64,000 nucleotides of DNA from Jannaschia sp. Os4 (GTDB taxonomy: Bacteria; Pseudomonadota; Alphaproteobacteria; Rhodobacterales; Rhodobacteraceae). The DNA is taken from contig NZ_JAFCAR010000004.1 of assembly GCF_016820245.1 (NCBI RefSeq), positions 558,001 through 622,000 on the forward strand. Direction: 5' to 3'. The notes beneath the pieces are model-generated. The model had not been told where the DNA came from, did no database searches, and saw only the letters and a list, made by a program, of their open reading frames with translations. This document shows positions 1 to 64,000 of the stretch, piece by piece (position 1 is the first letter of the stretch; every line of letters starts with the position of its first letter). The translations under genes were made by a program, and so were the position numbers.

Positions 1-534
1 CGTGGGCGGCGATCTGCAGGACGCTGTCAACGCTGGTGTAGCAGATGGGCCAGCCGGTCCGGAGGTGCGCCGCGCCCTCCGCGTCGAGGATGTCCGTCCC
101 CGAGGCGTGGCGGTTGCCCAAGATGCCGGCCGTGCCCGCGAGCCGCTCGATCAGGCGCGTGATCTCCGGCGGGAAGGCCGGGTCCGCGTCGGGGAAGGTG
201 TGCCATTCGAACGGCACGGGCAGGCCGGCCAGCTCCCAATGGCCCGAGGGCGTGTCCTTGCCCGCGCTCGTCTCGGTGGCGTGGGTCCAGCGGCCCGTGG
301 GCGCGGCGTCCAGCCCGGGCACCTCGGCCCCGCTGGCCGTGCGGCACGCCGCCCCGAGGCCCAGCGCGTCAAGATGGGGGACGCGGAGCGGGCCTTCGCG
401 CCCCTCGTCGGCCCGGCCCGCCGCGCAGGCCGCCGCGATGTGGCCCAGCGTGTTCGCGCCCGCGTCGCCGAACGCCTCCGCGTCGGGTGCGCCGCCGATG
501 CCGACGCTGTCGAGCACCACGAGTAACGCCCGGC

Positions 535-538
<4 letters not shown>
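1..538 (-). CDS. deoB: Phosphopentomutase, 3' part outside the window
   Basis: Interconverts ribose or deoxyribose 1-phosphate and 5-phosphate in nucleoside catabolism, in the cytoplasm. The visible N-terminal 179 residues open with [15 protein letters not shown] (metal-binding aspartate in VLDSVG) and continue with [17 protein letters not shown] and [10 protein letters not shown], all typical of DeoB. The start is a GTG at 538, whose bases overlap the deoA stop in a GTGA junction, so the two genes are translationally coupled. The C-terminal half lies beyond base 1. Identification is firm; the gene is truncated only by the window edge. Confidence 0.95.
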
Positions 539-1844
<1,306 letters not shown>

Positions 1845-1848
<4 letters not shown>

Positions 1849-2231
1849 GCCATGAACCCCGCGTCGAACGCGCCGGGCAGCAGGTCGCCCACGGTCGTCC
1901 GCCGCTCGGACCCGTCCACGGTGGCCATGGTGACGGCCACGGCGCCCTCGGCGAACTCCCTGAGCTTCTGTCGGCAGCCGCCGCAGGGGGGCACGGGCTC
2001 CGGCGAGCCGGCGACCACGTAGGCTTCGAGGATGGTCGTCTCGCCCGCGGCCACCATCGCGGCGATGGCCCCGGCCTCGGCGCAGGTTCCTTCCGGGTAG
2101 GCCACGTTCTCGACGTTGCACCCCGCGAAGACCCCGGAGGGCGTCCGCAGCGCGGCGCCGACCTTGAAGTCCGAGTAGGGAGCATGGGCGTTCTCGCGGA
2201 CGGCGAGGGCGGCGGCGCGCAGATCGGTCAT
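1845..2231 (-). CDS. cdd: Cytidine deaminase
   Basis: Zinc enzyme that deaminates cytidine or deoxycytidine to uridine forms, which DeoA can then cleave. 128 residues, the length of the small homotetrameric class. The zinc and catalytic residues are visible: C50-A-E52 within NVENVAYPEGTCAE, and C83 and C86 in PCGGC. It is the first gene of the coupled cdd-deoA-deoB set and its stop overlaps the deoA GTG. The glutaminase gene upstream ends 52 bases before this start and may share the transcript. Confidence 0.96.
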
Positions 2232-2283
2232 CCCTCCGACCTAGGCCCGGCCGGGGGGAGGAGCAAACCACATTCGCGGAAAA

Positions 2284-3048
2284 TCAGGCGGCCCGGCGCG
2301 CCCCGCCCGCGCGCCACTCGCGGCATGCGTCGCCGAAGGCCGCGAAGAGCGGGCGGCTGACGGGATCGTCGGCGGCGTTCGCCTCCGGATGCCACTGCAC
2401 CGCCAGCGCGAAGCCGGCGGCGCCCGCGATGGAGATCGCCTCGGGCGTGTCGTCCTCGGCCCAGCCGTCGATCCGCACGCGCGGGCCGGCGACCTTGATC
2501 CCCTGACCATGCAGCGTGTTGGTCCGCACCACCTCGCCGCCGAAGAGCGCGGCGTAGGCCGAGCCCGGCGCGAGGCGCACGTCGTGGCGCAGCGCGAACT
2601 TCTCCTCCAGCGTGCCGTCGGGCGGCATCCGGTGGTTCATCCGCCCCGGCAGGTCGCGGATCTCCGGGTGCAGCGTCGAGCCGAAGGCGACCGCGACCTC
2701 CTGGAACCCGCGGCAGATGCCTAGGATGGGCTGGCCGCGCTCGACGGCGGCGCGGATCAGCGGCAGGGCCACGCGGTCGCGGTCCCGGTCGAAGGCGCCA
2801 TGCGCCTCGGTCGCGACCTCGCCGTACTCCTCGGGATGCACGTTCGGGCGCCCGCCGGTGAAGAGGAACCCGTCGAAGGTGTCGAGGAGTTCGTCGATCC
2901 GCGTCACGCGCGGGTCGGCCGGAAAGGTCAGCGCCATGCAGTCCGAGACGTCGTTCACCGCGTCGGTGTTCATCGATCCGTTGGCATGGGCCGGATACTG
3001 GTCGTTGATCAGGTAGTGGTTCGAGATGATGCCGACGCGCGCGCGCAT
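2284..3048 (-). CDS. Class I glutamine amidotransferase, gamma-glutamyl-GABA hydrolase (PuuD) family
   Basis: A 254-residue stand-alone class I glutaminase of the peptidase C26 type. The nucleophile is C112 in GICRGFQE, and the His-Glu pair of the triad is H220 and E222 in WHPE. The family includes PuuD, which hydrolyses gamma-glutamyl-GABA in putrescine breakdown. No other putrescine gene is nearby, so the true substrate is uncertain. It lies upstream of cdd on the same strand with a 52-base gap, and its start faces a divergent P450 gene across 116 bases. Confidence 0.8.
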   Translation of the reverse strand: MRARVGIISNHYLINDQYPAHANGSMNTDAVNDVSDCMALTFPADPRVTRIDELLDTFDGFLFTGGRPNVHPEEYGEVATEAHGAFDRDRDRVALPLIRAAVERGQPILGICRGFQEVAVAFGSTLHPEIRDLPGRMNHRMPPDGTLEEKFALRHDVRLAPGSAYAALFGGEVVRTNTLHGQGIKVAGPRVRIDGWAEDDTPEAISIAGAAGFALAVQWHPEANAADDPVSRPLFAAFGDACREWRAGGARRAA

Positions 3049-3164
3049 ATTGGGTCCTCCGGTCCGCGCCGACCTAGCACCCGTGCGGACATGCGCCTAG
3101 GGCGGGGGGCGCACAGGCCGCCTCCGCACCCGCGCACGTCTGTCGGACGGGCGGTCGGGGCGCT

Positions 3165-4385
3165 ATGTGCCCGCGGATGAAGCTCGCCTCGCTCACCCGC
3201 TCCGACGACCCCGGCCCGCTCCTCGCCGCGCTGCGGGGGGAGGGCCCGCTCGTCCGCCTCCGCGTGCCGCTCGTGGGCGAGGTGTGGACCACCACCACCG
3301 ACGAGGCTGCCCGCGCGGTGCTCAAGGACGTCGATCGCTTCGCCCGCGACCCGCGCCCCGTCACCGGGCGGTCCCTCGCCTCGACCTACTGGTGGCTGCC
3401 GAAGCGCCTCTCCCCGCTCCTCGAGTCCCTCCTGACGAAGGACGGGGACGACCACCGTCGCCTCCGCCGCCTCGTCGACCGCGCCTTCGCGAAGCAGGCG
3501 ATCGACGACCTCCGCCCGCGGCTGGCCGCCCGCGCCGACGCGCTGCTGCGCGGCATGGATCCCGGCGCGCCCGCCGACGCGGTCGCGGGCTACACGAGGC
3601 CCCTGCCCTTCGAGGCGATCGTCGACCTCCTCGGGCTTCCCGAGCGGTCCCTCGGCCCGCTCCGGCGCGGGGTCGCGCCGCTTTCGTCCATCTCGGGGCC
3701 GGTCTCGGCGGTGCTTGGCCTTGCGCGGCTGGGCGGCGTCCAGCGCCTGCTGCGCGCCGAGATCGAGGACGCCCGGCACGAGCCGCGCCCGGGCCTCCTG
3801 TCGGACCTCGTGGCCGACATGGATGGCGACCGCCTGTCGGACGACGAGGCGCTGGCGATGGTCTTCACCCTCTTCGTCGCGGGCCACGAGACGACGGTGC
3901 ACCTGCTCAACGCCTGCCTGCTGACCCTCTGCGACGCCCCCGCCCTACGGGACGCGGTGGCCGAGGACGCGGGCGCCCGCGCGCTCTTCGTCGAGGAGGT
4001 GATGCGCCACTTCTCCCCCGTCGCGCTCACCAAGGCGCACTACGCCCGCGCCGATGCCGACGTGATGGGCGTGCGCGTGCGGAAGGGCGAGGCGGTGATG
4101 CCGCTCCTGTTCGCGGCCAACCACGACCCCGCGCGGTTCGACCGGCCCGGGAACCTGCGCGCCGACCGCCGCCCCAACGCGCATCTGGGCTTCGGCCACG
4201 GGCCGCACGTCTGCCTCGGCATGCAGCTCGCCCGCGCCGAGGCGCAGGTGGGGGTGGAGCGGATGCTGCGGATGTTCCCCCGCTACGAGCTGGCGAGCGC
4301 GACACGGCCCGGATGGACCCGGCGCGTCGGCATCCGCGCGCCGAGCGGGCTCTCGCTCCGGCTCAGGCCGCGCGTCGCGCGGTAG
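3165..4385 (+). CDS. Cytochrome P450
   Basis: Heme-thiolate monooxygenase of the soluble bacterial type, about 400 residues with no membrane anchor. The I-helix oxygen-activation motif is AGHETT, the ExxR pair is in EEVMRHF, and the heme-binding loop reads FGHGPHVCLGMQLAR with ligand C350. An ATG at 3177 (MKLASLTR) is an alternative start. No ferredoxin or ferredoxin reductase gene is adjacent, so electrons must come from partners encoded elsewhere. The substrate cannot be told from sequence. Transcribed divergently from the glutaminase. Confidence 0.93.
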   Translation: MCPRMKLASLTRSDDPGPLLAALRGEGPLVRLRVPLVGEVWTTTTDEAARAVLKDVDRFARDPRPVTGRSLASTYWWLPKRLSPLLESLLTKDGDDHRRLRRLVDRAFAKQAIDDLRPRLAARADALLRGMDPGAPADAVAGYTRPLPFEAIVDLLGLPERSLGPLRRGVAPLSSISGPVSAVLGLARLGGVQRLLRAEIEDARHEPRPGLLSDLVADMDGDRLSDDEALAMVFTLFVAGHETTVHLLNACLLTLCDAPALRDAVAEDAGARALFVEEVMRHFSPVALTKAHYARADADVMGVRVRKGEAVMPLLFAANHDPARFDRPGNLRADRRPNAHLGFGHGPHVCLGMQLARAEAQVGVERMLRMFPRYELASATRPGWTRRVGIRAPSGLSLRLRPRVAR

Positions 4386-4402
4386 GGGTGCCGGCCGGAG
4401 GG

Positions 4403-4831
4403 CTACGCCTCCGCCACGAACCCCGCGTCCTCGATTCCGGCGATGCCCGCCTCGGCGTCCGCATCCGACGTGTCGCCGGTCACGCCGACGGCCCCGATCA
4501 CCTCGCCCTTGTCGTTGCGCACGAGGAGGCCGCCCGGCACGGGGACGACCGCCCCGCCATAGGCACCGTTCACGGCGGCCATGAAGTAGGCCTGTTGCTC
4601 GGCCCGCGCCATCTGGGCCTTGCCCGCCATGCCCAGCATCACCGACCCGTAGGCCTTGCCGTGCGCGATGGCGAACCGTCCCGGCGCGGCCCCGTCCTCG
4701 CGCTCGAACGCCTTCACGTGGCCTCCGGTGTCGAGCACCACCACGGACAAGGGCTTCAGGCCCTTCGCATGGCCGTGGGAGAGGGTCGCCTTGATGATGC
4801 GCCGGGCCTTGGCGATCGTGATCTCGGGCAT
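4403..4831 (-). CDS. GlcG/HbpS-family heme-binding-like protein
   Basis: 142 residues covering one GlcG/HbpS domain (formerly DUF336), with the typical glycine-rich core GAYGGAVVPVPGGLLV and the ending GAVGVTGDTSDADAE. There is no signal peptide, so a cytoplasmic location is likely. It starts 35 bases downstream of the glcB stop on the same strand, so the two are probably co-transcribed. GlcG genes accompany glycolate and glyoxylate genes in many bacteria, which fits malate synthase next door. The biochemical role is not established; heme or small-molecule binding is only a family inference. Confidence 0.8.
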   Translation of the reverse strand: MPEITIAKARRIIKATLSHGHAKGLKPLSVVVLDTGGHVKAFEREDGAAPGRFAIAHGKAYGSVMLGMAGKAQMARAEQQAYFMAAVNGAYGGAVVPVPGGLLVRNDKGEVIGAVGVTGDTSDADAEAGIAGIEDAGFVAEA

Positions 4832-4866
4832 GGGGGTTCCTTTCGTCCGTGGGGTCGGCGGGGGGC

Positions 4867-7026
4867 TCAGCCCCCCTTCTTCTCCAGCCGCCGCCGGTGC
4901 AGCACCGGCTCGGTGTAGCCCGAGGGCTGGGCGCGGCCCTTGAAGACGAGGTCGCGGGCGGCTTGGAACGCGACGCCGTCGTAGCCGGGCGCCATCGGCT
5001 CGTAGCCCGGCGTGCCTTCGTTCTGCGCGTCCACCTTCGCCGCCATGCGCCGCATCGCGTCCTCGACCGCCTCAGCAGACACGACGCCGTGGTGCAGCCA
5101 GTTGGTCAGCCCCTGCGAGGAGATGCGGCAGGTCGCGCGGTCCTCCATGAGCCCCACGTCGTGGATGTCCGGCACCTTCGAGCAGCCGACGCCGTCGTCG
5201 ATCCAGCGCACCACGTAGCCCAGGATGCCCTGCGCGTTGTTCTCGACCTCCGAGCGCACCTCATCGTCCGACAGGTTGCGCCCCTCCATGACGGGGATCG
5301 TCAGCAGGTCGTCGAGCGAGCCGCGCGGCCCCTTGGCGGCCATGTCCGCTTGGAGGTCCATGACGTCGACCTGATGGTAGTGCGTCGCGTGCAGCGTGGC
5401 GGCCGAGGGCGACGGCACCCATGCGCAGGTGGCGCCCGCCTTGGGGTGGCCGACCTTCTGCGCCAGCATGTCGGCCATTCGGTCGGGCATCGCCCACATC
5501 CCCTTGCCGATCTGCGCCTTCCCCCGGAAGCCGGTCGCCAGCCCGATGTCGACGTTGCGGTCCTCGTAGGCGGCGATCCACGGGGTCGACTTCATCTCCC
5601 CCTTGGGCAGCATCGGACCCGCCTCCATCGAGGTGTGGATCTCGTCGCCCGTGCGGTCGAGGAAGCCCGTGTTGATGAAGGCCACCCGGTCCTTGGCCGC
5701 GCGGATGCACTCCTTGAGGTTCGCCGACGTCCGCCGCTCCTCGTCCATGATCCCCAGCTTCACCGTGTTGCGCGGCAGGCCCAGCAGGTCCTCCACCCGG
5801 TCGAAGAGCTCGACCGCGAAGGCCACCTCCTCCGGTCCGTGCATCTTGGGCTTCACGACGTAGACGGAGCCCGTGACCGAGTTGCGCGGGCCTTCGGTCT
5901 TCCGGAGGTCGTGCATCGCGCAGAGCGTGGTCATCACGGCGTCCATCAGACCCTCGGGGATCTCCGCGCCGTCGACGTGGATGGCCGGGTTGGGCATCAG
6001 GTGGCCGACGTTCCGCACCAGCATCAGCGCGCGGCCCTTCACCGTGAACACGCCTTCGGGGCCGTTGAACTCCATGTCGGGGTTGAGCGCGCGGGTGAAC
6101 GTCTCGCCCCCCTTCGTCACGCTCTCGGTCAGGTCGCCGCGCATCAGGCCCAGCCAGTTGGCGTAGGCCTGCACCTTGTCCTCCGCGTCCACGCAGGCGA
6201 CCGAGTCCTCGCAATCCATGATGGCCGACACCGCGCTCTCCAAGTGCACGGCGTCGAGGCCCATCGGGTCGTCCCGCCCGATCGCGCCCTCGGGCGACAG
6301 GACGAGGACGATGCCCAGCCGGTTGTGGCGCAGCAGGACGCGCGTGACGTCCCCGTCCGCGACCCAGCCCTCGTAGCCGGGCACGGTCGCATCGCCGTCG
6401 CCGTCGGCCCATGCCGGCCCGTCCTCGAACACCGCCGAGAGCGTGGAGCCGTCCAGGCGCAGCCCCCGGACGTCCTTCCACGAGCCTCGCGTCAGCGGCA
6501 CCGTCCGGTCCAGCCAAGCCTTCGCCCAGGCGACGACCTCCGCGCCCCGCGCGGCATCGTAGCCCTTGCCCGCCGGCACGGAGCCCAGCGCGTCCGTCCC
6601 GTAGAGCGCGTCGTAGAGGTTCCCCCACCGCGCGTTCGCGGCGTTGAGCGCGTAGCGCGCGTTCGTGATCGGGACGACGAGCTGCGGGCCGGGCGTCTCC
6701 GCGATCTCCGGGTCGACGCCGGACGTGGCGATCTCGAAGTCGCCGCCCTCCGGCACGAGATAACCGATCTCCGACAGCATCGCCTTGTAGGCGGCCGCGT
6801 CGTGCGCCCGTCCCCGGCGCTCCCGATGCCACGCGTCCAGCTTGGCCTGCATCTCCTCGCGCACGCGCAGCAACTCCGCGTTGCGCGGCGCGAGATCGCG
6901 CACCAACGAGGCGAACCCGTCCCAGAACGCCCCGGCCTCCAGCCCGGTGCCGGGCAGCGCGGCCTCCTCGACGAAGCGGGCCATCTCCGCGGCCACCTGC
7001 ATCCCAGCGCGATCCGTGCGAGCCAT
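4867..7026 (-). CDS. glcB: Malate synthase G
   Basis: Condenses glyoxylate with acetyl-CoA to malate. 719 residues matches the large monomeric isoform G rather than isoform A (about 530). Family stretches include the [15 protein letters not shown] region with its acidic metal-site residues, the RNVGHLM segment and [14 protein letters not shown] near the C-terminus. It is followed by a GlcG-like gene, forming a glyoxylate-assimilation pair. No isocitrate lyase gene is in the window, so glyoxylate may come from glycolate or from an ethylmalonyl-CoA-type route encoded elsewhere (inference). Confidence 0.96.
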
Positions 7027-7094
7027 GTCTGCCCTCCCCTGCTGTCGGCGATCGGCAGGTAGCGCGGCCCGCGTCCTAGGACAATCGGAATTGG

Positions 7095-7265
7095 TCAGGT
7101 TTTCTTACCGCCCTTCGCCTGGCGCTTGGCCTCGCCGCGGCAGCGGTCCGAGCAGTAGCGCACGTCGTCCCAGACCTTCTCCCACTTCTTGCGCCACGCA
7201 AAGGGCAGCCCGCACTGCGCGCAGTCCTTGGTGGGCAGGTCGCCCTTCCTCCGCATCCTGGCCAT
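7095..7265 (-). CDS. DUF2256 small zinc-ribbon-like protein
   Basis: A 56-residue protein beginning [15 protein letters not shown]. It has four cysteines in a CxxC...CxxxC layout (DCAQCGLPF and RYCSDRCRG) and a basic lysine-rich tail, the pattern of DUF2256. It probably binds one zinc ion; the function is unknown. It lies 45 bases downstream of the photolyase gene on the same strand. In my experience DUF2256 genes often sit beside photolyase or cryptochrome genes, so a shared transcript is plausible. Confidence 0.85.
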
Positions 7266-7310
7266 CGCCCCTCCCCCGTCAGCCTCGGTCCGTGGTCACG
7301 CCCGGCGGCG

Positions 7311-8807
7311 TTACAGGGGAAGCTCCGCCTGCCGCGGATCGCCCCGCTTCCTCGCGGGCCTGCGCGTCCTCGGCCCCTTGCGCGACCCATGCCGCGCCAC
7401 CACCGCATCCGCCGTCTCGCGGAACCCCGGCTGGCGGCGGTAGGCGTAGATCCGATCGCGCGCGGCACGGGCGGCGTCCGCCACGTCGACCACGGGCCGG
7501 GGATAGCCCTTTACCTGGCCGTCCCACTCCCACGGCGCCTGCAGGTGCGCGTCGGGCACGTCGGCCAGCTCGGGCACCCACTTGCGCGTGAAGGCGCCCG
7601 TGGGATCCTGATCGTGGCCCTGCTTCACCGGGTTGTAGATCCGCAGCGTGTTCATCCCGGTGACGCCCGACTGCATCTGCGACTGCGCGTAGTGGATGCC
7701 GGGCGCGTAGTCGGTCCAGAGCCGCCCCAGCACCGGCCCCGTGTGCCGCCAGTCGAGCCAGAGGTGGTAGGAGGCCACGCACTGCACCATCGCGCGCATC
7801 CGGAAGTTCAGCCACCCGGTCGCCTTCGCGTAGCGCATGCAGGCGTCCACGAAGGGCAATCCCGTCATCCCTTCCGCCCAGCGCTCCAGCCGGTCGGCGT
7901 CGGGCACCTCGGGCCGCATCCCCTCGAAGCCGGGATGCAGGCACCGCTCGTCGAGGAGCGGGAAGTCCTCCAGCTTCTGGGTGAAGTGGTCCCGCCACGC
8001 GAGGCGCGACTTGAACGACTGCATCGCGTTGGACCAGCCGGTCCCGCTGCCCTTCGTCTCCGCCGCCCGCGCGAGCGCCGCCTGATGCGCCTCGCGCACG
8101 GACATGGTGCCCCATGCGAGGTGCGGGGAGAGCCGCGAGCACCCCGTCTCGCCGGTCACGGGCGAGGACATGTCCGTCCGGTAGTCCTCGCCCCGCTCGT
8201 GCAGGAACGTCGCGAGGATCTCCTCGGCTAGCGCGCGCCCGCCCTTCTGGCGTCCGGGGCACGGGTCGAAGCCCAGCCCGAGGTCCTTCGCCTCGGGCAC
8301 GTCGCCGGGCGCGAGGTTCGTGCCCTGCAGCCCCTCCGGCACCGGCGCCTGCGGTGCGCGCATCAGCTTCTCGCGCCGCGCGGCCCAGCCGTCGCGGGAG
8401 GTCAGGTGCCGCTCCACCCCGCTGTCGCGATGCTCGGTCCAGCGGATGCCCTCCGCCCGGCACCACGCGGCCACCTCGCGGTCGCGGATCCACGTAGGCA
8501 GGAGGCCCGTCTCCTCGTGGCTCTCGATGTGGTCGTAGGCCCGCTCCGCGTGGATCGCGCGCAGCACGTCTAGCGCCTCCCCGTGCCGCACGACCAGCGG
8601 CGCGCCTAGGCCGCCGAGGTCGCGGCGCAGCGCCTCGAGGCTCTCGGCCACGAACCGCCACTGCCGCGCGCTGGCGTCGGGATGGGACCAGACGAGGGGC
8701 TCGGCGACGTAGAGCGGGATCACCGGGCCGCCGCGCGCGGCGGCCCGGGCCAGCGCGGGGTGGTCGGCGATCCGCAGGTCGCGCTTGAACCAGACGAGGG
8801 TGGCCAT
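7311..8807 (-). CDS. phrB: Deoxyribodipyrimidine photolyase (cryptochrome/photolyase family)
   Basis: Light-driven repair of cyclobutane pyrimidine dimers. 498 residues. The N-terminal antenna domain starts ATLVWFKRDLRIADHPAL. The C-terminal FAD domain carries GETGCSRLSPHLAWG, the WRDHF stretch, the LPFVDACMRY and GWLNFRMRAM segments and the NPVKQGHDQDP loop. The ATG at 8807 gives the normal N-terminus although the frame stays open far upstream into ftsI. The gene sits immediately downstream of ftsI, where murE would usually be expected. The exact subclass (classical CPD or a bacterial cryptochrome-like branch) is not settled. Confidence 0.9.
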   Translation of the reverse strand: MATLVWFKRDLRIADHPALARAAARGGPVIPLYVAEPLVWSHPDASARQWRFVAESLEALRRDLGGLGAPLVVRHGEALDVLRAIHAERAYDHIESHEETGLLPTWIRDREVAAWCRAEGIRWTEHRDSGVERHLTSRDGWAARREKLMRAPQAPVPEGLQGTNLAPGDVPEAKDLGLGFDPCPGRQKGGRALAEEILATFLHERGEDYRTDMSSPVTGETGCSRLSPHLAWGTMSVREAHQAALARAAETKGSGTGWSNAMQSFKSRLAWRDHFTQKLEDFPLLDERCLHPGFEGMRPEVPDADRLERWAEGMTGLPFVDACMRYAKATGWLNFRMRAMVQCVASYHLWLDWRHTGPVLGRLWTDYAPGIHYAQSQMQSGVTGMNTLRIYNPVKQGHDQDPTGAFTRKWVPELADVPDAHLQAPWEWDGQVKGYPRPVVDVADAARAARDRIYAYRRQPGFRETADAVVARHGSRKGPRTRRPARKRGDPRQAELPL

Positions 8808-8911
8808 GGGCGGAAGGGGCCTCACGCGAGGGGGACGGTCCTGCGGCAACGCGGGACGTGCGGGGAGGTTGCTTGGAGGGCGCCGCGCGGGCCGTCGCCG
8901 CGCCGAGCGCC

Positions 8912-10696
8912 CTACCGCCGCGCCAGCGAGTAGAGCCCGATGTCCTCCGGCCCCTCGTCGGGCCGGAGGCCGAGCAGCGGCATCGTCCGCCGGATGATCT
9001 CGGCGGCCACCGGCACCGCCGTCCAGCCGGCCGTGCGGCGGACCTTGGGCCCGGTGCGGTCGTTCGGCTCGTCGAGCGTGACCACCAGCACGTATTTCGG
9101 ATCGTCGGCGGGCAGCACGGACGCGAAGGTCGTCACCACCCTGTCGTCCCAGTAGCCGCCGGTGTGCTTGGGCTTGTCCGCCGTCCCGGTCTTGCCGCCC
9201 ACGCGGTAGCCGGGGATGCGCGCCAAGGACGCCGTGCCGCGGGCCACCACCTGCCGCAGCATCCACCGGCTCTCGGCGGCGGTGCGCGCGGACACGATCT
9301 CCGGACCGAGCTGGGGCGCCTGGTCGCGCGCCACCAGCGTCGGCGTTACCCGCCGCCCGTCGCCCAAGAGCGAGGCGTAGGCCGAGGCGAGGTGCAGCGG
9401 AGAGGCCGCTAGCCCGTGGCCGAAGCTGATCGTCATCACGTAGGGGTCCGACCACCGGTTCGGCGGCGGCGACTGCGGGCGCGCGCCCCGCGCCTCGGTC
9501 AACTCGACGCCCGTCGGCTCCATCAGCCCGAGCGCCCCGAGGAACTCCCGCTGGCGCTTGGAGCCGATCTGCATCGCGACCCGCGCGGTGCCGATGTTCG
9601 AGGACTCGACGATCACGTCCTCCAAGGACCGCTCGCGGCCGAGGTAGTGGAAGTCCCGGATGTGGGTGCCGCCCTTGGGCAGCGGCGAGGCGAGGTCGAT
9701 CATCGTGGACCGGTTCATCAGCCCCAGCTCCAGCGCCTGCGCGGCGGGGAAGATCTTGAACGTCGATCCCAGCTCGTAGAGCCCCTGCACCGCCCGGTTG
9801 AAGAGCGGGCTGTCCGCCGGGTCGCCCTCGGTCGCGGGCCGGGGCCGCGCGTTGGGGTCGAAGTCCGGCAGGGAGGCAAGCGCGATCAGCTCCCCGGTGC
9901 GGATGTCCATCAGCACCGCCGCCGCGCCCTTGGCGTCCATGAGCTGCATGCCCGAATGGAGCACCCGCTCGACGGTGTTCTGGACCGTGAGGTCGAGCGA
10001 GAGCCGAAGGGGCGCGTCCGGCGCGCCCGCGAGCCGCTCGTCGAAGAAGCCCTCCGTGCCGGCCACGCCCACGATCTCGGCCGCGCGGACGTCCTGCTCC
10101 CCGAACCGCGCGCCGCCGAGGACGTGCGCGGCCAGCGGCCCGTTCGGATAGACGCGCATCTCCCGCTCCGCGAAGAGCAGCCCCGGCTCCCCGAGGTCGT
10201 GCACCGCCTGCCGCTGCTCCGGCGAGATGTTGCCCTTGATCCAGACGAACTTGCGCGCCGACGAGAAGCGCCGCTCCCACGCCTCCTGGTCGAGGTCGGG
10301 GAAGATTCCCTTCAGCCCGTCCGCGGCCGCCACCGGGTCCAGCATGAGGTGCGGCTGCGCGTAGAGCGCGGTCGTCATCACGTTCGTCGCCAGCACGTTG
10401 CCGCGCCGGTCCACGATGTCGGCCCGGTCGGAGGTGATCCCCGTGTCGACCACGCCGACGCGCGCCTCGGCCGGCCCGGTGGCGGCGATGGCGGCCATCT
10501 TGAAGGCGACCGCGCCGAAGGCCACGCAGAAGCAGGCGGCGGTGAACTGGAGGCGGCGGCCAGCCCGGCGCCGGTCCGCGTCGCCATCGCGCGGCGCGCC
10601 CGCGGGGGCGGCGCCCGGGACGGGGCGGAACGGGTCGTCCAAGGCGGCGGGGCGGCGGCGCAGCAGCGCGGCGATCCGGTCGAGCGGCGGGGTCAC
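8912..10696 (-). CDS. ftsI: Septal peptidoglycan transpeptidase FtsI (PBP3)
   Basis: Division-specific penicillin-binding protein that cross-links septal peptidoglycan, anchored in the inner membrane. 594 residues. A single N-terminal membrane segment (FTAACFCVAFGAVAF) is followed by the PBP dimerisation region and the transpeptidase domain. Active-site motifs are S311-T-F-K, SSN (in VESSNIGTAR) and GKTGT. The GTG start at 10696 overlaps the ftsL stop in GTGA, so the two are coupled. The next gene downstream is a photolyase, not murE, so the dcw cluster is interrupted here. Confidence 0.95.
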   Translation of the reverse strand: MTPPLDRIAALLRRRPAALDDPFRPVPGAAPAGAPRDGDADRRRAGRRLQFTAACFCVAFGAVAFKMAAIAATGPAEARVGVVDTGITSDRADIVDRRGNVLATNVMTTALYAQPHLMLDPVAAADGLKGIFPDLDQEAWERRFSSARKFVWIKGNISPEQRQAVHDLGEPGLLFAEREMRVYPNGPLAAHVLGGARFGEQDVRAAEIVGVAGTEGFFDERLAGAPDAPLRLSLDLTVQNTVERVLHSGMQLMDAKGAAAVLMDIRTGELIALASLPDFDPNARPRPATEGDPADSPLFNRAVQGLYELGSTFKIFPAAQALELGLMNRSTMIDLASPLPKGGTHIRDFHYLGRERSLEDVIVESSNIGTARVAMQIGSKRQREFLGALGLMEPTGVELTEARGARPQSPPPNRWSDPYVMTISFGHGLAASPLHLASAYASLLGDGRRVTPTLVARDQAPQLGPEIVSARTAAESRWMLRQVVARGTASLARIPGYRVGGKTGTADKPKHTGGYWDDRVVTTFASVLPADDPKYVLVVTLDEPNDRTGPKVRRTAGWTAVPVAAEIIRRTMPLLGLRPDEGPEDIGLYSLARR

Positions 10697-11121
10697 GGCA
10701 CCTGCTCCCCGTCGGCGGCCGGCGCGGCGGGCGCGATCACCACCGGCGCGGCGCCCGCACCGAACTCGAAGTTCGTGGGCACGATGCCCGACACGCTCGC
10801 GTCGAGGCCCAGCTCCGCCACCGCGACCGGCGGCGGCAGGTCCGGCACCTCGGCGGCCGTGCCGAAATGCCCGTCCGTGACCGGCATCAACTGAAGGTCC
10901 GCGAAGTTTAGCTCCACCAGCGCCGACAGCCGGTCGGGCCGGTTGAGGTAGGCCCACTCCGCCCGCAGCATCCGCAGGTCGCGCCGTTTCGCGGCGATCT
11001 CGCGCTCCAGCTGCCGCACCTCGCGCTCCACGGCGCGGGTCTCGTAGCCCTCGCGATAGGCCCAGAACCCAAGGGCGAGCACGGCGGCGACGGAGAGCGG
11101 GTAGGTCAGGGAACGCATCAT
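10693..11121 (-). CDS. ftsL: Cell division protein FtsL
   Basis: Small bitopic protein of the FtsQBL divisome subcomplex. 142 residues: a short cytoplasmic N-terminus, one membrane helix (about residues 5-22, YPLSVAAVLALGFWAY) and a heptad-rich coiled coil (VEREVRQLEREIAAKRR). A proline/alanine-rich periplasmic tail follows. Position between rsmH and ftsI decides the name, because FtsL sequences diverge strongly. Its stop overlaps the ftsI GTG start. Confidence 0.88.
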   Translation of the reverse strand: MMRSLTYPLSVAAVLALGFWAYREGYETRAVEREVRQLEREIAAKRRDLRMLRAEWAYLNRPDRLSALVELNFADLQLMPVTDGHFGTAAEVPDLPPPVAVAELGLDASVSGIVPTNFEFGAGAAPVVIAPAAPAADGEQVP

Positions 11122-11131
11122 GGCCTCCGGA

Positions 11132-12097
11132 TTAGGTCCACTCGACCGGCTCGGGCAAACCCAAGACGGCCCTGCGAATCGGTTGGGCGACCGCCTGTGT
11201 CCGCCGTGCCATGCGCAAGCGCGCCGATCGCGCGCGGGGGTTCGCGGCGACCTCCGCCTCCGAGGGCGGCGCGGCCTTGAGCGGCGCCTCGAAGCCCGGA
11301 TCGCGCGGGGGCTCCGGCGCGGCGTGCCGCGAGCCGCCCCCGCCCCGGTCGCTGCGGTCGGCGAGGAAGCGCTTCACCGCGCGGTCCTCGACGGAGTGGA
11401 AGGTCACGACCGCCAGCCACGCGCCCGGCGCGAGCGCCCGCTCGGCGGCCTCCAGCCCCCGGTGGAGTTGCCCGAACTCGTCGTTCACCGCGATGCGGAT
11501 GGCTTGGAAGCTGCGCGTCGCGGGATGTGCCTGCCCCGGCTTCGCGCGCGGGAGCTGCGCCGCGACGACGTCGGCGAGGTCGGCCGTCGTCTCGAACGGC
11601 GCCTCCGCCCGCCGCCGCACGATGGCGCGCGCGATCCGCCGCGCCGCGCGCTCCTCGCCGTAGCGGTGCAGGATGTCGGCGAGCGCGCCCTCGGACGCGC
11701 CGTTCACGAGTTCCGCCGCAGAGGGCACGTCGCCGCCCATCCGCATGTCGAGCGGCCCGTCGTGGCGGAACGAGAACCCCCGCTCCGCGGTGTCGAGCTG
11801 CATCGACGACACGCCGAGGTCGAGCACCACGCCCCCATCGACGGGCCCCGCCTCGTCCAGCGCGTCGAAGGTCGCGAGCCGGGTCTGCAGCCGGTCGCCG
11901 AAGGGCGCCCCCCATTCCGCCGCCATCGCGTGCGGCAGCGGATCGCGGTCGATCCCGATCACCTTGGCCGCGCCGGCCTCGAGGAGCCCGCGCGCGTAGC
12001 CGCCCGCCCCCAGCGTCCCGTCGATCCATGCCCCCGACACGGGCGCCGCCCGCTCCAAGATCGCATCCAGGAGGACGGGGACGTGCGGCGCGCTCAT
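11132..12097 (-). CDS. rsmH: 16S rRNA m4C1402 methyltransferase RsmH (MraW)
   Basis: SAM-dependent N4-methylation of C1402 in the ribosomal P site. 321 residues beginning [14 protein letters not shown]. The SAM-binding loop is [13 protein letters not shown], followed by GIDRDP and by [11 protein letters not shown]. The C-terminal part carries [15 protein letters not shown] and [10 protein letters not shown]. The ATG at 12097 overlaps the mraZ stop (ATGA), and ftsL starts 10 bases after the rsmH stop. This is the second gene of the dcw operon. Confidence 0.96.
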
Positions 12098-12585
12098 GCG
12101 TCCGGCAGTTCGGCGTCGAGGTCGGCCGCCGGCCCCAGCTCCGCGAGCAGCGCGTCCAGCGGATCGGCGACCTCGACCGGCACCTCGGCCGACATCAAGC
12201 GGAAGGTCTCGAGGTTCGACATGAACTTCACGTCCCGACCGAGCGCGATCCGCTCGCGCAGCGACTTCTTGAGGACGAGGCGCCCGGCGTCGTCCAGGCG
12301 GACCTGCTCGACCTTGGCGCTGTAATAAATCTTGAACGCCGCCTTCCGCGGGTGGCTCGCAGGCATCGCCTCGACCCGCGCAAGCACGCGCTTCATCGAG
12401 GCGGCGGAGTGGCACTCGAACCACGGGACCGTGGTGTTGCCGAAGAGGATGTAGACGACCGGGTTCTCGGTGTCCGCGCGGTCGGGGTCCGCGGCCGAGA
12501 GGGTGCGGCGGAACTCGGCCGGAACCTGCACACGGCCCTTGTCGTCCATCCTCATCGTGAACTCGCCGAAGAAGGTCGTGTCCAA
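12094..12585 (-). CDS. mraZ: MraZ, transcriptional regulator of the dcw cluster
   Basis: DNA-binding regulator with two AbrB-like halves, each with the DxxGR signature ([10 protein letters not shown] and [10 protein letters not shown]). 163 residues. The proposed start is a TTG at 12585, because MraZ proteins begin just before the FxGE sequence (here [16 protein letters not shown]) and a GGAGGGAGGG purine run precedes it. The first ATG of the longer frame (12696) would add a non-homologous arginine- and proline-rich extension. Its stop overlaps rsmH. Family knowledge: MraZ binds GTGGG direct repeats before its own operon, and such repeats occur at 12884-12918. Confidence 0.9.
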
Positions 12586-12653
12586 CGCGCGCCCTCCCTC
12601 CGGCGAAGGCCCGGCGCTCAACCATCGCGGTCGCACGGGGCGGAAACTGGAAT

Positions 12654-12688
12654 GCGGCGGAACGGGGTCTGCCAACCCGTTCCGCCGC
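12654..12688 (-). terminator. Perfect 13-bp hairpin before mraZ (attenuator-like)
   Basis: GCGGCGGAACGGG at 12654-12666 pairs perfectly with CCCGTTCCGCCGC at 12676-12688 around a 9-base loop. In the mraZ direction the stem is followed by ATTCCAGTTTCC, a weak U-tract. It lies 69 bases upstream of the TTG start. It could terminate part of the transcripts and so define the 3' end of an UpsM-like RNA. Confidence 0.6.
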
Positions 12689-12857
12689 GACCCCATCGCT
12701 GGGTCGATCGAATGCGCAGGTCACCTGGGGGGATGATTGCTCGATCCCGCGCGATCCGATCTTCGTCGTCCGGAGACGTATGGGGGGATGCCTGTAAGCC
12801 TCCTGCCTCTTGTCGCTGCGGGGCGGCGTTCTGCGCGCCGTCCTCCCCTGCTCCGAT
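12654..12857 (-). ncRNA. upsM: Candidate UpsM sRNA / extended dcw 5' leader
   Basis: The mraZ start is preceded by about 270 bases without a gene. In Rhodobacter sphaeroides the dcw cluster has an uncommonly long leader whose first 206 nt or so form the sRNA UpsM, ending at a hairpin before mraZ (recalled from the literature). Here a promoter-like TTGGCG-N17-CATCAC at 12893-12865 followed by a perfect 13-bp hairpin at 12688-12654 would give a transcript of about 204 nt. The leader also holds two copies of CATCCCCCCA on the transcript strand (12790-12781 and 12735-12726). Ends are inferred; sequence conservation with UpsM was not tested. Confidence 0.55.
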
Positions 12858-12864
12858 GACGAGA

Positions 12865-12893
12865 GTGATGACACGAAACCCGCCCCACGCCAA
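12865..12893 (-). promoter_or_regulatory. Possible dcw promoter
   Basis: On the minus strand TTGGCG (12893-12888), a 17-base spacer and CATCAC (12870-12865) resemble a weak sigma-70 promoter. It overlaps the GTGGG boxes, as expected for a repressor site. The -10 match is poor (three of six), so this is only a candidate. Confidence 0.3.
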
Positions 12894-12918
12894 CCCACTT
12901 CGGGACAAATCACCCCAC
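12884..12918 (-). promoter_or_regulatory. MraZ box: GTGGG repeats in 10-bp register
   Basis: CCCAC occurs at 12884-12888, 12894-12898 and 12914-12918 (GTGGG on the mraZ strand), exactly 10 and 20 bases apart. The intervening register at 12904 is degenerate. Spaced GTGGG repeats are the known operator type of MraZ, so this is the likely autoregulatory site. Confidence 0.65.
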
Positions 12919-12923
12919 CCATG

Positions 12924-12932
12924 TTATCCACA
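12924..12932 (+). promoter_or_regulatory. Perfect DnaA box
   Basis: TTATCCACA matches the DnaA consensus at all nine positions, 6 bases from the outermost MraZ box. A weaker box-like TTATCCCCG occurs on the minus strand just beyond, near 12946-12955. A single strong site suggests DnaA input to dcw transcription rather than an origin. Confidence 0.55.
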
Positions 12933-13206
12933 GGGTGTGTGAGAAACGGGGATAAACGACGATTTCCTACTACATGTGGTGTTCTTCCGGATGTTACGGT
13001 TGAGATGTTGTCGGCGAAAAATCTGGAACCTTTGGGGGCATTCGGGGTTTTCCCGACCGCCCTCGCAGCCCCCGATCCGAACGCCCCGTTTCGGACCGAT
13101 CCGGCCCCATGGGGCCGATCCTGCGGTGACTCAGTGACTTAGCGTTCGATCCCCCCCGATTCCCTCCGCACGCGAATCGACCGACCGGATTCACCCGTTC
13201 CGAAGG

Positions 13207-13243
13207 TGGGGCGAAGGGGGGGCTGGGGTGGGGGGTGGTGGGG
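13207..13243. other. G-rich tract after mrp (quadruplex-like; C-rich in the mrp transcript)
   Basis: The plus strand carries runs of 4, 7, 4, 6 and 4 guanines separated by 1-4 bases, the pattern of a potential G-quadruplex. The mrp transcript (minus strand) reads this as a C-rich, G-poor stretch starting 16 bases after its stop, which resembles a Rho loading site. The rest of 12933-13206 holds no gene I can support. Confidence 0.45.
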
Positions 13244-13259
13244 ACCGCCGCCGGGGCGC

Positions 13260-14339
13260 TCAGACGATGCCGCCGTCGATCAACCTACGGGCGAGCGAGG
13301 CGAAGGCGTCCGCCATCGGGCCCTCCCCGGCCGCGATCGGCGTCCCCGCGTCCCCGGCGAGGCGCGTGTCGAGGTCGAGCGGCAGCGCCCCGAGGAACGG
13401 CAGCCCGAGCGCCTCCGCCTCCTTGGCCACGCCGCCCTCTCCGAACGGATGGCTCTCGTGGCCGCAGTTCGGGCAGTGGAACGCGCTCATGTTCTCGACC
13501 AGCCCGAGGATCGGGGTCTTCAGCGTCCCGAACATGTCGAGCGCCTTGCGCGCGTCGAGCAGCGCCACGTCCTGCGGCGTCGACACCACGATGGCCCCCG
13601 TTACGTGCGACTTCTGGCACAGGGTGAGCTGGACGTCCCCCGTCCCCGGCGGGAGGTCCACGATCAGCACGTCGAGCGGTTCGCCCCCGGTGTGCCGCGT
13701 CCACTCCACCTGCCCGAGCATCTGCTGCAGCGCGCCCATCAGCATCGGCCCGCGCCAGACCACGGCCTTGCCGGGATCCAGCATCAGCCCGATCGACATC
13801 ATCGTCACGCCGTGCGCCACGTTCGGATGGATCACCTTGCCATCCGGCGAGGCCGGGCGCCGGGTCTCCCCCATCATGCGGGGCTGCGAGGGGCCGTAGA
13901 CGTCCGCGTCCAGCAACCCCACCCGCTTGCCCTGCCGCGCCAAGGCCACGGCGAGGTTGGACGACACCGTCGACTTGCCCACGCCGCCCTTGCCGGAGGC
14001 GACGGCGACGATCCGGTTCACCCCGGCCACCGGCGCGGGGCCGGCCTGCGGCTTCGGGTGCTCCCCGATCTTGAGCTGCGGCGGCGCCTTCTCCGCCGTG
14101 GGGGCGGTCAGGGCCGCCTGCACCGACTGCACCCCGGGCAGGCGGGACACCGTCATCTCAGCGGCGGCGCGCACCGGCTCCATCGCGCGTGCGGCGTCCG
14201 CGGACGGGGCCTCGACGACGAAGCGCACGACACCGCCCTCCACCGACAGGCCCCGCACCATGTCCTTCGACACGAGGTTCCCCCCGTCGGGCATCCCGAT
14301 CGTGGCCAGGGCCTCGGTCACGGCGGCGCGGTCGGTCAT
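13260..14339 (-). CDS. mrp: Iron-sulfur cluster carrier ATPase Mrp/ApbC
   Basis: P-loop scaffold or carrier for Fe-S clusters in the cytoplasm. 359 residues. An N-terminal MIP18/DUF59 domain (about residues 1-75) is followed by the ParA/MinD-like ATPase with the deviant Walker [18 protein letters not shown], and the carrier CxxC in [10 protein letters not shown]. The ATG at 14339 is preceded by an AGGAAAGGGGA ribosome-binding stretch. The gene ends upstream of a C-rich tract that may terminate it. An MFS transporter gene lies 25 bases upstream on the same strand. Confidence 0.95.
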
Positions 14340-14364
14340 GGCGGTCCCCTTTCCTGTCGGGGCG

Positions 14365-15546
14365 TCAGGTGGTCCGCCCCCGGACGAATGGCAAGGCCAG
14401 CGCGACCCCTGCGACACCGCCGACCACGCAGGCCGCTGGCAGCCCGACGGCCTGCGCGAGGACGCCCAGGAGGCCCGCCCCCAAGGCGACCGCGCCGAGG
14501 GCCGCCACGACCCAGAGCGACATCACCCGCCCCCGCAGGTCGTCCGGGAGGGCGTCCTGCACGGCCTGCTGCAGGCCCACGCCGCACCACGTCGATGCCG
14601 CGCCGACCAAGGCGGTCCCGGCCAGCGCGGCGGCCCACGACGTCCACATCCCGATCCCGGCCATGACCGCCATGCCCGCGAGCAGCGCCGGCACCACGCC
14701 GCCCCGCGCGCCGCCGGTCCGGCCCGCCGCCGCCAGCAGCGCGCCCGCGCCCGAGGCCGCGGTCAGCAGGCCGAGCCCTTCGGCCCCCCGTTCGTGCACC
14801 CCGGACGCCATCACTGGCAGCAGTTCGAGGTATCCGCGCAGCACCACCGACATCAGCGCGGTGAGCGCGAAGGCCCGGCGGAGCGGGGCGGCGCGCAGCA
14901 CGTGCGCCACCCCCTCCCGCATCGCGGCGCCGAGCGCGCCGGTCCGCGGCCGGTCCAGCGGTCGCGGATGCAGGCGTCCCGCCACGAGCCCCAAGGGCGC
15001 CATGCCGACCGCCGCGAGCATCAGCGTCGGAGCCGCCCCCCAGACCACCAGCGCCGCGCCCGTCGCCACCGGGGACACCAGCCGCGCCACGTTGAAATTG
15101 ACCGCGCCCAAGGCGACGACCGAGGCCACCGCCGCGCCGGGCGGCACGAGCCGGGGCCCGAGCGACATGCGCACCGGGTGGTGCATCGCCGTCGCCAGCC
15201 CCAAGGCCAGCGCCAAGGCGCAGAGCAGGTCCTCGCCCATCACCCCGGCCCCCTGCGCCACGGCCGCCGCAGCCGTGACCGCCGCCATCGACCCCGAGGA
15301 CAGGCGCAGCGCCCACGTCACGTCCACCCGGTCGACCAACGCGCCGAACACCGGCCCCGCCACCACGATCGGGACGAGGCCCAGCGCCGCCACGAGTCCG
15401 ACGAACCCCGCGTCCCGCGAGAGCTCCCACGCGAGCCAGCCGAAGATCACGCGCATCGCCCAGAGGCTCAGCACGAAGGGCACGGCGGCGGCGAACCACA
15501 GGCGAAAGCCCGGGTGGCGCAGGGCGGGGGGCGAGACGAAGGTCAT
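14365..15546 (-). CDS. MFS transporter (EntS-like MFS_3 family)
   Basis: 393 residues with about ten to twelve hydrophobic helices, including [20 protein letters not shown] and the following GALVDR loop, which matches the MFS motif after helix 2. The layout and the [10 protein letters not shown] stretch are those of the MFS_3 group that includes the enterobactin exporter EntS, so it is an inner-membrane drug or metabolite exporter. The ATG at 15546 ([15 protein letters not shown]) fits the family; the longer frame adds a polar non-membrane leader. Substrate unknown. It ends 25 bases before mrp. Confidence 0.85.
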
Positions 15547-15753
15547 GGCGCGATGCGTCCAACGCGCATCACCCGCCCCGGTTTCGCCACGCGCCATGCC
15601 GATGCTGCATAGCGGCATTGAGGTCTTCGCGAGTTGTGCAGTCGCGGCATCGGGCGCATCTCCTGACCAAGCCGAGACGGACGGTTCATCCGCCGCCCCG
15701 GGCCCACCCGGCGGGACGAGCCCGCCAGCTCATTGACCTTCAGGAGGCACCTC

Positions 15754-15975
15754 ATGGCCACCACCGCCTACGCGACCCAGACCTTCGGCTCCACCCTCGC
15801 CGCCGCCGGCGCGCTCCTGCGCGGCCGCACCGACGAGGCGCGTGCCGCTTGGAACCGCTACAAGCTCTACCGCCAGACCGTGCGCGAGCTGTCGGCCCTG
15901 TCGGACCGCACCCTCGCCGACCTCGGCCTGAACCGCGGCATGATCCACGCGACGGCGCTCGACGCCGCCCGCTGA
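15754..15975 (+). CDS. ccaF1: DUF1127 small protein (CcaF1-like), host gene of the sRNA array
   Basis: 73 residues with a C-terminal DUF1127 motif (YRQTVRELSALSDRTLADLGLNRGMI) and an alanine-rich N-terminus. The ATG at 15754 has a strong AGGAGG site 7 bases upstream. Small arginine-rich DUF1127 proteins bind RNA or act in stress and phosphate responses. In R. sphaeroides the 71-residue DUF1127 protein CcaF1 is co-transcribed with the CcsR sRNAs and binds RNA (recalled literature). Here the gene is followed after 14 bases by the first of about eleven CCUCCC-loop hairpins, the same arrangement. I could not identify an RpoH-type promoter with confidence. Confidence 0.85.
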   Translation: MATTAYATQTFGSTLAAAGALLRGRTDEARAAWNRYKLYRQTVRELSALSDRTLADLGLNRGMIHATALDAAR

Positions 15976-15989
15976 GCCAGACACCGCAT

Positions 15990-16064
15990 CGGTCGCCTTC
16001 CTCCCTTGGCGACCGGCGCGGCCCCGGCCGGATCGGTCCCCTCCTCCCTTGGGGCCACCGGCCA
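15990..16064 (+). ncRNA. CcsR-like unit A (two hairpins)
   Basis: Hairpin 1: CGGTCGCC (15990-15997) with GGCGACCG (16008-16015) around TTCCTCCCTT. Hairpin 2: CGGTCCCC (16034-16041) with GGGG and ACCG (16051-16060, two-base bulge) around TCCTCCCTT. It begins 14 bases after the DUF1127 stop. Confidence 0.7.
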
Positions 16065-16070
16065 TCGCCC

Positions 16071-16172
16071 GACGCTCCATCCTCCCTCGGAGCCGACGGC
16101 ATCCCGGCCCCCGTCCGCGGCGGGCCGGTCGAGACACCGGAGCGGCGCCCCTCCTCCCTTGGGCGCGGCTCC
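16071..16172 (+). ncRNA. CcsR-like unit B (two hairpins)
   Basis: Hairpin 3: GCTCC (16074-16078) with GGAGC (16089-16093) around ATCCTCCCTC. Hairpin 4: GGAG plus GCGCCC (16139-16150) with GGGCGC plus CTCC (16161-16172) around CTCCTCCCTT. The two are separated by a longer, GC-rich spacer. Confidence 0.65.
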
Positions 16173-16187
16173 GGGCGCGGTCGGCGC

Positions 16188-16247
16188 GGTCCTTCCTCCC
16201 TTGGACCCCCGGCCCGGCCCCGCGCCTCCCTCCTCCCTTGGAGGCGC
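16188..16247 (+). ncRNA. CcsR-like unit C (two hairpins)
   Basis: Hairpin 5: GGTCC (16188-16192) with GGACC (16203-16207) around TTCCTCCCTT. Hairpin 6: a perfect 8-bp stem GCGCCTCC (16222-16229) with GGAGGCGC (16240-16247) around CTCCTCCCTT. Confidence 0.7.
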
Positions 16248-16255
16248 AGGGCACT

Positions 16256-16336
16256 CCGGTCCCCCTCCCGGGACCGGCTGAATGGGCCGGCGCGGCCCCT
16301 CCTCCCTGGGGTCGCGCCGGTTCGTTTCGATTTTTT
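16256..16336 (+). ncRNA. CcsR-like unit D, ending in a U-tract terminator
   Basis: Hairpin 7: CCGGTCCC (16256-16263) with GGGACCGG (16270-16277) around CCTCCC. Hairpin 8: a 13-bp stem (16287-16299 with 16308-16320, one G-U pair) around TCCTCCCT, followed by TTCGTTTCGATTTTTT. It therefore also works as an intrinsic terminator. Confidence 0.75.
16287..16336 (+). terminator. Intrinsic terminator formed by hairpin 8
   Basis: A strong GC stem with a CCUCC loop is followed by a run of six T (16331-16336). It is the only hairpin of the array with a clear U-tract, so most transcripts from the DUF1127 promoter may end here. Confidence 0.7.
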
Positions 16337-16393
16337 CGAAACCGCATTGGAACCCGGTCCGACCGGGAGGGTTCGCAATCGACAGACAGGCGA

Positions 16394-16504
16394 CCGGACC
16401 CTCCTCCCTCCCTCAGGTCCGGTTCCCGTACGGCGCGCCCCACCCTCCCCTCGGGCGCGCGCCACCCCAAGCGGCGGCGTCCCCCTCCCTGGGCGCCGCC
16501 GCTT
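16394..16504 (+). ncRNA. CcsR-like unit E (three hairpins, past the terminator)
   Basis: Hairpin 9: CCGGACC (16394-16400) with GGTCCGG (16416-16422) around CTCCTCCCTCCCTCA. Hairpin 10: GGCGCGCCC (16432-16440) with GGGCGCGCGCC (16453-16463). Hairpin 11: AAGCGGCGGCG (16469-16479) with CGCCGCCGCTT (16494-16504) around a CCCTCCCT loop. No U-tract follows. A further hairpin without a pyrimidine loop lies between units D and E at about 16346-16379. Confidence 0.6.
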
Positions 16505-16652
16505 CTCGTTCCTGCAGGTGCGGGCGCGGCGGGACGGATCGCCGCGGCCCGGATGCTGGCCCGTCGGGCCCTGCGCCGCTAGGGAGGCCGGACCGGCGCG
16601 ACGCGTCGGACGACAGGCGAAGACGACGGGACGACGACCGATACCCAAGCGC

Positions 16653-17975
16653 ATGATCCTTCCGTCCCTGACCTCGCCGCGCGTGGTGATCGCCGCGCTC
16701 TGCCTCCTGCTCGCCGCGGGCGCGACGGTGGTGGCGATGACGGTCTCCGCCGAGCGCGCGGCCCGCGCGCAGGTCACGCGCACCGCCGCGATCCTCGAGA
16801 TCCTCCGTGGCACGCTGCGCGACGGGCTCGACGCCGAGACGGGGCAGCGCGGCTACCTCCTCACGGACGACGTGGCCTATCTCGAACCCTACGAGCGCGC
16901 GGCCGGGGCATGGCTCGGTCGGATCGACGTCCTGGAGGCGCGGCTCGGGGAGGAGGGGATCGAGGACGCGCAGATCGCGATCCTGCAGCGCATGCGCCGG
17001 ATCGCGGAGGCGAAGCTCGCCGAGCTCGCCGCGACGATCGATCTTGCGACCTCCGGCGCCCGCGACGACGCCCTCGCCTTGGTGCGGACGGACGAGGGCC
17101 GGACGCTGATGACGGAGTTCCGCGCCGAGGTCGAAGCCTTGGAGCGGATGGAGCAGGATCTGCTGGCGCGCGAGGTCGCGGCGGCGGAGCGGATCGAGCG
17201 TCGGACGGTGCCGGCGCTGGCGCTGCTGGGCCTCGTGGCGCTCCTGCTCTCGATGGTGGGCCTGCGAGTCGAACGCCGGACCGCCGCCGCCGAGGCCCGC
17301 GCCCGCGAGGCCGACGACCTGCGCGCCGCGCGGGCGCGGTCGGACCTCCTCGCGCGGGAGATGGACCACCGCGTCAAGAACCTCCTCGCGGTCGTCCTCT
17401 CCATCGTCTCCCTGTCGGCCAAGGGCGCCGCGCCCGAGGCGCGTCCCGCGCTCAAGCGCCTCCGGGAGCGCCTCCACGGCCTGTCCCTCGCCCATTCCGC
17501 CGCGCAGGAGCAGGACGCACGCGGCGGCGTCGCGCTCGGGACGCTCGTGGACCGGACGCTCGCGCCCTATCGCGACGGCACGGACGGGCGCGGCGGCCCG
17601 CGCATCGCCACCCACGGGCCGCCCATCCACCTGCCGGTGTCGATGGTCACCCCGCTCGGCCTCGTGCTGCACGAACTGGCCACGAACGCGGTGAAGCACG
17701 GCGCCCTGTCGCATGCCGACGGTCGCTTGGACCTCGGGTGGGAGACGGTGGAGGACGGATCCGCGGTCCGCCTGACGTGGCGCGAGAGCGGGAGCCCCGG
17801 CGCGCGGCCGCCGGTCCGGACCGGCTTCGGCAGCGTCCTTCTGACGCAATCCGCGCGCCAGCTGCGCGCGAAGCTCGACCAAGCGTGGCCCGGGGACGGC
17901 CTCCGGGTGGACCTGCGCGTTCCGCTGCCGCCGCGCGACGCGGCGGGTCCGGCGGCCCGAACGGGCCGCGCGTAG
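16653..17975 (+). CDS. CHASE3-type sensor histidine kinase (HWE/HisKA_2 class)
   Basis: Inner-membrane sensor kinase, 440 residues. Membrane helix 1 (about residues 11-31), a periplasmic CHASE3-like segment with the family hallmark ETGQRGYLLT, helix 2 (about 186-206), a short coiled coil, then the HisKA_2 dimerisation box EMDHRVKNLL with phospho-acceptor H239. The ATPase domain has LHELATNAVKHGALS as N-box. HWE/HisKA_2 kinases often feed stress-response regulators. No response regulator is adjacent. It starts about 150 bases after the sRNA array on the same strand and ends 12 bases from convergent uvrD. A clear ribosome-binding site is not visible, so the start is moderately certain. Confidence 0.85.
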   Translation: MILPSLTSPRVVIAALCLLLAAGATVVAMTVSAERAARAQVTRTAAILEILRGTLRDGLDAETGQRGYLLTDDVAYLEPYERAAGAWLGRIDVLEARLGEEGIEDAQIAILQRMRRIAEAKLAELAATIDLATSGARDDALALVRTDEGRTLMTEFRAEVEALERMEQDLLAREVAAAERIERRTVPALALLGLVALLLSMVGLRVERRTAAAEARAREADDLRAARARSDLLAREMDHRVKNLLAVVLSIVSLSAKGAAPEARPALKRLRERLHGLSLAHSAAQEQDARGGVALGTLVDRTLAPYRDGTDGRGGPRIATHGPPIHLPVSMVTPLGLVLHELATNAVKHGALSHADGRLDLGWETVEDGSAVRLTWRESGSPGARPPVRTGFGSVLLTQSARQLRAKLDQAWPGDGLRVDLRVPLPPRDAAGPAARTGRA

Positions 17976-17987
17976 CAGGCGATCGGG

Positions 17988-20381
17988 CTACTGCGCGTTC
18001 TCCGCCGCCACGAGGAACCGTCCGACCAGCTTCTTCGACCCCGCCTTGTCGAACTCCACGTCCAGCTTGTCGCCCTCGATCCCCATCACCTTGCCGTATC
18101 CGAACTTGGTGTGGAAGACCCGGTCGCCCACCGCGAAGGACGACACCGCCGTGGCGTCGATGGTCAGGTTCTTGGCCTCCGACGGCTGCCGCACGGGGCG
18201 GCTGGCGTTCATCTGCAGGCGTCGCCATCCGGGCGAGTTGTAGACGTCCGCCTTGGTCGCGCGGTCCTCGAGGTCGCTCTCAACGCCCCCGCCCATCGCT
18301 GCCTTCTGCGCCGCCGCCATGCCCGTCGCCCCGAAGCCTCCGCCGTAGAGGCCCGGCGGCGTCAGCACGTCGACATGGTCCTCCGGCAACTCGTCAACGA
18401 AGCGCGAGGGCATGGACGACTGCCACTGGCCGTAGACGCGCCGGTTGGCCGCGAAGGAGATCGTGCAGACCTCCTCGGCCCGCGTGATGCCCACATAGGC
18501 CAGCCGCCGCTCCTCCTCGACGCCCGACGCCCCGCTCTCGTCCATCGCGCGCTGGGACGGGAACAGCCCGTCCTCCCAGCCGGGCAGGTAGACGCAGGGG
18601 AACTCCAGCCCCTTGGCGGCGTGCAGCGTCATCAGCGTGATCTTCGGCTCCTCCTCGCCCCCGCCCTCGTTGTCCATGATGAGCGAGACGTGCTCGAGGA
18701 AGCCCTGCAGGTTCTCGAACTGCTCGAGCGCCTTGACCAGCTCCTTGAGGTTCTCCAGCCGCCCCGGCGCCTCGGGCGTCTTGTCGTTGAGCCACATGTC
18801 CGTGTAGCCGCTCTCGTCCAGCACCTCCTCGGCCAGCCGCACGTGGTCGCGCCCGTCGAGCATCTCCTGCCGCCAGCGCGCCAGCCCGTCGCAGAGCTGC
18901 TGGAGATGCGCGCCGCCCTTGCCCCCGATCAGCTTGGTCCGCACGGCCAGCCGCGCGCCGTCCACGAGGGACAGCCCGTTCGACCGCGCGGTGCGCTGGA
19001 TCGTCTGCTGCGCCTTCTCGCCGAGGCCCCGCTTGGGCGTGTTGACGATCCGCTCGAAGGCGAGGTCGTCGTCGGGGCTCACGACCAGCCGGAAGTAGGC
19101 CATCGCGTCGCGAATCTCGAGCCGCTCGTAGAAGCGCGGCCCGCCGATCACCCGGTAGGGCAACCCGATCGTGAGGAAACGGTCCTCGAAGGCGCGCATC
19201 TGGTGCGCCGCCCGCACGAGGATCGCCTGCCCGTCCAGCGAAATCGGACGGATGCCCCGCGTCCCCGAGATCATCGACTCCGCCTCATCGGCGATCCAGC
19301 GCGCCTCCTCCTCGCCGTCCCAGTGGCCGATCAGGCGGACCTTGTGGCCGTCCTCGCCGTCGGTCCACAGCGTCTTGCCGAGCCGCCCCTTGTTGCCGTC
19401 GATCACGCCCGCGGCAGCCGCGAGAATGTGGCCCGTGGAGCGGTAGTTCTGCTCCAGCTTGACGACGTGCGCGCCGGGGAAGTCCGTCTCGAAGCGCAGG
19501 ATGTTGCCCACCTCCGCCCCGCGCCAGCCGTAGATCGACTGGTCGTCGTCGCCCACGCAGCAGACGTTGCGGTGCCCCTGCGCCAAGAGCCGCAGCCACA
19601 TGTACTGCGCGACGTTCGTGTCCTGATACTCGTCGACGAGAATGTAGCGGAAGAAGCGCTGATACTTGGCCAGCACGTCCTCATGGGTGCGGAAGATGTC
19701 GATGACGTGCATCAGCAGGTCGCCGAAATCGACCGCGTTCAGCGTCAGCAGCCGGTCCTGGTAGGCGCGGTAGAGCGCGACCCCGTGGCCGTCGAACGCC
19801 CCCTTCTCCGCCTTCGGCACCGCCTCGGGCGTCAGCGCGCGGTTCTTCCAGCCGTCGATGATCCCCGACAGCACGCGGGCGGGCCACTTCTTCTCGTCGA
19901 TGTCGGCGGCGGCGATGAGCTGCTTGAGCAGCCGCACCTGGTCGTCCGTGTCGAGGATCGTGAAGTTCGACCGCAGGTGGACCTCCCGCGCCTCGCCCGG
20001 CCCGACCTGGATCGTGCGACCGATCAGTTCGGCATGGCGGCGCAGCAGCTTGACGCAGATGGCATGGAAGGTGCCGAGCCACGGCATCCCCTCGACTACC
20101 TCGCCCACCATCCTGTGCATCCGCTCGCGCATCTCGCGGGCGGCCTTGTTGGTGAAGGTGACGGCGAGGATCTCGTTGGGCCGCGCCGTGCCCGTCACCA
20201 GCAGGTGCGCGATCCGGGCCGTCAGCGCGCGGGTCTTGCCCGTCCCTGCGCCCGCCAGCATCAGCACGGGCCCCTCCAGATGCTCCACGGCCTCGCGTTG
20301 GACGGGGTTGAGCCCGTCGAGATGCGGCATCGGGCGCGACTGGAGCGCGCGGGCGGAGAGCTTGGAGGCCTGTTCGGTCAT
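17988..20381 (-). CDS. uvrD: DNA helicase II (UvrD/PcrA)
   Basis: 3'-5' superfamily 1A helicase for nucleotide excision and mismatch repair. 797 residues. Visible motifs: Q motif region LNPVQREAVEH, Walker A AGAGTGKTRAL, motif II VDEYQDTN, motif III GDDDQSIYGWRGA, motif IV EQNYRST and motif V TLHAAKGLEF. The C-terminus has the PcrA-type Tudor-like element (FAVGDRVFHTKFGYGKV). The ATG at 20381 is chosen over the longer frame, whose extra 50 residues are arginine- and alanine-rich with no family match. Divergent from the DUF2254 gene. Confidence 0.96.
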   Translation of the reverse strand: MTEQASKLSARALQSRPMPHLDGLNPVQREAVEHLEGPVLMLAGAGTGKTRALTARIAHLLVTGTARPNEILAVTFTNKAAREMRERMHRMVGEVVEGMPWLGTFHAICVKLLRRHAELIGRTIQVGPGEAREVHLRSNFTILDTDDQVRLLKQLIAAADIDEKKWPARVLSGIIDGWKNRALTPEAVPKAEKGAFDGHGVALYRAYQDRLLTLNAVDFGDLLMHVIDIFRTHEDVLAKYQRFFRYILVDEYQDTNVAQYMWLRLLAQGHRNVCCVGDDDQSIYGWRGAEVGNILRFETDFPGAHVVKLEQNYRSTGHILAAAAGVIDGNKGRLGKTLWTDGEDGHKVRLIGHWDGEEEARWIADEAESMISGTRGIRPISLDGQAILVRAAHQMRAFEDRFLTIGLPYRVIGGPRFYERLEIRDAMAYFRLVVSPDDDLAFERIVNTPKRGLGEKAQQTIQRTARSNGLSLVDGARLAVRTKLIGGKGGAHLQQLCDGLARWRQEMLDGRDHVRLAEEVLDESGYTDMWLNDKTPEAPGRLENLKELVKALEQFENLQGFLEHVSLIMDNEGGGEEEPKITLMTLHAAKGLEFPCVYLPGWEDGLFPSQRAMDESGASGVEEERRLAYVGITRAEEVCTISFAANRRVYGQWQSSMPSRFVDELPEDHVDVLTPPGLYGGGFGATGMAAAQKAAMGGGVESDLEDRATKADVYNSPGWRRLQMNASRPVRQPSEAKNLTIDATAVSSFAVGDRVFHTKFGYGKVMGIEGDKLDVEFDKAGSKKLVGRFLVAAENAQ

Positions 20382-20546
20382 GGGGCGTCTAGCTAGGGCG
20401 GACGGCGCGGCGGGGGAAGCCCCTCCGTTCCCCCTCCGTTCTGGACGCGCAGCGAATCGCCGTCGGCCCGATTCGTTTGACGCAGGGTCGGAACGGAATC
20501 GGGGGTGGCCCGGTTGGCGGCCCGATCCCATCCCCCGGAGGTCCCC

Positions 20547-21851
20547 TTGGTCCGCTCCAGCATCCGCAACGTCGGCTCCTTCGTCGCGAACCGCCTGCTC
20601 TCCGGAATCTGGGTGCCCGTGCTCGTGGCGGTCGTGCTCGGCGCGGGGCTGGCCACGGCGCTGGGGCTCGCCGACCGGGCGGGCGCCTCGGCATGGGTGG
20701 CGGGCTGGGGCGGGGTCTTCGACTTCGGCCCCGAGGCGGCGGGCGACGCGGTCGCCGCCCTCCTGACGGTGCAGACCGCCGTGCTGTCGCTCTACTTCTC
20801 GATCACGCTGATCGTCCTAACCCTTGCCGCGCAGAGCCTCGGCAGCCGCCTCGTCGAGCGTTGGATCGCACAGGTCGAGACCCGCCTCACCCTCGCCGCG
20901 TGGGCCGGCCTCGTGGCGTGGAGCCTCGTCGCGGGCACCTTCGCCCTGCCCGACGGCACCGCGGAGGACACACCGCGCCTCACGGTCGTGACGGGCATCG
21001 CGCTGACGCTCGCCGCCCTTGCCGCGCTCGGCTCCGCGTATCACCGGCTCGCGCGGACGGCGCACGTCGACACCTCCATCGCGGGGATCGGGCGCGACCT
21101 CGCGACCGATCGGGAGGACTGGGGCATCGTGGACGGCCCGTCGACGGCCCTCCCGCCCGACGGCGTGCTCGCCGCGCCGCGGTCGGGCTATCTCGGCGGG
21201 ATCGAGCGGCAGCGCCTGATCGACGCCGCGCGCGACGCCGGCGGCCGCGTCGCCTACATCGTGGCGGAGGGCGCGTTCGTGCTCGAGGGGGCCGCCTACG
21301 CCCACGTCTGGGGCGGGACAGACGCGCTGCGCGAGGCGGTGGCCGACGCGACCACGCTGTCGGACTACCGGGCCGATCGCCCCACGGGTCCGTTCGCGAT
21401 CACGCTCCTCGCCGAGATCGGGGCGCGCGCGCTGTCGCCCTCGGTCAACGATCCCCTCACCGCGGCCTCCTGCGCGGACTGGATCGGCCACGGGATCGCC
21501 CGGCGGCTGCGCTGCGAAGCGGGTCCGCACGGCTGGTTCACCGACGACCGCGACGCGCCGCGGCTCGCGATCCCCGCGACGGGCGTGCTCGAGCAGGCCA
21601 CGCCCTACCTCACGGTGCTGCACAGGGCCGCGCGCGGCCACCCCTTCGTCGCTGCGCGCCTGGCCGAGGCCTACCGGGGGGCCGCGCGCTCGGCCCGTCA
21701 CGCGGCGGACCGGGACCGGCTCGCGACCTTGATCGAGGAGGCCGAGGCGGCGGGCCGCGCCGAGGGGCCGACCCGGCTGGAGCGTCTGCTGCTCGAGCCC
21801 GATGCCCCCGGCGACGCGCGGATGGCGGACGCGCCCTTGGCCGCGGAGTAG
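20547..21851 (+). CDS. DUF2254 predicted membrane protein
   Basis: 434 residues. Four membrane helices in the N-terminal 170 residues are followed by a soluble region containing the DUF2254 signature RALSPSVNDPLTA. Function unknown. The proposed start is a TTG at 20547, because GGAGG (20537-20541) sits 5 bases upstream; the ATG at 20505 has no such site. The C-terminal tail is charged and alanine-rich. It is divergent from uvrD, with no operon partner. Confidence 0.82.
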   Translation: MVRSSIRNVGSFVANRLLSGIWVPVLVAVVLGAGLATALGLADRAGASAWVAGWGGVFDFGPEAAGDAVAALLTVQTAVLSLYFSITLIVLTLAAQSLGSRLVERWIAQVETRLTLAAWAGLVAWSLVAGTFALPDGTAEDTPRLTVVTGIALTLAALAALGSAYHRLARTAHVDTSIAGIGRDLATDREDWGIVDGPSTALPPDGVLAAPRSGYLGGIERQRLIDAARDAGGRVAYIVAEGAFVLEGAAYAHVWGGTDALREAVADATTLSDYRADRPTGPFAITLLAEIGARALSPSVNDPLTAASCADWIGHGIARRLRCEAGPHGWFTDDRDAPRLAIPATGVLEQATPYLTVLHRAARGHPFVAARLAEAYRGAARSARHAADRDRLATLIEEAEAAGRAEGPTRLERLLLEPDAPGDARMADAPLAAE

Positions 21852-21927
21852 GAACGCGGGCGGCGCGTCCGGGAACGCGCCGCCCCGATCCGCCGCGGAC
21901 TGGACGCCCCCAGCGGGCCCACGAGGT

Positions 21928-22707
21928 TCAGCCGCGCGGCCCGCCGGTCGCCCCGTCCCCTCCGAGGGCCGACACGTTCGCGCGCATGTGGGCGTCGGAC
22001 GTCGTTCCCGGAATCGGGATCACGTTCGGCGACAGGTCCCGCAGCCAGCGCAGCGCAGCGCCCGGATCCAGCTTGGCCCCGTGCCGCATCGGCGCCGCAC
22101 CGAGCGGGCCGTAGGGCAGGAACGCGATACCCTTCTCCGCCGTCAGGCGGACCATCGCCTCGCCCTCGGCCTCGCCCATGTTCAGCCTGTTCTGCACCGA
22201 TGCAATGGGCGCGACCGCCTCCGCGCGGGCCAGTTCCTCGGCGGTGACGTTGCTCAGGCCGATCAGGCCGATCCGCCCGTCCTCCCGCGCGCGGGCCATC
22301 GCCTCGACGCTCCGCTCCAAGGGCACGTCCGGATCCACCCAGTGCAACTGGAACAGGTCGATCCGCCCGAGGTCCTCCAGAGCCTCGTCGATCTGCCGCT
22401 CCAGCGTGTCCGGCGACGCGTCGCGCCGGAGGTCCGTCGGCGAGGCCTTGTCGATCCCGCCCTTGGTCGCGAGCATCACGTCCGCCCGGTCCCCCAGCGC
22501 CTCGCCGAGGATGCGGTCGGCATGGCGCGGCCCGTAGGCCCGGGCACTGTCGAACAGCGCGACGCCCGCGTCCGCCGCGGCGCGCAGCAGGGCCACGCCC
22601 GCATCCCAGTCGGGATAGGGGCCGAAGTTGCCCGGTTGTCCGGTGAGGCGCATCACGCCCATGCCGATGCGCGGGATCGTCGGGCCGTCGCGGAAGGTGA
22701 AGGTCAT
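21928..22707 (-). CDS. Aldo/keto reductase
   Basis: NAD(P)H-dependent reductase of the (beta/alpha)8 AKR superfamily, 259 residues. The catalytic tetrad is visible: D53 and Y58 in FDSARAYGP, K82 in ATKGG, and H122 in LHWVDPD. The C-terminal cofactor segment is IPIPGTTS. Substrate unknown. It is divergent from a LysR-type gene (start 22798), which is therefore its likely regulator; a perfect inverted repeat lies between them. Confidence 0.92.
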   Translation of the reverse strand: MTFTFRDGPTIPRIGMGVMRLTGQPGNFGPYPDWDAGVALLRAAADAGVALFDSARAYGPRHADRILGEALGDRADVMLATKGGIDKASPTDLRRDASPDTLERQIDEALEDLGRIDLFQLHWVDPDVPLERSVEAMARAREDGRIGLIGLSNVTAEELARAEAVAPIASVQNRLNMGEAEGEAMVRLTAEKGIAFLPYGPLGAAPMRHGAKLDPGAALRWLRDLSPNVIPIPGTTSDAHMRANVSALGGDGATGGPRG

Positions 22708-22741
22708 CGTTCGTCTCCTCTTGCTGGGGACACAGATGGAC

Positions 22742-22772
22742 GGCCATGCCCCCGGACGGTATCGGCATGGCC
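22742..22772. promoter_or_regulatory. Candidate LysR operator
   Basis: Perfect inverted repeat GGCCATGCC (22742-22750) and GGCATGGCC (22764-22772), with a 13-base spacer, in the 90-base space between the divergent AKR and LysR genes. Size and position fit a LysR-type dimer recognition site controlling both genes. Confidence 0.6.
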
Positions 22773-22797
22773 GGAACGACTGTCATGCAGGAATCGA

Positions 22798-23607
22798 ATG
22801 GCCGACCGGATCGACCGCCTCGCCACCTTCCTCCGCGTGGCCGAGCGCGGCAGCCTCACCGCCGCCGCCGCCGATCTCGGCGTCTCGCAGCCGACCGTCA
22901 CCCGCGCGATGGCGGCCCTCGAGGCGGAACTGGGCGTCGCGCTGACCCACCGGACGACCCATTCCGTGACGCTGACGGAGGCGGGGCGCGCCCTCCTGCC
23001 GCGGGCTCGCCGCATGGTGGCGGCGTGGGACGGCATCGCGGAGGACCTGCGCGACGAGGGGGACCTTTCCGGCCCGCTGCACGTGGTCGCGCCCGTCGCG
23101 CTGGGACAGACCGTCCTGATGGGGGCGCTCGCGCGGATGCGCGCGGCGCATCCCGCCGTGGCCGTGACGTGGACCCTGACCGACGCGGCGATCCGGATGG
23201 GCGAGATGGGGGCCGACCTCTGGGTGCGGGTCGGGCGGGTGCCCGACGACCGGCTCGTGGTCCGGGAGATCGGGCGCGTGCCCCGTTCCGTGTGGGCGGC
23301 GCCCTCCCTCGCCGCCCTGCCAGAGGGCGAGCGCCCGTGGGTCGCGCTGTCCCCCTACGAGGGCCGCGCCGCGGCACCGGCGCCCGTGCTCGAGACCGCC
23401 TCCGTCATGGTCGTGGCCGCCGCGATCCGGGACGGCACGGCCGTGGGCATCGCGCCGGACTGGCTGATGGACGGGACGGACGCCCGGCGGGTGGGCACGG
23501 CCGCCGCCCTGCCCGTCTCGCTGTGCTGGGATCCGGCCCGGCGGACACGGCGCCTCGCGGCCTTCGCGGAGATCGTGGAGGCGACCCTCGGCGGGATTGT
23601 CGCCTGA
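22798..23607 (+). CDS. LysR-type transcriptional regulator
   Basis: 269 residues. The N-terminal winged helix-turn-helix spans about residues 1-60 (FLRVAERGSLTAAAADLGVSQPTVTRAM segment), and a shortened effector-binding domain follows. The start at 22798 gives MADRIDRLATFLRVAE; upstream ATGs have poorer context. It is divergent from an aldo/keto reductase gene with a perfect inverted repeat between them, so local and autoregulatory control is likely. Effector unknown. Slightly shorter than the usual 290-310 residues. Confidence 0.92.
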   Translation: MADRIDRLATFLRVAERGSLTAAAADLGVSQPTVTRAMAALEAELGVALTHRTTHSVTLTEAGRALLPRARRMVAAWDGIAEDLRDEGDLSGPLHVVAPVALGQTVLMGALARMRAAHPAVAVTWTLTDAAIRMGEMGADLWVRVGRVPDDRLVVREIGRVPRSVWAAPSLAALPEGERPWVALSPYEGRAAAPAPVLETASVMVVAAAIRDGTAVGIAPDWLMDGTDARRVGTAAALPVSLCWDPARRTRRLAAFAEIVEATLGGIVA

Positions 23608-23610
23608 GGG

Positions 23611-23739
23611 TCAGTCGGCGCAGTCCGGATACTGGTGCTGCGTCGCCTCGGGATACTTCGCGCAGCCCGGCTTGTGGGCATCGGCGAGGAGCGGGGTGGC
23701 GAGCAGAAGGGCGGCGAGCGTTGCGGCGAGGCGGGTCAT
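23611..23739 (-). CDS. Small exported peptide, two cysteines, unknown function
   Basis: 42 codons: a signal peptide (MTRLAATLAALLLATPLLADA) and a mature part of about 20 residues with two cysteines (GCAK and PDCAD) that could form a disulfide in the periplasm. It is convergent with the LysR gene (3-base gap). I do not recognise the family. Support comes from the clean signal peptide with a cleavage-like AxA site. Confidence 0.55.
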   Translation of the reverse strand: MTRLAATLAALLLATPLLADAHKPGCAKYPEATQHQYPDCAD

Positions 23740-23886
23740 GGCGCGATCCTTTGGATTGACCCTGCGTCAACCCACCCTCCCCCGCCCCGTTCCATCACGG
23801 TCGCGGGAGGGGGGCTCCCCATTCGCCGGGAGTTGCCGCGCCGCAGCATGACCCCTACACCCGCGCGGGAGACGGGGAGAGACGCG

Positions 23887-26800
23887 ATGGCCGAGTTCCA
23901 GAAGATCCTGATCGCCAACCGGGGCGAGATCGCCATCCGCGTGATGCGCGCCGCCAACGAGATGGGCAAGCGCACGGTCGCCGTCTACGCCGAGGAGGAC
24001 AAGCTGGGCCTGCATCGCTTCAAGGCGGACGAGGCCTACCGCATCGGCGAGGGGATGGGGCCGGTCGAGGCCTACCTCTCGATCCCCGAGATCATCCGCG
24101 TGGCCAAGGCGTCGGGCGCGGACGCGATCCACCCGGGCTACGGTCTGCTGTCCGAGAACCCCGACCTCGTGGACGCCTGCACGGCGGAGGGGATCGCCTT
24201 CATCGGCCCCAAGGCCGAGACGATGCGGCGGTTGGGCGACAAGGCCAGCGCGCGCCGCGTCGCCATCGAGGCCGGCGTGCCCGTCGTGCCCGCGACCGAG
24301 GTGCTGGGCGCGGACATGAAGAAGGTGGCCAAGCAGGCCGCCGAGATCGGCTATCCGCTGATGCTCAAGGCGTCGTGGGGCGGCGGGGGCCGGGGGATGC
24401 GCCCGATCCACGGCGAGGACGAGCTGGCCGAGAAGGTGCTGGAGGGGCGCCGCGAGGCCGAGGCCGCCTTCGGCAACGGCGAGGGCTACCTCGAGAAGAT
24501 GATCACCCGCGCCCGCCACGTCGAGGTGCAGGTGCTGGGCGACAAGCACGGCAACACCTACCACCTGTGGGAGCGCGACTGCTCGGTCCAGCGGCGCAAC
24601 CAGAAGGTCGTGGAGCGGGCGCCCGCCCCCTATCTCTCCCCTGCCCAGCGCGAGACGATCTGCAACCTCGGCAAGCGCATCTGCGAGCACGTGGGCTACG
24701 AGTGCGCGGGCACGGTCGAGTTCCTGATGGATATGGACTCGGGCGAGTTCTACTTCATCGAGGTGAACCCCCGCGTGCAGGTGGAGCACACGGTTACGGA
24801 GGAAGTGACCGGCATCGACATCGTGCGCGCGCAGATCCTGATCGCCGAGGGCAAGAGCCTGACCGAGGCCACGGGCGTGGCCAGCCAGTACGACGTGAAG
24901 CTCGACGGCCACGCGCTTCAGACGCGCGTGACGACCGAGGACCCGGCCAACAACTTCATCCCCGACTATGGGCGGATCACGACCTACCGCGCCGCCACGG
25001 GCATGGGCATCCGTCTGGACGAGGGGACGGCCTATTCGGGCGCGGTCATCACGCGGTTCTACGATAGCCTGCTGACCAAGGTGACGGCGTGGGCCAAGAC
25101 GCCCGAAGCGGCCATCGCGCGCATGGACCGCGCGCTGCGCGAGTTCCGCATCCGGGGCGTGACGACGAACATCGACTTCGTCATCAACCTGCTCAAGCAC
25201 CCGACCTTCCTGTCGAACCAGTACACCACGACCTTCATCGACACGACGCCGGACCTGTTCGACTTCCGCCCGCGCAAGGACCGGGCGACGCGCCTGCTGA
25301 CCTACGTCGCGGACGTGACCGTGAACGGGCACCCCGAGACCGTGGGCCGCGCGATGCCCGCCGCCGACGCGCGCATCCCGCAGGCGCCCGAGAGGCTGCG
25401 CGATACGCCGCCCGACGGGACCAAGCAGATCCTCGAACGCGAGGGGGCCAAGGGGCTGGCCGAGTGGATGCTGGCGCAGGACCGCCTGCTGCTGACCGAC
25501 ACGACGATGCGCGACGGGCACCAGTCGCTGCTGGCCACGCGGATGCGGTCGATCGACATGGTGCGCGCCGCGCCCGCCTACGCCACCAACCTGCCCACCC
25601 TCTTCTCGGTCGAGTGCTGGGGCGGGGCGACCTTCGACGTGGCCTACCGCTTCCTGCAGGAATGCCCGTGGCAGCGCCTGCGCGACCTGCGGGCGGCGAT
25701 GCCGAACCTGCTGACCCAGATGCTGCTGCGCGCGTCGAACGGGGTGGGCTACACCAACTATCCGGACAACGTGGTGCAGGAGTTCGTGCGCCATGCCGCC
25801 GAGACGGGCGTCGACGTGTTCCGCGTGTTCGACAGCCTCAACTGGGTCGAGAACATGCGCGTCGCGATGGACGCCGTGATCGAGAGCGGGCGGGTCTGCG
25901 AGGGGACGGTCTGCTACACGGGCGACATCCTCGACCCCGACCGGGCGAAGTACGACCTGAAGTACTACGTCGGCATGGCCAAGGAGCTGGAGGCGGCGGG
26001 CGCGCACGTTCTCGGGCTCAAGGACATGGCCGGCCTGATGACGCCGCCAGCCGCGCGCAAGCTGATCGCGGCGCTGAAGGACGAGGTCGGCCTGCCGATC
26101 CACTTCCACACCCACGACACGGCGGGCGTGGCCTGCGGCACGATTCTCGCCGCCACCGAGGCGGGCGTGGATGCCGCCGACGTCGCGATGGACGCCTTCT
26201 CCGGCAACACCTCGCAGGCGACGTTCGGCACGGTCGTCAACGCGCTGAGCGGGCACGCGCGCGACACCGGGATCGACCGCCGGACGGTCTGGGCGATGTC
26301 CGACTACTGGGAGGCGGTGCGCGCCCAGTACCTCGCCTTCGAGAGCGGGATGCAGGCGCCCTCGTCCGAGGTCTACCTCCACGAGATGCCGGGCGGGCAG
26401 TTCACCAACCTCAAGGCGCAGGCGCGCAGCATGGGGCTGGAGGAGCGCTGGCACGAGGTGGCGCAGATGTACGCCGACGTGAACCGCATGTTCGGCGACA
26501 TCGTGAAGGTCACGCCCTCGTCCAAGGTGGTGGGCGACATGGCGCTGATGATGGTGGCGCAGGGGCTGTCGGTGGACGACGTGCTGGACCCCGGCACAGA
26601 GGTGGCCTTCCCCGAATCCGTCGTCGGCATGATGCGCGGCGAGCTCGGCCTGCCGCCGGGCGGCTGGCCCGAGGCGATCCAAGCCAAGGTGCTCAAGGGC
26701 GAGGCCCCGATCGATGGGCGTCCGGGCGCGCATCTGGCGCCGGTGGACCTCGACGCGGTGCGGGCGGAGGCAGCCGAGAAGACGGGCGAGCCCGCCAACG

Positions 26801-27327
26801 ACGACACGCTGAACGGCTTCCTTATGTATCCGAAGGTCTTCACGGACTACGGCAAGCGGCATCAGACCTACGGCCCGGTCCGCACCCTGCCCACGCCGGT
26901 CTTCTTCTACGGCATGGAGCCGGGCGACGAGATCGAAGCGGAGATCGACCCCGGCGTGACGCTGGAGATCCGGCTGCAGGCCGTCGGCGAGACCCACGAG
27001 GACGGCGAGGCGCGGGTGTTCTTCGAGCTGAACGGCCAGCCCCGCGTGATCCGGGTGCCCGACCGCAGCGCGGCGGCCACCACGCAGGCCCGCCCCAAGG
27101 CCGATCCGGCGAACGAGGGGCACGTGGGCGCGCCGATGCCGGGCGTCGTGGCGAGCGTGGCCGCGCAGGCGGGCGCGGAGGTCAAGAAGGGCGACCTGCT
27201 CCTGACGATCGAGGCGATGAAGATGGAGACGGGCCTGCATGCCGAGCGGGACGGGACGGTCGCCGCCGTCCACGTCACGCCGGGGTCACAGGTCGATGCG
27301 AAGGATCTGCTGGTCGAGCTCGGCTGA
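23887..27327 (+). CDS. pyc: Pyruvate carboxylase
   Basis: ATP- and biotin-dependent carboxylation of pyruvate to oxaloacetate, the anaplerotic supply of the TCA cycle. 1,146 residues as a single chain. Biotin carboxylase domain at about 1-460 (KILIANRGEIAIRV, glycine loop KASWGGGGRGM), carboxyltransferase domain from about 535 (TTMRDGHQSLLATRMRS), the C-terminal PYC/OADA region, and the biotinyl domain with biotin lysine in EAMKMETG. The ATG at 23887 is preceded by GGGGAGAG. It appears monocistronic. It complements the glyoxylate-consuming malate synthase in refilling C4 acids. Confidence 0.97.
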   Translation: MAEFQKILIANRGEIAIRVMRAANEMGKRTVAVYAEEDKLGLHRFKADEAYRIGEGMGPVEAYLSIPEIIRVAKASGADAIHPGYGLLSENPDLVDACTAEGIAFIGPKAETMRRLGDKASARRVAIEAGVPVVPATEVLGADMKKVAKQAAEIGYPLMLKASWGGGGRGMRPIHGEDELAEKVLEGRREAEAAFGNGEGYLEKMITRARHVEVQVLGDKHGNTYHLWERDCSVQRRNQKVVERAPAPYLSPAQRETICNLGKRICEHVGYECAGTVEFLMDMDSGEFYFIEVNPRVQVEHTVTEEVTGIDIVRAQILIAEGKSLTEATGVASQYDVKLDGHALQTRVTTEDPANNFIPDYGRITTYRAATGMGIRLDEGTAYSGAVITRFYDSLLTKVTAWAKTPEAAIARMDRALREFRIRGVTTNIDFVINLLKHPTFLSNQYTTTFIDTTPDLFDFRPRKDRATRLLTYVADVTVNGHPETVGRAMPAADARIPQAPERLRDTPPDGTKQILEREGAKGLAEWMLAQDRLLLTDTTMRDGHQSLLATRMRSIDMVRAAPAYATNLPTLFSVECWGGATFDVAYRFLQECPWQRLRDLRAAMPNLLTQMLLRASNGVGYTNYPDNVVQEFVRHAAETGVDVFRVFDSLNWVENMRVAMDAVIESGRVCEGTVCYTGDILDPDRAKYDLKYYVGMAKELEAAGAHVLGLKDMAGLMTPPAARKLIAALKDEVGLPIHFHTHDTAGVACGTILAATEAGVDAADVAMDAFSGNTSQATFGTVVNALSGHARDTGIDRRTVWAMSDYWEAVRAQYLAFESGMQAPSSEVYLHEMPGGQFTNLKAQARSMGLEERWHEVAQMYADVNRMFGDIVKVTPSSKVVGDMALMMVAQGLSVDDVLDPGTEVAFPESVVGMMRGELGLPPGGWPEAIQAKVLKGEAPIDGRPGAHLAPVDLDAVRAEAAEKTGEPANDDTLNGFLMYPKVFTDYGKRHQTYGPVRTLPTPVFFYGMEPGDEIEAEIDPGVTLEIRLQAVGETHEDGEARVFFELNGQPRVIRVPDRSAAATTQARPKADPANEGHVGAPMPGVVASVAAQAGAEVKKGDLLLTIEAMKMETGLHAERDGTVAAVHVTPGSQVDAKDLLVELG

Positions 27328-27470
27328 TCGGTTCGAGGGCGGCACCGATCCGCGCCGGGCCACCCGATCGTCGCTCGGATCGCATCGAAAGCGGACGGCA
27401 TCGCCGCATTCGTGCCGCGCGGGCACCCCGGTTGGCGGGCATACGGGTCCAAAGCTCGAGGACCGTTCTC

Positions 27471-28235
27471 ATGACCGCCAGCCCGTTCCATTCCTTCCTC
27501 GCCGCCGAGCACGGCGCGATCACCGTCGACTGGACGACCCTGACCGCGATGGCGGTGAGCCTCTCGCTGGCCACGACGGTCGCGCTGGGCGCGATCCTCA
27601 ACGATATCAGCGAGGAGGTGAACATGGAGCTGTTCGACCGGACCGCGACGGAGGGGGCGAACACGTTCGACTTCGGCGCGGACGGCTGGACGATGGCGGA
27701 CGGCTCCGACGCGCTCACCTCCTTCGTGGACGGGTTCGGCTACATCATGGGGCCGATCGGCAGCTCGGGCGGGCAGCAGGTGATCTCGACCACGATGGGC
27801 CTGCCCGAGGGGCTGGCGTCGGCGACGGCGAACTTCGACGTGCTGGCGATCGACAGCCTCGATGGCGAGGACTTCGTGATCTACGTCAACGACCTCGAGG
27901 TCGGGCGCATCACCGCCGGGTGGGAGATCACCTACTCGGCGACCCCGGTGGTCGGCTTGGAGATCAGCATCGACTTCGACGTGACCGTGCTGCAGCAGAA
28001 CGCAGACATCGGCGGCAACAGGAACGACGACGAGTCCGGCGCATGGTGGTGGCGGGACGGCGCGGCGAACGTGAACATCACGCTCGACAACCCCGGCACC
28101 GAGTTCAAGGTGGGGTTCGGCTCGACCGCGAACCAGGACATCACCGACGAGAGCTGGGGCGTGGACAACTTCGGCGTCACCGGTGCGTGGCCGGACGAGG
28201 AGGACGACGAGTCCGGCGACGCGGGCGGCGTCTGA
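27471..28235 (+). CDS. Flp-pilin-like N-terminus fused to an acidic surface-type domain, unknown function
   Basis: 254 residues. The start has the layout of Rhodobacterales Flp/Tad-like proteins: a short polar segment with EHGAITVDWTTLTA and then a hydrophobic helix (MAVSLSLATTVALGAIL). The remainder is acidic, rich in Gly, Asn and Asp, with alternating hydrophobic residues suggesting a beta sandwich (DGWTMADGS, WGVDNFGV), and ends in a DEEDDES tail. Probably exported or membrane-anchored. A second protein with a similar N-terminus is encoded at 30090-29731. No Tad assembly genes are in the window. Confidence 0.6.
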   Translation: MTASPFHSFLAAEHGAITVDWTTLTAMAVSLSLATTVALGAILNDISEEVNMELFDRTATEGANTFDFGADGWTMADGSDALTSFVDGFGYIMGPIGSSGGQQVISTTMGLPEGLASATANFDVLAIDSLDGEDFVIYVNDLEVGRITAGWEITYSATPVVGLEISIDFDVTVLQQNADIGGNRNDDESGAWWWRDGAANVNITLDNPGTEFKVGFGSTANQDITDESWGVDNFGVTGAWPDEEDDESGDAGGV

Positions 28236-28322
28236 CACGAGGGGTGCGGGAAGCCGCACGCGGCGCGATTTCCCCCTTGCGGCCCCCGAGACGGGACCGT
28301 ATCTGCCCCTCACCGGACCGGC

Positions 28323-28397
28323 GCGGGCGTAGCTCAGGGGTAGAGCACAACCTTGCCAAGGTTGGGGTCGTGAGTTCGAATCTCATCGCCCGCTCCA
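28323..28397 (+). tRNA. tRNA-Gly (GCC)
   Basis: 75 nt with encoded CCA. The acceptor stem GCGGGCG (28323-28329) pairs with CGCCCGC (28387-28393). The anticodon loop TTGCCAA reads GCC, and the T-arm contains GTTCGAATC. Followed by a terminator hairpin. Confidence 0.97.
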
Positions 28398-28414
28398 GTC
28401 CAGGTCACACGAAG

Positions 28415-28440
28415 GGCCGCTCCCATCGGGGCGGCCTTTT
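28415..28440 (+). terminator. Terminator of tRNA-Gly
   Basis: GGCCGCTCCC pairs with GGGGCGGCC (one wobble), followed by TTTT, 18 bases after the tRNA end and before hisB. Confidence 0.8.
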
Positions 28441-28499
28441 CGTCGCGCCCCCCCTGCCCTAGACCCCGCCCGACATCCCGGCTCATCGGAGGGACCGAC

Positions 28500-29087
28500 A
28501 TGCGCCGCGCCAAGATCACCCGCACCACGGCGGAGACCGACATCGCCGTCGAGATCGACCTCGACGGGACCGGCACCTACGACAACGAGACGGGCGTGGG
28601 CTTCTTCGACCACATGCTCGACCAGCTGGCCCGCCACGCGCTGATCGACATGACCGTGCGTGCCAAGGGCGACCTCCACATCGACGACCACCACACGGTC
28701 GAGGACACGGGCATCGCGCTGGGTCAGGCCTTGGCCGAGGCGATGGGCGACAAGCGCGGCATCCGGCGCTACGGCGCGTGCCTGCTGCCGATGGACGACG
28801 CGCTGGTGCGCGCGGCGCTGGACCTCAGCGGGCGCCCCTACCTCGCGTGGGAGGTGCCGTTCACGGCCCCCGCGATCAAGGGGTTCGACACCGAGCTCGT
28901 GCGCGAGTTCTTCCAAGCCTTCAGCACCCATGGCGGCATCACGCTCCACGTGGACGCGCTGCGCGGGATCAACGCGCACCACGTGGCCGAGGCGGCGTTC
29001 AAGGCGGTCGCGCGGTCCCTGCGCGACGCGCTCGACACGGATCCCCGCAAGGCGGACGCGATTCCGTCCACGAAGGGCACCCTGTGA
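28500..29087 (+). CDS. hisB: Imidazoleglycerol-phosphate dehydratase
   Basis: Manganese-dependent dehydration of imidazole glycerol phosphate, step 6 of histidine synthesis. 195 residues, the stand-alone dehydratase without the phosphatase domain. Metal-binding histidine motifs are [20 protein letters not shown] and NAHHVAEA. It has a good GGAGG ribosome-binding site. Its stop overlaps the hisH GTG start (GTGA), so the two are coupled. Confidence 0.97.
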
Positions 29088-29734
29088 GCCTCACGGTCCT
29101 CGTCGACTACGACAGCGGTAACCTCCATTCCGCCGCGAAGGCCTTCGAGCGCATGGCGCTCGAGACGGGGGCGGGCCGCGTCGTGGTGTCCTCGCGCCCC
29201 GAGGACGTGGCGGGGGCGGATCGCGTCGTGCTGCCGGGGGACGGCGCCTTCCCGGCCTGCCGCCGGGGGCTCGCGTCGTTCGACGGGCTGGAGGAGGCGG
29301 TCGTCGAGGCGGTCGAGCGGGACGCGAAGCCGTTCCTCGGCATCTGCGTGGGGATGCAGTTGCTCGCGACCGTGGGCCGCGAATACGAGGATGTGGCGGG
29401 TTTCGGCTGGGTGCCGGGTGCCGTCGAGCGCATCGCGCCCCCCGCCTTCGACCTCGCGGGGCTGAAGGTGCCGCATATGGGGTGGAACGACCTCGTGGTG
29501 GAGGGCGCGCACCCGATCCTCGAGGGGATCGCCACGGGGGATCACGCCTACTTCGTGCATTCCTACCAGATGGCGGTGGACGATCCGGCGGACCGGCTGG
29601 CCCATGCCGACCACGGCGGCGCGGTCACGGCGGTGGTGGGCAAGGGAACCGTCGTCGGCACGCAGTTCCACCCCGAGAAGAGCCAAGCGACCGGCCTGCG
29701 GCTCATCGCGAACTTCCTGCGGTGGACGCCCTAG
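29084..29734 (+). CDS. hisH: Imidazole glycerol phosphate synthase, glutaminase subunit HisH
   Basis: Supplies ammonia to HisF (encoded at 32587). 216 residues, class I amidotransferase with nucleophile C88 in GICVGMQLL and the His-Glu pair in FHPEKSQ. The oxyanion-loop PGDGAF is present. The GTG at 29084 overlaps the hisB stop. The 3' end overlaps the convergent gene at 29731 by four bases. Confidence 0.96.
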
Positions 29735-30090
29735 GGGCGGGACGCCCCCTCGCCTCGGCTCCTCGTGTCCTCGTCGTCCTCGGTCCCGCCGAGGATGGCC
29801 GGGTCCGGCCCGTGGCCGGCGATGGGCGCGTGGCCGGAGCGCGGCGGCCCGTCCGCCACCCCCGTGGCGGCACGAGCCGTCAACGCGTCGAAATCCGCCG
29901 CGACGGCGACCCGCGCGCCGCTCGAGATGGTGGCCCCGGCGCGGTGGAGGCCGATGCCCGCGACGCCCGTGATGGCGAGGCCGAGGCCCACCGCGGCCGA
30001 GATCAGGGGCACCATGTCGGTCGTCACCGCCCCGCCGTCGCGGACGAGGAAGCCGGCGACCGACCGACGATCTGGATGTTCGATGCGCAT
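29731..30090 (-). CDS. Small Flp-pilin-like membrane protein, unknown function
   Basis: 119 residues. The N-terminal polar segment RSVAGFLVRDGGAVTTDMVPL leads into a hydrophobic helix (about residues 25-42) and then a hydrophilic, proline-rich tail. This resembles the Flp-pilin-like proteins common in Rhodobacterales and the N-terminus of the protein at 27471. The start at 30090 (MRIEHPDRRS) is preferred to the upstream ATG, whose extension is proline- and arginine-rich. Located between hisH and hisA on the opposite strand. Confidence 0.55.
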   Translation of the reverse strand: MRIEHPDRRSVAGFLVRDGGAVTTDMVPLISAAVGLGLAITGVAGIGLHRAGATISSGARVAVAADFDALTARAATGVADGPPRSGHAPIAGHGPDPAILGGTEDDEDTRSRGEGASRP

Positions 30091-30265
30091 CGGCGGGCCC
30101 CGTGTGGCGCGTCCGGCGGGTCGCGGACGGCCCTCGGGCTGATGCGGGATCGGGGCGGAACCGGCGAACGGATCCGGCACCCATCGGGCGGATGCGTCGG
30201 ATCCTATGGTTCGCTGGCCTGCCGGGGCGGGACGCCGCGCGCCCCCGCCCCCTCGGCGCGCGGCG

Positions 30266-30646
30266 TCAGCGCACGCGCGTCCAGGTCTGCCCGCGGCAGA
30301 TCGGGCCGACGCAGCCGGAGACCTTGAGCTGGTTGGCGCCCTGCAGCTCCATCTTGGAGCGGTACGTCTTGTCCTGGTCCGGGGCCCAGATGCGCCCGCC
30401 CGAGTACCTGCCGCCGCCGTTGGCGTTCATGTCCCAGATGATGCGGCGGCCCACGATCGACGTGTTGTCGTTGCCGTGCACCGACGCGATCGTCCCGCAG
30501 ACCTGACCGCCGCAGGGCGCGAGGTCGACGCGGATGTAGCCGCCGGTCTCGCCCGGCTCGGACTGCCAGCGGCCGAGGACCGGGTCGGCCGAGGCCGCGC
30601 CCGCCATTCCGAGGACCGCGGCCGCGGCGAGGATGATGCGCTTCAT
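30266..30646 (-). CDS. DUF2147 exported protein
   Basis: 126 residues: a signal peptide ([20 protein letters not shown]) and one DUF2147 domain with [16 protein letters not shown], ending in a WTRVR strand. It has four cysteines (two in PCGGQVC, two in GCVGPIC) that probably form disulfides in the periplasm. Members are small envelope proteins of unknown function, lipocalin-like in fold by family knowledge. It is divergent from hisA across 113 bases. Confidence 0.88.
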
Positions 30647-30759
30647 GTCGTTCCCTCCCTAGGAAGCTGGCCGGACGCTGCGGCGATCCGTCCACAGGGG
30701 CAAGCATGACGTTTCGGCAGGGACTTGCGGGGGCCGCGGCGGCGGGGCATCGCCCCGGC

Positions 30760-31482
30760 ATGATCCTCTATCCCGCCATCGACCTGAAGGACGGACAGGC
30801 CGTCCGCCTGCTGCGCGGCGAGATGTCCGCCGCGACCGTGTTCAACGACGACCCCGCCGCGCAGGCGCGCAGCTTCGCCGAGGCCGGCTGCGAATGGGTC
30901 CACCTCGTGGACCTGAACGGCGCCTTCGCCGGACGCCCCGTCAACGCGGACGCGGTCGAGGCGATCCTCGCCGCCGTCGACCTGCCCTGCCAGCTGGGCG
31001 GCGGCATCCGGGACATGGCGACGATCGAGGCGTGGCTCGGCAAGGGGCTCGCCCGCGTGATCCTCGGGACCGTGGCGGTGGAGGATCCGGACCTCGTGCG
31101 CGCCGCCGCCCGCGCGCACCCCGGCAGGATCGCCGTCGGCATCGACGCGCGCGGGGGCCGGGTGGCGACCAAGGGCTGGGCGGAGGAGACGGACGTGATG
31201 GCGACCGACCTCGCCCAGCGGTTCGAGGACGCGGGGGTGGCCGCGATCATCTACACCGACATCGACCGCGACGGCGCGATGGGCGGCCCCAACGTGGCGG
31301 CGACCGAAGGCTTGGCGCGGACCGTCTCGATCCCCGTGATCGCGAGCGGGGGCGTGTCCTCCCTCGACGACCTCCGGGCGCTCGGGGCGACGGGCGCGAT
31401 CGCGGGGGCGATCTCGGGGCGGGCGCTCTACGACGGCGCGATAGACTTGGGGGAGGCGCTGGCGGTCTGCCGCGCGGCATGA
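30760..31482 (+). CDS. hisA: ProFAR isomerase
   Basis: Isomerises N'-5'-ProFAR to PRFAR in histidine synthesis. 240 residues, a (beta/alpha)8 barrel with [16 protein letters not shown] at the start, catalytic aspartates in AIDLKDG and TDIDRDGA, and phosphate loops at GGGIR and ASGGVSS. The ATG at 30760 gives the family N-terminus. The stop overlaps the start of a small membrane protein gene (ATGA). Confidence 0.97.
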
Positions 31483-31826
31483 TCCTCGCGGTCGCCGCCC
31501 TCTACCTGCTGCCCTGCGCCACCGCGATGCTGCTCGCGCCCCACGCCGAGGCGCGCGCCGCGCGCCGGATCCTGCTCTATGGCGGCGGGGCAATGCTCCT
31601 CCTCAACGCCGCGGCGGTGGGCGGGGCGGCGCTCTTCGACGGCGCGTGCGGCGGGAACATGCTCTACGGCTACGAGGACTGCGCGGCGGCCATCCTGCAG
31701 GCGGTCCGTCGGCCCGCCGCCGCCTTCATCCTCGTCTGGCTGGTCGTCGGGGCGGTCGCGGTGGGCCTCGCCCTGCTGCTCGCCGCGGCGATCGCCGAGG
31801 CCGTCGCGCGCCGGAGGGCCGGGTGA
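31479..31826 (+). CDS. Small membrane protein, unknown function
   Basis: 115 residues with three hydrophobic segments (about 2-18, 32-52 and 82-106), and two cysteines in the loop [17 protein letters not shown]. The family is not recognised. It is coupled to hisA by an ATGA overlap and to the next small gene by a GTGA overlap, so it is part of the his transcript whatever its role. Confidence 0.6.
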
Positions 31827-32044
31827 CCCGCGCGCTCGCCGCCGGCGTCGTGGTCGCGCTGATCGCCACTCTTGCGGGCGGCTGGTTCGTCGAGGCGAAC
31901 GCCTGCCGGCCGTGGATGCCTACACGGTTCTGCGACGACGGCATGCAAGGGTGGGCCACCGCGATGGCGCGTGGCGGCTGGCTCTGGGCCGCGCCCGTCT
32001 TCGCGGGCGTGGCGGCGTTCCTCGTGGTGGCGCTGCGGCGCTAG
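31823..32044 (+). CDS. Small membrane protein, unknown function
   Basis: 73 residues starting at a GTG that overlaps the preceding stop. Two hydrophobic helices flank a loop with two cysteines ([15 protein letters not shown]). It resembles its upstream neighbour in layout: short, membrane-embedded, with a cysteine pair in the loop. It ends overlapping the convergent DUF302 gene by four bases. Confidence 0.55.
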
Positions 32045-32478
32045 TCCGCGACGGCGGCATCCGTGAGGTTGCCCAGCGCCCCGTCGATCCGCTGCGCCGC
32101 CTCGGACGACGGGTCCACGTCCATCCCGGCGAACAGCGTCTCCGCCGTGTGGTAGGTCAGCGCCGTGCCCCCCTGCCCGTCGTCGTGGACCAGCACCCGC
32201 AGCGGCAGGGTCAGCCCGGCGCGGAGGTCCTGCTGCATCACGGGCGTGCCGACCTGCGGGCTGCCGAAGATCACGAGCACGGCGGCGGGCAGGTCCATCT
32301 CGACGGAGGCCGCCGCGTCCGAGTGGGGCACCTGCGCCACCACGGTCGCGCCCGCGCCCTCGACGGCGGCGACGAGGCGCTCGACGGTCTCTGGGACGGA
32401 GACGGGGGACGGTTTGGTGACCGTCTCGGCGCTGGCGGGCGCGGCGAGCAGAACGAGGGCGGCGAGAGTGCGGATCAT
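32041..32478 (-). CDS. DUF302 exported protein
   Basis: 145 residues: a signal peptide ([17 protein letters not shown]) and a DUF302 domain with [34 protein letters not shown] and [10 protein letters not shown]. Function unknown; proposed as a small ligand- or heme-binding envelope protein in the family. It interrupts the his genes on the opposite strand, divergent from hisF. Confidence 0.88.
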
Positions 32479-32586
32479 GGGGACCTCCGGGGTTGCGCCA
32501 AGACATCTAGCGCGAGGCGCCGCCCCGGCCGCGCACGGATGCGCGAGGGGTGGCCCCCCGGCGCGGGTCCGCCTAGACGGGCGCCC

Positions 32587-33348
32587 ATGCTCAAGACGCG
32601 CATCATCCCCTGCCTCGACGTGGCCGACGGGCGCGTGGTCAAGGGCGTGAACTTCGTCGACCTCGTGGACGCGGGCGACCCCGTGGAGAGCGCGCGCGCC
32701 TACGACGCGGCGGGTGCGGACGAGCTGTGCTTCCTCGACATCCACGCCACGCACGAGAACCGCGGCACGATGTTCGACCTCGCCACGCGGACCGCCGAGG
32801 CCTGCTTCATGCCGCTGACCATCGGCGGCGGCGTGCGGACGGTCGAGGACGTGCGCAACCTCCTGCTGGCGGGCGCGGACAAGGTGTCGTTCAACTCCGC
32901 CGCGGTGGCGGACCCCGACGTGCTGTCGCGGGCGGCGGACCGGTTCGGCAGCCAGTGCATCGTCTGCGCCATCGACGCCAAGACGGTCGCGCCCGGGCGC
33001 TGGGAGATCTTCACCCATGGAGGCCGCAAGCCCACGGGCATCGACGCCGTGGCGTTCGCCCGCACCGCCGTGGAGAAGGGCGCGGGGGAGATCCTGCTCA
33101 CCTCGATGGACCGCGACGGGACCAAGGCGGGCTACAACCTGCCGCTCACGCGGGCGATCTCGGACGCGGTCACCGTGCCCGTCATCGCCTCGGGCGGCGT
33201 GGGCAACCTCCAGCACCTCGTCGAGGGCGTCACCGAGGGTGGCGCATCGGCCGTGCTCGCCGCGTCGATCTTCCACTTCGGCACCCACACCATCGCCGAG
33301 GCCAAGGCCGCGATGGCCGGGGCCGGCATCCCCGTGAGGCCCGCATGA
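32587..33348 (+). CDS. hisF: Imidazole glycerol phosphate synthase, cyclase subunit HisF
   Basis: Closes the imidazole ring using ammonia from HisH and releases AICAR. 253 residues, a (beta/alpha)8 barrel starting [20 protein letters not shown]. Catalytic aspartates are in CLDV and SMDRDGT; phosphate sites are GGGVR and ASGGVG. The stop overlaps the hisE ATG. Confidence 0.97.
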
Positions 33349-33662
33349 CCGATCCGCTCGCCCGCCTCGCCGCGACCATCGAGGCCCGCCAGGACGCGGA
33401 CCCGGACGGATCTTGGACCGCGAGGCTCTTGGCGAAGGGGCCGGAGAAATGCGCCGAGAAGTTCGGCGAGGAGGCGATCGAGGCCATCGTCGAGGCGGTG
33501 CGCGGCGACCGCGCGCGCCTGACCGAGGAGGCGGCGGACGTCCTCTATCACCTGCTCGTGATGCTCGCTGCGCGCGACGTCGCGCTCTCGGACGTGATGG
33601 CGGCCCTCGCGGCGCGGGAAGGCACGTCCGGGCTGGACGAGAAGGCCGCGCGCGGGGGCTGA
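33345..33662 (+). CDS. hisE: Phosphoribosyl-ATP pyrophosphatase
   Basis: Second step of histidine synthesis, hydrolysing phosphoribosyl-ATP. 105 residues, a stand-alone HisE of the MazG-like all-alpha fold with [17 protein letters not shown] and [14 protein letters not shown], where the acidic clusters bind Mg. It is coupled to hisF by an ATGA overlap and is the last his gene in this cluster; hisI, hisG and hisD are not in the window. Confidence 0.96.
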
Positions 33663-33804
33663 GCGCCGCTCGATTCGCGGCCATCGGCGGGCGACGCGGG
33701 ACGCGGACATGCCCGCCGGACCGGCCCCAAGAGGTCCGCGCAGGGATGCGCACCCGCTAAATGTCTGATTGCAAAGCGGGGTCGCGAGACGGCGGTCCGG
33801 GTGC

Positions 33805-33830
33805 GGAACCTTCCCGCCGCCTCGCTCGTT
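33805..33830 (+). promoter_or_regulatory. EcfG-type promoter candidate (GGAAC-N17-CGTT)
   Basis: GGAAC at 33805 and CGTT at 33827 with a 17-base spacer match the consensus of alphaproteobacterial general-stress sigma factor promoters. It lies 54 bases upstream of a PRC-barrel gene, a typical stress-regulon member. Whether this organism has EcfG is not shown. Confidence 0.45.
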
Positions 33831-33883
33831 GCCCGGCTGACCAACCTGCAAACAGGTCATCCCGACAACGTGGGAATCCTAAG

Positions 33884-35182
33884 ATGAAAACGCTTCTGAC
33901 GTCCACCGCCGTGGCCGCCGCCCTGGCGCTCGCCACCCCGACCGCGACCCTTGCCGACGGCCACGCGATGGTCCTCGACGCCACCGCCGCCGCCGGGCTG
34001 GCGGGCGAGCGGATCTACCTGACCGACGGGGCCTTAGACGCCGATGCCGCCTCCGACTGGGAGGAGGTCGGCGAGATCGACGAGATCGTGCTCTCCCCCA
34101 CCGGCGAGCTGGAGGCCGTGGTGGCCGAGGTCGGCGGCTTCCTCGGGCTGGGCGAGCGCCGCGTCGCCATCGACCCGTCGCGCATCGCCATGCTGACGGG
34201 CACGGACGGCGAGGCCCTCGTGGTCGCCAACGGCACGCGGGCCGAGCTCGAGGCCGCCGAGGCGTGGTCCGACGACACGCCCTACGTGATGGGCCGGACC
34301 GAGCATGTGGACGCCATCGACTACGAGGGGCTGGGCCAGACCACCCTTGGCGGCGTCGACGTGGTCGAGAACCGCGAGGGCGCGCCCGTGACCCCGCTCA
34401 ACGACATGCAGCCCGAGGGGACCACGACGAACGCCGCGATCCTCGATCCGGGCACCGTCGTGGACAACCCGCAGACCCCCGCCACCGCCGTCATCACCGC
34501 GCGCGGCGCCGAGACGACAACGGGGTCGGCGGCGCGCGGCACGGACTACGACCGCGGCGACACGATCGTCGAGGAGGCCCGCCGCGACGTGGGCGAGGTC
34601 AGCCTGAACGGCGACGTCGTGGTCGCGGGGATCGAGGATCTCGACGAGACGCCAATGGTCGGCACGCCGGAGACCCTCGCCGAGGGCGGCGTCGCACGGG
34701 CGGGCACGGACGGCATCGTCGTGGCCGACGACGACGACGCGGCAGTCACCATGGCGCAGGCCGATGGCGACGGCACCCGGACCGACTCCTCCATCGTGAT
34801 GGAGCGCGAGGCGAACGACGTCGTCGTCGCCCAGCCGCTGACCGAGGCGCAGGAGGACCTGCTCCTCGCCGCGCCGGTGATCGAGCGCGACGGCTACGCC
34901 GCGCTGCCCGCCGACGAGATTCTGCTCGGCGGCTGGGACGACATCCCGCTCTACGGGCCCGGCGACGACCGGATCGGCGAGATCGAGGAGGTCCGCGAGG
35001 TGTCCGGCCTCGGCCACCCGCTCGCCATCCTCGAGGTCGGCGGCTTCCTCGGCCTCGGCGAGCACACGGTCGCGATGCCGATGCCCAGCCTGACGATCCT
35101 GCGCGACGCCGACGGCGACATCCGCGCCTACATCGACGCGACCGAGGAACAACTGGAAGGCCTCCCTGAATTCGAAGGGTGA
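33884..35182 (+). CDS. Exported protein with two PRC-barrel domains
   Basis: 432 residues: a signal peptide (MKTLLTSTAVAAALALATPTATLA), a PRC-barrel at about 30-110 and a second at about 355-430. The two barrels share the sequence EVGGFLGLGE. They are joined by an acidic, threonine-rich low-complexity region of about 200 residues. PRC-barrels act as structural or binding modules in envelope and photosynthetic proteins; here a periplasmic stress or surface role is an inference. A GGAAC-N17-CGTT promoter lies upstream and a strong terminator downstream. Confidence 0.8.
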   Translation: MKTLLTSTAVAAALALATPTATLADGHAMVLDATAAAGLAGERIYLTDGALDADAASDWEEVGEIDEIVLSPTGELEAVVAEVGGFLGLGERRVAIDPSRIAMLTGTDGEALVVANGTRAELEAAEAWSDDTPYVMGRTEHVDAIDYEGLGQTTLGGVDVVENREGAPVTPLNDMQPEGTTTNAAILDPGTVVDNPQTPATAVITARGAETTTGSAARGTDYDRGDTIVEEARRDVGEVSLNGDVVVAGIEDLDETPMVGTPETLAEGGVARAGTDGIVVADDDDAAVTMAQADGDGTRTDSSIVMEREANDVVVAQPLTEAQEDLLLAAPVIERDGYAALPADEILLGGWDDIPLYGPGDDRIGEIEEVREVSGLGHPLAILEVGGFLGLGEHTVAMPMPSLTILRDADGDIRAYIDATEEQLEGLPEFEG

Positions 35183-35210
35183 CTGTCCCGTCCCTTCGAG
35201 GTCTTCCAGT

Positions 35211-35241
35211 GGCCCGCCGGTTCCCCCCCGGCGGGCCCTTT
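35211..35241 (+). terminator. Terminator of the PRC-barrel gene
   Basis: Perfect 10-bp stem GGCCCGCCGG with CCGGCGGGCC around TTCCCCC, followed by CTTT. It abuts the stop codon of the convergent CoA-binding protein gene. Confidence 0.75.
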
Positions 35242-35722
35242 ACGTGTCGCGGGGCAGCCGCGACGAGATGAGCCCCGTGGCGAAGCCGCCCATCCGGAGC
35301 TCGCCGAACAGGCGCTGATACTCGATCTTCGGGCAGCGGTCCTGCACGATGGGCACCCCCGCGGCGTCGCACATGGCCTCGGCCTCCGGGCTCACGACGC
35401 CGATCTGGAGCCAGACCGCCCGCATCCCCGGACGCGCGGCCAACGCCTCCGCCACCAGCGCCGGCACGGCCTCCGGGCGGCGGAACACGTCGAGCACGTC
35501 GAACGCCCCCGCCTCCGCGACGGTGCCGACGGCCGCCGTCCCGAAGAGGTCCCGTCCCGCGATCGCCGGGTTCACCGCGACGACGCGGTAGCCCCGCCGG
35601 GCGAGGTAGCGGGCGACGTAGTGGCTGGGCCGCACCGGGTTCGCCGAGACGCCGACGCAGGCGAAGGTGGCGGGCTTCGCCAGTACGCGGCGGATCAGGT
35701 CGTCGGAGGGGGTGGTCGTCAT
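35240..35722 (-). CDS. CoA-binding domain protein (YccU-like)
   Basis: 160 residues, a single Rossmann-like CoA_binding_2 domain: FACVGVSANPVRPSHYVARYL at the start and a VWLQIGVVSPEA segment, ending with IVQDRCPKIEYQRL. Such proteins bind CoA or nucleotide, but their role is unknown. The ATG at 35722 gives the family start; the longer frame runs back through the terminator of the upstream operon. Convergent with the PRC-barrel gene. Confidence 0.87.
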   Translation of the reverse strand: MTTTPSDDLIRRVLAKPATFACVGVSANPVRPSHYVARYLARRGYRVVAVNPAIAGRDLFGTAAVGTVAEAGAFDVLDVFRRPEAVPALVAEALAARPGMRAVWLQIGVVSPEAEAMCDAAGVPIVQDRCPKIEYQRLFGELRMGGFATGLISSRLPRDT

Positions 35723-35752
35723 GCCCACGATCCTGCCCTCGGGCGCGGACGG

Positions 35753-35780
35753 AAAAAAGGCCCGCGCAAGAGCGCGGGCC
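35753..35780 (-). terminator. Terminator of the rlmB-zinc ribbon operon
   Basis: On the minus strand GGCCCGCGC pairs perfectly with GCGCGGGCC around a TCTT loop and is followed by TTTTTT. It lies 148 bases after the zinc-ribbon stop. Confidence 0.88.
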
Positions 35781-35927
35781 TGAAGGTGTGGAACGAGGGA
35801 CAGTGATAAGAGGGGCGAGGGTTCCGATCTCGCCGCTCCACAGACATGAACCAAACGCTCCGATTCGCAGGCGGTTCCGATCCCTCCCCGAAAAAGCGTC
35901 TTTCCCACGGATGCGTGATCGGGCGCG

Positions 35928-36200
35928 TCAGTCGAAGATGTCCTCGATCTCGTCGATGACCTCCGACAGCACCTTCCGCCACAAGGGCTTGCGGCGCTTG
36001 GGCTTTCGCAGCTTCACCGGCTTCGCCAAGGGCATGGGCGCGTGGCGCGCGGCCGCGCGCGCGGCGTCCGGCTTCAAGGGCTTCATGTCGTGCAGGGCCG
36101 CCCCGCAGGAGCCGCAGGCCAGCTCGTGCCCGTCCCGCGCGGTCAGCCGCAGGGTCGTGCGCCGCCCGCAGTAGCAGCAGGTCGCGATCTTCGTCGTCAC
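35928..36200 (-). CDS. Small zinc-ribbon protein, unknown function
   Basis: 90 residues starting at GTG 36200, which overlaps the rlmB stop (GTGA). Two cysteine pairs (TCCYCGRR and ACGSCGAAL) form a probable zinc ribbon. A basic, proline-rich linker (KLRKPKRRKPLWRK) and an acidic C-terminus (EVIDEIEDIFD) follow. The basic part suggests nucleic-acid contact. Translational coupling to rlmB makes an rRNA- or ribosome-related role plausible, but this is inference. Confidence 0.7.
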   Translation of the reverse strand: MTTKIATCCYCGRRTTLRLTARDGHELACGSCGAALHDMKPLKPDAARAAARHAPMPLAKPVKLRKPKRRKPLWRKVLSEVIDEIEDIFD

Positions 36201-36988
36201 GCGCCCGCCCCGAAGGCGTAGAGCGCGACGGCCGCCGCGTTCGAGACGTTGAGCGAGCCGAACGCGCCCGCCGCCTCGACCCGCGCCATGCGGTCGCACA
36301 GCTCCCGCGTCCGTGCCCGCAGGCCGGGCCCCTCGGCCCCCATGACCAGCGCCACCGGCCGGTCGGCGAGGTCGCGCGCCGCAGCCCCGAGCGCCGCGTC
36401 CGCCTCCCCGTCGAGGCCCACGCAGGTCCAGCCGGCCTGCTGCAGCTGCAGCATCGCGTCGCCGAGGTTCGGCACGCGAAGATAGGGCTGGCGCTCCAGC
36501 GCGCCGGAGGCCGTCTTGGCGAGCGCGCCGGTCTCGGGGGCGGAGTGGCGGTGGGGGGCGATCACCGCGCGGGCGCCCAGCACCTCCGCCGAGCGCAGGA
36601 TGGCGCCGACGTTGTGGGGGTCGGTGACGCGGTCGAGCAGCACGAGGCGCGGCGCGCCCGACGGGTCGGAATGGTCCGAGAGCTTGCCCCAGTCCAGCGG
36701 GCGCGCCTCCAGCGCAGCCCCTTGATGGACCGAGCCGGGGTCGAGGGGGGCGGGGAACCGGCGCGCGTCCGCGATCTCGGGCTCGGGCCCCTCGGCCAGC
36801 GCGTCGCCCAGCCGATCGGCGGCGTTGCGCGTGACGACCAGGCGGAGCGCCTCCCGGCGCGGATTGAGCAGCGCGTCGCGCACGGCGTGCAGGCCGAAGA
36901 GCCACACGGTCGCGTCCTTCGCCTCGCGGCGGGCGCGCTCCTTCTCGATGACCCAATCGGGTTTGCGGGGCTTGGACATGGGGGTCAT
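36197..36988 (-). CDS. rlmB: 23S rRNA 2'-O-methyltransferase of the TrmH/RlmB family
   Basis: SpoU-type SAM methyltransferase, probably for G2251 of 23S rRNA. About 263 residues. An N-terminal substrate-binding domain (VWLFGLHAVRDALL) is followed by the knotted catalytic domain with LLDRVTDPHNVGAILRSAE, LVMGAEGPGLR and GSLNVSNAAAVALYAF. Starts at 36988 or 36976 are both possible; the first has a GGGGTG purine run upstream. It is divergent from tRNA-Tyr and coupled to a zinc-ribbon gene. Confidence 0.92.
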   Translation of the reverse strand: MTPMSKPRKPDWVIEKERARREAKDATVWLFGLHAVRDALLNPRREALRLVVTRNAADRLGDALAEGPEPEIADARRFPAPLDPGSVHQGAALEARPLDWGKLSDHSDPSGAPRLVLLDRVTDPHNVGAILRSAEVLGARAVIAPHRHSAPETGALAKTASGALERQPYLRVPNLGDAMLQLQQAGWTCVGLDGEADAALGAAARDLADRPVALVMGAEGPGLRARTRELCDRMARVEAAGAFGSLNVSNAAAVALYAFGAGA

Positions 36989-37059
36989 GTGGCACCCCGA
37001 CACCCACGTCACAACACCGCTTGACCCTCCGGGAGACGCGACTTATCCCGCCGCTCGTT

Positions 37060-37143
37060 GGGCGACAGGCCGCAAGGTGTGGCAGGGGACTGTAACTCCC
37101 TCGCGGAGACGCACGCCTGGTTCGATTCCAGGGTCGCCCACCA
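37060..37143 (+). tRNA. tRNA-Tyr (GTA)
   Basis: 84 nt with encoded CCA. The acceptor stem GGGCGAC (37060-37066) pairs with GTCGCCC (37133-37139). The anticodon loop CTGTAAC reads GTA, and a long variable arm typical of bacterial tRNA-Tyr is present. T-loop GTTCGATTC. Confidence 0.95.
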
Positions 37144-37174
37144 ACCTCCCCCCCTTCGTCCGGTCCGGGTTCCG

Positions 37175-37465
37175 TCACTCCGGGACGGTCATCCCCTCCA
37201 GCGCCGCGCCGAGCGCCGCGCCGTGCATGTCGCGGTCGTGGAACGCGCCCTGCGGGGCCGGGCGGGGCAGCGAGAGCTTGACCACCGAGAGGTCCGGCAG
37301 GTCGAAGCGGCGGACCGCGTCCGGATCGCAGCGCAGGCGGGCGGCGAAGGCGGCCGTGTCGATGGCCGCCACCGCGTCGTAGTCGTCGCAGAACAGGTCC
37401 AGCGTGATCCAGAACGGACCCGCGTTCTTGGACCGCACGCGGGCGAGGTCGCGCAGCTCACGCAT
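37175..37465 (-). CDS. DUF4387 protein, partner of the AtuA-family protein
   Basis: 96 residues matching DUF4387 (RELRDLARVRSKNAGPFWITLDLFCDD). Function unknown. It overlaps the AtuA-family gene by eight bases and is last in the tctCBA-AtuA-DUF4387 run. DUF4387 genes are regularly paired with, or fused to, DUF1446/AtuA proteins, so the two probably form one enzyme or complex (inference). Confidence 0.88.
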   Translation of the reverse strand: MRELRDLARVRSKNAGPFWITLDLFCDDYDAVAAIDTAAFAARLRCDPDAVRRFDLPDLSVVKLSLPRPAPQGAFHDRDMHGAALGAALEGMTVPE

Positions 37466-38795
37466 CGAACGCCTCCACGGAGAAGCCGTCCATCGGGTCG
37501 TCGAGCGCGAGGACGTGGTGGAGGACGAACGCGTAGGTCGCCCCCGTCGCGTGCTCGGGCGGGGAGGACGGGAAGGCGAAGGTCGGCATCGGCTCGCCCG
37601 GCTCGAGCGGGTGATGGAGGAGCAGCGGGTTGACGATGCGCGCGACCTCGAGCGCCTGCTCCTGGGTCGCGGCGCGGACGCGCAGCAGCAGGCCCACCTC
37701 GACCGGCGCGCCCCGGTCCGGCTCGAGGTCGCCCAAGGCCGCGTCGACCCCGATCAGGCGGAGGTCCATGTCGTAGGCCACGTCCGGCAGGCGGTCCGCG
37801 ATGCGGCGGCGGGCCTCGGCCTCGAGGGAGGCGGCGAAGGCGCGGGCGTGGCGCACGTAGCGGGGCGGGCGCACGATCGCGAGCGCCTGCGCCCCGAAGC
37901 CGGTCAGGCGCGCGGCCTCGAGCTTCACGCTGTAGGGGCCGGGAACCCAGACCGCGCCCTCGATCCGCGTGGCCTCGCCGTCCGCCGCGTAGCGTGCGGG
38001 GCGGCAGTCGAGATGGCCGCCGGGCTCGTGGAGGATGTGGGGGTCGGCGTTCTCGTAGAGCAGGTGCGCCGCGACCGTCTGGGGCGTCGCCTCGGCCCCC
38101 TCGGCCAAGGGCCGCACGGTGCAGCCCGCCGCGTCGAAGTCCAGCTCCAGCACCCCCGACCACGGGCGCGTCGTCGCCAACGCCCCGCATTCCCCGACCT
38201 TCGCCCCGAGCCACGCGCAACCCGCGTCGCAGCCCGCCGCCAAGGGGAGCGCGGCGAGGATGGCGGTGTCCGTGGTGCGCCCGCAGATCACGATGTCCGC
38301 CCCCGTGGCCAAGGCCTCCTGCACCTGCTCGACCCCGGCGAGCGCGACGAGGTTGGAGCAGGCCGCCAGCTCGTCCGGCGTCACCTCCGGCGCGCCGGGC
38401 AGCGGGGTGACGCGGTCCCACGCCTCCGCCAGCGCGGTCGGGTCGCGGTCGCAGCGCAGGACGGCGATGCGGGCGGAGCGGCCCGTCTCGGCGAGGATCT
38501 GGCGGGTGATGTCGAGCATCCAGTCCACCGCCCGCCCCGCGCCGCAGGTGCCCGCCGTGCCGAGGATCAGGGGGCAGTCGGCCTGCCGCGCCGCGTCGAT
38601 CAGCGCCGCCCACTCGCCCTTGATCTGCGCGCGCGAGTACTTCGACACGCCCCGCCCCAGATAGGACGGGCCCGAGTCGGTCGAGCCGCCGTCGATGGCG
38701 ATCAGGTCGGGGCCCCGGGCGACGCCGCGCGCCAGCGCCTCGTCGTCCCAGCCGAGGCCGAGCGCGCCTGCGGGGACGAGCACGCGGATGCTCAA
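37458..38795 (-). CDS. AtuA-family (DUF1446) acyl-CoA-type catabolic protein
   Basis: About 445 residues of the DUF1446/AtuA family, named from acyclic terpene utilisation. Visible stretches are DLIAIDGGSTDSGPSYLG near the start, ILGTAGTCGAGRAVDWM, DIVICGRTTDTA and HEPGGHLDCRPARY. The reaction is not established. No clear ATG opens the conserved region; a TTG at 38795 (LSIRVLVPAGALG) is the best guess, with weak ribosome-binding support. Located between a tripartite tricarboxylate transporter and DUF4387, it probably handles the imported organic acid. Confidence 0.82.
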   Translation of the reverse strand: MSIRVLVPAGALGLGWDDEALARGVARGPDLIAIDGGSTDSGPSYLGRGVSKYSRAQIKGEWAALIDAARQADCPLILGTAGTCGAGRAVDWMLDITRQILAETGRSARIAVLRCDRDPTALAEAWDRVTPLPGAPEVTPDELAACSNLVALAGVEQVQEALATGADIVICGRTTDTAILAALPLAAGCDAGCAWLGAKVGECGALATTRPWSGVLELDFDAAGCTVRPLAEGAEATPQTVAAHLLYENADPHILHEPGGHLDCRPARYAADGEATRIEGAVWVPGPYSVKLEAARLTGFGAQALAIVRPPRYVRHARAFAASLEAEARRRIADRLPDVAYDMDLRLIGVDAALGDLEPDRGAPVEVGLLLRVRAATQEQALEVARIVNPLLLHHPLEPGEPMPTFAFPSSPPEHATGATYAFVLHHVLALDDPMDGFSVEAFDA

Positions 38796-38905
38796 GGCTG
38801 CGCTCGCGGGGAGGTCGTCGGGTGCGTCATCCCCCCGCTGTAGGCGAGCGCGGGACGTCCAACCAGCCCGCGACCCGGCAACAGCGCGTTCAGGCGGCGC
38901 GGCCC

Positions 38906-40429
38906 CTAGTCGACGGGCTTGGCATGGTCGGGCACCTCGGGCTTGCGGAGGATGCGGCGCAGGAACATCGGCGCGACGAAGCCGAGCAAGGCCGCCACCA
39001 GCAGCCCTATGCTGATCGGCGAGGAGACGAGGTAGGTCCAGTCGCCGTCCGACAGCACCATCGCGTCGCGGAGCTGCTTCTCCATCTTGCCGCCGAGCAG
39101 GATGCCGAGGATCACCGGCACCGTGGGGATGTCGAGCTTGCGCAGCACGTAGCCCAGCACCCCGAAGGCCACGACGAGCAGCAGGTCGAAGTAGCTGCCC
39201 GTGAGCGCGTAGATGCCCACGAAGGCCACCATCGTGACGCCGGGCATGAGGATGGCGGGCGGCGCGCGCAGGACGGAGACGAAGACCTTCACCATCGGCA
39301 CGTTCATCGCCAGCAGCACGAAGTTGGCGATCAGCAGCGAGGCGATGAGGCCCCAGACCACGTCGGGGCGGTCGGTAAAGAGCGTCGGGCCCGGCGTGAT
39401 GTTGAGCGTCACGAGCACGGCCAGCAGCACGGCGGTGGTGCCGGAGCCGGGGACGCCCAGCGTGAGCATCGGCACGAGCGCGCCCCCGGCGGCGGCGTTG
39501 TTGCCGACCTCGGGGGCGGCGATGCCCTTGGGCACGCCGGTGCCGAAGCCCCCCTTCTCGCCCGCGATGGACTTCTCGGTGACGTAGGTCATGAAGGAGC
39601 CGAGCGACGCCCCTGCCCCAGGCAGGACGCCCGCGATAAAGCCGATCACCGAGGAGCGGAGCATCGTCCAGCGCGTCGACCAGATGTCGCGCCAAGGGAC
39701 GGTGACGCGCCCGAGCACGACGTTGAGCGCGCCTTGCGCCCCGTGCTTCTCGATGAAGAAGAACACCTCGGACACGGCGAAGAGGCCGACGATCGCCACG
39801 AGGAAGTCGATCCCGTCGTAGAGGTGCAGGTTGCCCCCCGTCAGCCGCGCCATGCCGGAGTTGGGGTCCAGCCCGATCATCGCGATCATGATGCCCAAGG
39901 CGGAGGCGAAGGCGGCCTTGGCTTGGTTCTTGGACGCGATGCCGCCCAGCGTGCAGAAGGCGAGGAGGTAGAGCGCGAAGTACTCGGCCGGGCCGAACTT
40001 GAAGGCGATGTTCGACAGCACGGGCGCAAGGAACATCAGGCCGATCGTCGAGAGCGTGGCGCCGACGAAGGAGGCGACGCCGGAGATGACCAGCGCGTCG
40101 CCGGGGCGCCCGGCCTTGGCCATCGGGTGCCCGTCGAGGCAGGTCATCATCGCGGGCTCGTCGCCTGGGATGTTCAGCAGGATCGAGCTGATCCGTCCGC
40201 CGTACATCGCGCCGTAGTAGATCGACGTGAGCAGCACGAGCGCGGCGACCGCGTCGAGGCCCATGGTGAAGGTGATCGGGATCATGATCGCCACGCCGTT
40301 GGCGGGGCCCAGCCCCGGCAGCGCGCCGACGATGGTGCCGATGAAGCAGCCGATCACCGCGAGCATCAGCGTGTAGGGCGACAGCGCGATGCCGAAGCCC
40401 AGCGACAGGTTGGCGAGGATGTCGGTCAC
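38906..40429 (-). CDS. tctA: Tripartite tricarboxylate transporter, large permease subunit TctA
   Basis: 507 residues with about 11-12 membrane helices. Family signatures: GALPGLGPANGVAIM, YYGAMYGGRISSILLNIPGDEP, and the second-half repeats GVLPGAGASLGSFMTY and GVPGSGTTAVLL. It imports carboxylates with sodium or proton symport together with TctB and the binding protein TctC. The GTG at 40429 overlaps the tctB stop (GTGA). The AtuA-family gene follows after 110 bases. Confidence 0.96.
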   Translation of the reverse strand: MTDILANLSLGFGIALSPYTLMLAVIGCFIGTIVGALPGLGPANGVAIMIPITFTMGLDAVAALVLLTSIYYGAMYGGRISSILLNIPGDEPAMMTCLDGHPMAKAGRPGDALVISGVASFVGATLSTIGLMFLAPVLSNIAFKFGPAEYFALYLLAFCTLGGIASKNQAKAAFASALGIMIAMIGLDPNSGMARLTGGNLHLYDGIDFLVAIVGLFAVSEVFFFIEKHGAQGALNVVLGRVTVPWRDIWSTRWTMLRSSVIGFIAGVLPGAGASLGSFMTYVTEKSIAGEKGGFGTGVPKGIAAPEVGNNAAAGGALVPMLTLGVPGSGTTAVLLAVLVTLNITPGPTLFTDRPDVVWGLIASLLIANFVLLAMNVPMVKVFVSVLRAPPAILMPGVTMVAFVGIYALTGSYFDLLLVVAFGVLGYVLRKLDIPTVPVILGILLGGKMEKQLRDAMVLSDGDWTYLVSSPISIGLLVAALLGFVAPMFLRRILRKPEVPDHAKPVD

Positions 40430-40869
40430 AGGCCCATCCCTTCGGGCAGGCCGCGCAGGGACAGGCCGAGGACGAAGCGGAACAGCGCCCAGAGGCCCGC
40501 GGACAGGCCGATCCCCGTCAGGAGCGCGGCGACGGGGCGGGGCGCGATCTGGTAGGACAGGAGCGCGGCGGCGGCGGCCGTCGGCAGCAGGAAGCCCAAG
40601 GGGCGCAGCAGGTAGGCGTAGGCCACCAGCGCGGCGGTCGCGACGGCGAGCGCGCCGAGGGACTTGAGCGGGGGCCAGTCGGGCTCGTCGTCGGGCTTCC
40701 ACATCATCGCCAGCCCGCAGAGCGCGGCGACGAGGCCCACGGCCATCGGGAAGGCACGGGAGCCCAAGGGGTCCGAGAAGAATGGGGCGGCGATCTGGCT
40801 GGCGCTGGCGACGTAGGCCAGCGACCCCAGCACGACGACGGCGCCGAAGATGCGGTCGGATGCGAACAT
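40426..40869 (-). CDS. tctB: Tripartite tricarboxylate transporter, small permease subunit TctB
   Basis: 147 residues with four predicted helices (for example IFGAVVVLGSLAYVAS and AFPMAVGLVAALCGLAM), the usual TctB layout. It is coupled to tctA by GTGA and separated from tctC by 78 bases holding two stem-loops. Confidence 0.93.
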   Translation of the reverse strand: MFASDRIFGAVVVLGSLAYVASASQIAAPFFSDPLGSRAFPMAVGLVAALCGLAMMWKPDDEPDWPPLKSLGALAVATAALVAYAYLLRPLGFLLPTAAAAALLSYQIAPRPVAALLTGIGLSAGLWALFRFVLGLSLRGLPEGMGL

Positions 40870-40890
40870 GGGTGTCCCCCGGGCGCGAGG

Positions 40891-40939
40891 GGGCCGCCCC
40901 GCAGGGCGGCCCGGTTCCGGAGCCTTCCTCGCGGAAGGC
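40891..40939 (-). promoter_or_regulatory. Two intercistronic stem-loops between tctC and tctB
   Basis: GCCTTCC/GGAAGGC (40922-40939) and the 9-bp GGGCCGCCC/GGGCGGCCC (40891-40912) begin nine bases after the tctC stop. Neither has a U-tract. Such hairpins often protect the abundant binding-protein mRNA from 3' decay while allowing weaker expression of the permease genes. Confidence 0.65.
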
Positions 40940-40947
40940 CCGGTGAC

Positions 40948-41904
40948 TTACTGGATGACGCCGATCTCGCGCGAGAGCGCGGCGACGGACTCCATGTTGT
41001 CGGCGATGAAGGACTCGAAGTCCGCGCCCAGCACCGTGAAGGGCGCGAGGCCGTTGGCCTCCATCGCGGCCTTCCACTCGTCGGACTCGCCCACGGCGCG
41101 GAGCTTCTCGACCCACTCGTCGAAGCGCGCGTCGGAGATGTCCTTGGGCACGTAGAGGCCGCGCCAGTTCACCGCGACCACGTCGACGCCCTGCTCCTTG
41201 GCGGTGGGGATGTCGAAGCCCGGCACCCGCTCGTCCGACAGGACCGCCAGCGCGCGCACGTCGCCCGACTCGAGGAAGCCCACGATCTCGGACATGTCGC
41301 CGGTCATGCCTTGGGTGAAGCCGCCCACGGTCTGGGTGATCGCGTCCGCGCCGCCGTCCACGCCGATGTAGCGGATCTTGGTCACGTCCTCGACGCCGTG
41401 CGCCTGCGCCAGCTGCAGCACCTTGAGGTGGTCGAAGCCCCCCGCCGCCGAGCCGCCTGCGAAGGCCACCGAGGACGGGTCCGCCGCCATCGCGTCCAGC
41501 ATGTCGGTCAGCGACTGGTAGGGGCTGTCGGCGGCGACCACGATCACGCCGGGATCGGCGCCGATCGCGCCGAGGAAGCGCACTTGGTCCGCCGTGGCGC
41601 CGCCATAGGCGTCCTGCGCGAGGCGCGTGGCGGTCGCCTGCGAGGCGGCGACGATCAGGTCCTCGTCGTCCGTGCGCTCGTTGGCGACGGTCTGGTAGGC
41701 GAGGCCGCCGCCGCCGCCCGCCATGTTCGTCACCTGCACGGGGCCGTCGACGACGCCGATGTCGGTCATGATCTTGCCGATCTGGCGGCAGGTGAAGTCC
41801 CAGCCGCCGCCCGGGTTGGCGGGGGCGATGCACTCGGCGGCCTGCGCGCCGCCTGCGACGAGGAGAGCGGCGGCCGTGGCGGCCGCGCGGATGGTCATGG
41901 TCAT
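40948..41904 (-). CDS. tctC: Tripartite tricarboxylate transporter substrate-binding protein TctC
   Basis: 318 residues: a signal peptide (MTMTIRAAATAAALLVAGGAQA) and a Bug-type two-lobed periplasmic binding domain with IAPANPGGGWDFTCRQIG near the mature start and NMAGGGGGLAYQTV. It is the first gene of the tct operon, followed by stabilising stem-loops. The ligand cannot be read from the sequence; carboxylates are typical. Confidence 0.94.
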   Translation of the reverse strand: MTMTIRAAATAAALLVAGGAQAAECIAPANPGGGWDFTCRQIGKIMTDIGVVDGPVQVTNMAGGGGGLAYQTVANERTDDEDLIVAASQATATRLAQDAYGGATADQVRFLGAIGADPGVIVVAADSPYQSLTDMLDAMAADPSSVAFAGGSAAGGFDHLKVLQLAQAHGVEDVTKIRYIGVDGGADAITQTVGGFTQGMTGDMSEIVGFLESGDVRALAVLSDERVPGFDIPTAKEQGVDVVAVNWRGLYVPKDISDARFDEWVEKLRAVGESDEWKAAMEANGLAPFTVLGADFESFIADNMESVAALSREIGVIQ

Positions 41905-42055
41905 TGTATCCTCCCAGTGGCGCGATCTTGGGCACGCCTGCCGCGAACCCTAGCCACCCCCCGCCCCCGCGCAAGCCCGCGACGCGCGCCGAAAATTGAC
42001 CGCTTGATAAAATTCCGGGCCGTGGCAGGGTGACGCGAACCGAAGGGAGGCCCGC

Positions 42056-43471
42056 ATGACCGACCACTTCCGCCGCGACGGCGTGATCGCCGGACGCCTG
42101 TCCTCCGAGACCTTGGCCGAGAACTTCTCGGACCTGCACCCCGCGCTGACGCCCCACGAGGCGGTGGTCGCCGCCGACCGCTGCTACTTCTGCTACGACG
42201 CGCCCTGCATCACCGCCTGCCCGACCGCGATCGACATCCCACTCTTCATCCGCCAGATCCAGGCGGGCCAGCCCGAGGCCGCCGCCGGGACGATCTTCGA
42301 GCAGAACGTCATGGGCGGCATGTGCGCCCGCGTCTGCCCCGTCGAGACGCTGTGTCAGGAGGCCTGCGTCCGCGAGGCCGCCGAGGGCAAGCCGGTCGAG
42401 ATCGGGCGCCTCCAGCGCTTCGCCACCGACGCGATGATGGCCCGCGGCGAGCATCCGTTCGAGCGCGCGCCGTCCACCGGCAAGCGGGTCGCGGTGGTCG
42501 GCGCGGGGCCCGCGGGCCTGTCGGCGGCGCACCGGCTGGCGCTGCGGGGCCACGACGTGACGGTCCACGACGCGAACCCCAAGCCCGGCGGGCTTAACGA
42601 GTACGGGATCGCGGCCTACAAGACGCCGGAGGGCTTCGCGCAGGCGGAGGTGGACTGGCTGCTCAGGATCGGCGGCATCGAGATCCTCCACGAGCGCGCC
42701 TTGGGCCGCGACATCACCCTGTCGGGGCTGCGCACGGAGTATGACGCCGTGTTCCTCGGGATGGGGCTGACCGGCGTGGGGGCCTTGGGGCTGGAGGGCG
42801 AGGATCTCGCGGGGACCGAGAACGCCGTCGACTTCATCGCCACGCTGCGCCAGCAGGACGACCTGACGGCCCTGCCGATCGGGCGGCACGTCGTGGTGAT
42901 CGGCGGCGGCATGACGGCGGTGGACGCCGCCGTGCAGGCCAAGCTCCTCGGCGCGGAGGACGTGACCATCGCCTACCGCCGCGGCCGCGATCGCATGCCC
43001 GCGAGCCGGTGGGAGCAGGACCTCGCCGCCTCCAAGGGCGTGAAGCTGATGTTCGACGTGGCGCCCGTGGCGCTGCACGGCGAGGGGCGCCTGCGCGAGG
43101 TGGAGCTGGCCTACCTGTCGGACATGGAGCCGACCGGCGAGACGGTGCGCCTGCGCGCCGACCAGCTGTTCCGCGCCATCGGCCAGCGGCTGGAGGCGGT
43201 CGAGGGGCTGGACCTCTCGGGCGGCAAGATCGCGGTGACGGGCGCGGGGCGGACCTCGCTCGACGGGGTCTGGGCCGGGGGCGACTGCGCGTCCGGGGGC
43301 GAGGACCTGACCGTGACGGCGGTGGCCGAGGGGCGCGACGCGGCGGAGGACATCCACGCGGCGCTCACGGGCGGCGCCGTCGCGCGGACGGGCGCCTTGG
43401 TGGGCGAGCCGCTGCGCGGCATCGACGGCCCGCCGCACGGAGAGGTTCCGCATCCGGGGACGCACGGGTGA
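42056..43471 (+). CDS. preT: NAD-dependent dihydropyrimidine dehydrogenase subunit PreT
   Basis: 471 residues, a GltD-like electron-input subunit of reductive pyrimidine degradation. The N-terminal Fe-S region has cysteine motifs CYFCYDAPCITACP and CARVCPVETLCQEAC. FAD and NAD(P) Rossmann motifs are VAVVGAGPAGLSAAH and VVIGGGMTAVDAA. Its partner PreA is encoded at 45483 on the same strand, but three unrelated genes lie in between. It is divergent from tctC. Confidence 0.93.
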   Translation: MTDHFRRDGVIAGRLSSETLAENFSDLHPALTPHEAVVAADRCYFCYDAPCITACPTAIDIPLFIRQIQAGQPEAAAGTIFEQNVMGGMCARVCPVETLCQEACVREAAEGKPVEIGRLQRFATDAMMARGEHPFERAPSTGKRVAVVGAGPAGLSAAHRLALRGHDVTVHDANPKPGGLNEYGIAAYKTPEGFAQAEVDWLLRIGGIEILHERALGRDITLSGLRTEYDAVFLGMGLTGVGALGLEGEDLAGTENAVDFIATLRQQDDLTALPIGRHVVVIGGGMTAVDAAVQAKLLGAEDVTIAYRRGRDRMPASRWEQDLAASKGVKLMFDVAPVALHGEGRLREVELAYLSDMEPTGETVRLRADQLFRAIGQRLEAVEGLDLSGGKIAVTGAGRTSLDGVWAGGDCASGGEDLTVTAVAEGRDAAEDIHAALTGGAVARTGALVGEPLRGIDGPPHGEVPHPGTHG

Positions 43472-43479
43472 GGGCAAAT

Positions 43480-43526
43480 CCGATTTTCTGGGAAAATCGG
43501 TCCCGCATTCTTCGCAGAGGAATGCG
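43480..43526 (+). other. Two stem-loops between preT and the first DedA gene
   Basis: CCGATTTTC with GAAAATCGG around TGG (43480-43500), then CGCATTC with GAATGCG (43504-43526). Both are perfect. The A+T-rich first stem is unlike the surrounding sequence. No U-tract follows, so a repeat-type or RNA-processing element is as likely as a terminator. Confidence 0.6.
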
Positions 43527-43546
43527 CCCCGCCCTATCTGACGGCG

Positions 43547-44059
43547 ATGATCGACGCCGTGCTCGGCTGGGTCTCGGACAATCGGGACTGGGCCTTCCTC
43601 ATCGCCTTCCTCTTCGCGCTCGCCGAGACGACGCTGATCGTGTCGGCCTTCATCCCGTCCACGGCCATCCTGTTCGGGATCGGCGGGTTGGTGGCGGCGG
43701 GCTATCTCGACTTCATGCCGCTCTTCCTCGGGGCGGCGCTGGGGGCGGTGACGGGCTCGCTGCTGTCTTGGGCGGCCGGGCGCTTCTACGGGCCCGCGCT
43801 GCTGAAGCTCGGGCCGATGCGGCGGCGGCGCGAGAAGATGCGCCGCGCGCGGCTGGCCTTCAAGAAATGGGGCGCGCCCGCCGTGACCGTGGGCCATCTG
43901 GGCGGGCCGCTCCGGGCGGTCGCGTTCACGCTGTCGGGACTGACGGCGATGCCGCTCTGGACCTTCCTGCCCTTCACGATCTTGGGCGCCTTCGCGTGGG
44001 CGTGGGCGACGATCATGGCGGGCAAGCTGGGGGGCGACCTCCTCGGCGCGCTGTTCTAG
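43547..44059 (+). CDS. DedA-family membrane protein (first copy)
   Basis: 170 residues with four to five helices, a DedA/SNARE-associated protein of the lipid scramblase-flippase class. Signatures are the acidic first helix (LFALAETTLIVSAFIPSTAIL), the ALGAVTGSLLSWAAGRFYG segment and the GPLRAVAFTLSGLTAMP loop. Family members recycle undecaprenyl phosphate or other lipids. It starts 75 bases after preT and is followed by a second DedA gene after nine bases. Confidence 0.87.
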   Translation: MIDAVLGWVSDNRDWAFLIAFLFALAETTLIVSAFIPSTAILFGIGGLVAAGYLDFMPLFLGAALGAVTGSLLSWAAGRFYGPALLKLGPMRRRREKMRRARLAFKKWGAPAVTVGHLGGPLRAVAFTLSGLTAMPLWTFLPFTILGAFAWAWATIMAGKLGGDLLGALF

Positions 44060-44068
44060 GGGGGCCGC

Positions 44069-44584
44069 ATGGTCGACACGCTGGTCTCCTTCCTCGCGGC
44101 GAACCCGGGCTGGGCCTTCGCCGTCGCCGCGCTCTGCGCGATGCTGGAGACGCTGTTCTTCGTCTCGGCGCTGGTGCCCGCGACGGCGGTGCTCCTGGCC
44201 GCCGGGGGGCTGTCGGCGGTGGGGGGCGTGTCGCTGCTGCCGCTGGTCCTCGGGGGCTGGGCGGGGTCGATCGTGGGCTCGACCGCGTCCTGGGCCGTCG
44301 GACGCTGGGCCGAGCCCTGGATCAAGGCGCGTCCTCGGCTCAAGCGTCTGCTGGGCGGCGAGCGGCTGAAGCGCCGCGTCCGCAACTGGGGCGCGCCCTT
44401 CGTGGCGCTGTCCCACGTGCTGGGCGCGTTCCGGGCACCCGCCTTCGTGGTGGCGGGCATGGCGCGGATGGAGTGGTGGCGCTTCGTGCCCGCGACGATG
44501 CTGGGCGCGGTCGCGTGGGCGGTGCTGGTGCCCTACGCCGGGGCGGCGGGCGGCACGGCGCTGGACTTCGTCTTCTCGCGCTGA
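44069..44584 (+). CDS. DedA-family membrane protein (second copy)
   Basis: 171 residues with the same helix plan as its upstream neighbour: ALCAMLETLFFVSALVPATAVLL, a GSIVGSTASWAVGRW segment, and the HVLGAFRAPAFVVAGMARM loop. The two copies are clearly related but diverged, suggesting an old tandem duplication. Nine bases separate them, so they are co-transcribed. Confidence 0.87.
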   Translation: MVDTLVSFLAANPGWAFAVAALCAMLETLFFVSALVPATAVLLAAGGLSAVGGVSLLPLVLGGWAGSIVGSTASWAVGRWAEPWIKARPRLKRLLGGERLKRRVRNWGAPFVALSHVLGAFRAPAFVVAGMARMEWWRFVPATMLGAVAWAVLVPYAGAAGGTALDFVFSR

Positions 44585-44640
44585 CCCGCGCCGACCGTCC
44601 GGTGTGCTATGCTCCCCCCGCCGGAGGGAGGGCATCGACC

Positions 44641-45471
44641 ATGATCCAGCAGAGCACCCGCATCGCCGCGCATTACGACCGCGCCGACCTCTACGACCGC
44701 ATCCTCGCCGCGCTCGCGGAGGCGGGCGTGCCGGAGGGCGAGATCGAGGCGCGCCATCTCAAGCCGATCGACGAGTTCCACATCGGCGGGCTGGAGGCGA
44801 CGGAGGCGGTGCTGGCCCCGCTGGGCCTCGGCCCGGGGGTCCGCGTGCTGGACGCGGGCAGCGGCCTCGGCGGCGCGGCCCGGCTCATGGCCGAGCGCTT
44901 CGACGCCGACGTCACCGGGCTGGACCTGACGCCCGCCTTCGTCGAGACCGCGCGCCGCCTGACGGCATTGACCGGCCTTTGCGCGGAGTTCGTCGAGGGG
45001 AGCGCGCTCGACATGCCGTTCGAGGATGGCGCCTTCGACGTGGTCACCCTGCTGCATGTCGGGATGAACCTGCCCGACAAGCCGCGCTTCTTCGCCGAGG
45101 CGGCGCGCGTGCTGCGCCCGGGCGGGCGGCTGGCCGTCTACGACGTCATGCGCTTCGGCGCGCATCCCGCCTTTCCCCTGCCTTGGGCGTCCGCGCCCGA
45201 CCACTCCTTCCTCGACACGCCCGACGCCTATCTCGCGGCGGCGCGCGGCGCGGGGTTCGAGCTGGCGTCGCGCGAGGACCGGGGCGGGATCGCCCGCGCG
45301 TTCTTCGCGCGGATGCGGGCGCAGATCGCCCGGTCCGGCCCCGCGCCGCTGGGGCTGCCCCTGCTGATGGGCGACACGGCCGCCGAGAAGGCCGCGAACA
45401 TGGCCCGCGCCGTCGAGGCGGGCGACATCCAACCGGTCGCGATGACCTTTCACCCGGGCGCGCGCCCCTAG
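44641..45471 (+). CDS. SAM-dependent methyltransferase (class I)
   Basis: 276 residues. The SAM-binding glycine motif is VLDAGSGLGGAARL, with the acidic loop GLDLTPAF and the post-II motif DVVTLLHVGMN. The sequence LRPGGRLAVYDVMRF is typical of Methyltransf_11-type enzymes acting on small molecules or lipids. Its location between DedA genes and preA gives no clear substrate. It stops 11 bases before preA. Confidence 0.87.
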   Translation: MIQQSTRIAAHYDRADLYDRILAALAEAGVPEGEIEARHLKPIDEFHIGGLEATEAVLAPLGLGPGVRVLDAGSGLGGAARLMAERFDADVTGLDLTPAFVETARRLTALTGLCAEFVEGSALDMPFEDGAFDVVTLLHVGMNLPDKPRFFAEAARVLRPGGRLAVYDVMRFGAHPAFPLPWASAPDHSFLDTPDAYLAAARGAGFELASREDRGGIARAFFARMRAQIARSGPAPLGLPLLMGDTAAEKAANMARAVEAGDIQPVAMTFHPGARP

Positions 45472-45482
45472 GAGATACGACC

Positions 45483-46814
45483 ATGGCCGACCTCTCCATC
45501 GACTTCGCGGGCATCAAGTCGCCCAACCCCTTCTGGCTGGCCTCCGCGCCGCCCACGGACAAGGAATACAACGTCCGCCGCGCCTTCGAGGCGGGCTGGG
45601 GCGGCGTGGTGTGGAAGACGCTGGGGGCCGAGGGGCCGCCGGTCGTCAACGTGAACGGCCCCCGCTACGGCGCGATCTACGGGGCGGACCGGCGGCTCTT
45701 GGGCCTCAACAACATCGAGCTGATCACCGACCGCCCGCTGCAGACGAACCTCGACGAGATCGCGGCGGTGAAGCGGGACTTCCCCGACCGGGCGATGGTC
45801 GTCTCGATCATGGTCCCCTGCGAGGAGCAGGCGTGGCGCGACATCCTGCCCCGCGTGGAGGACACGGGCGCGGACGGGATCGAGCTGAACTTCGGCTGCC
45901 CGCACGGGATGTCGGAGCGGGGCATGGGCTCGGCCGTGGGGCAGGTGCCCGAGTACATCCAGATGGTCACGGAATGGTGCAAGCAGTACGGCGCGCTGCC
46001 CGTGATCGTGAAGCTGACGCCCAACATCACCGACATCCGCAAGCCCGCCGCCGCCGCCGCCGCGGGCGGAGCGGACGCGGTCTCGCTGATCAACACGATC
46101 AACTCGATCACCAGCGTCGACCTCGACGACTTCGCGCCCGAGCCGACGATCGACGGCAAGGGCTCCCACGGCGGCTATTGCGGGCCGGCGGTGAAGCCCA
46201 TCGCGCTGTCCATGGTGTCCGAGATCGCGCGGGCCGAGGCGACGCGCGGCCTGCCCATCTCGGGGATCGGCGGCATCACCACGTGGCGCGACGCCGCCGA
46301 GTACATCGCGCTCTCCTGCGGGTCGGTGCAGGTCTGCACGGCGGCGATGACCTACGGCTTCGGCATCATCAAGGAGCTGACGGCGGGGCTGGAGCGCTAC
46401 ATGGACGAGAAGGGCTATGCCGACATCGAGGCGTTCCGGGGCCGCGCCGTGCCCAACGTCACCGACTGGCAGCACCTGAACCTCGAATACGTGACCAAGG
46501 CGCGGATCGACCCGGACCTCTGCATCGCGTGCGGGCGCTGCTACGCCGCCTGCGAGGACACGAGCCACCAAGCGATCGCCGTCTCGCCCGCGCGGGAGTT
46601 CAGCGTGATCGACGCGGAATGCGTGGCCTGCAACCTGTGCGTGGACGTCTGCCCGGTGGAGGACTGCATCACGATGGAGCGGCTGGAGGCCGGCACGGTC
46701 GATCCCCGCACCGGCCGGACCGTGCGGGCGGAGCCGGCGGACTGGACCACGCACCCGAACAACCCCGGTTCGCCGACCTATGCCGGGGCGAAGGTGGCGG
46801 AGCCCGCCGAGTAG
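45483..46814 (+). CDS. preA: NAD-dependent dihydropyrimidine dehydrogenase subunit PreA
   Basis: 443 residues, the FMN-binding catalytic subunit that reduces uracil or thymine to the 5,6-dihydro form with PreT. The dihydroorotate-dehydrogenase-like barrel has NPFWLASAPPT, ELNFGCPHGMSERGMG and SGIGGITTW. The C-terminus holds two 4Fe-4S motifs (CIACGRCYAACED and CVACNLCVDVCPVEDC). Convergent with ligA. Hydantoinase (hydA) and beta-ureidopropionase genes are not in the window. Confidence 0.95.
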   Translation: MADLSIDFAGIKSPNPFWLASAPPTDKEYNVRRAFEAGWGGVVWKTLGAEGPPVVNVNGPRYGAIYGADRRLLGLNNIELITDRPLQTNLDEIAAVKRDFPDRAMVVSIMVPCEEQAWRDILPRVEDTGADGIELNFGCPHGMSERGMGSAVGQVPEYIQMVTEWCKQYGALPVIVKLTPNITDIRKPAAAAAAGGADAVSLINTINSITSVDLDDFAPEPTIDGKGSHGGYCGPAVKPIALSMVSEIARAEATRGLPISGIGGITTWRDAAEYIALSCGSVQVCTAAMTYGFGIIKELTAGLERYMDEKGYADIEAFRGRAVPNVTDWQHLNLEYVTKARIDPDLCIACGRCYAACEDTSHQAIAVSPAREFSVIDAECVACNLCVDVCPVEDCITMERLEAGTVDPRTGRTVRAEPADWTTHPNNPGSPTYAGAKVAEPAE

Positions 46815-46835
46815 CGGGCGGGCGGGGCCCGCGCC

Positions 46836-49869
<3,034 letters not shown>

Positions 49870-49873
<4 letters not shown>

Positions 49874-51000
49874 CGGACGATCCAGCCGCCGCCGAACACC
49901 CGCGTCCCTTCGGGATCGTAGAACACGCAGGCCTGCCCCGGCGACACGCCCATCTCGGGCGCGAGCAGCTCCACCTCCGCCGTGCGCGGCCCCGTGGGCC
50001 GGATCACCGCGTCGAGGGGCGGCTTGGTCGAGCGGACCTTAACGGCGAGCGGCCGTTCGGGCCGGGCGTCGAAGGGCTCGTCGCCCAGCCAGTTCACCTC
50101 CGCCACCGGCACCGTGCGCGTGGCCAGCGCGGCGCGCGGCCCGACGACCACGTGGCACGCCTCCGCGTCCAGCCGCACCACGTAGAGCGGCTCGGACAGC
50201 CCTCCGATGCCGAGGCCCTTCCGCTGGCCGACCGTGTAGCGGATGACGCCCTCGTGGCGGCCCAGCACGCGCCCGTCCATGTGCACGATCTCGCCCGGCT
50301 CGCCCGCGCCGGGGCGCAGCTTCTCGATGACGGCGGCGTAGTCGCCGTCCGGCACGAAGCAGATGTCCTGGCTGTCCGGCTTGTCCGCCACGGGCAGCCC
50401 GTGCTTGGCCGCGAGCGCGCGGGTCTCCGCCTTGGTCGCCAGCCCGCCCAGCGGGAAGCGCAGGTAGTCGAGCTGCTCCTGCGTCGTCGAGAACAGGAAG
50501 TAGGACTGGTCGCGCACGGGGTCCGCCGCGCGGTGCAGCTCCGCGCCGCGCGCGCCCGCCTCGCGGCGGATGTAGTGCCCCGTCGCCATGCAGTCGGCGT
50601 CGAGGTCCTTCGCGGTCTCGAGGAGGTCGCGGAACTTCACCCGCTCGTTGCAGCGGATGCACGGCACCGGCGTCGCCCCGGCGAGGTAGCTGTCCGCGAA
50701 CTCGTCGATCACCGCCGCGCGGAACGTGTTCTCGTAGTCGAGCACGTAGTGCGGGAAGCCCATGGATTCGGCCACGCGGCGGGCGTCGTGGATGTCGCGC
50801 CCCGCGCAGCAGGCGCCCTTCTTCGCCAAGGCCGCGCCGTGGTCGTAGAGCTGCAGGGTGACGCCCACCACGTCGTAGCCCTCCGCCGCGAGCTCGGCGG
50901 CGACGACGGAGCTGTCCACGCCGCCCGACATGGCGACCACCACGCGGGTGTCGGCGGGGGCCTTGGGCAGCCCGAGGGAGTTGAGTTCGGCGTCCAGCAT
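49870..51000 (-). CDS. mnmA: tRNA-specific 2-thiouridylase
   Basis: Thiolates U34 of tRNA-Lys, -Glu and -Gln. 376 residues. The PP-loop SGGVDSS, the catalytic cysteines in [12 protein letters not shown] and [12 protein letters not shown], and the C-terminal beta-barrel are present. The start at 51000 ([10 protein letters not shown]) is preferred to 51024 because AGGAGG lies 6 bases before it. Divergent from sciP, with a CtrA-like motif in between. Confidence 0.96.
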
Positions 51001-51058
51001 CGCGGCCTCCTGAGCCTCGCGCATATGGGCAAAATGCCCCGCATTCTCAAGCGGCGGG

Positions 51059-51073
51059 TTCAGCGGCGGTTAA
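51059..51073 (+). promoter_or_regulatory. CtrA-like box upstream of sciP
   Basis: TTCA-N7-TTAA, one mismatch from the CtrA consensus TTAA-N7-TTAA, ends 45 bases before the sciP start. In Caulobacter sciP is activated by CtrA. Confidence 0.5.
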
Positions 51074-51118
51074 GGAGTGGGGCGCATGACGGCCGTGCAC
51101 GACCGAAGGAGGTGCCCG

Positions 51119-51442
51119 ATGTTCCTCAGACGCGACGACCGTCCCCGCGTCGTCACCCTGCCCGACGGGCGCCCGATGACGCGCGACGACCTTCCCCCGG
51201 CGGGCGAACGGCGCTGGGTCGCCAGCCGCAAGGCGGCCGTCGTCCTCGGCGTCGAGGCGGGCCTGCTGTCCCGCGACGAGGCCTTCCTCCGCTACGACCT
51301 GTCGGAGGAGGAGTACGCGCAATGGGTGCACGGCGCCTCGACCCACGGGGCCGAGGGGCTGCGCGCGACCCGGCGGATGCCCGCCGCGCCGACGCCGGGC
51401 CCCGTCCCCGCCGTCGATGCCGATGCCGCAGGGGGAAAGTGA
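51119..51442 (+). CDS. sciP: SciP-type DUF1153 protein, small CtrA inhibitor
   Basis: 107 residues of DUF1153, the family of Caulobacter SciP, a helix-turn-helix-like protein that binds CtrA and blocks transcription activation. Conserved stretches: VVTLPDGRPMTRDDLPP, RRWVASRKAAVVLGVEAGLLS and EEEYAQWVHGASTHGAEGLRATR. The start at 51119 has AGGAGG 5 bases upstream; the frame extends further up but lacks a ribosome-binding site. A proline- and alanine-rich tail is added to the family core. It lies 124 bases before ctrA on the same strand, which puts regulator and inhibitor side by side. Confidence 0.88.
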   Translation: MFLRRDDRPRVVTLPDGRPMTRDDLPPAGERRWVASRKAAVVLGVEAGLLSRDEAFLRYDLSEEEYAQWVHGASTHGAEGLRATRRMPAAPTPGPVPAVDADAAGGK

Positions 51443-51494
51443 TTCTGCCCCCCTCCTTGCGCGAGGCCCCTGTTTCTGAACAGCTTTTGGGAGA

Positions 51495-51509
51495 GTAACG
51501 CGGTATTAA
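51495..51509 (+). promoter_or_regulatory. CtrA-like box upstream of ctrA
   Basis: GTAA-N7-TTAA, one mismatch from consensus, with an extra TTAA half-site at 51513-51516. The site lies 57 bases before the ctrA start, consistent with autoregulation. Confidence 0.55.
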
Positions 51510-51566
51510 CCTTTAAGGCGAAGGTTGGCCGGAAGAGACCACCATAGGTTGGCCCAGAGGTTAGCA

Positions 51567-52268
51567 ATGCGCATTCTGCTCGTCGAAGACGACCCCACCA
51601 CCTCCCGCTCGATCGAGATGATGCTCGCCTCGGCGTCGCTCAACGTCTACTCGACCGATCTCGGCGAGGAGGGGATCGATCTCGCCAAGCTCTACGACTA
51701 CGACCTGATCGTCCTCGACCTGAACCTGCCGGACATGGACGGGCACGAGGTGCTCAAGCAGCTCCGCCTCGCCCGGATCGAGACGCCGATCCTGATCCTC
51801 TCGGGCGCCGACGACACCGCCTCGAAGATCAAGGGCTTCGGGGTGGGCGCCGACGACTACATGACCAAGCCGTTCCACCGCGACGAGCTGGTGGCGCGCA
51901 TCCATGCCATCGTCCGCCGGTCCAAGGGCCATTCCCAGTCCGTGATCCGCACCGGCCGCGTCGAGGTGAACCTCGACTCCAAGTCCGTCGAGGTCGACGG
52001 GCGGGCCGTCCACCTGACCGGCAAGGAATACCAGATCCTCGAACTGCTCTCGCTGCGGAAGGGCACGACCCTGACCAAGGAGATGTTCCTCAACCATCTC
52101 TACGGCGGCATGGACGAGCCGGAGCTCAAGATCATCGACGTGTTCATCTGCAAGCTCCGCAAGAAGCTGGCGACGGCCACGGGCGGCGACAGCCACATCG
52201 AGACGGTGTGGGGCCGGGGCTACGTGATGCGCGACCCCCAAGGCGCGGCCCTCGCCGCCGCGGAGTAG
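51567..52268 (+). CDS. ctrA: Cell cycle response regulator CtrA
   Basis: OmpR-class response regulator, 233 residues. Receiver domain with phospho-acceptor D51 ([14 protein letters not shown]), then the winged helix with the highly conserved stretch [19 protein letters not shown] and [17 protein letters not shown], which is near-identical to Caulobacter CtrA. The long frame extends 14 codons upstream, but MRILLVEDD is the family start. In Rhodobacterales CtrA is usually non-essential and controls motility, gene transfer agent and competence genes. CtrA-type boxes lie upstream of this gene, of sciP and of comEC. Confidence 0.97.
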
Positions 52269-52407
52269 GTGCGCGGCGCCGCCCCCGCCCTCTGCATCGG
52301 TCCCTCCGGCCGCCCGTCGGTTCGAGCCGCGACCGCGCGGCGCCGTCGGGGGGTCGCCGGTCCATGCCGCACCGCGGCATCCGACGCGCCGAACGCCCTG
52401 AAATCTC

Positions 52408-52454
52408 CGTACGTTCCGTGAAGGACGGCCCCCCGGCCCTGTACGGAACGTACG
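52408..52454. repeat. 12-bp inverted repeat built from two TACGnnnCGT palindromes
   Basis: CGTACGTTCCGT (52408-52419) and ACGGAACGTACG (52443-52454) are perfect reverse complements, 23 bases apart. Each arm contains its own short palindrome, TACGttcCGT and TACGgaaCGTA. This looks like a paired protein-binding site or a long hairpin. Confidence 0.6.
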
Positions 52455-52540
52455 AACATGCCGCTCCGCCCTCATGTGAAGCCTCTTAACTTTTTTGGCG
52501 CGGCCCTCTTGTCCCTGCCCCCCGCACCCCCATCTCCTGT

Positions 52541-52561
52541 GATGTGAAAGCCCTTCACATC
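52541..52561. promoter_or_regulatory. Inverted repeat upstream of the DUF2852 gene
   Basis: GATGTGAA-AGCCC-TTCACATC, a perfect 8-bp palindrome with a 5-base centre, 42 bases before the start codon. A direct copy of ATGTGAAGCC lies at 52474. It resembles a TGTGA/TCACA operator, but with spacing 7 rather than the CRP spacing of 6. Confidence 0.55.
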
Positions 52562-52603
52562 CCGCCCGTCCCGGCGGAGCCACCCAGACCGAAAGGACGT
52601 CCC

Positions 52604-53044
52604 ATGACCCCCGCCGCCACCGTCTCCCCCGCCGCCGCGCCGATGGGCGCGCTCTCCCGCGCCGAAGCGTGGCTCGACGCCCGCGGCAAGGGCGCGTGGA
52701 TCGCCGCCATGATCCTCGGCTTCATCGCCTTCTGGCCCGTCGGCCTCGCGCTCGTGCTCTACATGTCGCTGACCGGCAAATGGGCGCTGCGCCGCGACGG
52801 CTCGGTCCGGATGGGCCGCTGGCAGGGCTGCGCCGGACGCGGCGGCGTGAGCATGCGCCGCTCCACGGGCAACGCCGCCTTCGACGCCTACCGCGACGAC
52901 ACGATCCGCAAGCTGGAGGAGGAGAGCCAAGCCTTCGAGGAGTTCCTGCAGCGCCTTCGCGAGGCCAAGGACAAGGCCGAGTTCGACCAGTTCATGAAGG
53001 ACCGCGAGGATCGCGCCCCCGAGCCGAAGGGCACCGAGGCCTGA
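52604..53044 (+). CDS. DUF2852 membrane protein
   Basis: 146 residues. One hydrophobic segment (WIAAMILGFIAFWPVGLALVLYM) is followed by a basic stretch and a C-terminal charged coiled coil (LEEESQAFEEFLQRLREAKDKAEF), the DUF2852 layout. GNAAFDAYRDDTIRKLEEE is characteristic of the family. Function unknown; possibly an envelope-stress protein. An AAAGGACG ribosome-binding stretch precedes the ATG at 52604. Followed by an RDD gene, with a terminator after both. Confidence 0.85.
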   Translation: MTPAATVSPAAAPMGALSRAEAWLDARGKGAWIAAMILGFIAFWPVGLALVLYMSLTGKWALRRDGSVRMGRWQGCAGRGGVSMRRSTGNAAFDAYRDDTIRKLEEESQAFEEFLQRLREAKDKAEFDQFMKDREDRAPEPKGTEA

Positions 53045-53106
53045 TCCCCCCGCCGGATCCCGCCCGCGGGGTCCGGCCCCCTTGCACCGCCACGGAAGGA
53101 CCCGAC

Positions 53107-53571
53107 ATGACCGCCATGCTCCACCCCGCCGCGCATCTTCCCGGACTGCCCGACCCCCACGCCGAGGCCGAGTTCTACGACGGCGTCGTCGTCAAGCGCG
53201 GCCTCGCGTGGGTCGTGGACGTCGCGCTGATCCACGCGGCCACCTTCGTCGCGGGCATCCTGACCCTCACCCTCGCGTGGTGGCTCTGGCCGTTCGTCGC
53301 GATGGGGATCGGGCTGGTCTACCGGGTCGCCACCCTCGCCTCCCGCTCGGCGACGTGGGGCATGTGCCTCTTCGGGATCGAGCTGCGCGACGGGGGCGGG
53401 CAGCGCCTCGACGGCCCGACCGCCGCGCTGCACGTGCTCGGCTACTACGCCTCCATCACCTTCGCGCTGCTCCCCGCGCTCGCCTCGGCGGTCGCCATGC
53501 TCGTGACCGAGCGCAAGCAGGGCCTCACCGACCTCGTGCTCGGCACGGCCGCCATCAACCGGCCCGGCTGA
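53107..53571 (+). CDS. RDD-family membrane protein
   Basis: 154 residues, an RDD domain with three membrane segments: VKRGLAWVVDVALIHAATFVAG, LWPFVAMGIGLVYRVAT and the third near YYASITFALLPALASAVAML. The TWGMCLFGIELRD segment and the C-terminal ERKQGLTDLVLGTAA match the family. RDD proteins are proposed transporters or envelope factors; function here unknown. It follows the DUF2852 gene with a 62-base gap and ends at a strong terminator. Confidence 0.85.
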   Translation: MTAMLHPAAHLPGLPDPHAEAEFYDGVVVKRGLAWVVDVALIHAATFVAGILTLTLAWWLWPFVAMGIGLVYRVATLASRSATWGMCLFGIELRDGGGQRLDGPTAALHVLGYYASITFALLPALASAVAMLVTERKQGLTDLVLGTAAINRPG

Positions 53572-53594
53572 CGCGCCCGGCGCGCGCCGACACG

Positions 53595-53632
53595 CGGCCC
53601 TCCGCCCATTCCCCGGGGCGGAGGGCCGTTTT
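53595..53632 (+). terminator. Terminator of the DUF2852-RDD operon
   Basis: 13-bp perfect stem (53595-53607 with 53616-53628) and an 8-base loop, followed by TTTTCGTTT. Confidence 0.92.
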
Positions 53633-53695
53633 CGTTTGCCCCCCCCGCGATGCCGCGTCTAACCTCGCCCGGCACCGTTCTGCCGAGATGACCCC

Positions 53696-54505
53696 ATGCG
53701 CCACAGCCTGCCGCTCACGCCGCAGTTCTACGTGACTGCGCCGCAGCCCTGTCCCTACCTGGACGGGCGGCGCGAGCGGAAGCTGTTCACCGCCCTGCAG
53801 GGCTCCGGCGCCTCCGAGCTGAACGACAAGCTCTCCAAGCAGGGGTTCCGCCGCTCGCAGAACGTGCTCTACCGCCCGTCCTGCGCCGACTGCTCGGCCT
53901 GCCTCTCGGCGCGGATCCGGGTCGACGCCTTCGCGCCCGGCCGGACCCAGCGGCGGACGCTGGCCCGCAACGCCCATCTCGAGCGCGAGGTCACGAGCCC
54001 GTGGGCCACCGAGGACCAGTTCGCGCTGTTCCAGCGCTACCTCGCCGCGCGCCACGCCGACGGCGGCATGGCCGACATGGACATCTTCGAGTTCGCCGCG
54101 ATGATCGAGGAGACGCCGATCCGCACCCGGGTGATCGAGTACTGGGACCGCCGCGACGTCCCGGCGCTCACCGGCGTCTGCCTGACGGACGTGCTCGATG
54201 ACGGGCTGAGCCTCGTCTACTCCTTCTACGACCCCGACCTGCCCAAGCAGTCGCTCGGCACCCACGTGATCCTCGACCACGTCGCCCTCGCGCGCGAGGC
54301 GGGCCTGCCCTACGTCTACCTCGGCTACTGGGTCCCCGGCTCGCCCAAGATGGGCTACAAGGCCGCCTTCGACGGGCTGGAGATCTACAAGAACCGCCGC
54401 TGGCAGCCCTTGGGCGAGGAGACGGACCACCTCGGCGAGACCCATCCCCTCGCCGTCGAGCCGATCGCCGAGCAGGTCGCACGGATCGAGCTGCCGCAGG
54501 ACTGA
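53696..54505 (+). CDS. bpt: Leucyl/arginyl-tRNA-protein transferase Bpt (N-end rule)
   Basis: Transfers an amino acid to N-terminal Asp or Glu of proteins to mark them for ClpS-ClpAP degradation. 269 residues of the ATE/Bpt family: N-terminal [13 protein letters not shown], the [15 protein letters not shown] cysteine cluster, and the GNAT-like C-terminal part with [19 protein letters not shown] and SPKMGYKA. Called Bpt rather than Ate because of bacterial origin and length. Convergent with the YibQ-type gene. Confidence 0.93.
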
Positions 54506-54522
54506 GCCGCGCGCGGCCGCCC

Positions 54523-56346
54523 CTATCCGCCCGAGAGCGCCCGGATCGCGTGGCTGACCGGCGCGACGCGCACGTCGCCCCGCCGCCCGTCCACGGCCCA
54601 GCGGCGCACCGCCTCGACCGTGTCGGGCAGCGTGCGCCCCACCACCACCGTCGCCCCGTCGCGCTGCGCCTCGAAGGTCGCGCGGTCGAGGAAGCGCGCG
54701 ATAACCGGCGCCCGCTGCCCCGCGTCGTCGAGCACCCGGTAGGCGGACGCCGCGGGCACGCCCGCGCGCCGGGCCTCGGCCACCCCCGATCCGAGGCCGC
54801 CCGCCACCGTCAGGAACCCGTGCCCCGTCTCGGCCAGCGCGGGCGCGGCGGCGGCGGTGCGGGTCCGGCTGCCGCCCAAGCGCCCGTCCGGCGCGTCCGT
54901 CAGGGCGACCGCATCCGGGATCGCGGCGGCCGCGGCGGCCAGCGCGACCTCGACGTCCGAGGCCGTGCCCCGGGCGGGCAGCGCGGCGGTCGTCCACAGC
55001 ACCTCCCGGCCCGCCGCGCGGACCATCGCGGCCCGCGCGCCCGCGTCCGGCGCGGTCGGGTCCAAGGCCACGGCGACCGGCAGCGGCAGCGCGACGACCT
55101 CCTCCAGCGGGACGCCGCCCGGAGCGTCCACCAACACGATCGAGAAGAGCGGCGCGGTGCCCGGCGGGGCGGGCATGGCGTTCGCCTCGATGGCGCGCAG
55201 GGCGGCGGGCGCGGCGGTCGCGGTCGCCGGGGCGGCGGCGGGGGCCTGCTCGGACTGGAGCGTGAACCGGCTCGGCGCCCGGGTCGTGTCGATGATCGCC
55301 TGCGCGACGTCGAAGGAGTCCGGCTCCACCGAGGGCGCGTCGGCGTCGGCGTCGGCGGCGGCGGGGGAGGCCGCCGCGTCCGCCTCCGGGCCCGGAGGGG
55401 CGGCGCGGACGGTCTCGACGGGCGCCGCCGCGGGGGCCCCGTCCGCGGCCGCCGCCTGCGATCCGCCCGAGGGCTCTGCCGCCGCCTCGACCGGCTCGGC
55501 CTCGACCGGCTCCGGAGCCTGCTCCTGCGGCGCCAGCGCCGCCTCGACCGCGGGCGCCTCCTCCTCGGCGGGCGCGAGCTCCGTGAAGGTCGCGGGCGGG
55601 CCCTCGGGACCCCGCGCCACCACGCCCGGCGCGGCGACGGGCTCCGGCGGCGGGCCGAGCGGCGACGGCACCGAGAGCCCCGGCGCGGGCGCGGGCGTCG
55701 CGTCGATCCCCCGCGCGGGCAGCGCGGCCCCCAGCGCGTCCGGCGTCGGCGCGGCGAGGTCGGTCTCGCCCCCGCGGGTCACCGGTCGGTCGGCCCCCAG
55801 CGGCGCGTCGGGGGCCACGTCGTCGGGCGCGCGGGCGAACTCGCTGCCGGCGGGGAGCGCGACCCCGGTGGCGGGCGCGGGCGGCGCGACGGCCTCCGGC
55901 TCGGGCGCGACCGCCTCCTCCGCCGGCACGATCGGCACGACCGTCCGGGTGACCGTTCCGGCGTCCGCCTGCGTCTCCGTCTCCGTCTCCGTCTCCGACC
56001 GCGCAGCCGCCGGGGGGACGGCGTCGACCACGACGGGACGGGGGGCCGACGCGACCGGGACGGCCTCCCTGGCCCCCGCGTCCGGCGCGGGCGCGGCGGG
56101 GGCCCGCGGCGCCGTGGCGCGCACCGCCGCCTCCGGCGCGGGCACGGCGACCTCGGCGCGATCCGGCAGGGGCGCGGGCTGGGCCGGCAGGAGCCCCCCG
56201 CCCTCGGGGGCGGCGGGCCGCACGGGGGACGCGGGCCGGACGACCGCCTCCTCGCCCGCCAGCGGCGCCACGAGCGACACCGCGCCGATGGCGATCGCGC
56301 CCGCCGCCACGCCGCACAGAAGCCCCGCTCCGAATCGCACCAGCAT
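54523..56346 (-). CDS. Divergent polysaccharide deacetylase family protein (YibQ type) with long low-complexity linker
   Basis: 607 residues. An N-terminal membrane anchor ([22 protein letters not shown]) is followed by about 330 residues of Ala/Pro/Glu-rich linker and a C-terminal YibQ (DUF610) NodB-like domain (about 395-607) with [15 protein letters not shown] and [14 protein letters not shown]. The linker contains ETETETET, encoded by four tandem hexamers at 55973-55996. The catalytic metal residues are not obvious, as usual in the divergent subgroup. Divergent from trpG. In R. sphaeroides yibQ sits inside trpE-yibQ-trpGDC (recalled); here it points away. Confidence 0.8.
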
Positions 56347-56475
56347 CGCCCGCCCCCTGCCTGTCGCGGGGGCGCTTGACCCCGCCCCGCCGTCGCGCGC
56401 ATCTATACCCCGCCCCCCGGCCCGAGGCACCCCCTCGCCCCGCCGCGCGGGCACGGCAGAGGGGGATCGGGGCAC

Positions 56476-57057
56476 GTGCTGCTGCTCATCGACAACTACG
56501 ACAGCTTCACCTTCAACCTCGTGCATTACTGCGGGGAGTTGGGGGCGGATGTCCGCGTGGTGCGCAACGACGCGCTCGACGTGCAGCAGGCCATGGCCCT
56601 GCGCCCCGCCGGCGTCCTGCTGTCGCCCGGCCCCTGCTCGCCCAACGAGGCGGGCATCTGCCTCGCCATGGTCGAGGCCTGCGCCGAGACCCGCACGCCG
56701 CTCCTCGGCGTCTGCCTCGGGCACCAGTCCATCGGGCAGGCCTTCGGCGGCAAGGTCGTCCGCGCGGGCGAGATCGTGCACGGAAAGCTCGGCACCATGC
56801 ACCACGACGCCACCGGCGTCTTCGCGGGCCTGCCCTCGCCGCTGCAGGCGACGCGCTACCACTCGCTGATCGTCGAGCGTGCGACCCTGCCGGACGCGCT
56901 CGTCCCCAACGCGGCGCTGGAGGACGGCACGATCATGGGCCTGCGCCACCGCGACCTGCCCATCCACGGCGTCCAGTTCCACCCCGAGTCGATCCGCTCC
57001 GAGCACGGGCACGCGATGCTCCGGTCGTTCCTCGACCTCCTGCCGGTCCCGGCATGA
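56476..57057 (+). CDS. trpG: Anthranilate synthase component II (glutaminase)
   Basis: Provides ammonia for anthranilate formation. 193 residues; starts at GTG 56476 giving [15 protein letters not shown]. Nucleophile C80 in [11 protein letters not shown] and the His-Glu pair in FHPESI. The stop overlaps trpD (ATGA). TrpE, component I, is not encoded in this window, so it must be elsewhere. Confidence 0.96.
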
Positions 57058-58079
57058 GCGACCTCAAGCCCCTGATCCACGCCGCCGCCGAGCGCGCGCT
57101 GACCCGCGCCGAGGCCGAGGAGGCCTTCGCCGCCTTCTTCGAGGGCGAGGCCACCCCCGCCCAGATCGGCGGCTTCCTCATGGCGCTGCGCACGCGCGGC
57201 GAGACCGTGGACGAGATCGCCGCCGCCGCGAGCGCCATGCGCGCCCGGATGAACCGGGTCGAGGCGCCCGAGGGGGCCATCGACATCGTGGGCACCGGCG
57301 GCGACGGCAAGGGCACGCTCAACATCTCGACCGCCGCGGCCTTCGTCGTCGCGGCCTGCGGCGTGCCGGTCGCCAAGCACGGCAACCGCAACCTGTCGTC
57401 CAAGTCCGGCGCCGCCGACCTGCTCGGCCAGATGGGGATCGAGGTGATGCTCGGCCCGGACGCCGCGACCCACGCCCTGCGCGAGGTGGGCATCTGCTTC
57501 ATGATGGCGCCGATGCACCATCCCGCCACGCGCCACGTCATGCCCGTGCGCGGCGAGCTGGGCACCCGCACCGTGTTCAACGCGCTCGGCCCGCTCACGA
57601 ACCCGGCCGGGGTCCGCCGCCAGCTGACCGGCGCCTACTCGCCCGACCTCATCCGCCCGATGGCGGAGGTGCTGGGCGCGCTGGGCTCCGAGCGGGCGTG
57701 GCTCGTCCACGGGGGCGACGGGACGGACGAGCTGTCCATCGCGGCCCCCTCCCGCGTCGCGGCGCTGGAGCACGGCGCCGTGCGCGAGTTCGAGGTGACG
57801 CCCTCGGACGCGGGCCTCCCGACGCACCCGTTCGAGGCCATCGTCGGCGGCGAGCCCGCGGCCAACGCCCACGCCTTCCATGCGCTCCTCGACGGCGAGC
57901 CGTCGGCCTACCGCGACGCGGTGCTGCTCAATTCCGCCGCCGCGCTGGTGGTCGCCGACATGGCGAACGACCTGTCCGACGGGGTCGCCACCGCCGCCAA
58001 CGCCATCGACGACGGGGCCGCCCGCGCCCGCGTCGAGGCCTTGGCCGAACTGACCCAACGCATGGCCGCCGACGCATGA
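57054..58079 (+). CDS. trpD: Anthranilate phosphoribosyltransferase
   Basis: Second step of tryptophan synthesis. 341 residues. PRPP loop [14 protein letters not shown], anthranilate site [16 protein letters not shown], and [12 protein letters not shown]. Coupled to trpG and trpC by ATGA overlaps at both ends. Confidence 0.97.
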
Positions 58080-58888
58080 CCGAACCGACCGCGCTTCAAC
58101 GCATCAAGGCCTACAAGCTCGAGGAGGTCGCCGCCCGCAAGGCCGCGCGCCCGCTGTCGGACGTGGAGGACGCCGCGCGCGCCGCCGACCCCGTCCGCCC
58201 CTTCGGCGAAGCGCTGCGGCGCGCCTCCATCGAGGGCTACGGCCTGATCGCGGAGGTCAAGAAGGCCAGCCCCTCCAAGGGCCTGATCCGCGCCGACTTC
58301 GACCCCGCCGCCATCGCCGCCGCCTACGAGGACGGGGGCGCCGCGTGCCTGTCCGTCCTGACGGACGCGCCCAGCTTCCAAGGCCACGAGGACTACCTCG
58401 TGGCCGCCCGCGCCGCCTGCGCCCTGCCGGTGCTGCGCAAGGACTTCATGTACGACACCTACCAGGTGGCGGAGGCGCGCGCCTTGGGCGCGGACTGCAT
58501 CCTCGTCATCATGGCCTCCGTCTCGGACGCGCAGGCGCAGGAACTGGAGGAGGCCGCGACCGCGTGGGGGATGGACGCGCTGATCGAGGTGCACGACGCC
58601 GCCGAACTGGAGCGCGCGACAGCCCTCTCCTCCCCCCTGCTGGGCATCAACAACCGCGACCTGCACAGCTTCGAGACCTCGCTCGACACGTCGCGCCGCC
58701 TCGCGCGGATGGCCCCCGCCGACCGCGTGCTGATCTCCGAGTCCGGGCTCTTCGCGCCGGAGGATCTCGCGGACCTCGCCCGCTACGGCGCGCGCTGCTT
58801 CCTCGTCGGCGAAAGCCTGATGCGACAGGACGACGTGGCCGCCGCGACCCGCGCGCTGCTCGCCAACCCGCTGACCGCCGGCCGATGA
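58076..58888 (+). CDS. trpC: Indole-3-glycerol-phosphate synthase
   Basis: Ring closure forming indole-glycerol phosphate. 270 residues, mono-functional (no fused TrpF). Visible motifs: [11 protein letters not shown] with catalytic Glu and Lys, [18 protein letters not shown] and ISESGL. Overlaps trpD and moaC by four bases each. Confidence 0.97.
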
Positions 58889-59358
58889 GCGGGCTGACCC
58901 ATTTCGACGGCGCGGGCGCGGCGCACATGGTGGACGTGTCCGACAAGGACGTGACCAAGCGCGTGGCCGTCGCCGAAGGCTGGGTCCGCATGTCCGGGGA
59001 CACGCTCGCGCTGATCCGCTCCGGCGGCGCGGCCAAGGGCGACGTGGCGGGCGTGGCGCGCCTCGCGGGCATCATGGGGGCCAAGCGCACCGCCGACCTG
59101 ATCCCGCTCTGCCATCCCCTCCCGCTGTCGAGGGTCGCGCTCGACGTCGAGCCGGACGAGGCGCTGCCGGGCCTCCGCCTCACCGCCACGGTCGCCACCA
59201 CCGGCCGCACCGGCGTCGAGATGGAGGCGCTCACCGCCGTCTCCGTGGGCTGCCTCACGGTCTACGACATGGTGAAGGCGGTGCAGAAGGACATGGAGAT
59301 CGGGGGCCTGCGCCTGCTGTCGAAGGACGGCGGCACGTCCGGCCCCTACCGCGCATGA
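58885..59358 (+). CDS. moaC: Cyclic pyranopterin monophosphate synthase
   Basis: Early molybdenum cofactor synthesis, converting the MoaA product to cPMP. 157 residues with [38 protein letters not shown] and the basic KAVQKDM motif. Coupled to trpC upstream and moeA downstream. Tryptophan and molybdopterin genes on one transcript is the usual Rhodobacterales order. Confidence 0.97.
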
Positions 59359-60527
59359 TCTCCGTCGAGGCGGCGACCGAGCGCCTGCTCTCGCTGGTCT
59401 CGCCCCTGCCGTCCGAGCCCGTCCCCCTCCGCCGCGCGGCGGGCCGCGTCCTCGCGGCGCCGGTGGTCGCGGCGCATCCGATGCCCCCCTTCGACGCCTC
59501 CGCGATGGACGGCTACGCGGTCGCGGGCGACGCGCGGCCCGGCGCGTCCTTCGAGGTGATCGGCGAGGCCGCCGCCGGGTCGCCCTTCGCGGGCCGCGTC
59601 GGTCCCGGACGGGCCGTCCGCATCTTCACCGGGGCGGTCTTGCCGCCCGGGACCGACCGCGTCGTCATCCAAGAGGACGTGACCCGCGACGGCGCCCGCA
59701 TCACCGTCGGCCCCGCCCCCGAAGCGTCCCGCTACGTCCGGCCCGCGGGGATGGACTTCGAGGCCGGCTTCACCCTCGCCCCGCCCCGCGCGCTGGGCGC
59801 CCGCGACGTCGCGCTCCTCGCCGCGATGGGCGCCGCCGAGGTCGAGGTCGCCCGGCGCCCCGCCGTCGCCCTCGTCATGTCCGGCGACGAGCTCCGCCCG
59901 CCCGGAGCCCCCCTCGCCCCCGGCGAGATCCCCGCCTCCAACGGGCCCGCCCTCGCCGCGATGCTAGCGGCGGCGGGCGCCACCTGCCACCAGCTGCCCA
60001 CCGCCCGAGACACGCCGGAGAGCTTGGCGCAGGCCTTCGCACTCGCAGCATCGACCGACCTCGTGATCACGCTCGGCGGCGCCTCCGTCGGGGACCACGA
60101 CCTCGTCGCCGACGCGGCCCGCACGGCGGGGTTCGACCTCCGCTTCGAGACGGTCGCGATGCGTCCCGGCAAGCCGGTCATGGCCGGGCCCTCCGCGTCG
60201 CAGGTGATGGTCGGCCTGCCCGGAAACCCCGTCTCCACGATGGTTTGCGGGGTGGTGTTCATCCTCCCCATGCTCCGGCGGATGCAGGGCCTCGACCCCG
60301 TCGTCGCACCTGAACCCCTCCCCTTGGCGGCGCCGCTGCCCGCGAACGGCCCCCGCCGCCACTACATGCGCGCGACGACCGGGCCGGACGGCGTCACCGC
60401 GTTCGCACGGCAGGACTCCAACCTCCTGAGGGACTTGGCCTTCGCCGACCGCCTCGTCGTCCGCCCGCCGCACGCCCCGCCCGCCGCGCCCGGCGAGGTG
60501 GTGGAGACGATCCCGCTGCCCGGCTGA
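59355..60527 (+). CDS. moeA: Molybdopterin molybdotransferase
   Basis: Inserts molybdate into adenylated molybdopterin. 390 residues. Domain motifs: [39 protein letters not shown] and [11 protein letters not shown]. It is coupled to moaC by ATGA and ends 94 bases before lexA, which has its own promoter. Confidence 0.96.
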
Positions 60528-60557
60528 CCCCCAACATCTCGCGTTCGACCGACCGCG

Positions 60558-60586
60558 TTGACACAAAACGAGAACCTTTCTAGAAC
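60558..60586 (+). promoter_or_regulatory. lexA promoter with overlapping LexA operator
   Basis: TTGACA (60558-60563), 17-base spacer, TAGAAC (60581-60586). The alphaproteobacterial SOS box GAAC-N7-GAAC (60572-60586) covers the -10 element, so LexA would block its own promoter. All eight fixed bases of the box match. Confidence 0.85.
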
Positions 60587-60621
60587 GAAAGCGCATCGAT
60601 ACGGCAGGGCAGGACCGAAAC

Positions 60622-61278
60622 ATGTTGACGCGGAAGCAGCGCGACCTCCTCGAATTCATCCACGCGCGCATGTCCAAGGACGGCGTGCCGCCGTCCTTCG
60701 ACGAGATGAAGGACGCGCTGGACCTGCGGTCCAAGTCGGGCATCCACCGCCTGATCACGGCCCTCGAGGAGCGCGGCTTCATCCGCCGCCTCGCGCACCG
60801 GGCCCGCGCCATCGAGATCGTGCGCATGCCCGACGACACCGTCGTGCCGATGCCCAAGGCGAAGGCGCCGACGGCCGCGTTCCAGGTGGCCGAGGCGGTC
60901 GACCTACCGGTCATGGGCCGCATCGCGGCGGGCGTTCCGATCGAGGCGATCAGCGAGGTCGCCCGCCACCTGCCCGTCCCCGGCTCCATGGTCGTGGGCA
61001 ACGCCGACCACTTCGCCTTGGAGGTGCAGGGCGAGTCGATGATCGAGGCGGGCATCAACGACGGCGACGTCGTCGTGATCCGGGAGCAGCGGGACGCGCG
61101 CGACGGCGACATCGTGGTGGCCCTTGTCGAGGGGCACGAGGCGACGCTGAAGACCTTCCGCCGCAACAAGGGCGAGATCGTGCTGGAGGCTGCCAACCCC
61201 GCCTTCGAGGACCGCCGCTTCCGCGACGACCAGGTCGCGGTGCAGGGCCGCCTCGTGGGGCTGATCCGCACCTACTGA
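60622..61278 (+). CDS. lexA: LexA repressor (S24 autopeptidase)
   Basis: SOS master repressor. 218 residues. N-terminal winged helix with [19 protein letters not shown], the self-cleavage bond A103-G104 in [10 protein letters not shown], and the catalytic dyad S139 (GESMIEAGI) and K177 (ATLKTFRR). A perfect LexA box overlaps its promoter. The N-terminal sequence [16 protein letters not shown] is typical of Rhodobacterales LexA. Confidence 0.97.
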
Positions 61279-61294
61279 CGGCTTCGTCCCCGGG

Positions 61295-61349
61295 ACGTCC
61301 GCTGGGACCGCCGGACGTTCGAGGGCCGCGCCGGCGAGGTGCGGCCCTC
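61295..61349 (+). terminator. Two stem-loops after lexA
   Basis: ACGTCCG/CGGACGT (61295-61301 with 61312-61318) and GAGGGCCGC/GCGGCCCTC (61321-61329 with 61341-61349). They lie between convergent lexA and comEC. No strong U-tract follows, so they are only a probable bidirectional stop. Confidence 0.5.
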
Positions 61350-61407
61350 CTTCGTCGCGGCCTTGACGCGCGAAACGGTAGTCGACCGGGGCGCGGGTCC
61401 GCCCCGT

Positions 61408-63408
61408 CTAGCGAGGCACCCACGGGCGCCGTCCCTGCACCTCCCGCGTGGTCACCGTGCGCCACCCCGCCCCGTCCGGCCACAGCGCGAGCGCGCCGCC
61501 CTTCGCCAGCAGGTCGGCGTCGATGACCGGACAGGGCGGGCGGGCGCCCTCGGGGAGCGGCTGAACCCAGAGCGTGCCGTCGCATGGCACCTCGGCGTCC
61601 TTCGGCACGCTTGCGACGGACCGCGCGAGGGGGCTGCCCCGCATGGCGGCGGCGGGCTGGTCGGCGACGTCGCCGTCGTCCTCCAGCCAGCGGGCCGCGG
61701 CGAAGCCCGCGCCCTTCGGCTTGGAGAGCGCGCGGCCCTCCGGCCCCATCCAGCCGATCAGGCGACCGTCCGCCGAGACGAGCACCGGGGGCCGCTCGGC
61801 CTGCGCCCAGAGCGCGAGGCCCGCGGCGAAGATCGCGGCCCCCGCCCCGCGCCGGGCGCCGCCGGCGCAGGCGAAGGCCGCCGCGCCGAACCCCAGCAGC
61901 GGCAGCACCCACGCGCCCGGCGCCGGGACCGGGCGCACCGCGCCCGGCCAGTCGGCGACGGTGGCCGCCACGCCCGCGATCCACGCGATGCCCCATTCGG
62001 CGAGGGCGAACGGGATCGCCTCGAGCCCCACGGGCGAGAGGATCAGCCCCGCCAGCAGCGCGGGCATCACCAAGAGCCCCATGGCGGGCACGGCGGCGAG
62101 GTTGGCCACGAGCCCCCACGGCACCATCCGGTTGAAATGCGCGGCGGCGAACGGCCCCGTCGCCGCGCCCGCCACGGCCGAGGCGACCACGAGGCCGATC
62201 ACCGGGCCTGCCCAGCGGGGGCCGCGCCGTCCGAGGGCGCGGAACGCGAGGACGAGCGCGGCGGTGGCGGCGAACGACATCTGGAAGCCGGGACCGGTCA
62301 GGGCCTCCGGCATGAGGGCGAGCACGATCAGCGCGGCGAGGGCCACGCCGCGCAGGGTCAGCGCGCGGCGGCCCAAGAGGACGGCGCCCAGCACCACGGC
62401 CGTCATCACGAAGGCCCGCTGGGTGGCCACGCCCATGCCGGAGACGTGGAGGTAGGCGAAGGCGACGGGCAGCGCGACCGCCGCCGCGATGCCCTTCACC
62501 GGCCACCGCAGCGCGGCATGGGGCCAGAGCGAGAGAGACGCGCGCACGACCCAGAACACGAGCCCCGCGAGGAGTCCCATGTGCAGGCCCGAGATCGCGA
62601 GCAGGTGGGCGAGGTTCGAGTCGCGCAGCGCCTGCACGGTCGCGGGGTCCAGCGCGGCGCGGTCGCCGGTGACGATCGCGGCGGCGACCGCGCCGCCCTG
62701 CCCCGGCATGGACGTCCGGAGATGGTCGGTCAGCGCGGCGCGGACGCGGGCGACGGGGCCCGCGCGGCTCTCCGGCGCGGCGAGCAGGACGGGGACGCGA
62801 GTGTAGCCGACCGCGCCCAGCCGCAGGAACCACGCGTGGCGCTGGAAGTCGAAGCCGCCCGGCTCGGTCGGCCCGGCGGGGGGCGCGAGGTGGGCCGTCG
62901 TCATCACCCGCGCGCCGATGGGGGGCACCCACGGGTCGTCGCCGTGCAGCGAGAGCCGGACGCGCTCCGGGGTGCGGGCCGGGTCCATGTCGAGGCGCAC
63001 GCGGTCGAGGGTGATGCGCGGCTTGTCGGAGGCGGAGCGGTCGACCTTGATCACGCGGCCCTCGACCGGGCCGTAGCTGCGCCATTCGAGGACCGGGCCC
63101 GCGACCGACATCGTGCGCGTCTGGGCCGCCGCGAGGCCGGCGAGGGTGAAGAGCAGGACGAGGGCGGGCCATCCCCGGCCCGCGCGCCCGGACCACGCCG
63201 CCCAGCCGAGCGTCGCGCACAGGAGGCCGAGGAGGAGGGGCGCGGCGTCGGGCGGCTCGGCCGGGAGGGCGAAGTAGGCGCCGACGCCGGTCCCGAAGGC
63301 GGTCGCGCACCACGGCAGGCGGCGCCCGCGCATCGCGCCGCCCCACGCCTCGATGCGGTCCGCGAGCGTCGCGCGCCCGTGGACCATGCCGGTGGCCGTC
63401 TCGGTCAT
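61408..63408 (-). CDS. comEC: ComEC/Rec2-family DNA uptake channel
   Basis: Inner-membrane channel for single-stranded DNA entry in transformation and gene transfer agent uptake. About 666 residues. An N-terminal DUF4131 region, then the competence domain with AAAIVTGDRAALDPA, the family signature LAHLLAISGLHMGLLAG and GVATQRAFVMT, many helices, and a short C-terminal part. The full beta-lactamase-like nuclease domain of Bacillus ComEC is missing or reduced (GRLIGWMGPEGRALSK), as in other alphaproteobacteria. Starts at 63408 or 63429. A perfect CtrA box lies 64 bases upstream of the 63408 start. Confidence 0.9.
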   Translation of the reverse strand: MTETATGMVHGRATLADRIEAWGGAMRGRRLPWCATAFGTGVGAYFALPAEPPDAAPLLLGLLCATLGWAAWSGRAGRGWPALVLLFTLAGLAAAQTRTMSVAGPVLEWRSYGPVEGRVIKVDRSASDKPRITLDRVRLDMDPARTPERVRLSLHGDDPWVPPIGARVMTTAHLAPPAGPTEPGGFDFQRHAWFLRLGAVGYTRVPVLLAAPESRAGPVARVRAALTDHLRTSMPGQGGAVAAAIVTGDRAALDPATVQALRDSNLAHLLAISGLHMGLLAGLVFWVVRASLSLWPHAALRWPVKGIAAAVALPVAFAYLHVSGMGVATQRAFVMTAVVLGAVLLGRRALTLRGVALAALIVLALMPEALTGPGFQMSFAATAALVLAFRALGRRGPRWAGPVIGLVVASAVAGAATGPFAAAHFNRMVPWGLVANLAAVPAMGLLVMPALLAGLILSPVGLEAIPFALAEWGIAWIAGVAATVADWPGAVRPVPAPGAWVLPLLGFGAAAFACAGGARRGAGAAIFAAGLALWAQAERPPVLVSADGRLIGWMGPEGRALSKPKGAGFAAARWLEDDGDVADQPAAAMRGSPLARSVASVPKDAEVPCDGTLWVQPLPEGARPPCPVIDADLLAKGGALALWPDGAGWRTVTTREVQGRRPWVPR

Positions 63409-63471
63409 GGACCCCGCCTTGCCGCGCAACGCCCCCCCCGGTAGGAGCGCCGCGACCCTCGCAGGGCCGCG

Positions 63472-63486
63472 TTAACCGCGCGTTAA
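63472..63486. promoter_or_regulatory. Perfect CtrA box between comEC and gltX
   Basis: TTAA-N7-TTAA in the 17-bp palindrome GTTAACCGCGCGTTAAC (63471-63487). It is the only full-consensus CtrA site I found in the window. It is in promoter position for comEC (minus) and also lies 28 bases before gltX. Confidence 0.75.
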
Positions 63487-63514
63487 CGGCCCGCGCCGCA
63501 CCGCAGGAGCCGTC

Positions 63515-64000
63515 ATGCCCGACATCGTCACCCGCTTCGCCCCCTCGCCCACCGGCGACCTTCATATCGGGGGGGCGCGCACGGCGCTGTTCAACTGGCT
63601 CTTCGCGCGGGCGAACGGCGGGCGGTTCGTGCTGCGGATCGAGGACACGGACAAAGCGCGCTCGACGCAGGCGGCGACGGACGCGATCTTCGAGGGGCTG
63701 GCGTGGCTCGGCCTCGACTGGGACGGCGAGGCGGTGTCCCAAGCGTCGCGGGCCGCCCGCCACGCCGAGGTGGCCCAGTCGATGCTGGAGGCGGGCCACG
63801 CCTATCGCTGCTGGTCGTCGCAGGACGAGATCGCCGCCGCGCGCGAGGCGGCCAAGGCCGAGGGACGCGCGACCCTGTTCCAGTCCCCGTGGCGGGAGGC
63901 CGAGGCCCCCGGCGAGGGGCCGTCCGTGATCCGCCTGAAGGCCCCGCGCGAGGGCGAGACCGTGATCCGCGATGCCGTGCAGGGCGACGTCACCACGCGC
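63515..64000 (+). CDS. gltX: Glutamyl-tRNA synthetase, 5' part
   Basis: Class I aminoacyl-tRNA synthetase for glutamate; 162 codons are visible and the gene continues past the window. [21 protein letters not shown] includes the HIGH-type signature, followed by [11 protein letters not shown] and [20 protein letters not shown] ribosome-binding site precedes the ATG at 63515. Alphaproteobacteria often have two gltX copies, so this may be either form. Confidence 0.95.

Follow-up and report, generated by a model that had tools for sequence, protein, structure and literature searches.

A close counterpart of the locus analysed here is described in R. sphaeroides, where ccaF1 and the RNAs CcsR1-4 are reported to be co-transcribed, to be processed by RNase E, and to have an RpoHI/RpoHII promoter; the short DUF1127 proteins of cuckoo loci are there labelled CIN1 (PMC10253847). 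The cuckoo RNA family/CIN1 itself (Reinkensmeier and Giegerich 2015) is summarized in PMC4504443 as having two to four hairpins whose loop is conserved and whose stems are free, and ar14/NfeR1 of Sinorhizobium as having several stem-loops that share one anti-Shine-Dalgarno (aSD) motif on variable stems (PMC10746234, PMC3927594). In the SisA-D/CrfA system of Caulobacter, a UUUCCUCCCU core is reported to pair with a purine-rich site (PMC12559287).

How does the Jannaschia locus compare? It lies in a stretch of 64,000 nucleotides from Jannaschia sp. Os4 (the window), in which 11 hairpins with CCUCC-type loops occupy positions 15984-16504 of the + strand behind a DUF1127 gene (Table 1). The order is that described for ccaF1-CcsR1-4 (PMC10253847): a DUF1127 gene, directly upstream and on the same strand as expected of a CIN1 locus, then, on the same strand, putative RNAs with CCUCCUCCC-like loops, and upstream a candidate promoter that is RpoH-like by comparison. 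The conserved loop on free stems is that of the cuckoo family, the single aSD motif repeated on variable stems that of ar14/NfeR1, and a core suited to purine-rich sites that of SisA-D/CrfA. Compared by description, R. sphaeroides has four CcsR RNAs, whereas the window has 11 hairpins in a 3 + 5 + 3 plan with looser loops (PMC10253847); Sinorhizobium ar14/NfeR1 is described with three hairpins, in passages that name no DUF1127 gene, in contrast to a long array behind DUF1127; and in SisA-D, unlike the window array, each RNA is described with a single core, and the sponge is a distinct RNA (PMC12559287).

Table 1. Features of the DUF1127 locus and its hairpin array (window positions).
Feature	Position	Strand	Remark
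Distal TGC..GCA palindrome TGCTGCATAGCGGCA, PhaR-type box	15603..15617	+	exact ATGCYGCNNNGCAGCAT on - strand
Candidate promoter TTGTGC-N16-GCATCT	15634..15661	+	RpoH-like by comparison only
Proximal TTGTGC..GCGGCA element, 4-base spacer	15634..15649	+	between the candidate promoter hexamers
Shine-Dalgarno AGGAGG of DUF1127 gene	15742..15747	+	complementary to loops; not conserved as such in genus
DUF1127 (CcaF1-like) protein gene, 73 aa	15754..15975	+	PF06568, E 9e-16
Hairpin 1	15984..16021	+	group A
Hairpin 2	16035..16056	+	group A; exact nonamer
Hairpin 3	16074..16093	+	group A; 5 bp, weak
Hairpin 4	16137..16174	+	group B; exact nonamer; GAGACACC just before
Hairpin 5	16188..16207	+	group B; 5 bp, weak
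Hairpin 6	16217..16252	+	group B; exact nonamer
Hairpin 7	16256..16277	+	group B; short loop CCTCCC
Hairpin 8	16280..16327	+	group B; exact nonamer; last ahead of spacer
T6 tract	16331-16336	+	possible internal terminator or small-hairpin loop
Spacer hairpin without cuckoo loop	16350..16374	+	GGAAC..GTTC frame in about half of relatives, by eye
Hairpin 9	16389..16427	+	group C; exact nonamer
Hairpin 10	16433..16460	+	group C
Hairpin 11	16469..16504	+	group C; homologous to relatives' terminal hairpin; no T4 run behind

The first-pass annotation of this DNA had counted about eleven hairpins after the DUF1127 gene and five copies of the nonamer CCTCCTCCC, and both counts stand: the 535 bases 3' of the gene yield 11 called hairpins (mean 1.26, maximum 5 in 300 dinucleotide shuffles), and the nonamer is exact in five of them (cores at 16040, 16150, 16229, 16298, and 16402), leaving 6 of the 11 loops without it. 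The opposite strand yields one called hairpin. When the motifs are held and the remainder is shuffled, a mean of 5.97 hairpins is called and 11 are reached in 2 of 300 shuffles; the summed stem score of the array, 290, exceeds all of these (mean 96, maximum 204.5). Folding the region, which the annotation had suggested as a check, gives a z-score of -8.65. The caller is lenient, and single weak hairpins are less certain than the array as a whole, the least certain being hairpins 3 and 5, with five base pairs each.

Could such a region be GC-rich repeats without RNA function, such as coding or terminator debris? It is very GC-rich and crossed by long open frames, but terminal-hairpin covariation and loop-core conservation make this explanation extremely improbable. 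In an alignment of the terminal hairpin from 19 of the 20 genus loci (L013 was dropped, its last called unit not being homologous), 97.7% of positions are paired over 14 pairs, 11 of which have changed on both sides while three are invariant; none of 500 shuffles reaches any of five covariation measures. Across 158 hairpins, arms of the same hairpin pair at 5.62 of 6 positions versus 3.26 for arms swapped within the same array, a figure biased in favour because the caller picks arms for pairing. Stems that vary and still pair are therefore seen by covariation in the terminal hairpin, and in the hairpins at large by this biased swap. The strong covariation of the terminal stem argues for a cuckoo/CcsR (CIN1-type) array; the kind of RNA named at first pass is supported, as are the DUF1127 link and, for the terminal hairpin, a varying stem around a conserved loop core.

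The loops are less uniform than those in the rest of the family sample. Across 156 other family loci, 986 of 1149 hairpins carry the exact nonamer; the proportion falls to 52 of 147 in the remaining 19 genus loci and to 5 of 11 in the window. For TCCTCCC the corresponding figures are 1111 of 1149, 128 of 147, and 8 of 11. Since nonamer counts are low while TCCTCCC counts are kept, Jannaschia loops are degenerate, with a relaxed 5' part and a retained CCTCCC.

Covariance models, which the first pass had recommended for identification, did not recognize the array: Rfam CcsR1 (RF02791) scores 20.8 and 16.4 bits (gathering threshold 65.3) and ar14 (RF02344) 24.1 and 24.0 bits (gathering threshold 58.8). 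Comparable scores come from families of other bacteria (Scr3202, 23.8 bits; 6C, 23.3 bits), so an Rfam search by itself does not identify the array. A covariance model is reported to be inadequate for the cuckoo-type RNA SmelA075, as its stems diverge (PMC3927594). The window locus is a real cuckoo array, ordinary in kind; its unusual traits are the 3 + 5 + 3 plan and the degenerate loops.

That plan is read from the core-to-core steps in the window, which measure 41, 40, 70, 44, 35, 35, 34, 104, 42, and 40 bases; the array does not resolve into CcsR pairs plus one. An array stands behind the best DUF1127 match in all 20 Jannaschia genomes, the window genome included, in keeping with the annotated DUF1127 link, and the loci carry 6 (one locus), 7 (six), 8 (ten), 9 (one), 10 (one), or 11 hairpins (one, the window). 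The ten 8-hairpin loci have five hairpins, then the longest step (83-114 bases core to core), then three hairpins; five hairpins precede the longest step in 13 of the other 19 genus loci, and L030 has no long step. By eye, the first three hairpins of the window array (group A) look like an added block, because GAGACACC precedes hairpin 4 here but hairpin 1 in L018. In genus locus L013, the first block likewise seems repeated.

Does this make the array enlarged, as the first pass had it? Within Jannaschia it does (11 hairpins, where 8 is the most frequent number among the 20 loci); in the family sample it does not. The DUF1127 profile matches 241 of 295 family genomes, and 217 loci were examined: 28 from a search for relatives, 29 new profile matches, 80 named loci, and 80 from the listed profile matches, the last being regions fetched for only part of those listed. 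The sample, weighted toward loci whose protein is closely related to the query, contains 201 distinct loci, 196 of them with a DUF1127 score of at least 60; at least three hairpins are found in 176 of the 196, and fewer in 20. Among the 176 arrays, our caller finds at least 11 hairpins in 21 and more than 11 in 16; the window array is long for Jannaschia and not rare in the family sample, and the idea that it is the longest known array was rejected on the 16 that exceed it. The largest called array, in L151, has 17 hairpins with extra cores included, and 14 nonamers are present there. Short and long steps alternate in many family arrays, and the hairpin count is even in 105 of 156, as expected of two-hairpin units. 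In L195 and L151, near-identical tandem two-hairpin units can be seen by eye, a sign of recent tandem expansion or homogenization. Most family loci examined have an aSD array, and the counts given here allow copy number to be tested as a trait.

The long step after hairpin 8 holds a T6 tract that the annotation read as a terminator. The tract is there, and a terminator scan accepts the 20-pair stem at 16280-16327 with its T6 tail (two overlapping matches, 0.4 expected), but the minimum-energy fold places five of its six U residues in the loop of a small hairpin; an internal terminator behind hairpin 8 is thus possible. If it is real, hairpins 9-11 would be read-through products. In 15 of the 20 genus loci a run of four or more T stands behind the last called hairpin, and the window is among the five without one; as no T4 run follows hairpin 11, hairpins 9-11 may be made only weakly or end badly. 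The same spacer contains GGGAGGG (16365-16371), which is complementary to the loops and might pair with them and switch them off, a built-in sponge with a reported precedent in CrfA acting on SisA-D of Caulobacter (PMC12559287). In the 19 other genus loci the aligned spacers show no GGGAGG (L013, whose spacer is long, has GGGAG and GGAGGG there), and the fold hides GGGAGGG partly in a stem; a sponge is very unlikely, and as a main idea it was rejected because the spacer GGGAGGG is not conserved.

What would a cuckoo array of this length do? A single transcript from a stress promoter probably covers both the DUF1127 gene and the array; an RNase would likely cut it in its wider gaps, those separating hairpin 3 from 4 and hairpin 8 from 9, to give multi-hairpin RNAs. 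Each loop would offer a CCUCCUCCC-type aSD sequence that pairs with purine-rich ribosome-binding sites, as expected from NfeR1, in which three redundant aSD loops are reported to silence ntrB (PMC10746234), and would lower translation; the Shine-Dalgarno-blocking role given to the loops at first pass stays plausible on this analogy. Extra hairpins would be added redundant binding sites, with a possible effect of dose. That the locus is a cuckoo (CcsR/ar14-type) array, proposed to act as a processed transcript with Shine-Dalgarno-blocking loops, we consider very probable. The many alike loops in a single presumed transcript would also suit a decoy that titrates bulk ribosome-binding sites, or else an RNA-binding protein (CcaF1, for example, is reported to take part in CcsR RNA maturation; PMC10253847). 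This is unlikely: the related NfeR1 is reported to silence specific mRNAs through its aSD loops (PMC10746234), and arrays of 3-6 hairpins, a poor fit to bulk titration, are also common.

If the loops block specific ribosome-binding sites, plausible targets would be transporter and carbon-metabolism genes; ABC-transporter candidates are predicted for NfeR1 (PMC10746234). The site GGGAGGAG-N(3,11)-ATG occurs at 19 places in the window genome versus 7 for the backwards pattern. Pfam, run on the genes of 15 of these sites (the other four frames have at most 44 aa), matched 11, of which 7 are transport-related and 5 solute-binding; for the control site AAAGGAGH (16 places, Pfam run on 11, all matched) these numbers are 1 and 0 (one-sided Fisher p 0.012 for transport and 0.018 for solute-binding, classes that were picked after seeing the names). 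Relatives G014 and G013 have 41 GGGAGGAG places, of which 30 were fetched, 24 scanned, and 20 matched; four matches whose start falls within a larger domain (L334, L336, L346, and L349) were set aside, and the remaining 16 include 4 transport and 3 solute-binding genes (the AAAGGAGH control covers the window genome). The enrichment was not repeated there at own-genome strength, and the transporter lean among the predicted GGGAGGAG genes is a hint.

And what would turn the array on? The pattern TTGTGC-N16-(C/G)CATNT lies upstream of 16 of the 20 genus loci, and the looser TTGTG...CATNT form upstream of 68 of 154 other family loci; TTGTGC alone is found at all 20 genus loci, at 148 of the 156 other family loci, and in 2 of 34 natural control regions. 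A promoter scan finds no sigma-70 consensus match in the candidate array promoter. The upstream pattern appears to fit, without proving it, the reported RpoHI/HII consensus (-35 TTG, -12 TAT; PMC10673084) and the RpoHI/RpoHII promoter reported for ccaF1-CcsR (PMC10253847).

Two TGC-GCA elements lie over this promoter (Table 1). All 20 genus loci and 84 of the 156 other family loci have TGCYGCN3GCRGCA upstream, as against none of the 34 control regions; the full proximal form, TTGTGCANNYGC(A/G)GCA, is found at 10 of 20, 130 of 156, and 0 of 34, respectively. The pattern CTGCN3GCRG, common upstream of the genus (16 of 20) and other family loci (133 of 156), is rare in shuffles (about 3 of 156) and in the control regions (1 of 34). 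The distal box matches the PhaR-box pattern NGCN3GC[GA]N3, and the window genome has a phaR gene (PF07879) as well as phaC (PF07167). Two further TGC-GCA elements lie in the interval from phaC to a 148-aa gene that precedes phaR. The product of this gene, phasin-like by position only, is present in all 15 same-genus genomes searched and has no Pfam or NCBIfam match (L249/L289); at least one box lies upstream of the 148-aa gene in 15 of the 15 genus loci found. Exact ATGCYGCNNNGCAGCAT occurs at seven places in the 3.54-Mb genome. Of these, two lie in the phaC-phaR region, one in the array promoter, and one ahead of a solo cuckoo locus (C4:673886); the other three, by eye, are just after a stop codon about 60 bases before a frame, inside a frame, and at a frame start. 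Both cuckoo loci found in this genome thus carry a TGC-GCA element.

These likenesses suggest that the array may be under PhaR, the PHB-storage regulator, an addition to the cuckoo reading and not a replacement for it: boxes over the promoter would hold the array off until PHB accumulates, the array and the phaC-phaR region would be induced jointly, and the loops would turn down nutrient uptake. In Paracoccus and Rhodobacter, PhaR is said to recognize TGC-rich repeats, and two boxes are reported around the -35 of the Bradyrhizobium phaP1 promoter (PMC10888616). Against PhaR control, (i) the proximal element has a spacer of four bases, not three; (ii) two boxes are called at the phaC-phaR region in only 2 of the 15 genus loci; and (iii) among the 20 DUF1127 loci at which at most two hairpins are called, 12 likewise have CTGCN3GCRG upstream, so the box may belong to the gene rather than to the array. 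Titles and opening abstract lines of the literature searched name no link of PhaR to DUF1127, CcsR, or sRNAs. We put the chances of PhaR control a little short of even. The wider proposal, that across the Rhodobacteraceae DUF1127-cuckoo arrays belong to the PhaR regulon, with PHB releasing PhaR from TGC-GCA operators and switching on arrays that damp uptake and carbon metabolism to a strength set, via block duplication, by array length, is tentative and somewhat more likely to fail than to hold. An array operator resembling that of PHB genes is the part most worth testing, and its likeness to phaC-phaR opens a possible connection of carbon storage to the control of translation to direct test; should the PhaR link fail, the locus is simply another cuckoo array.

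The solo locus, a second cuckoo locus beyond the window, has two hairpins (L008 1411-1530; G000:C4:673887-674006), and a search nearby found no DUF1127 match. Its promoter is, by eye, TTGACC/ATAATC-like and encloses an exact TGCTGCCGCGCAGCA palindrome.

The 5' leader of the DUF1127 gene was also considered. Cis-autoregulation through the gene's own AGGAGG was set aside, as corresponding sites differ among relatives. Within window 15660-15750, CUCCUGA could pair with UCAGGAG of the DUF1127 ribosome-binding site; the fold of this leader is not better than those of shuffles (z -1.09). Many genus leaders (L010-L030) show, by eye, a recurrent hairpin CCGGCAATGGGGCCGG between the promoter and the DUF1127 start. 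On the other side, the gene 3' of the array (window 16653-17975) encodes a CHASE3-HWE histidine kinase (PF05227, PF07536).
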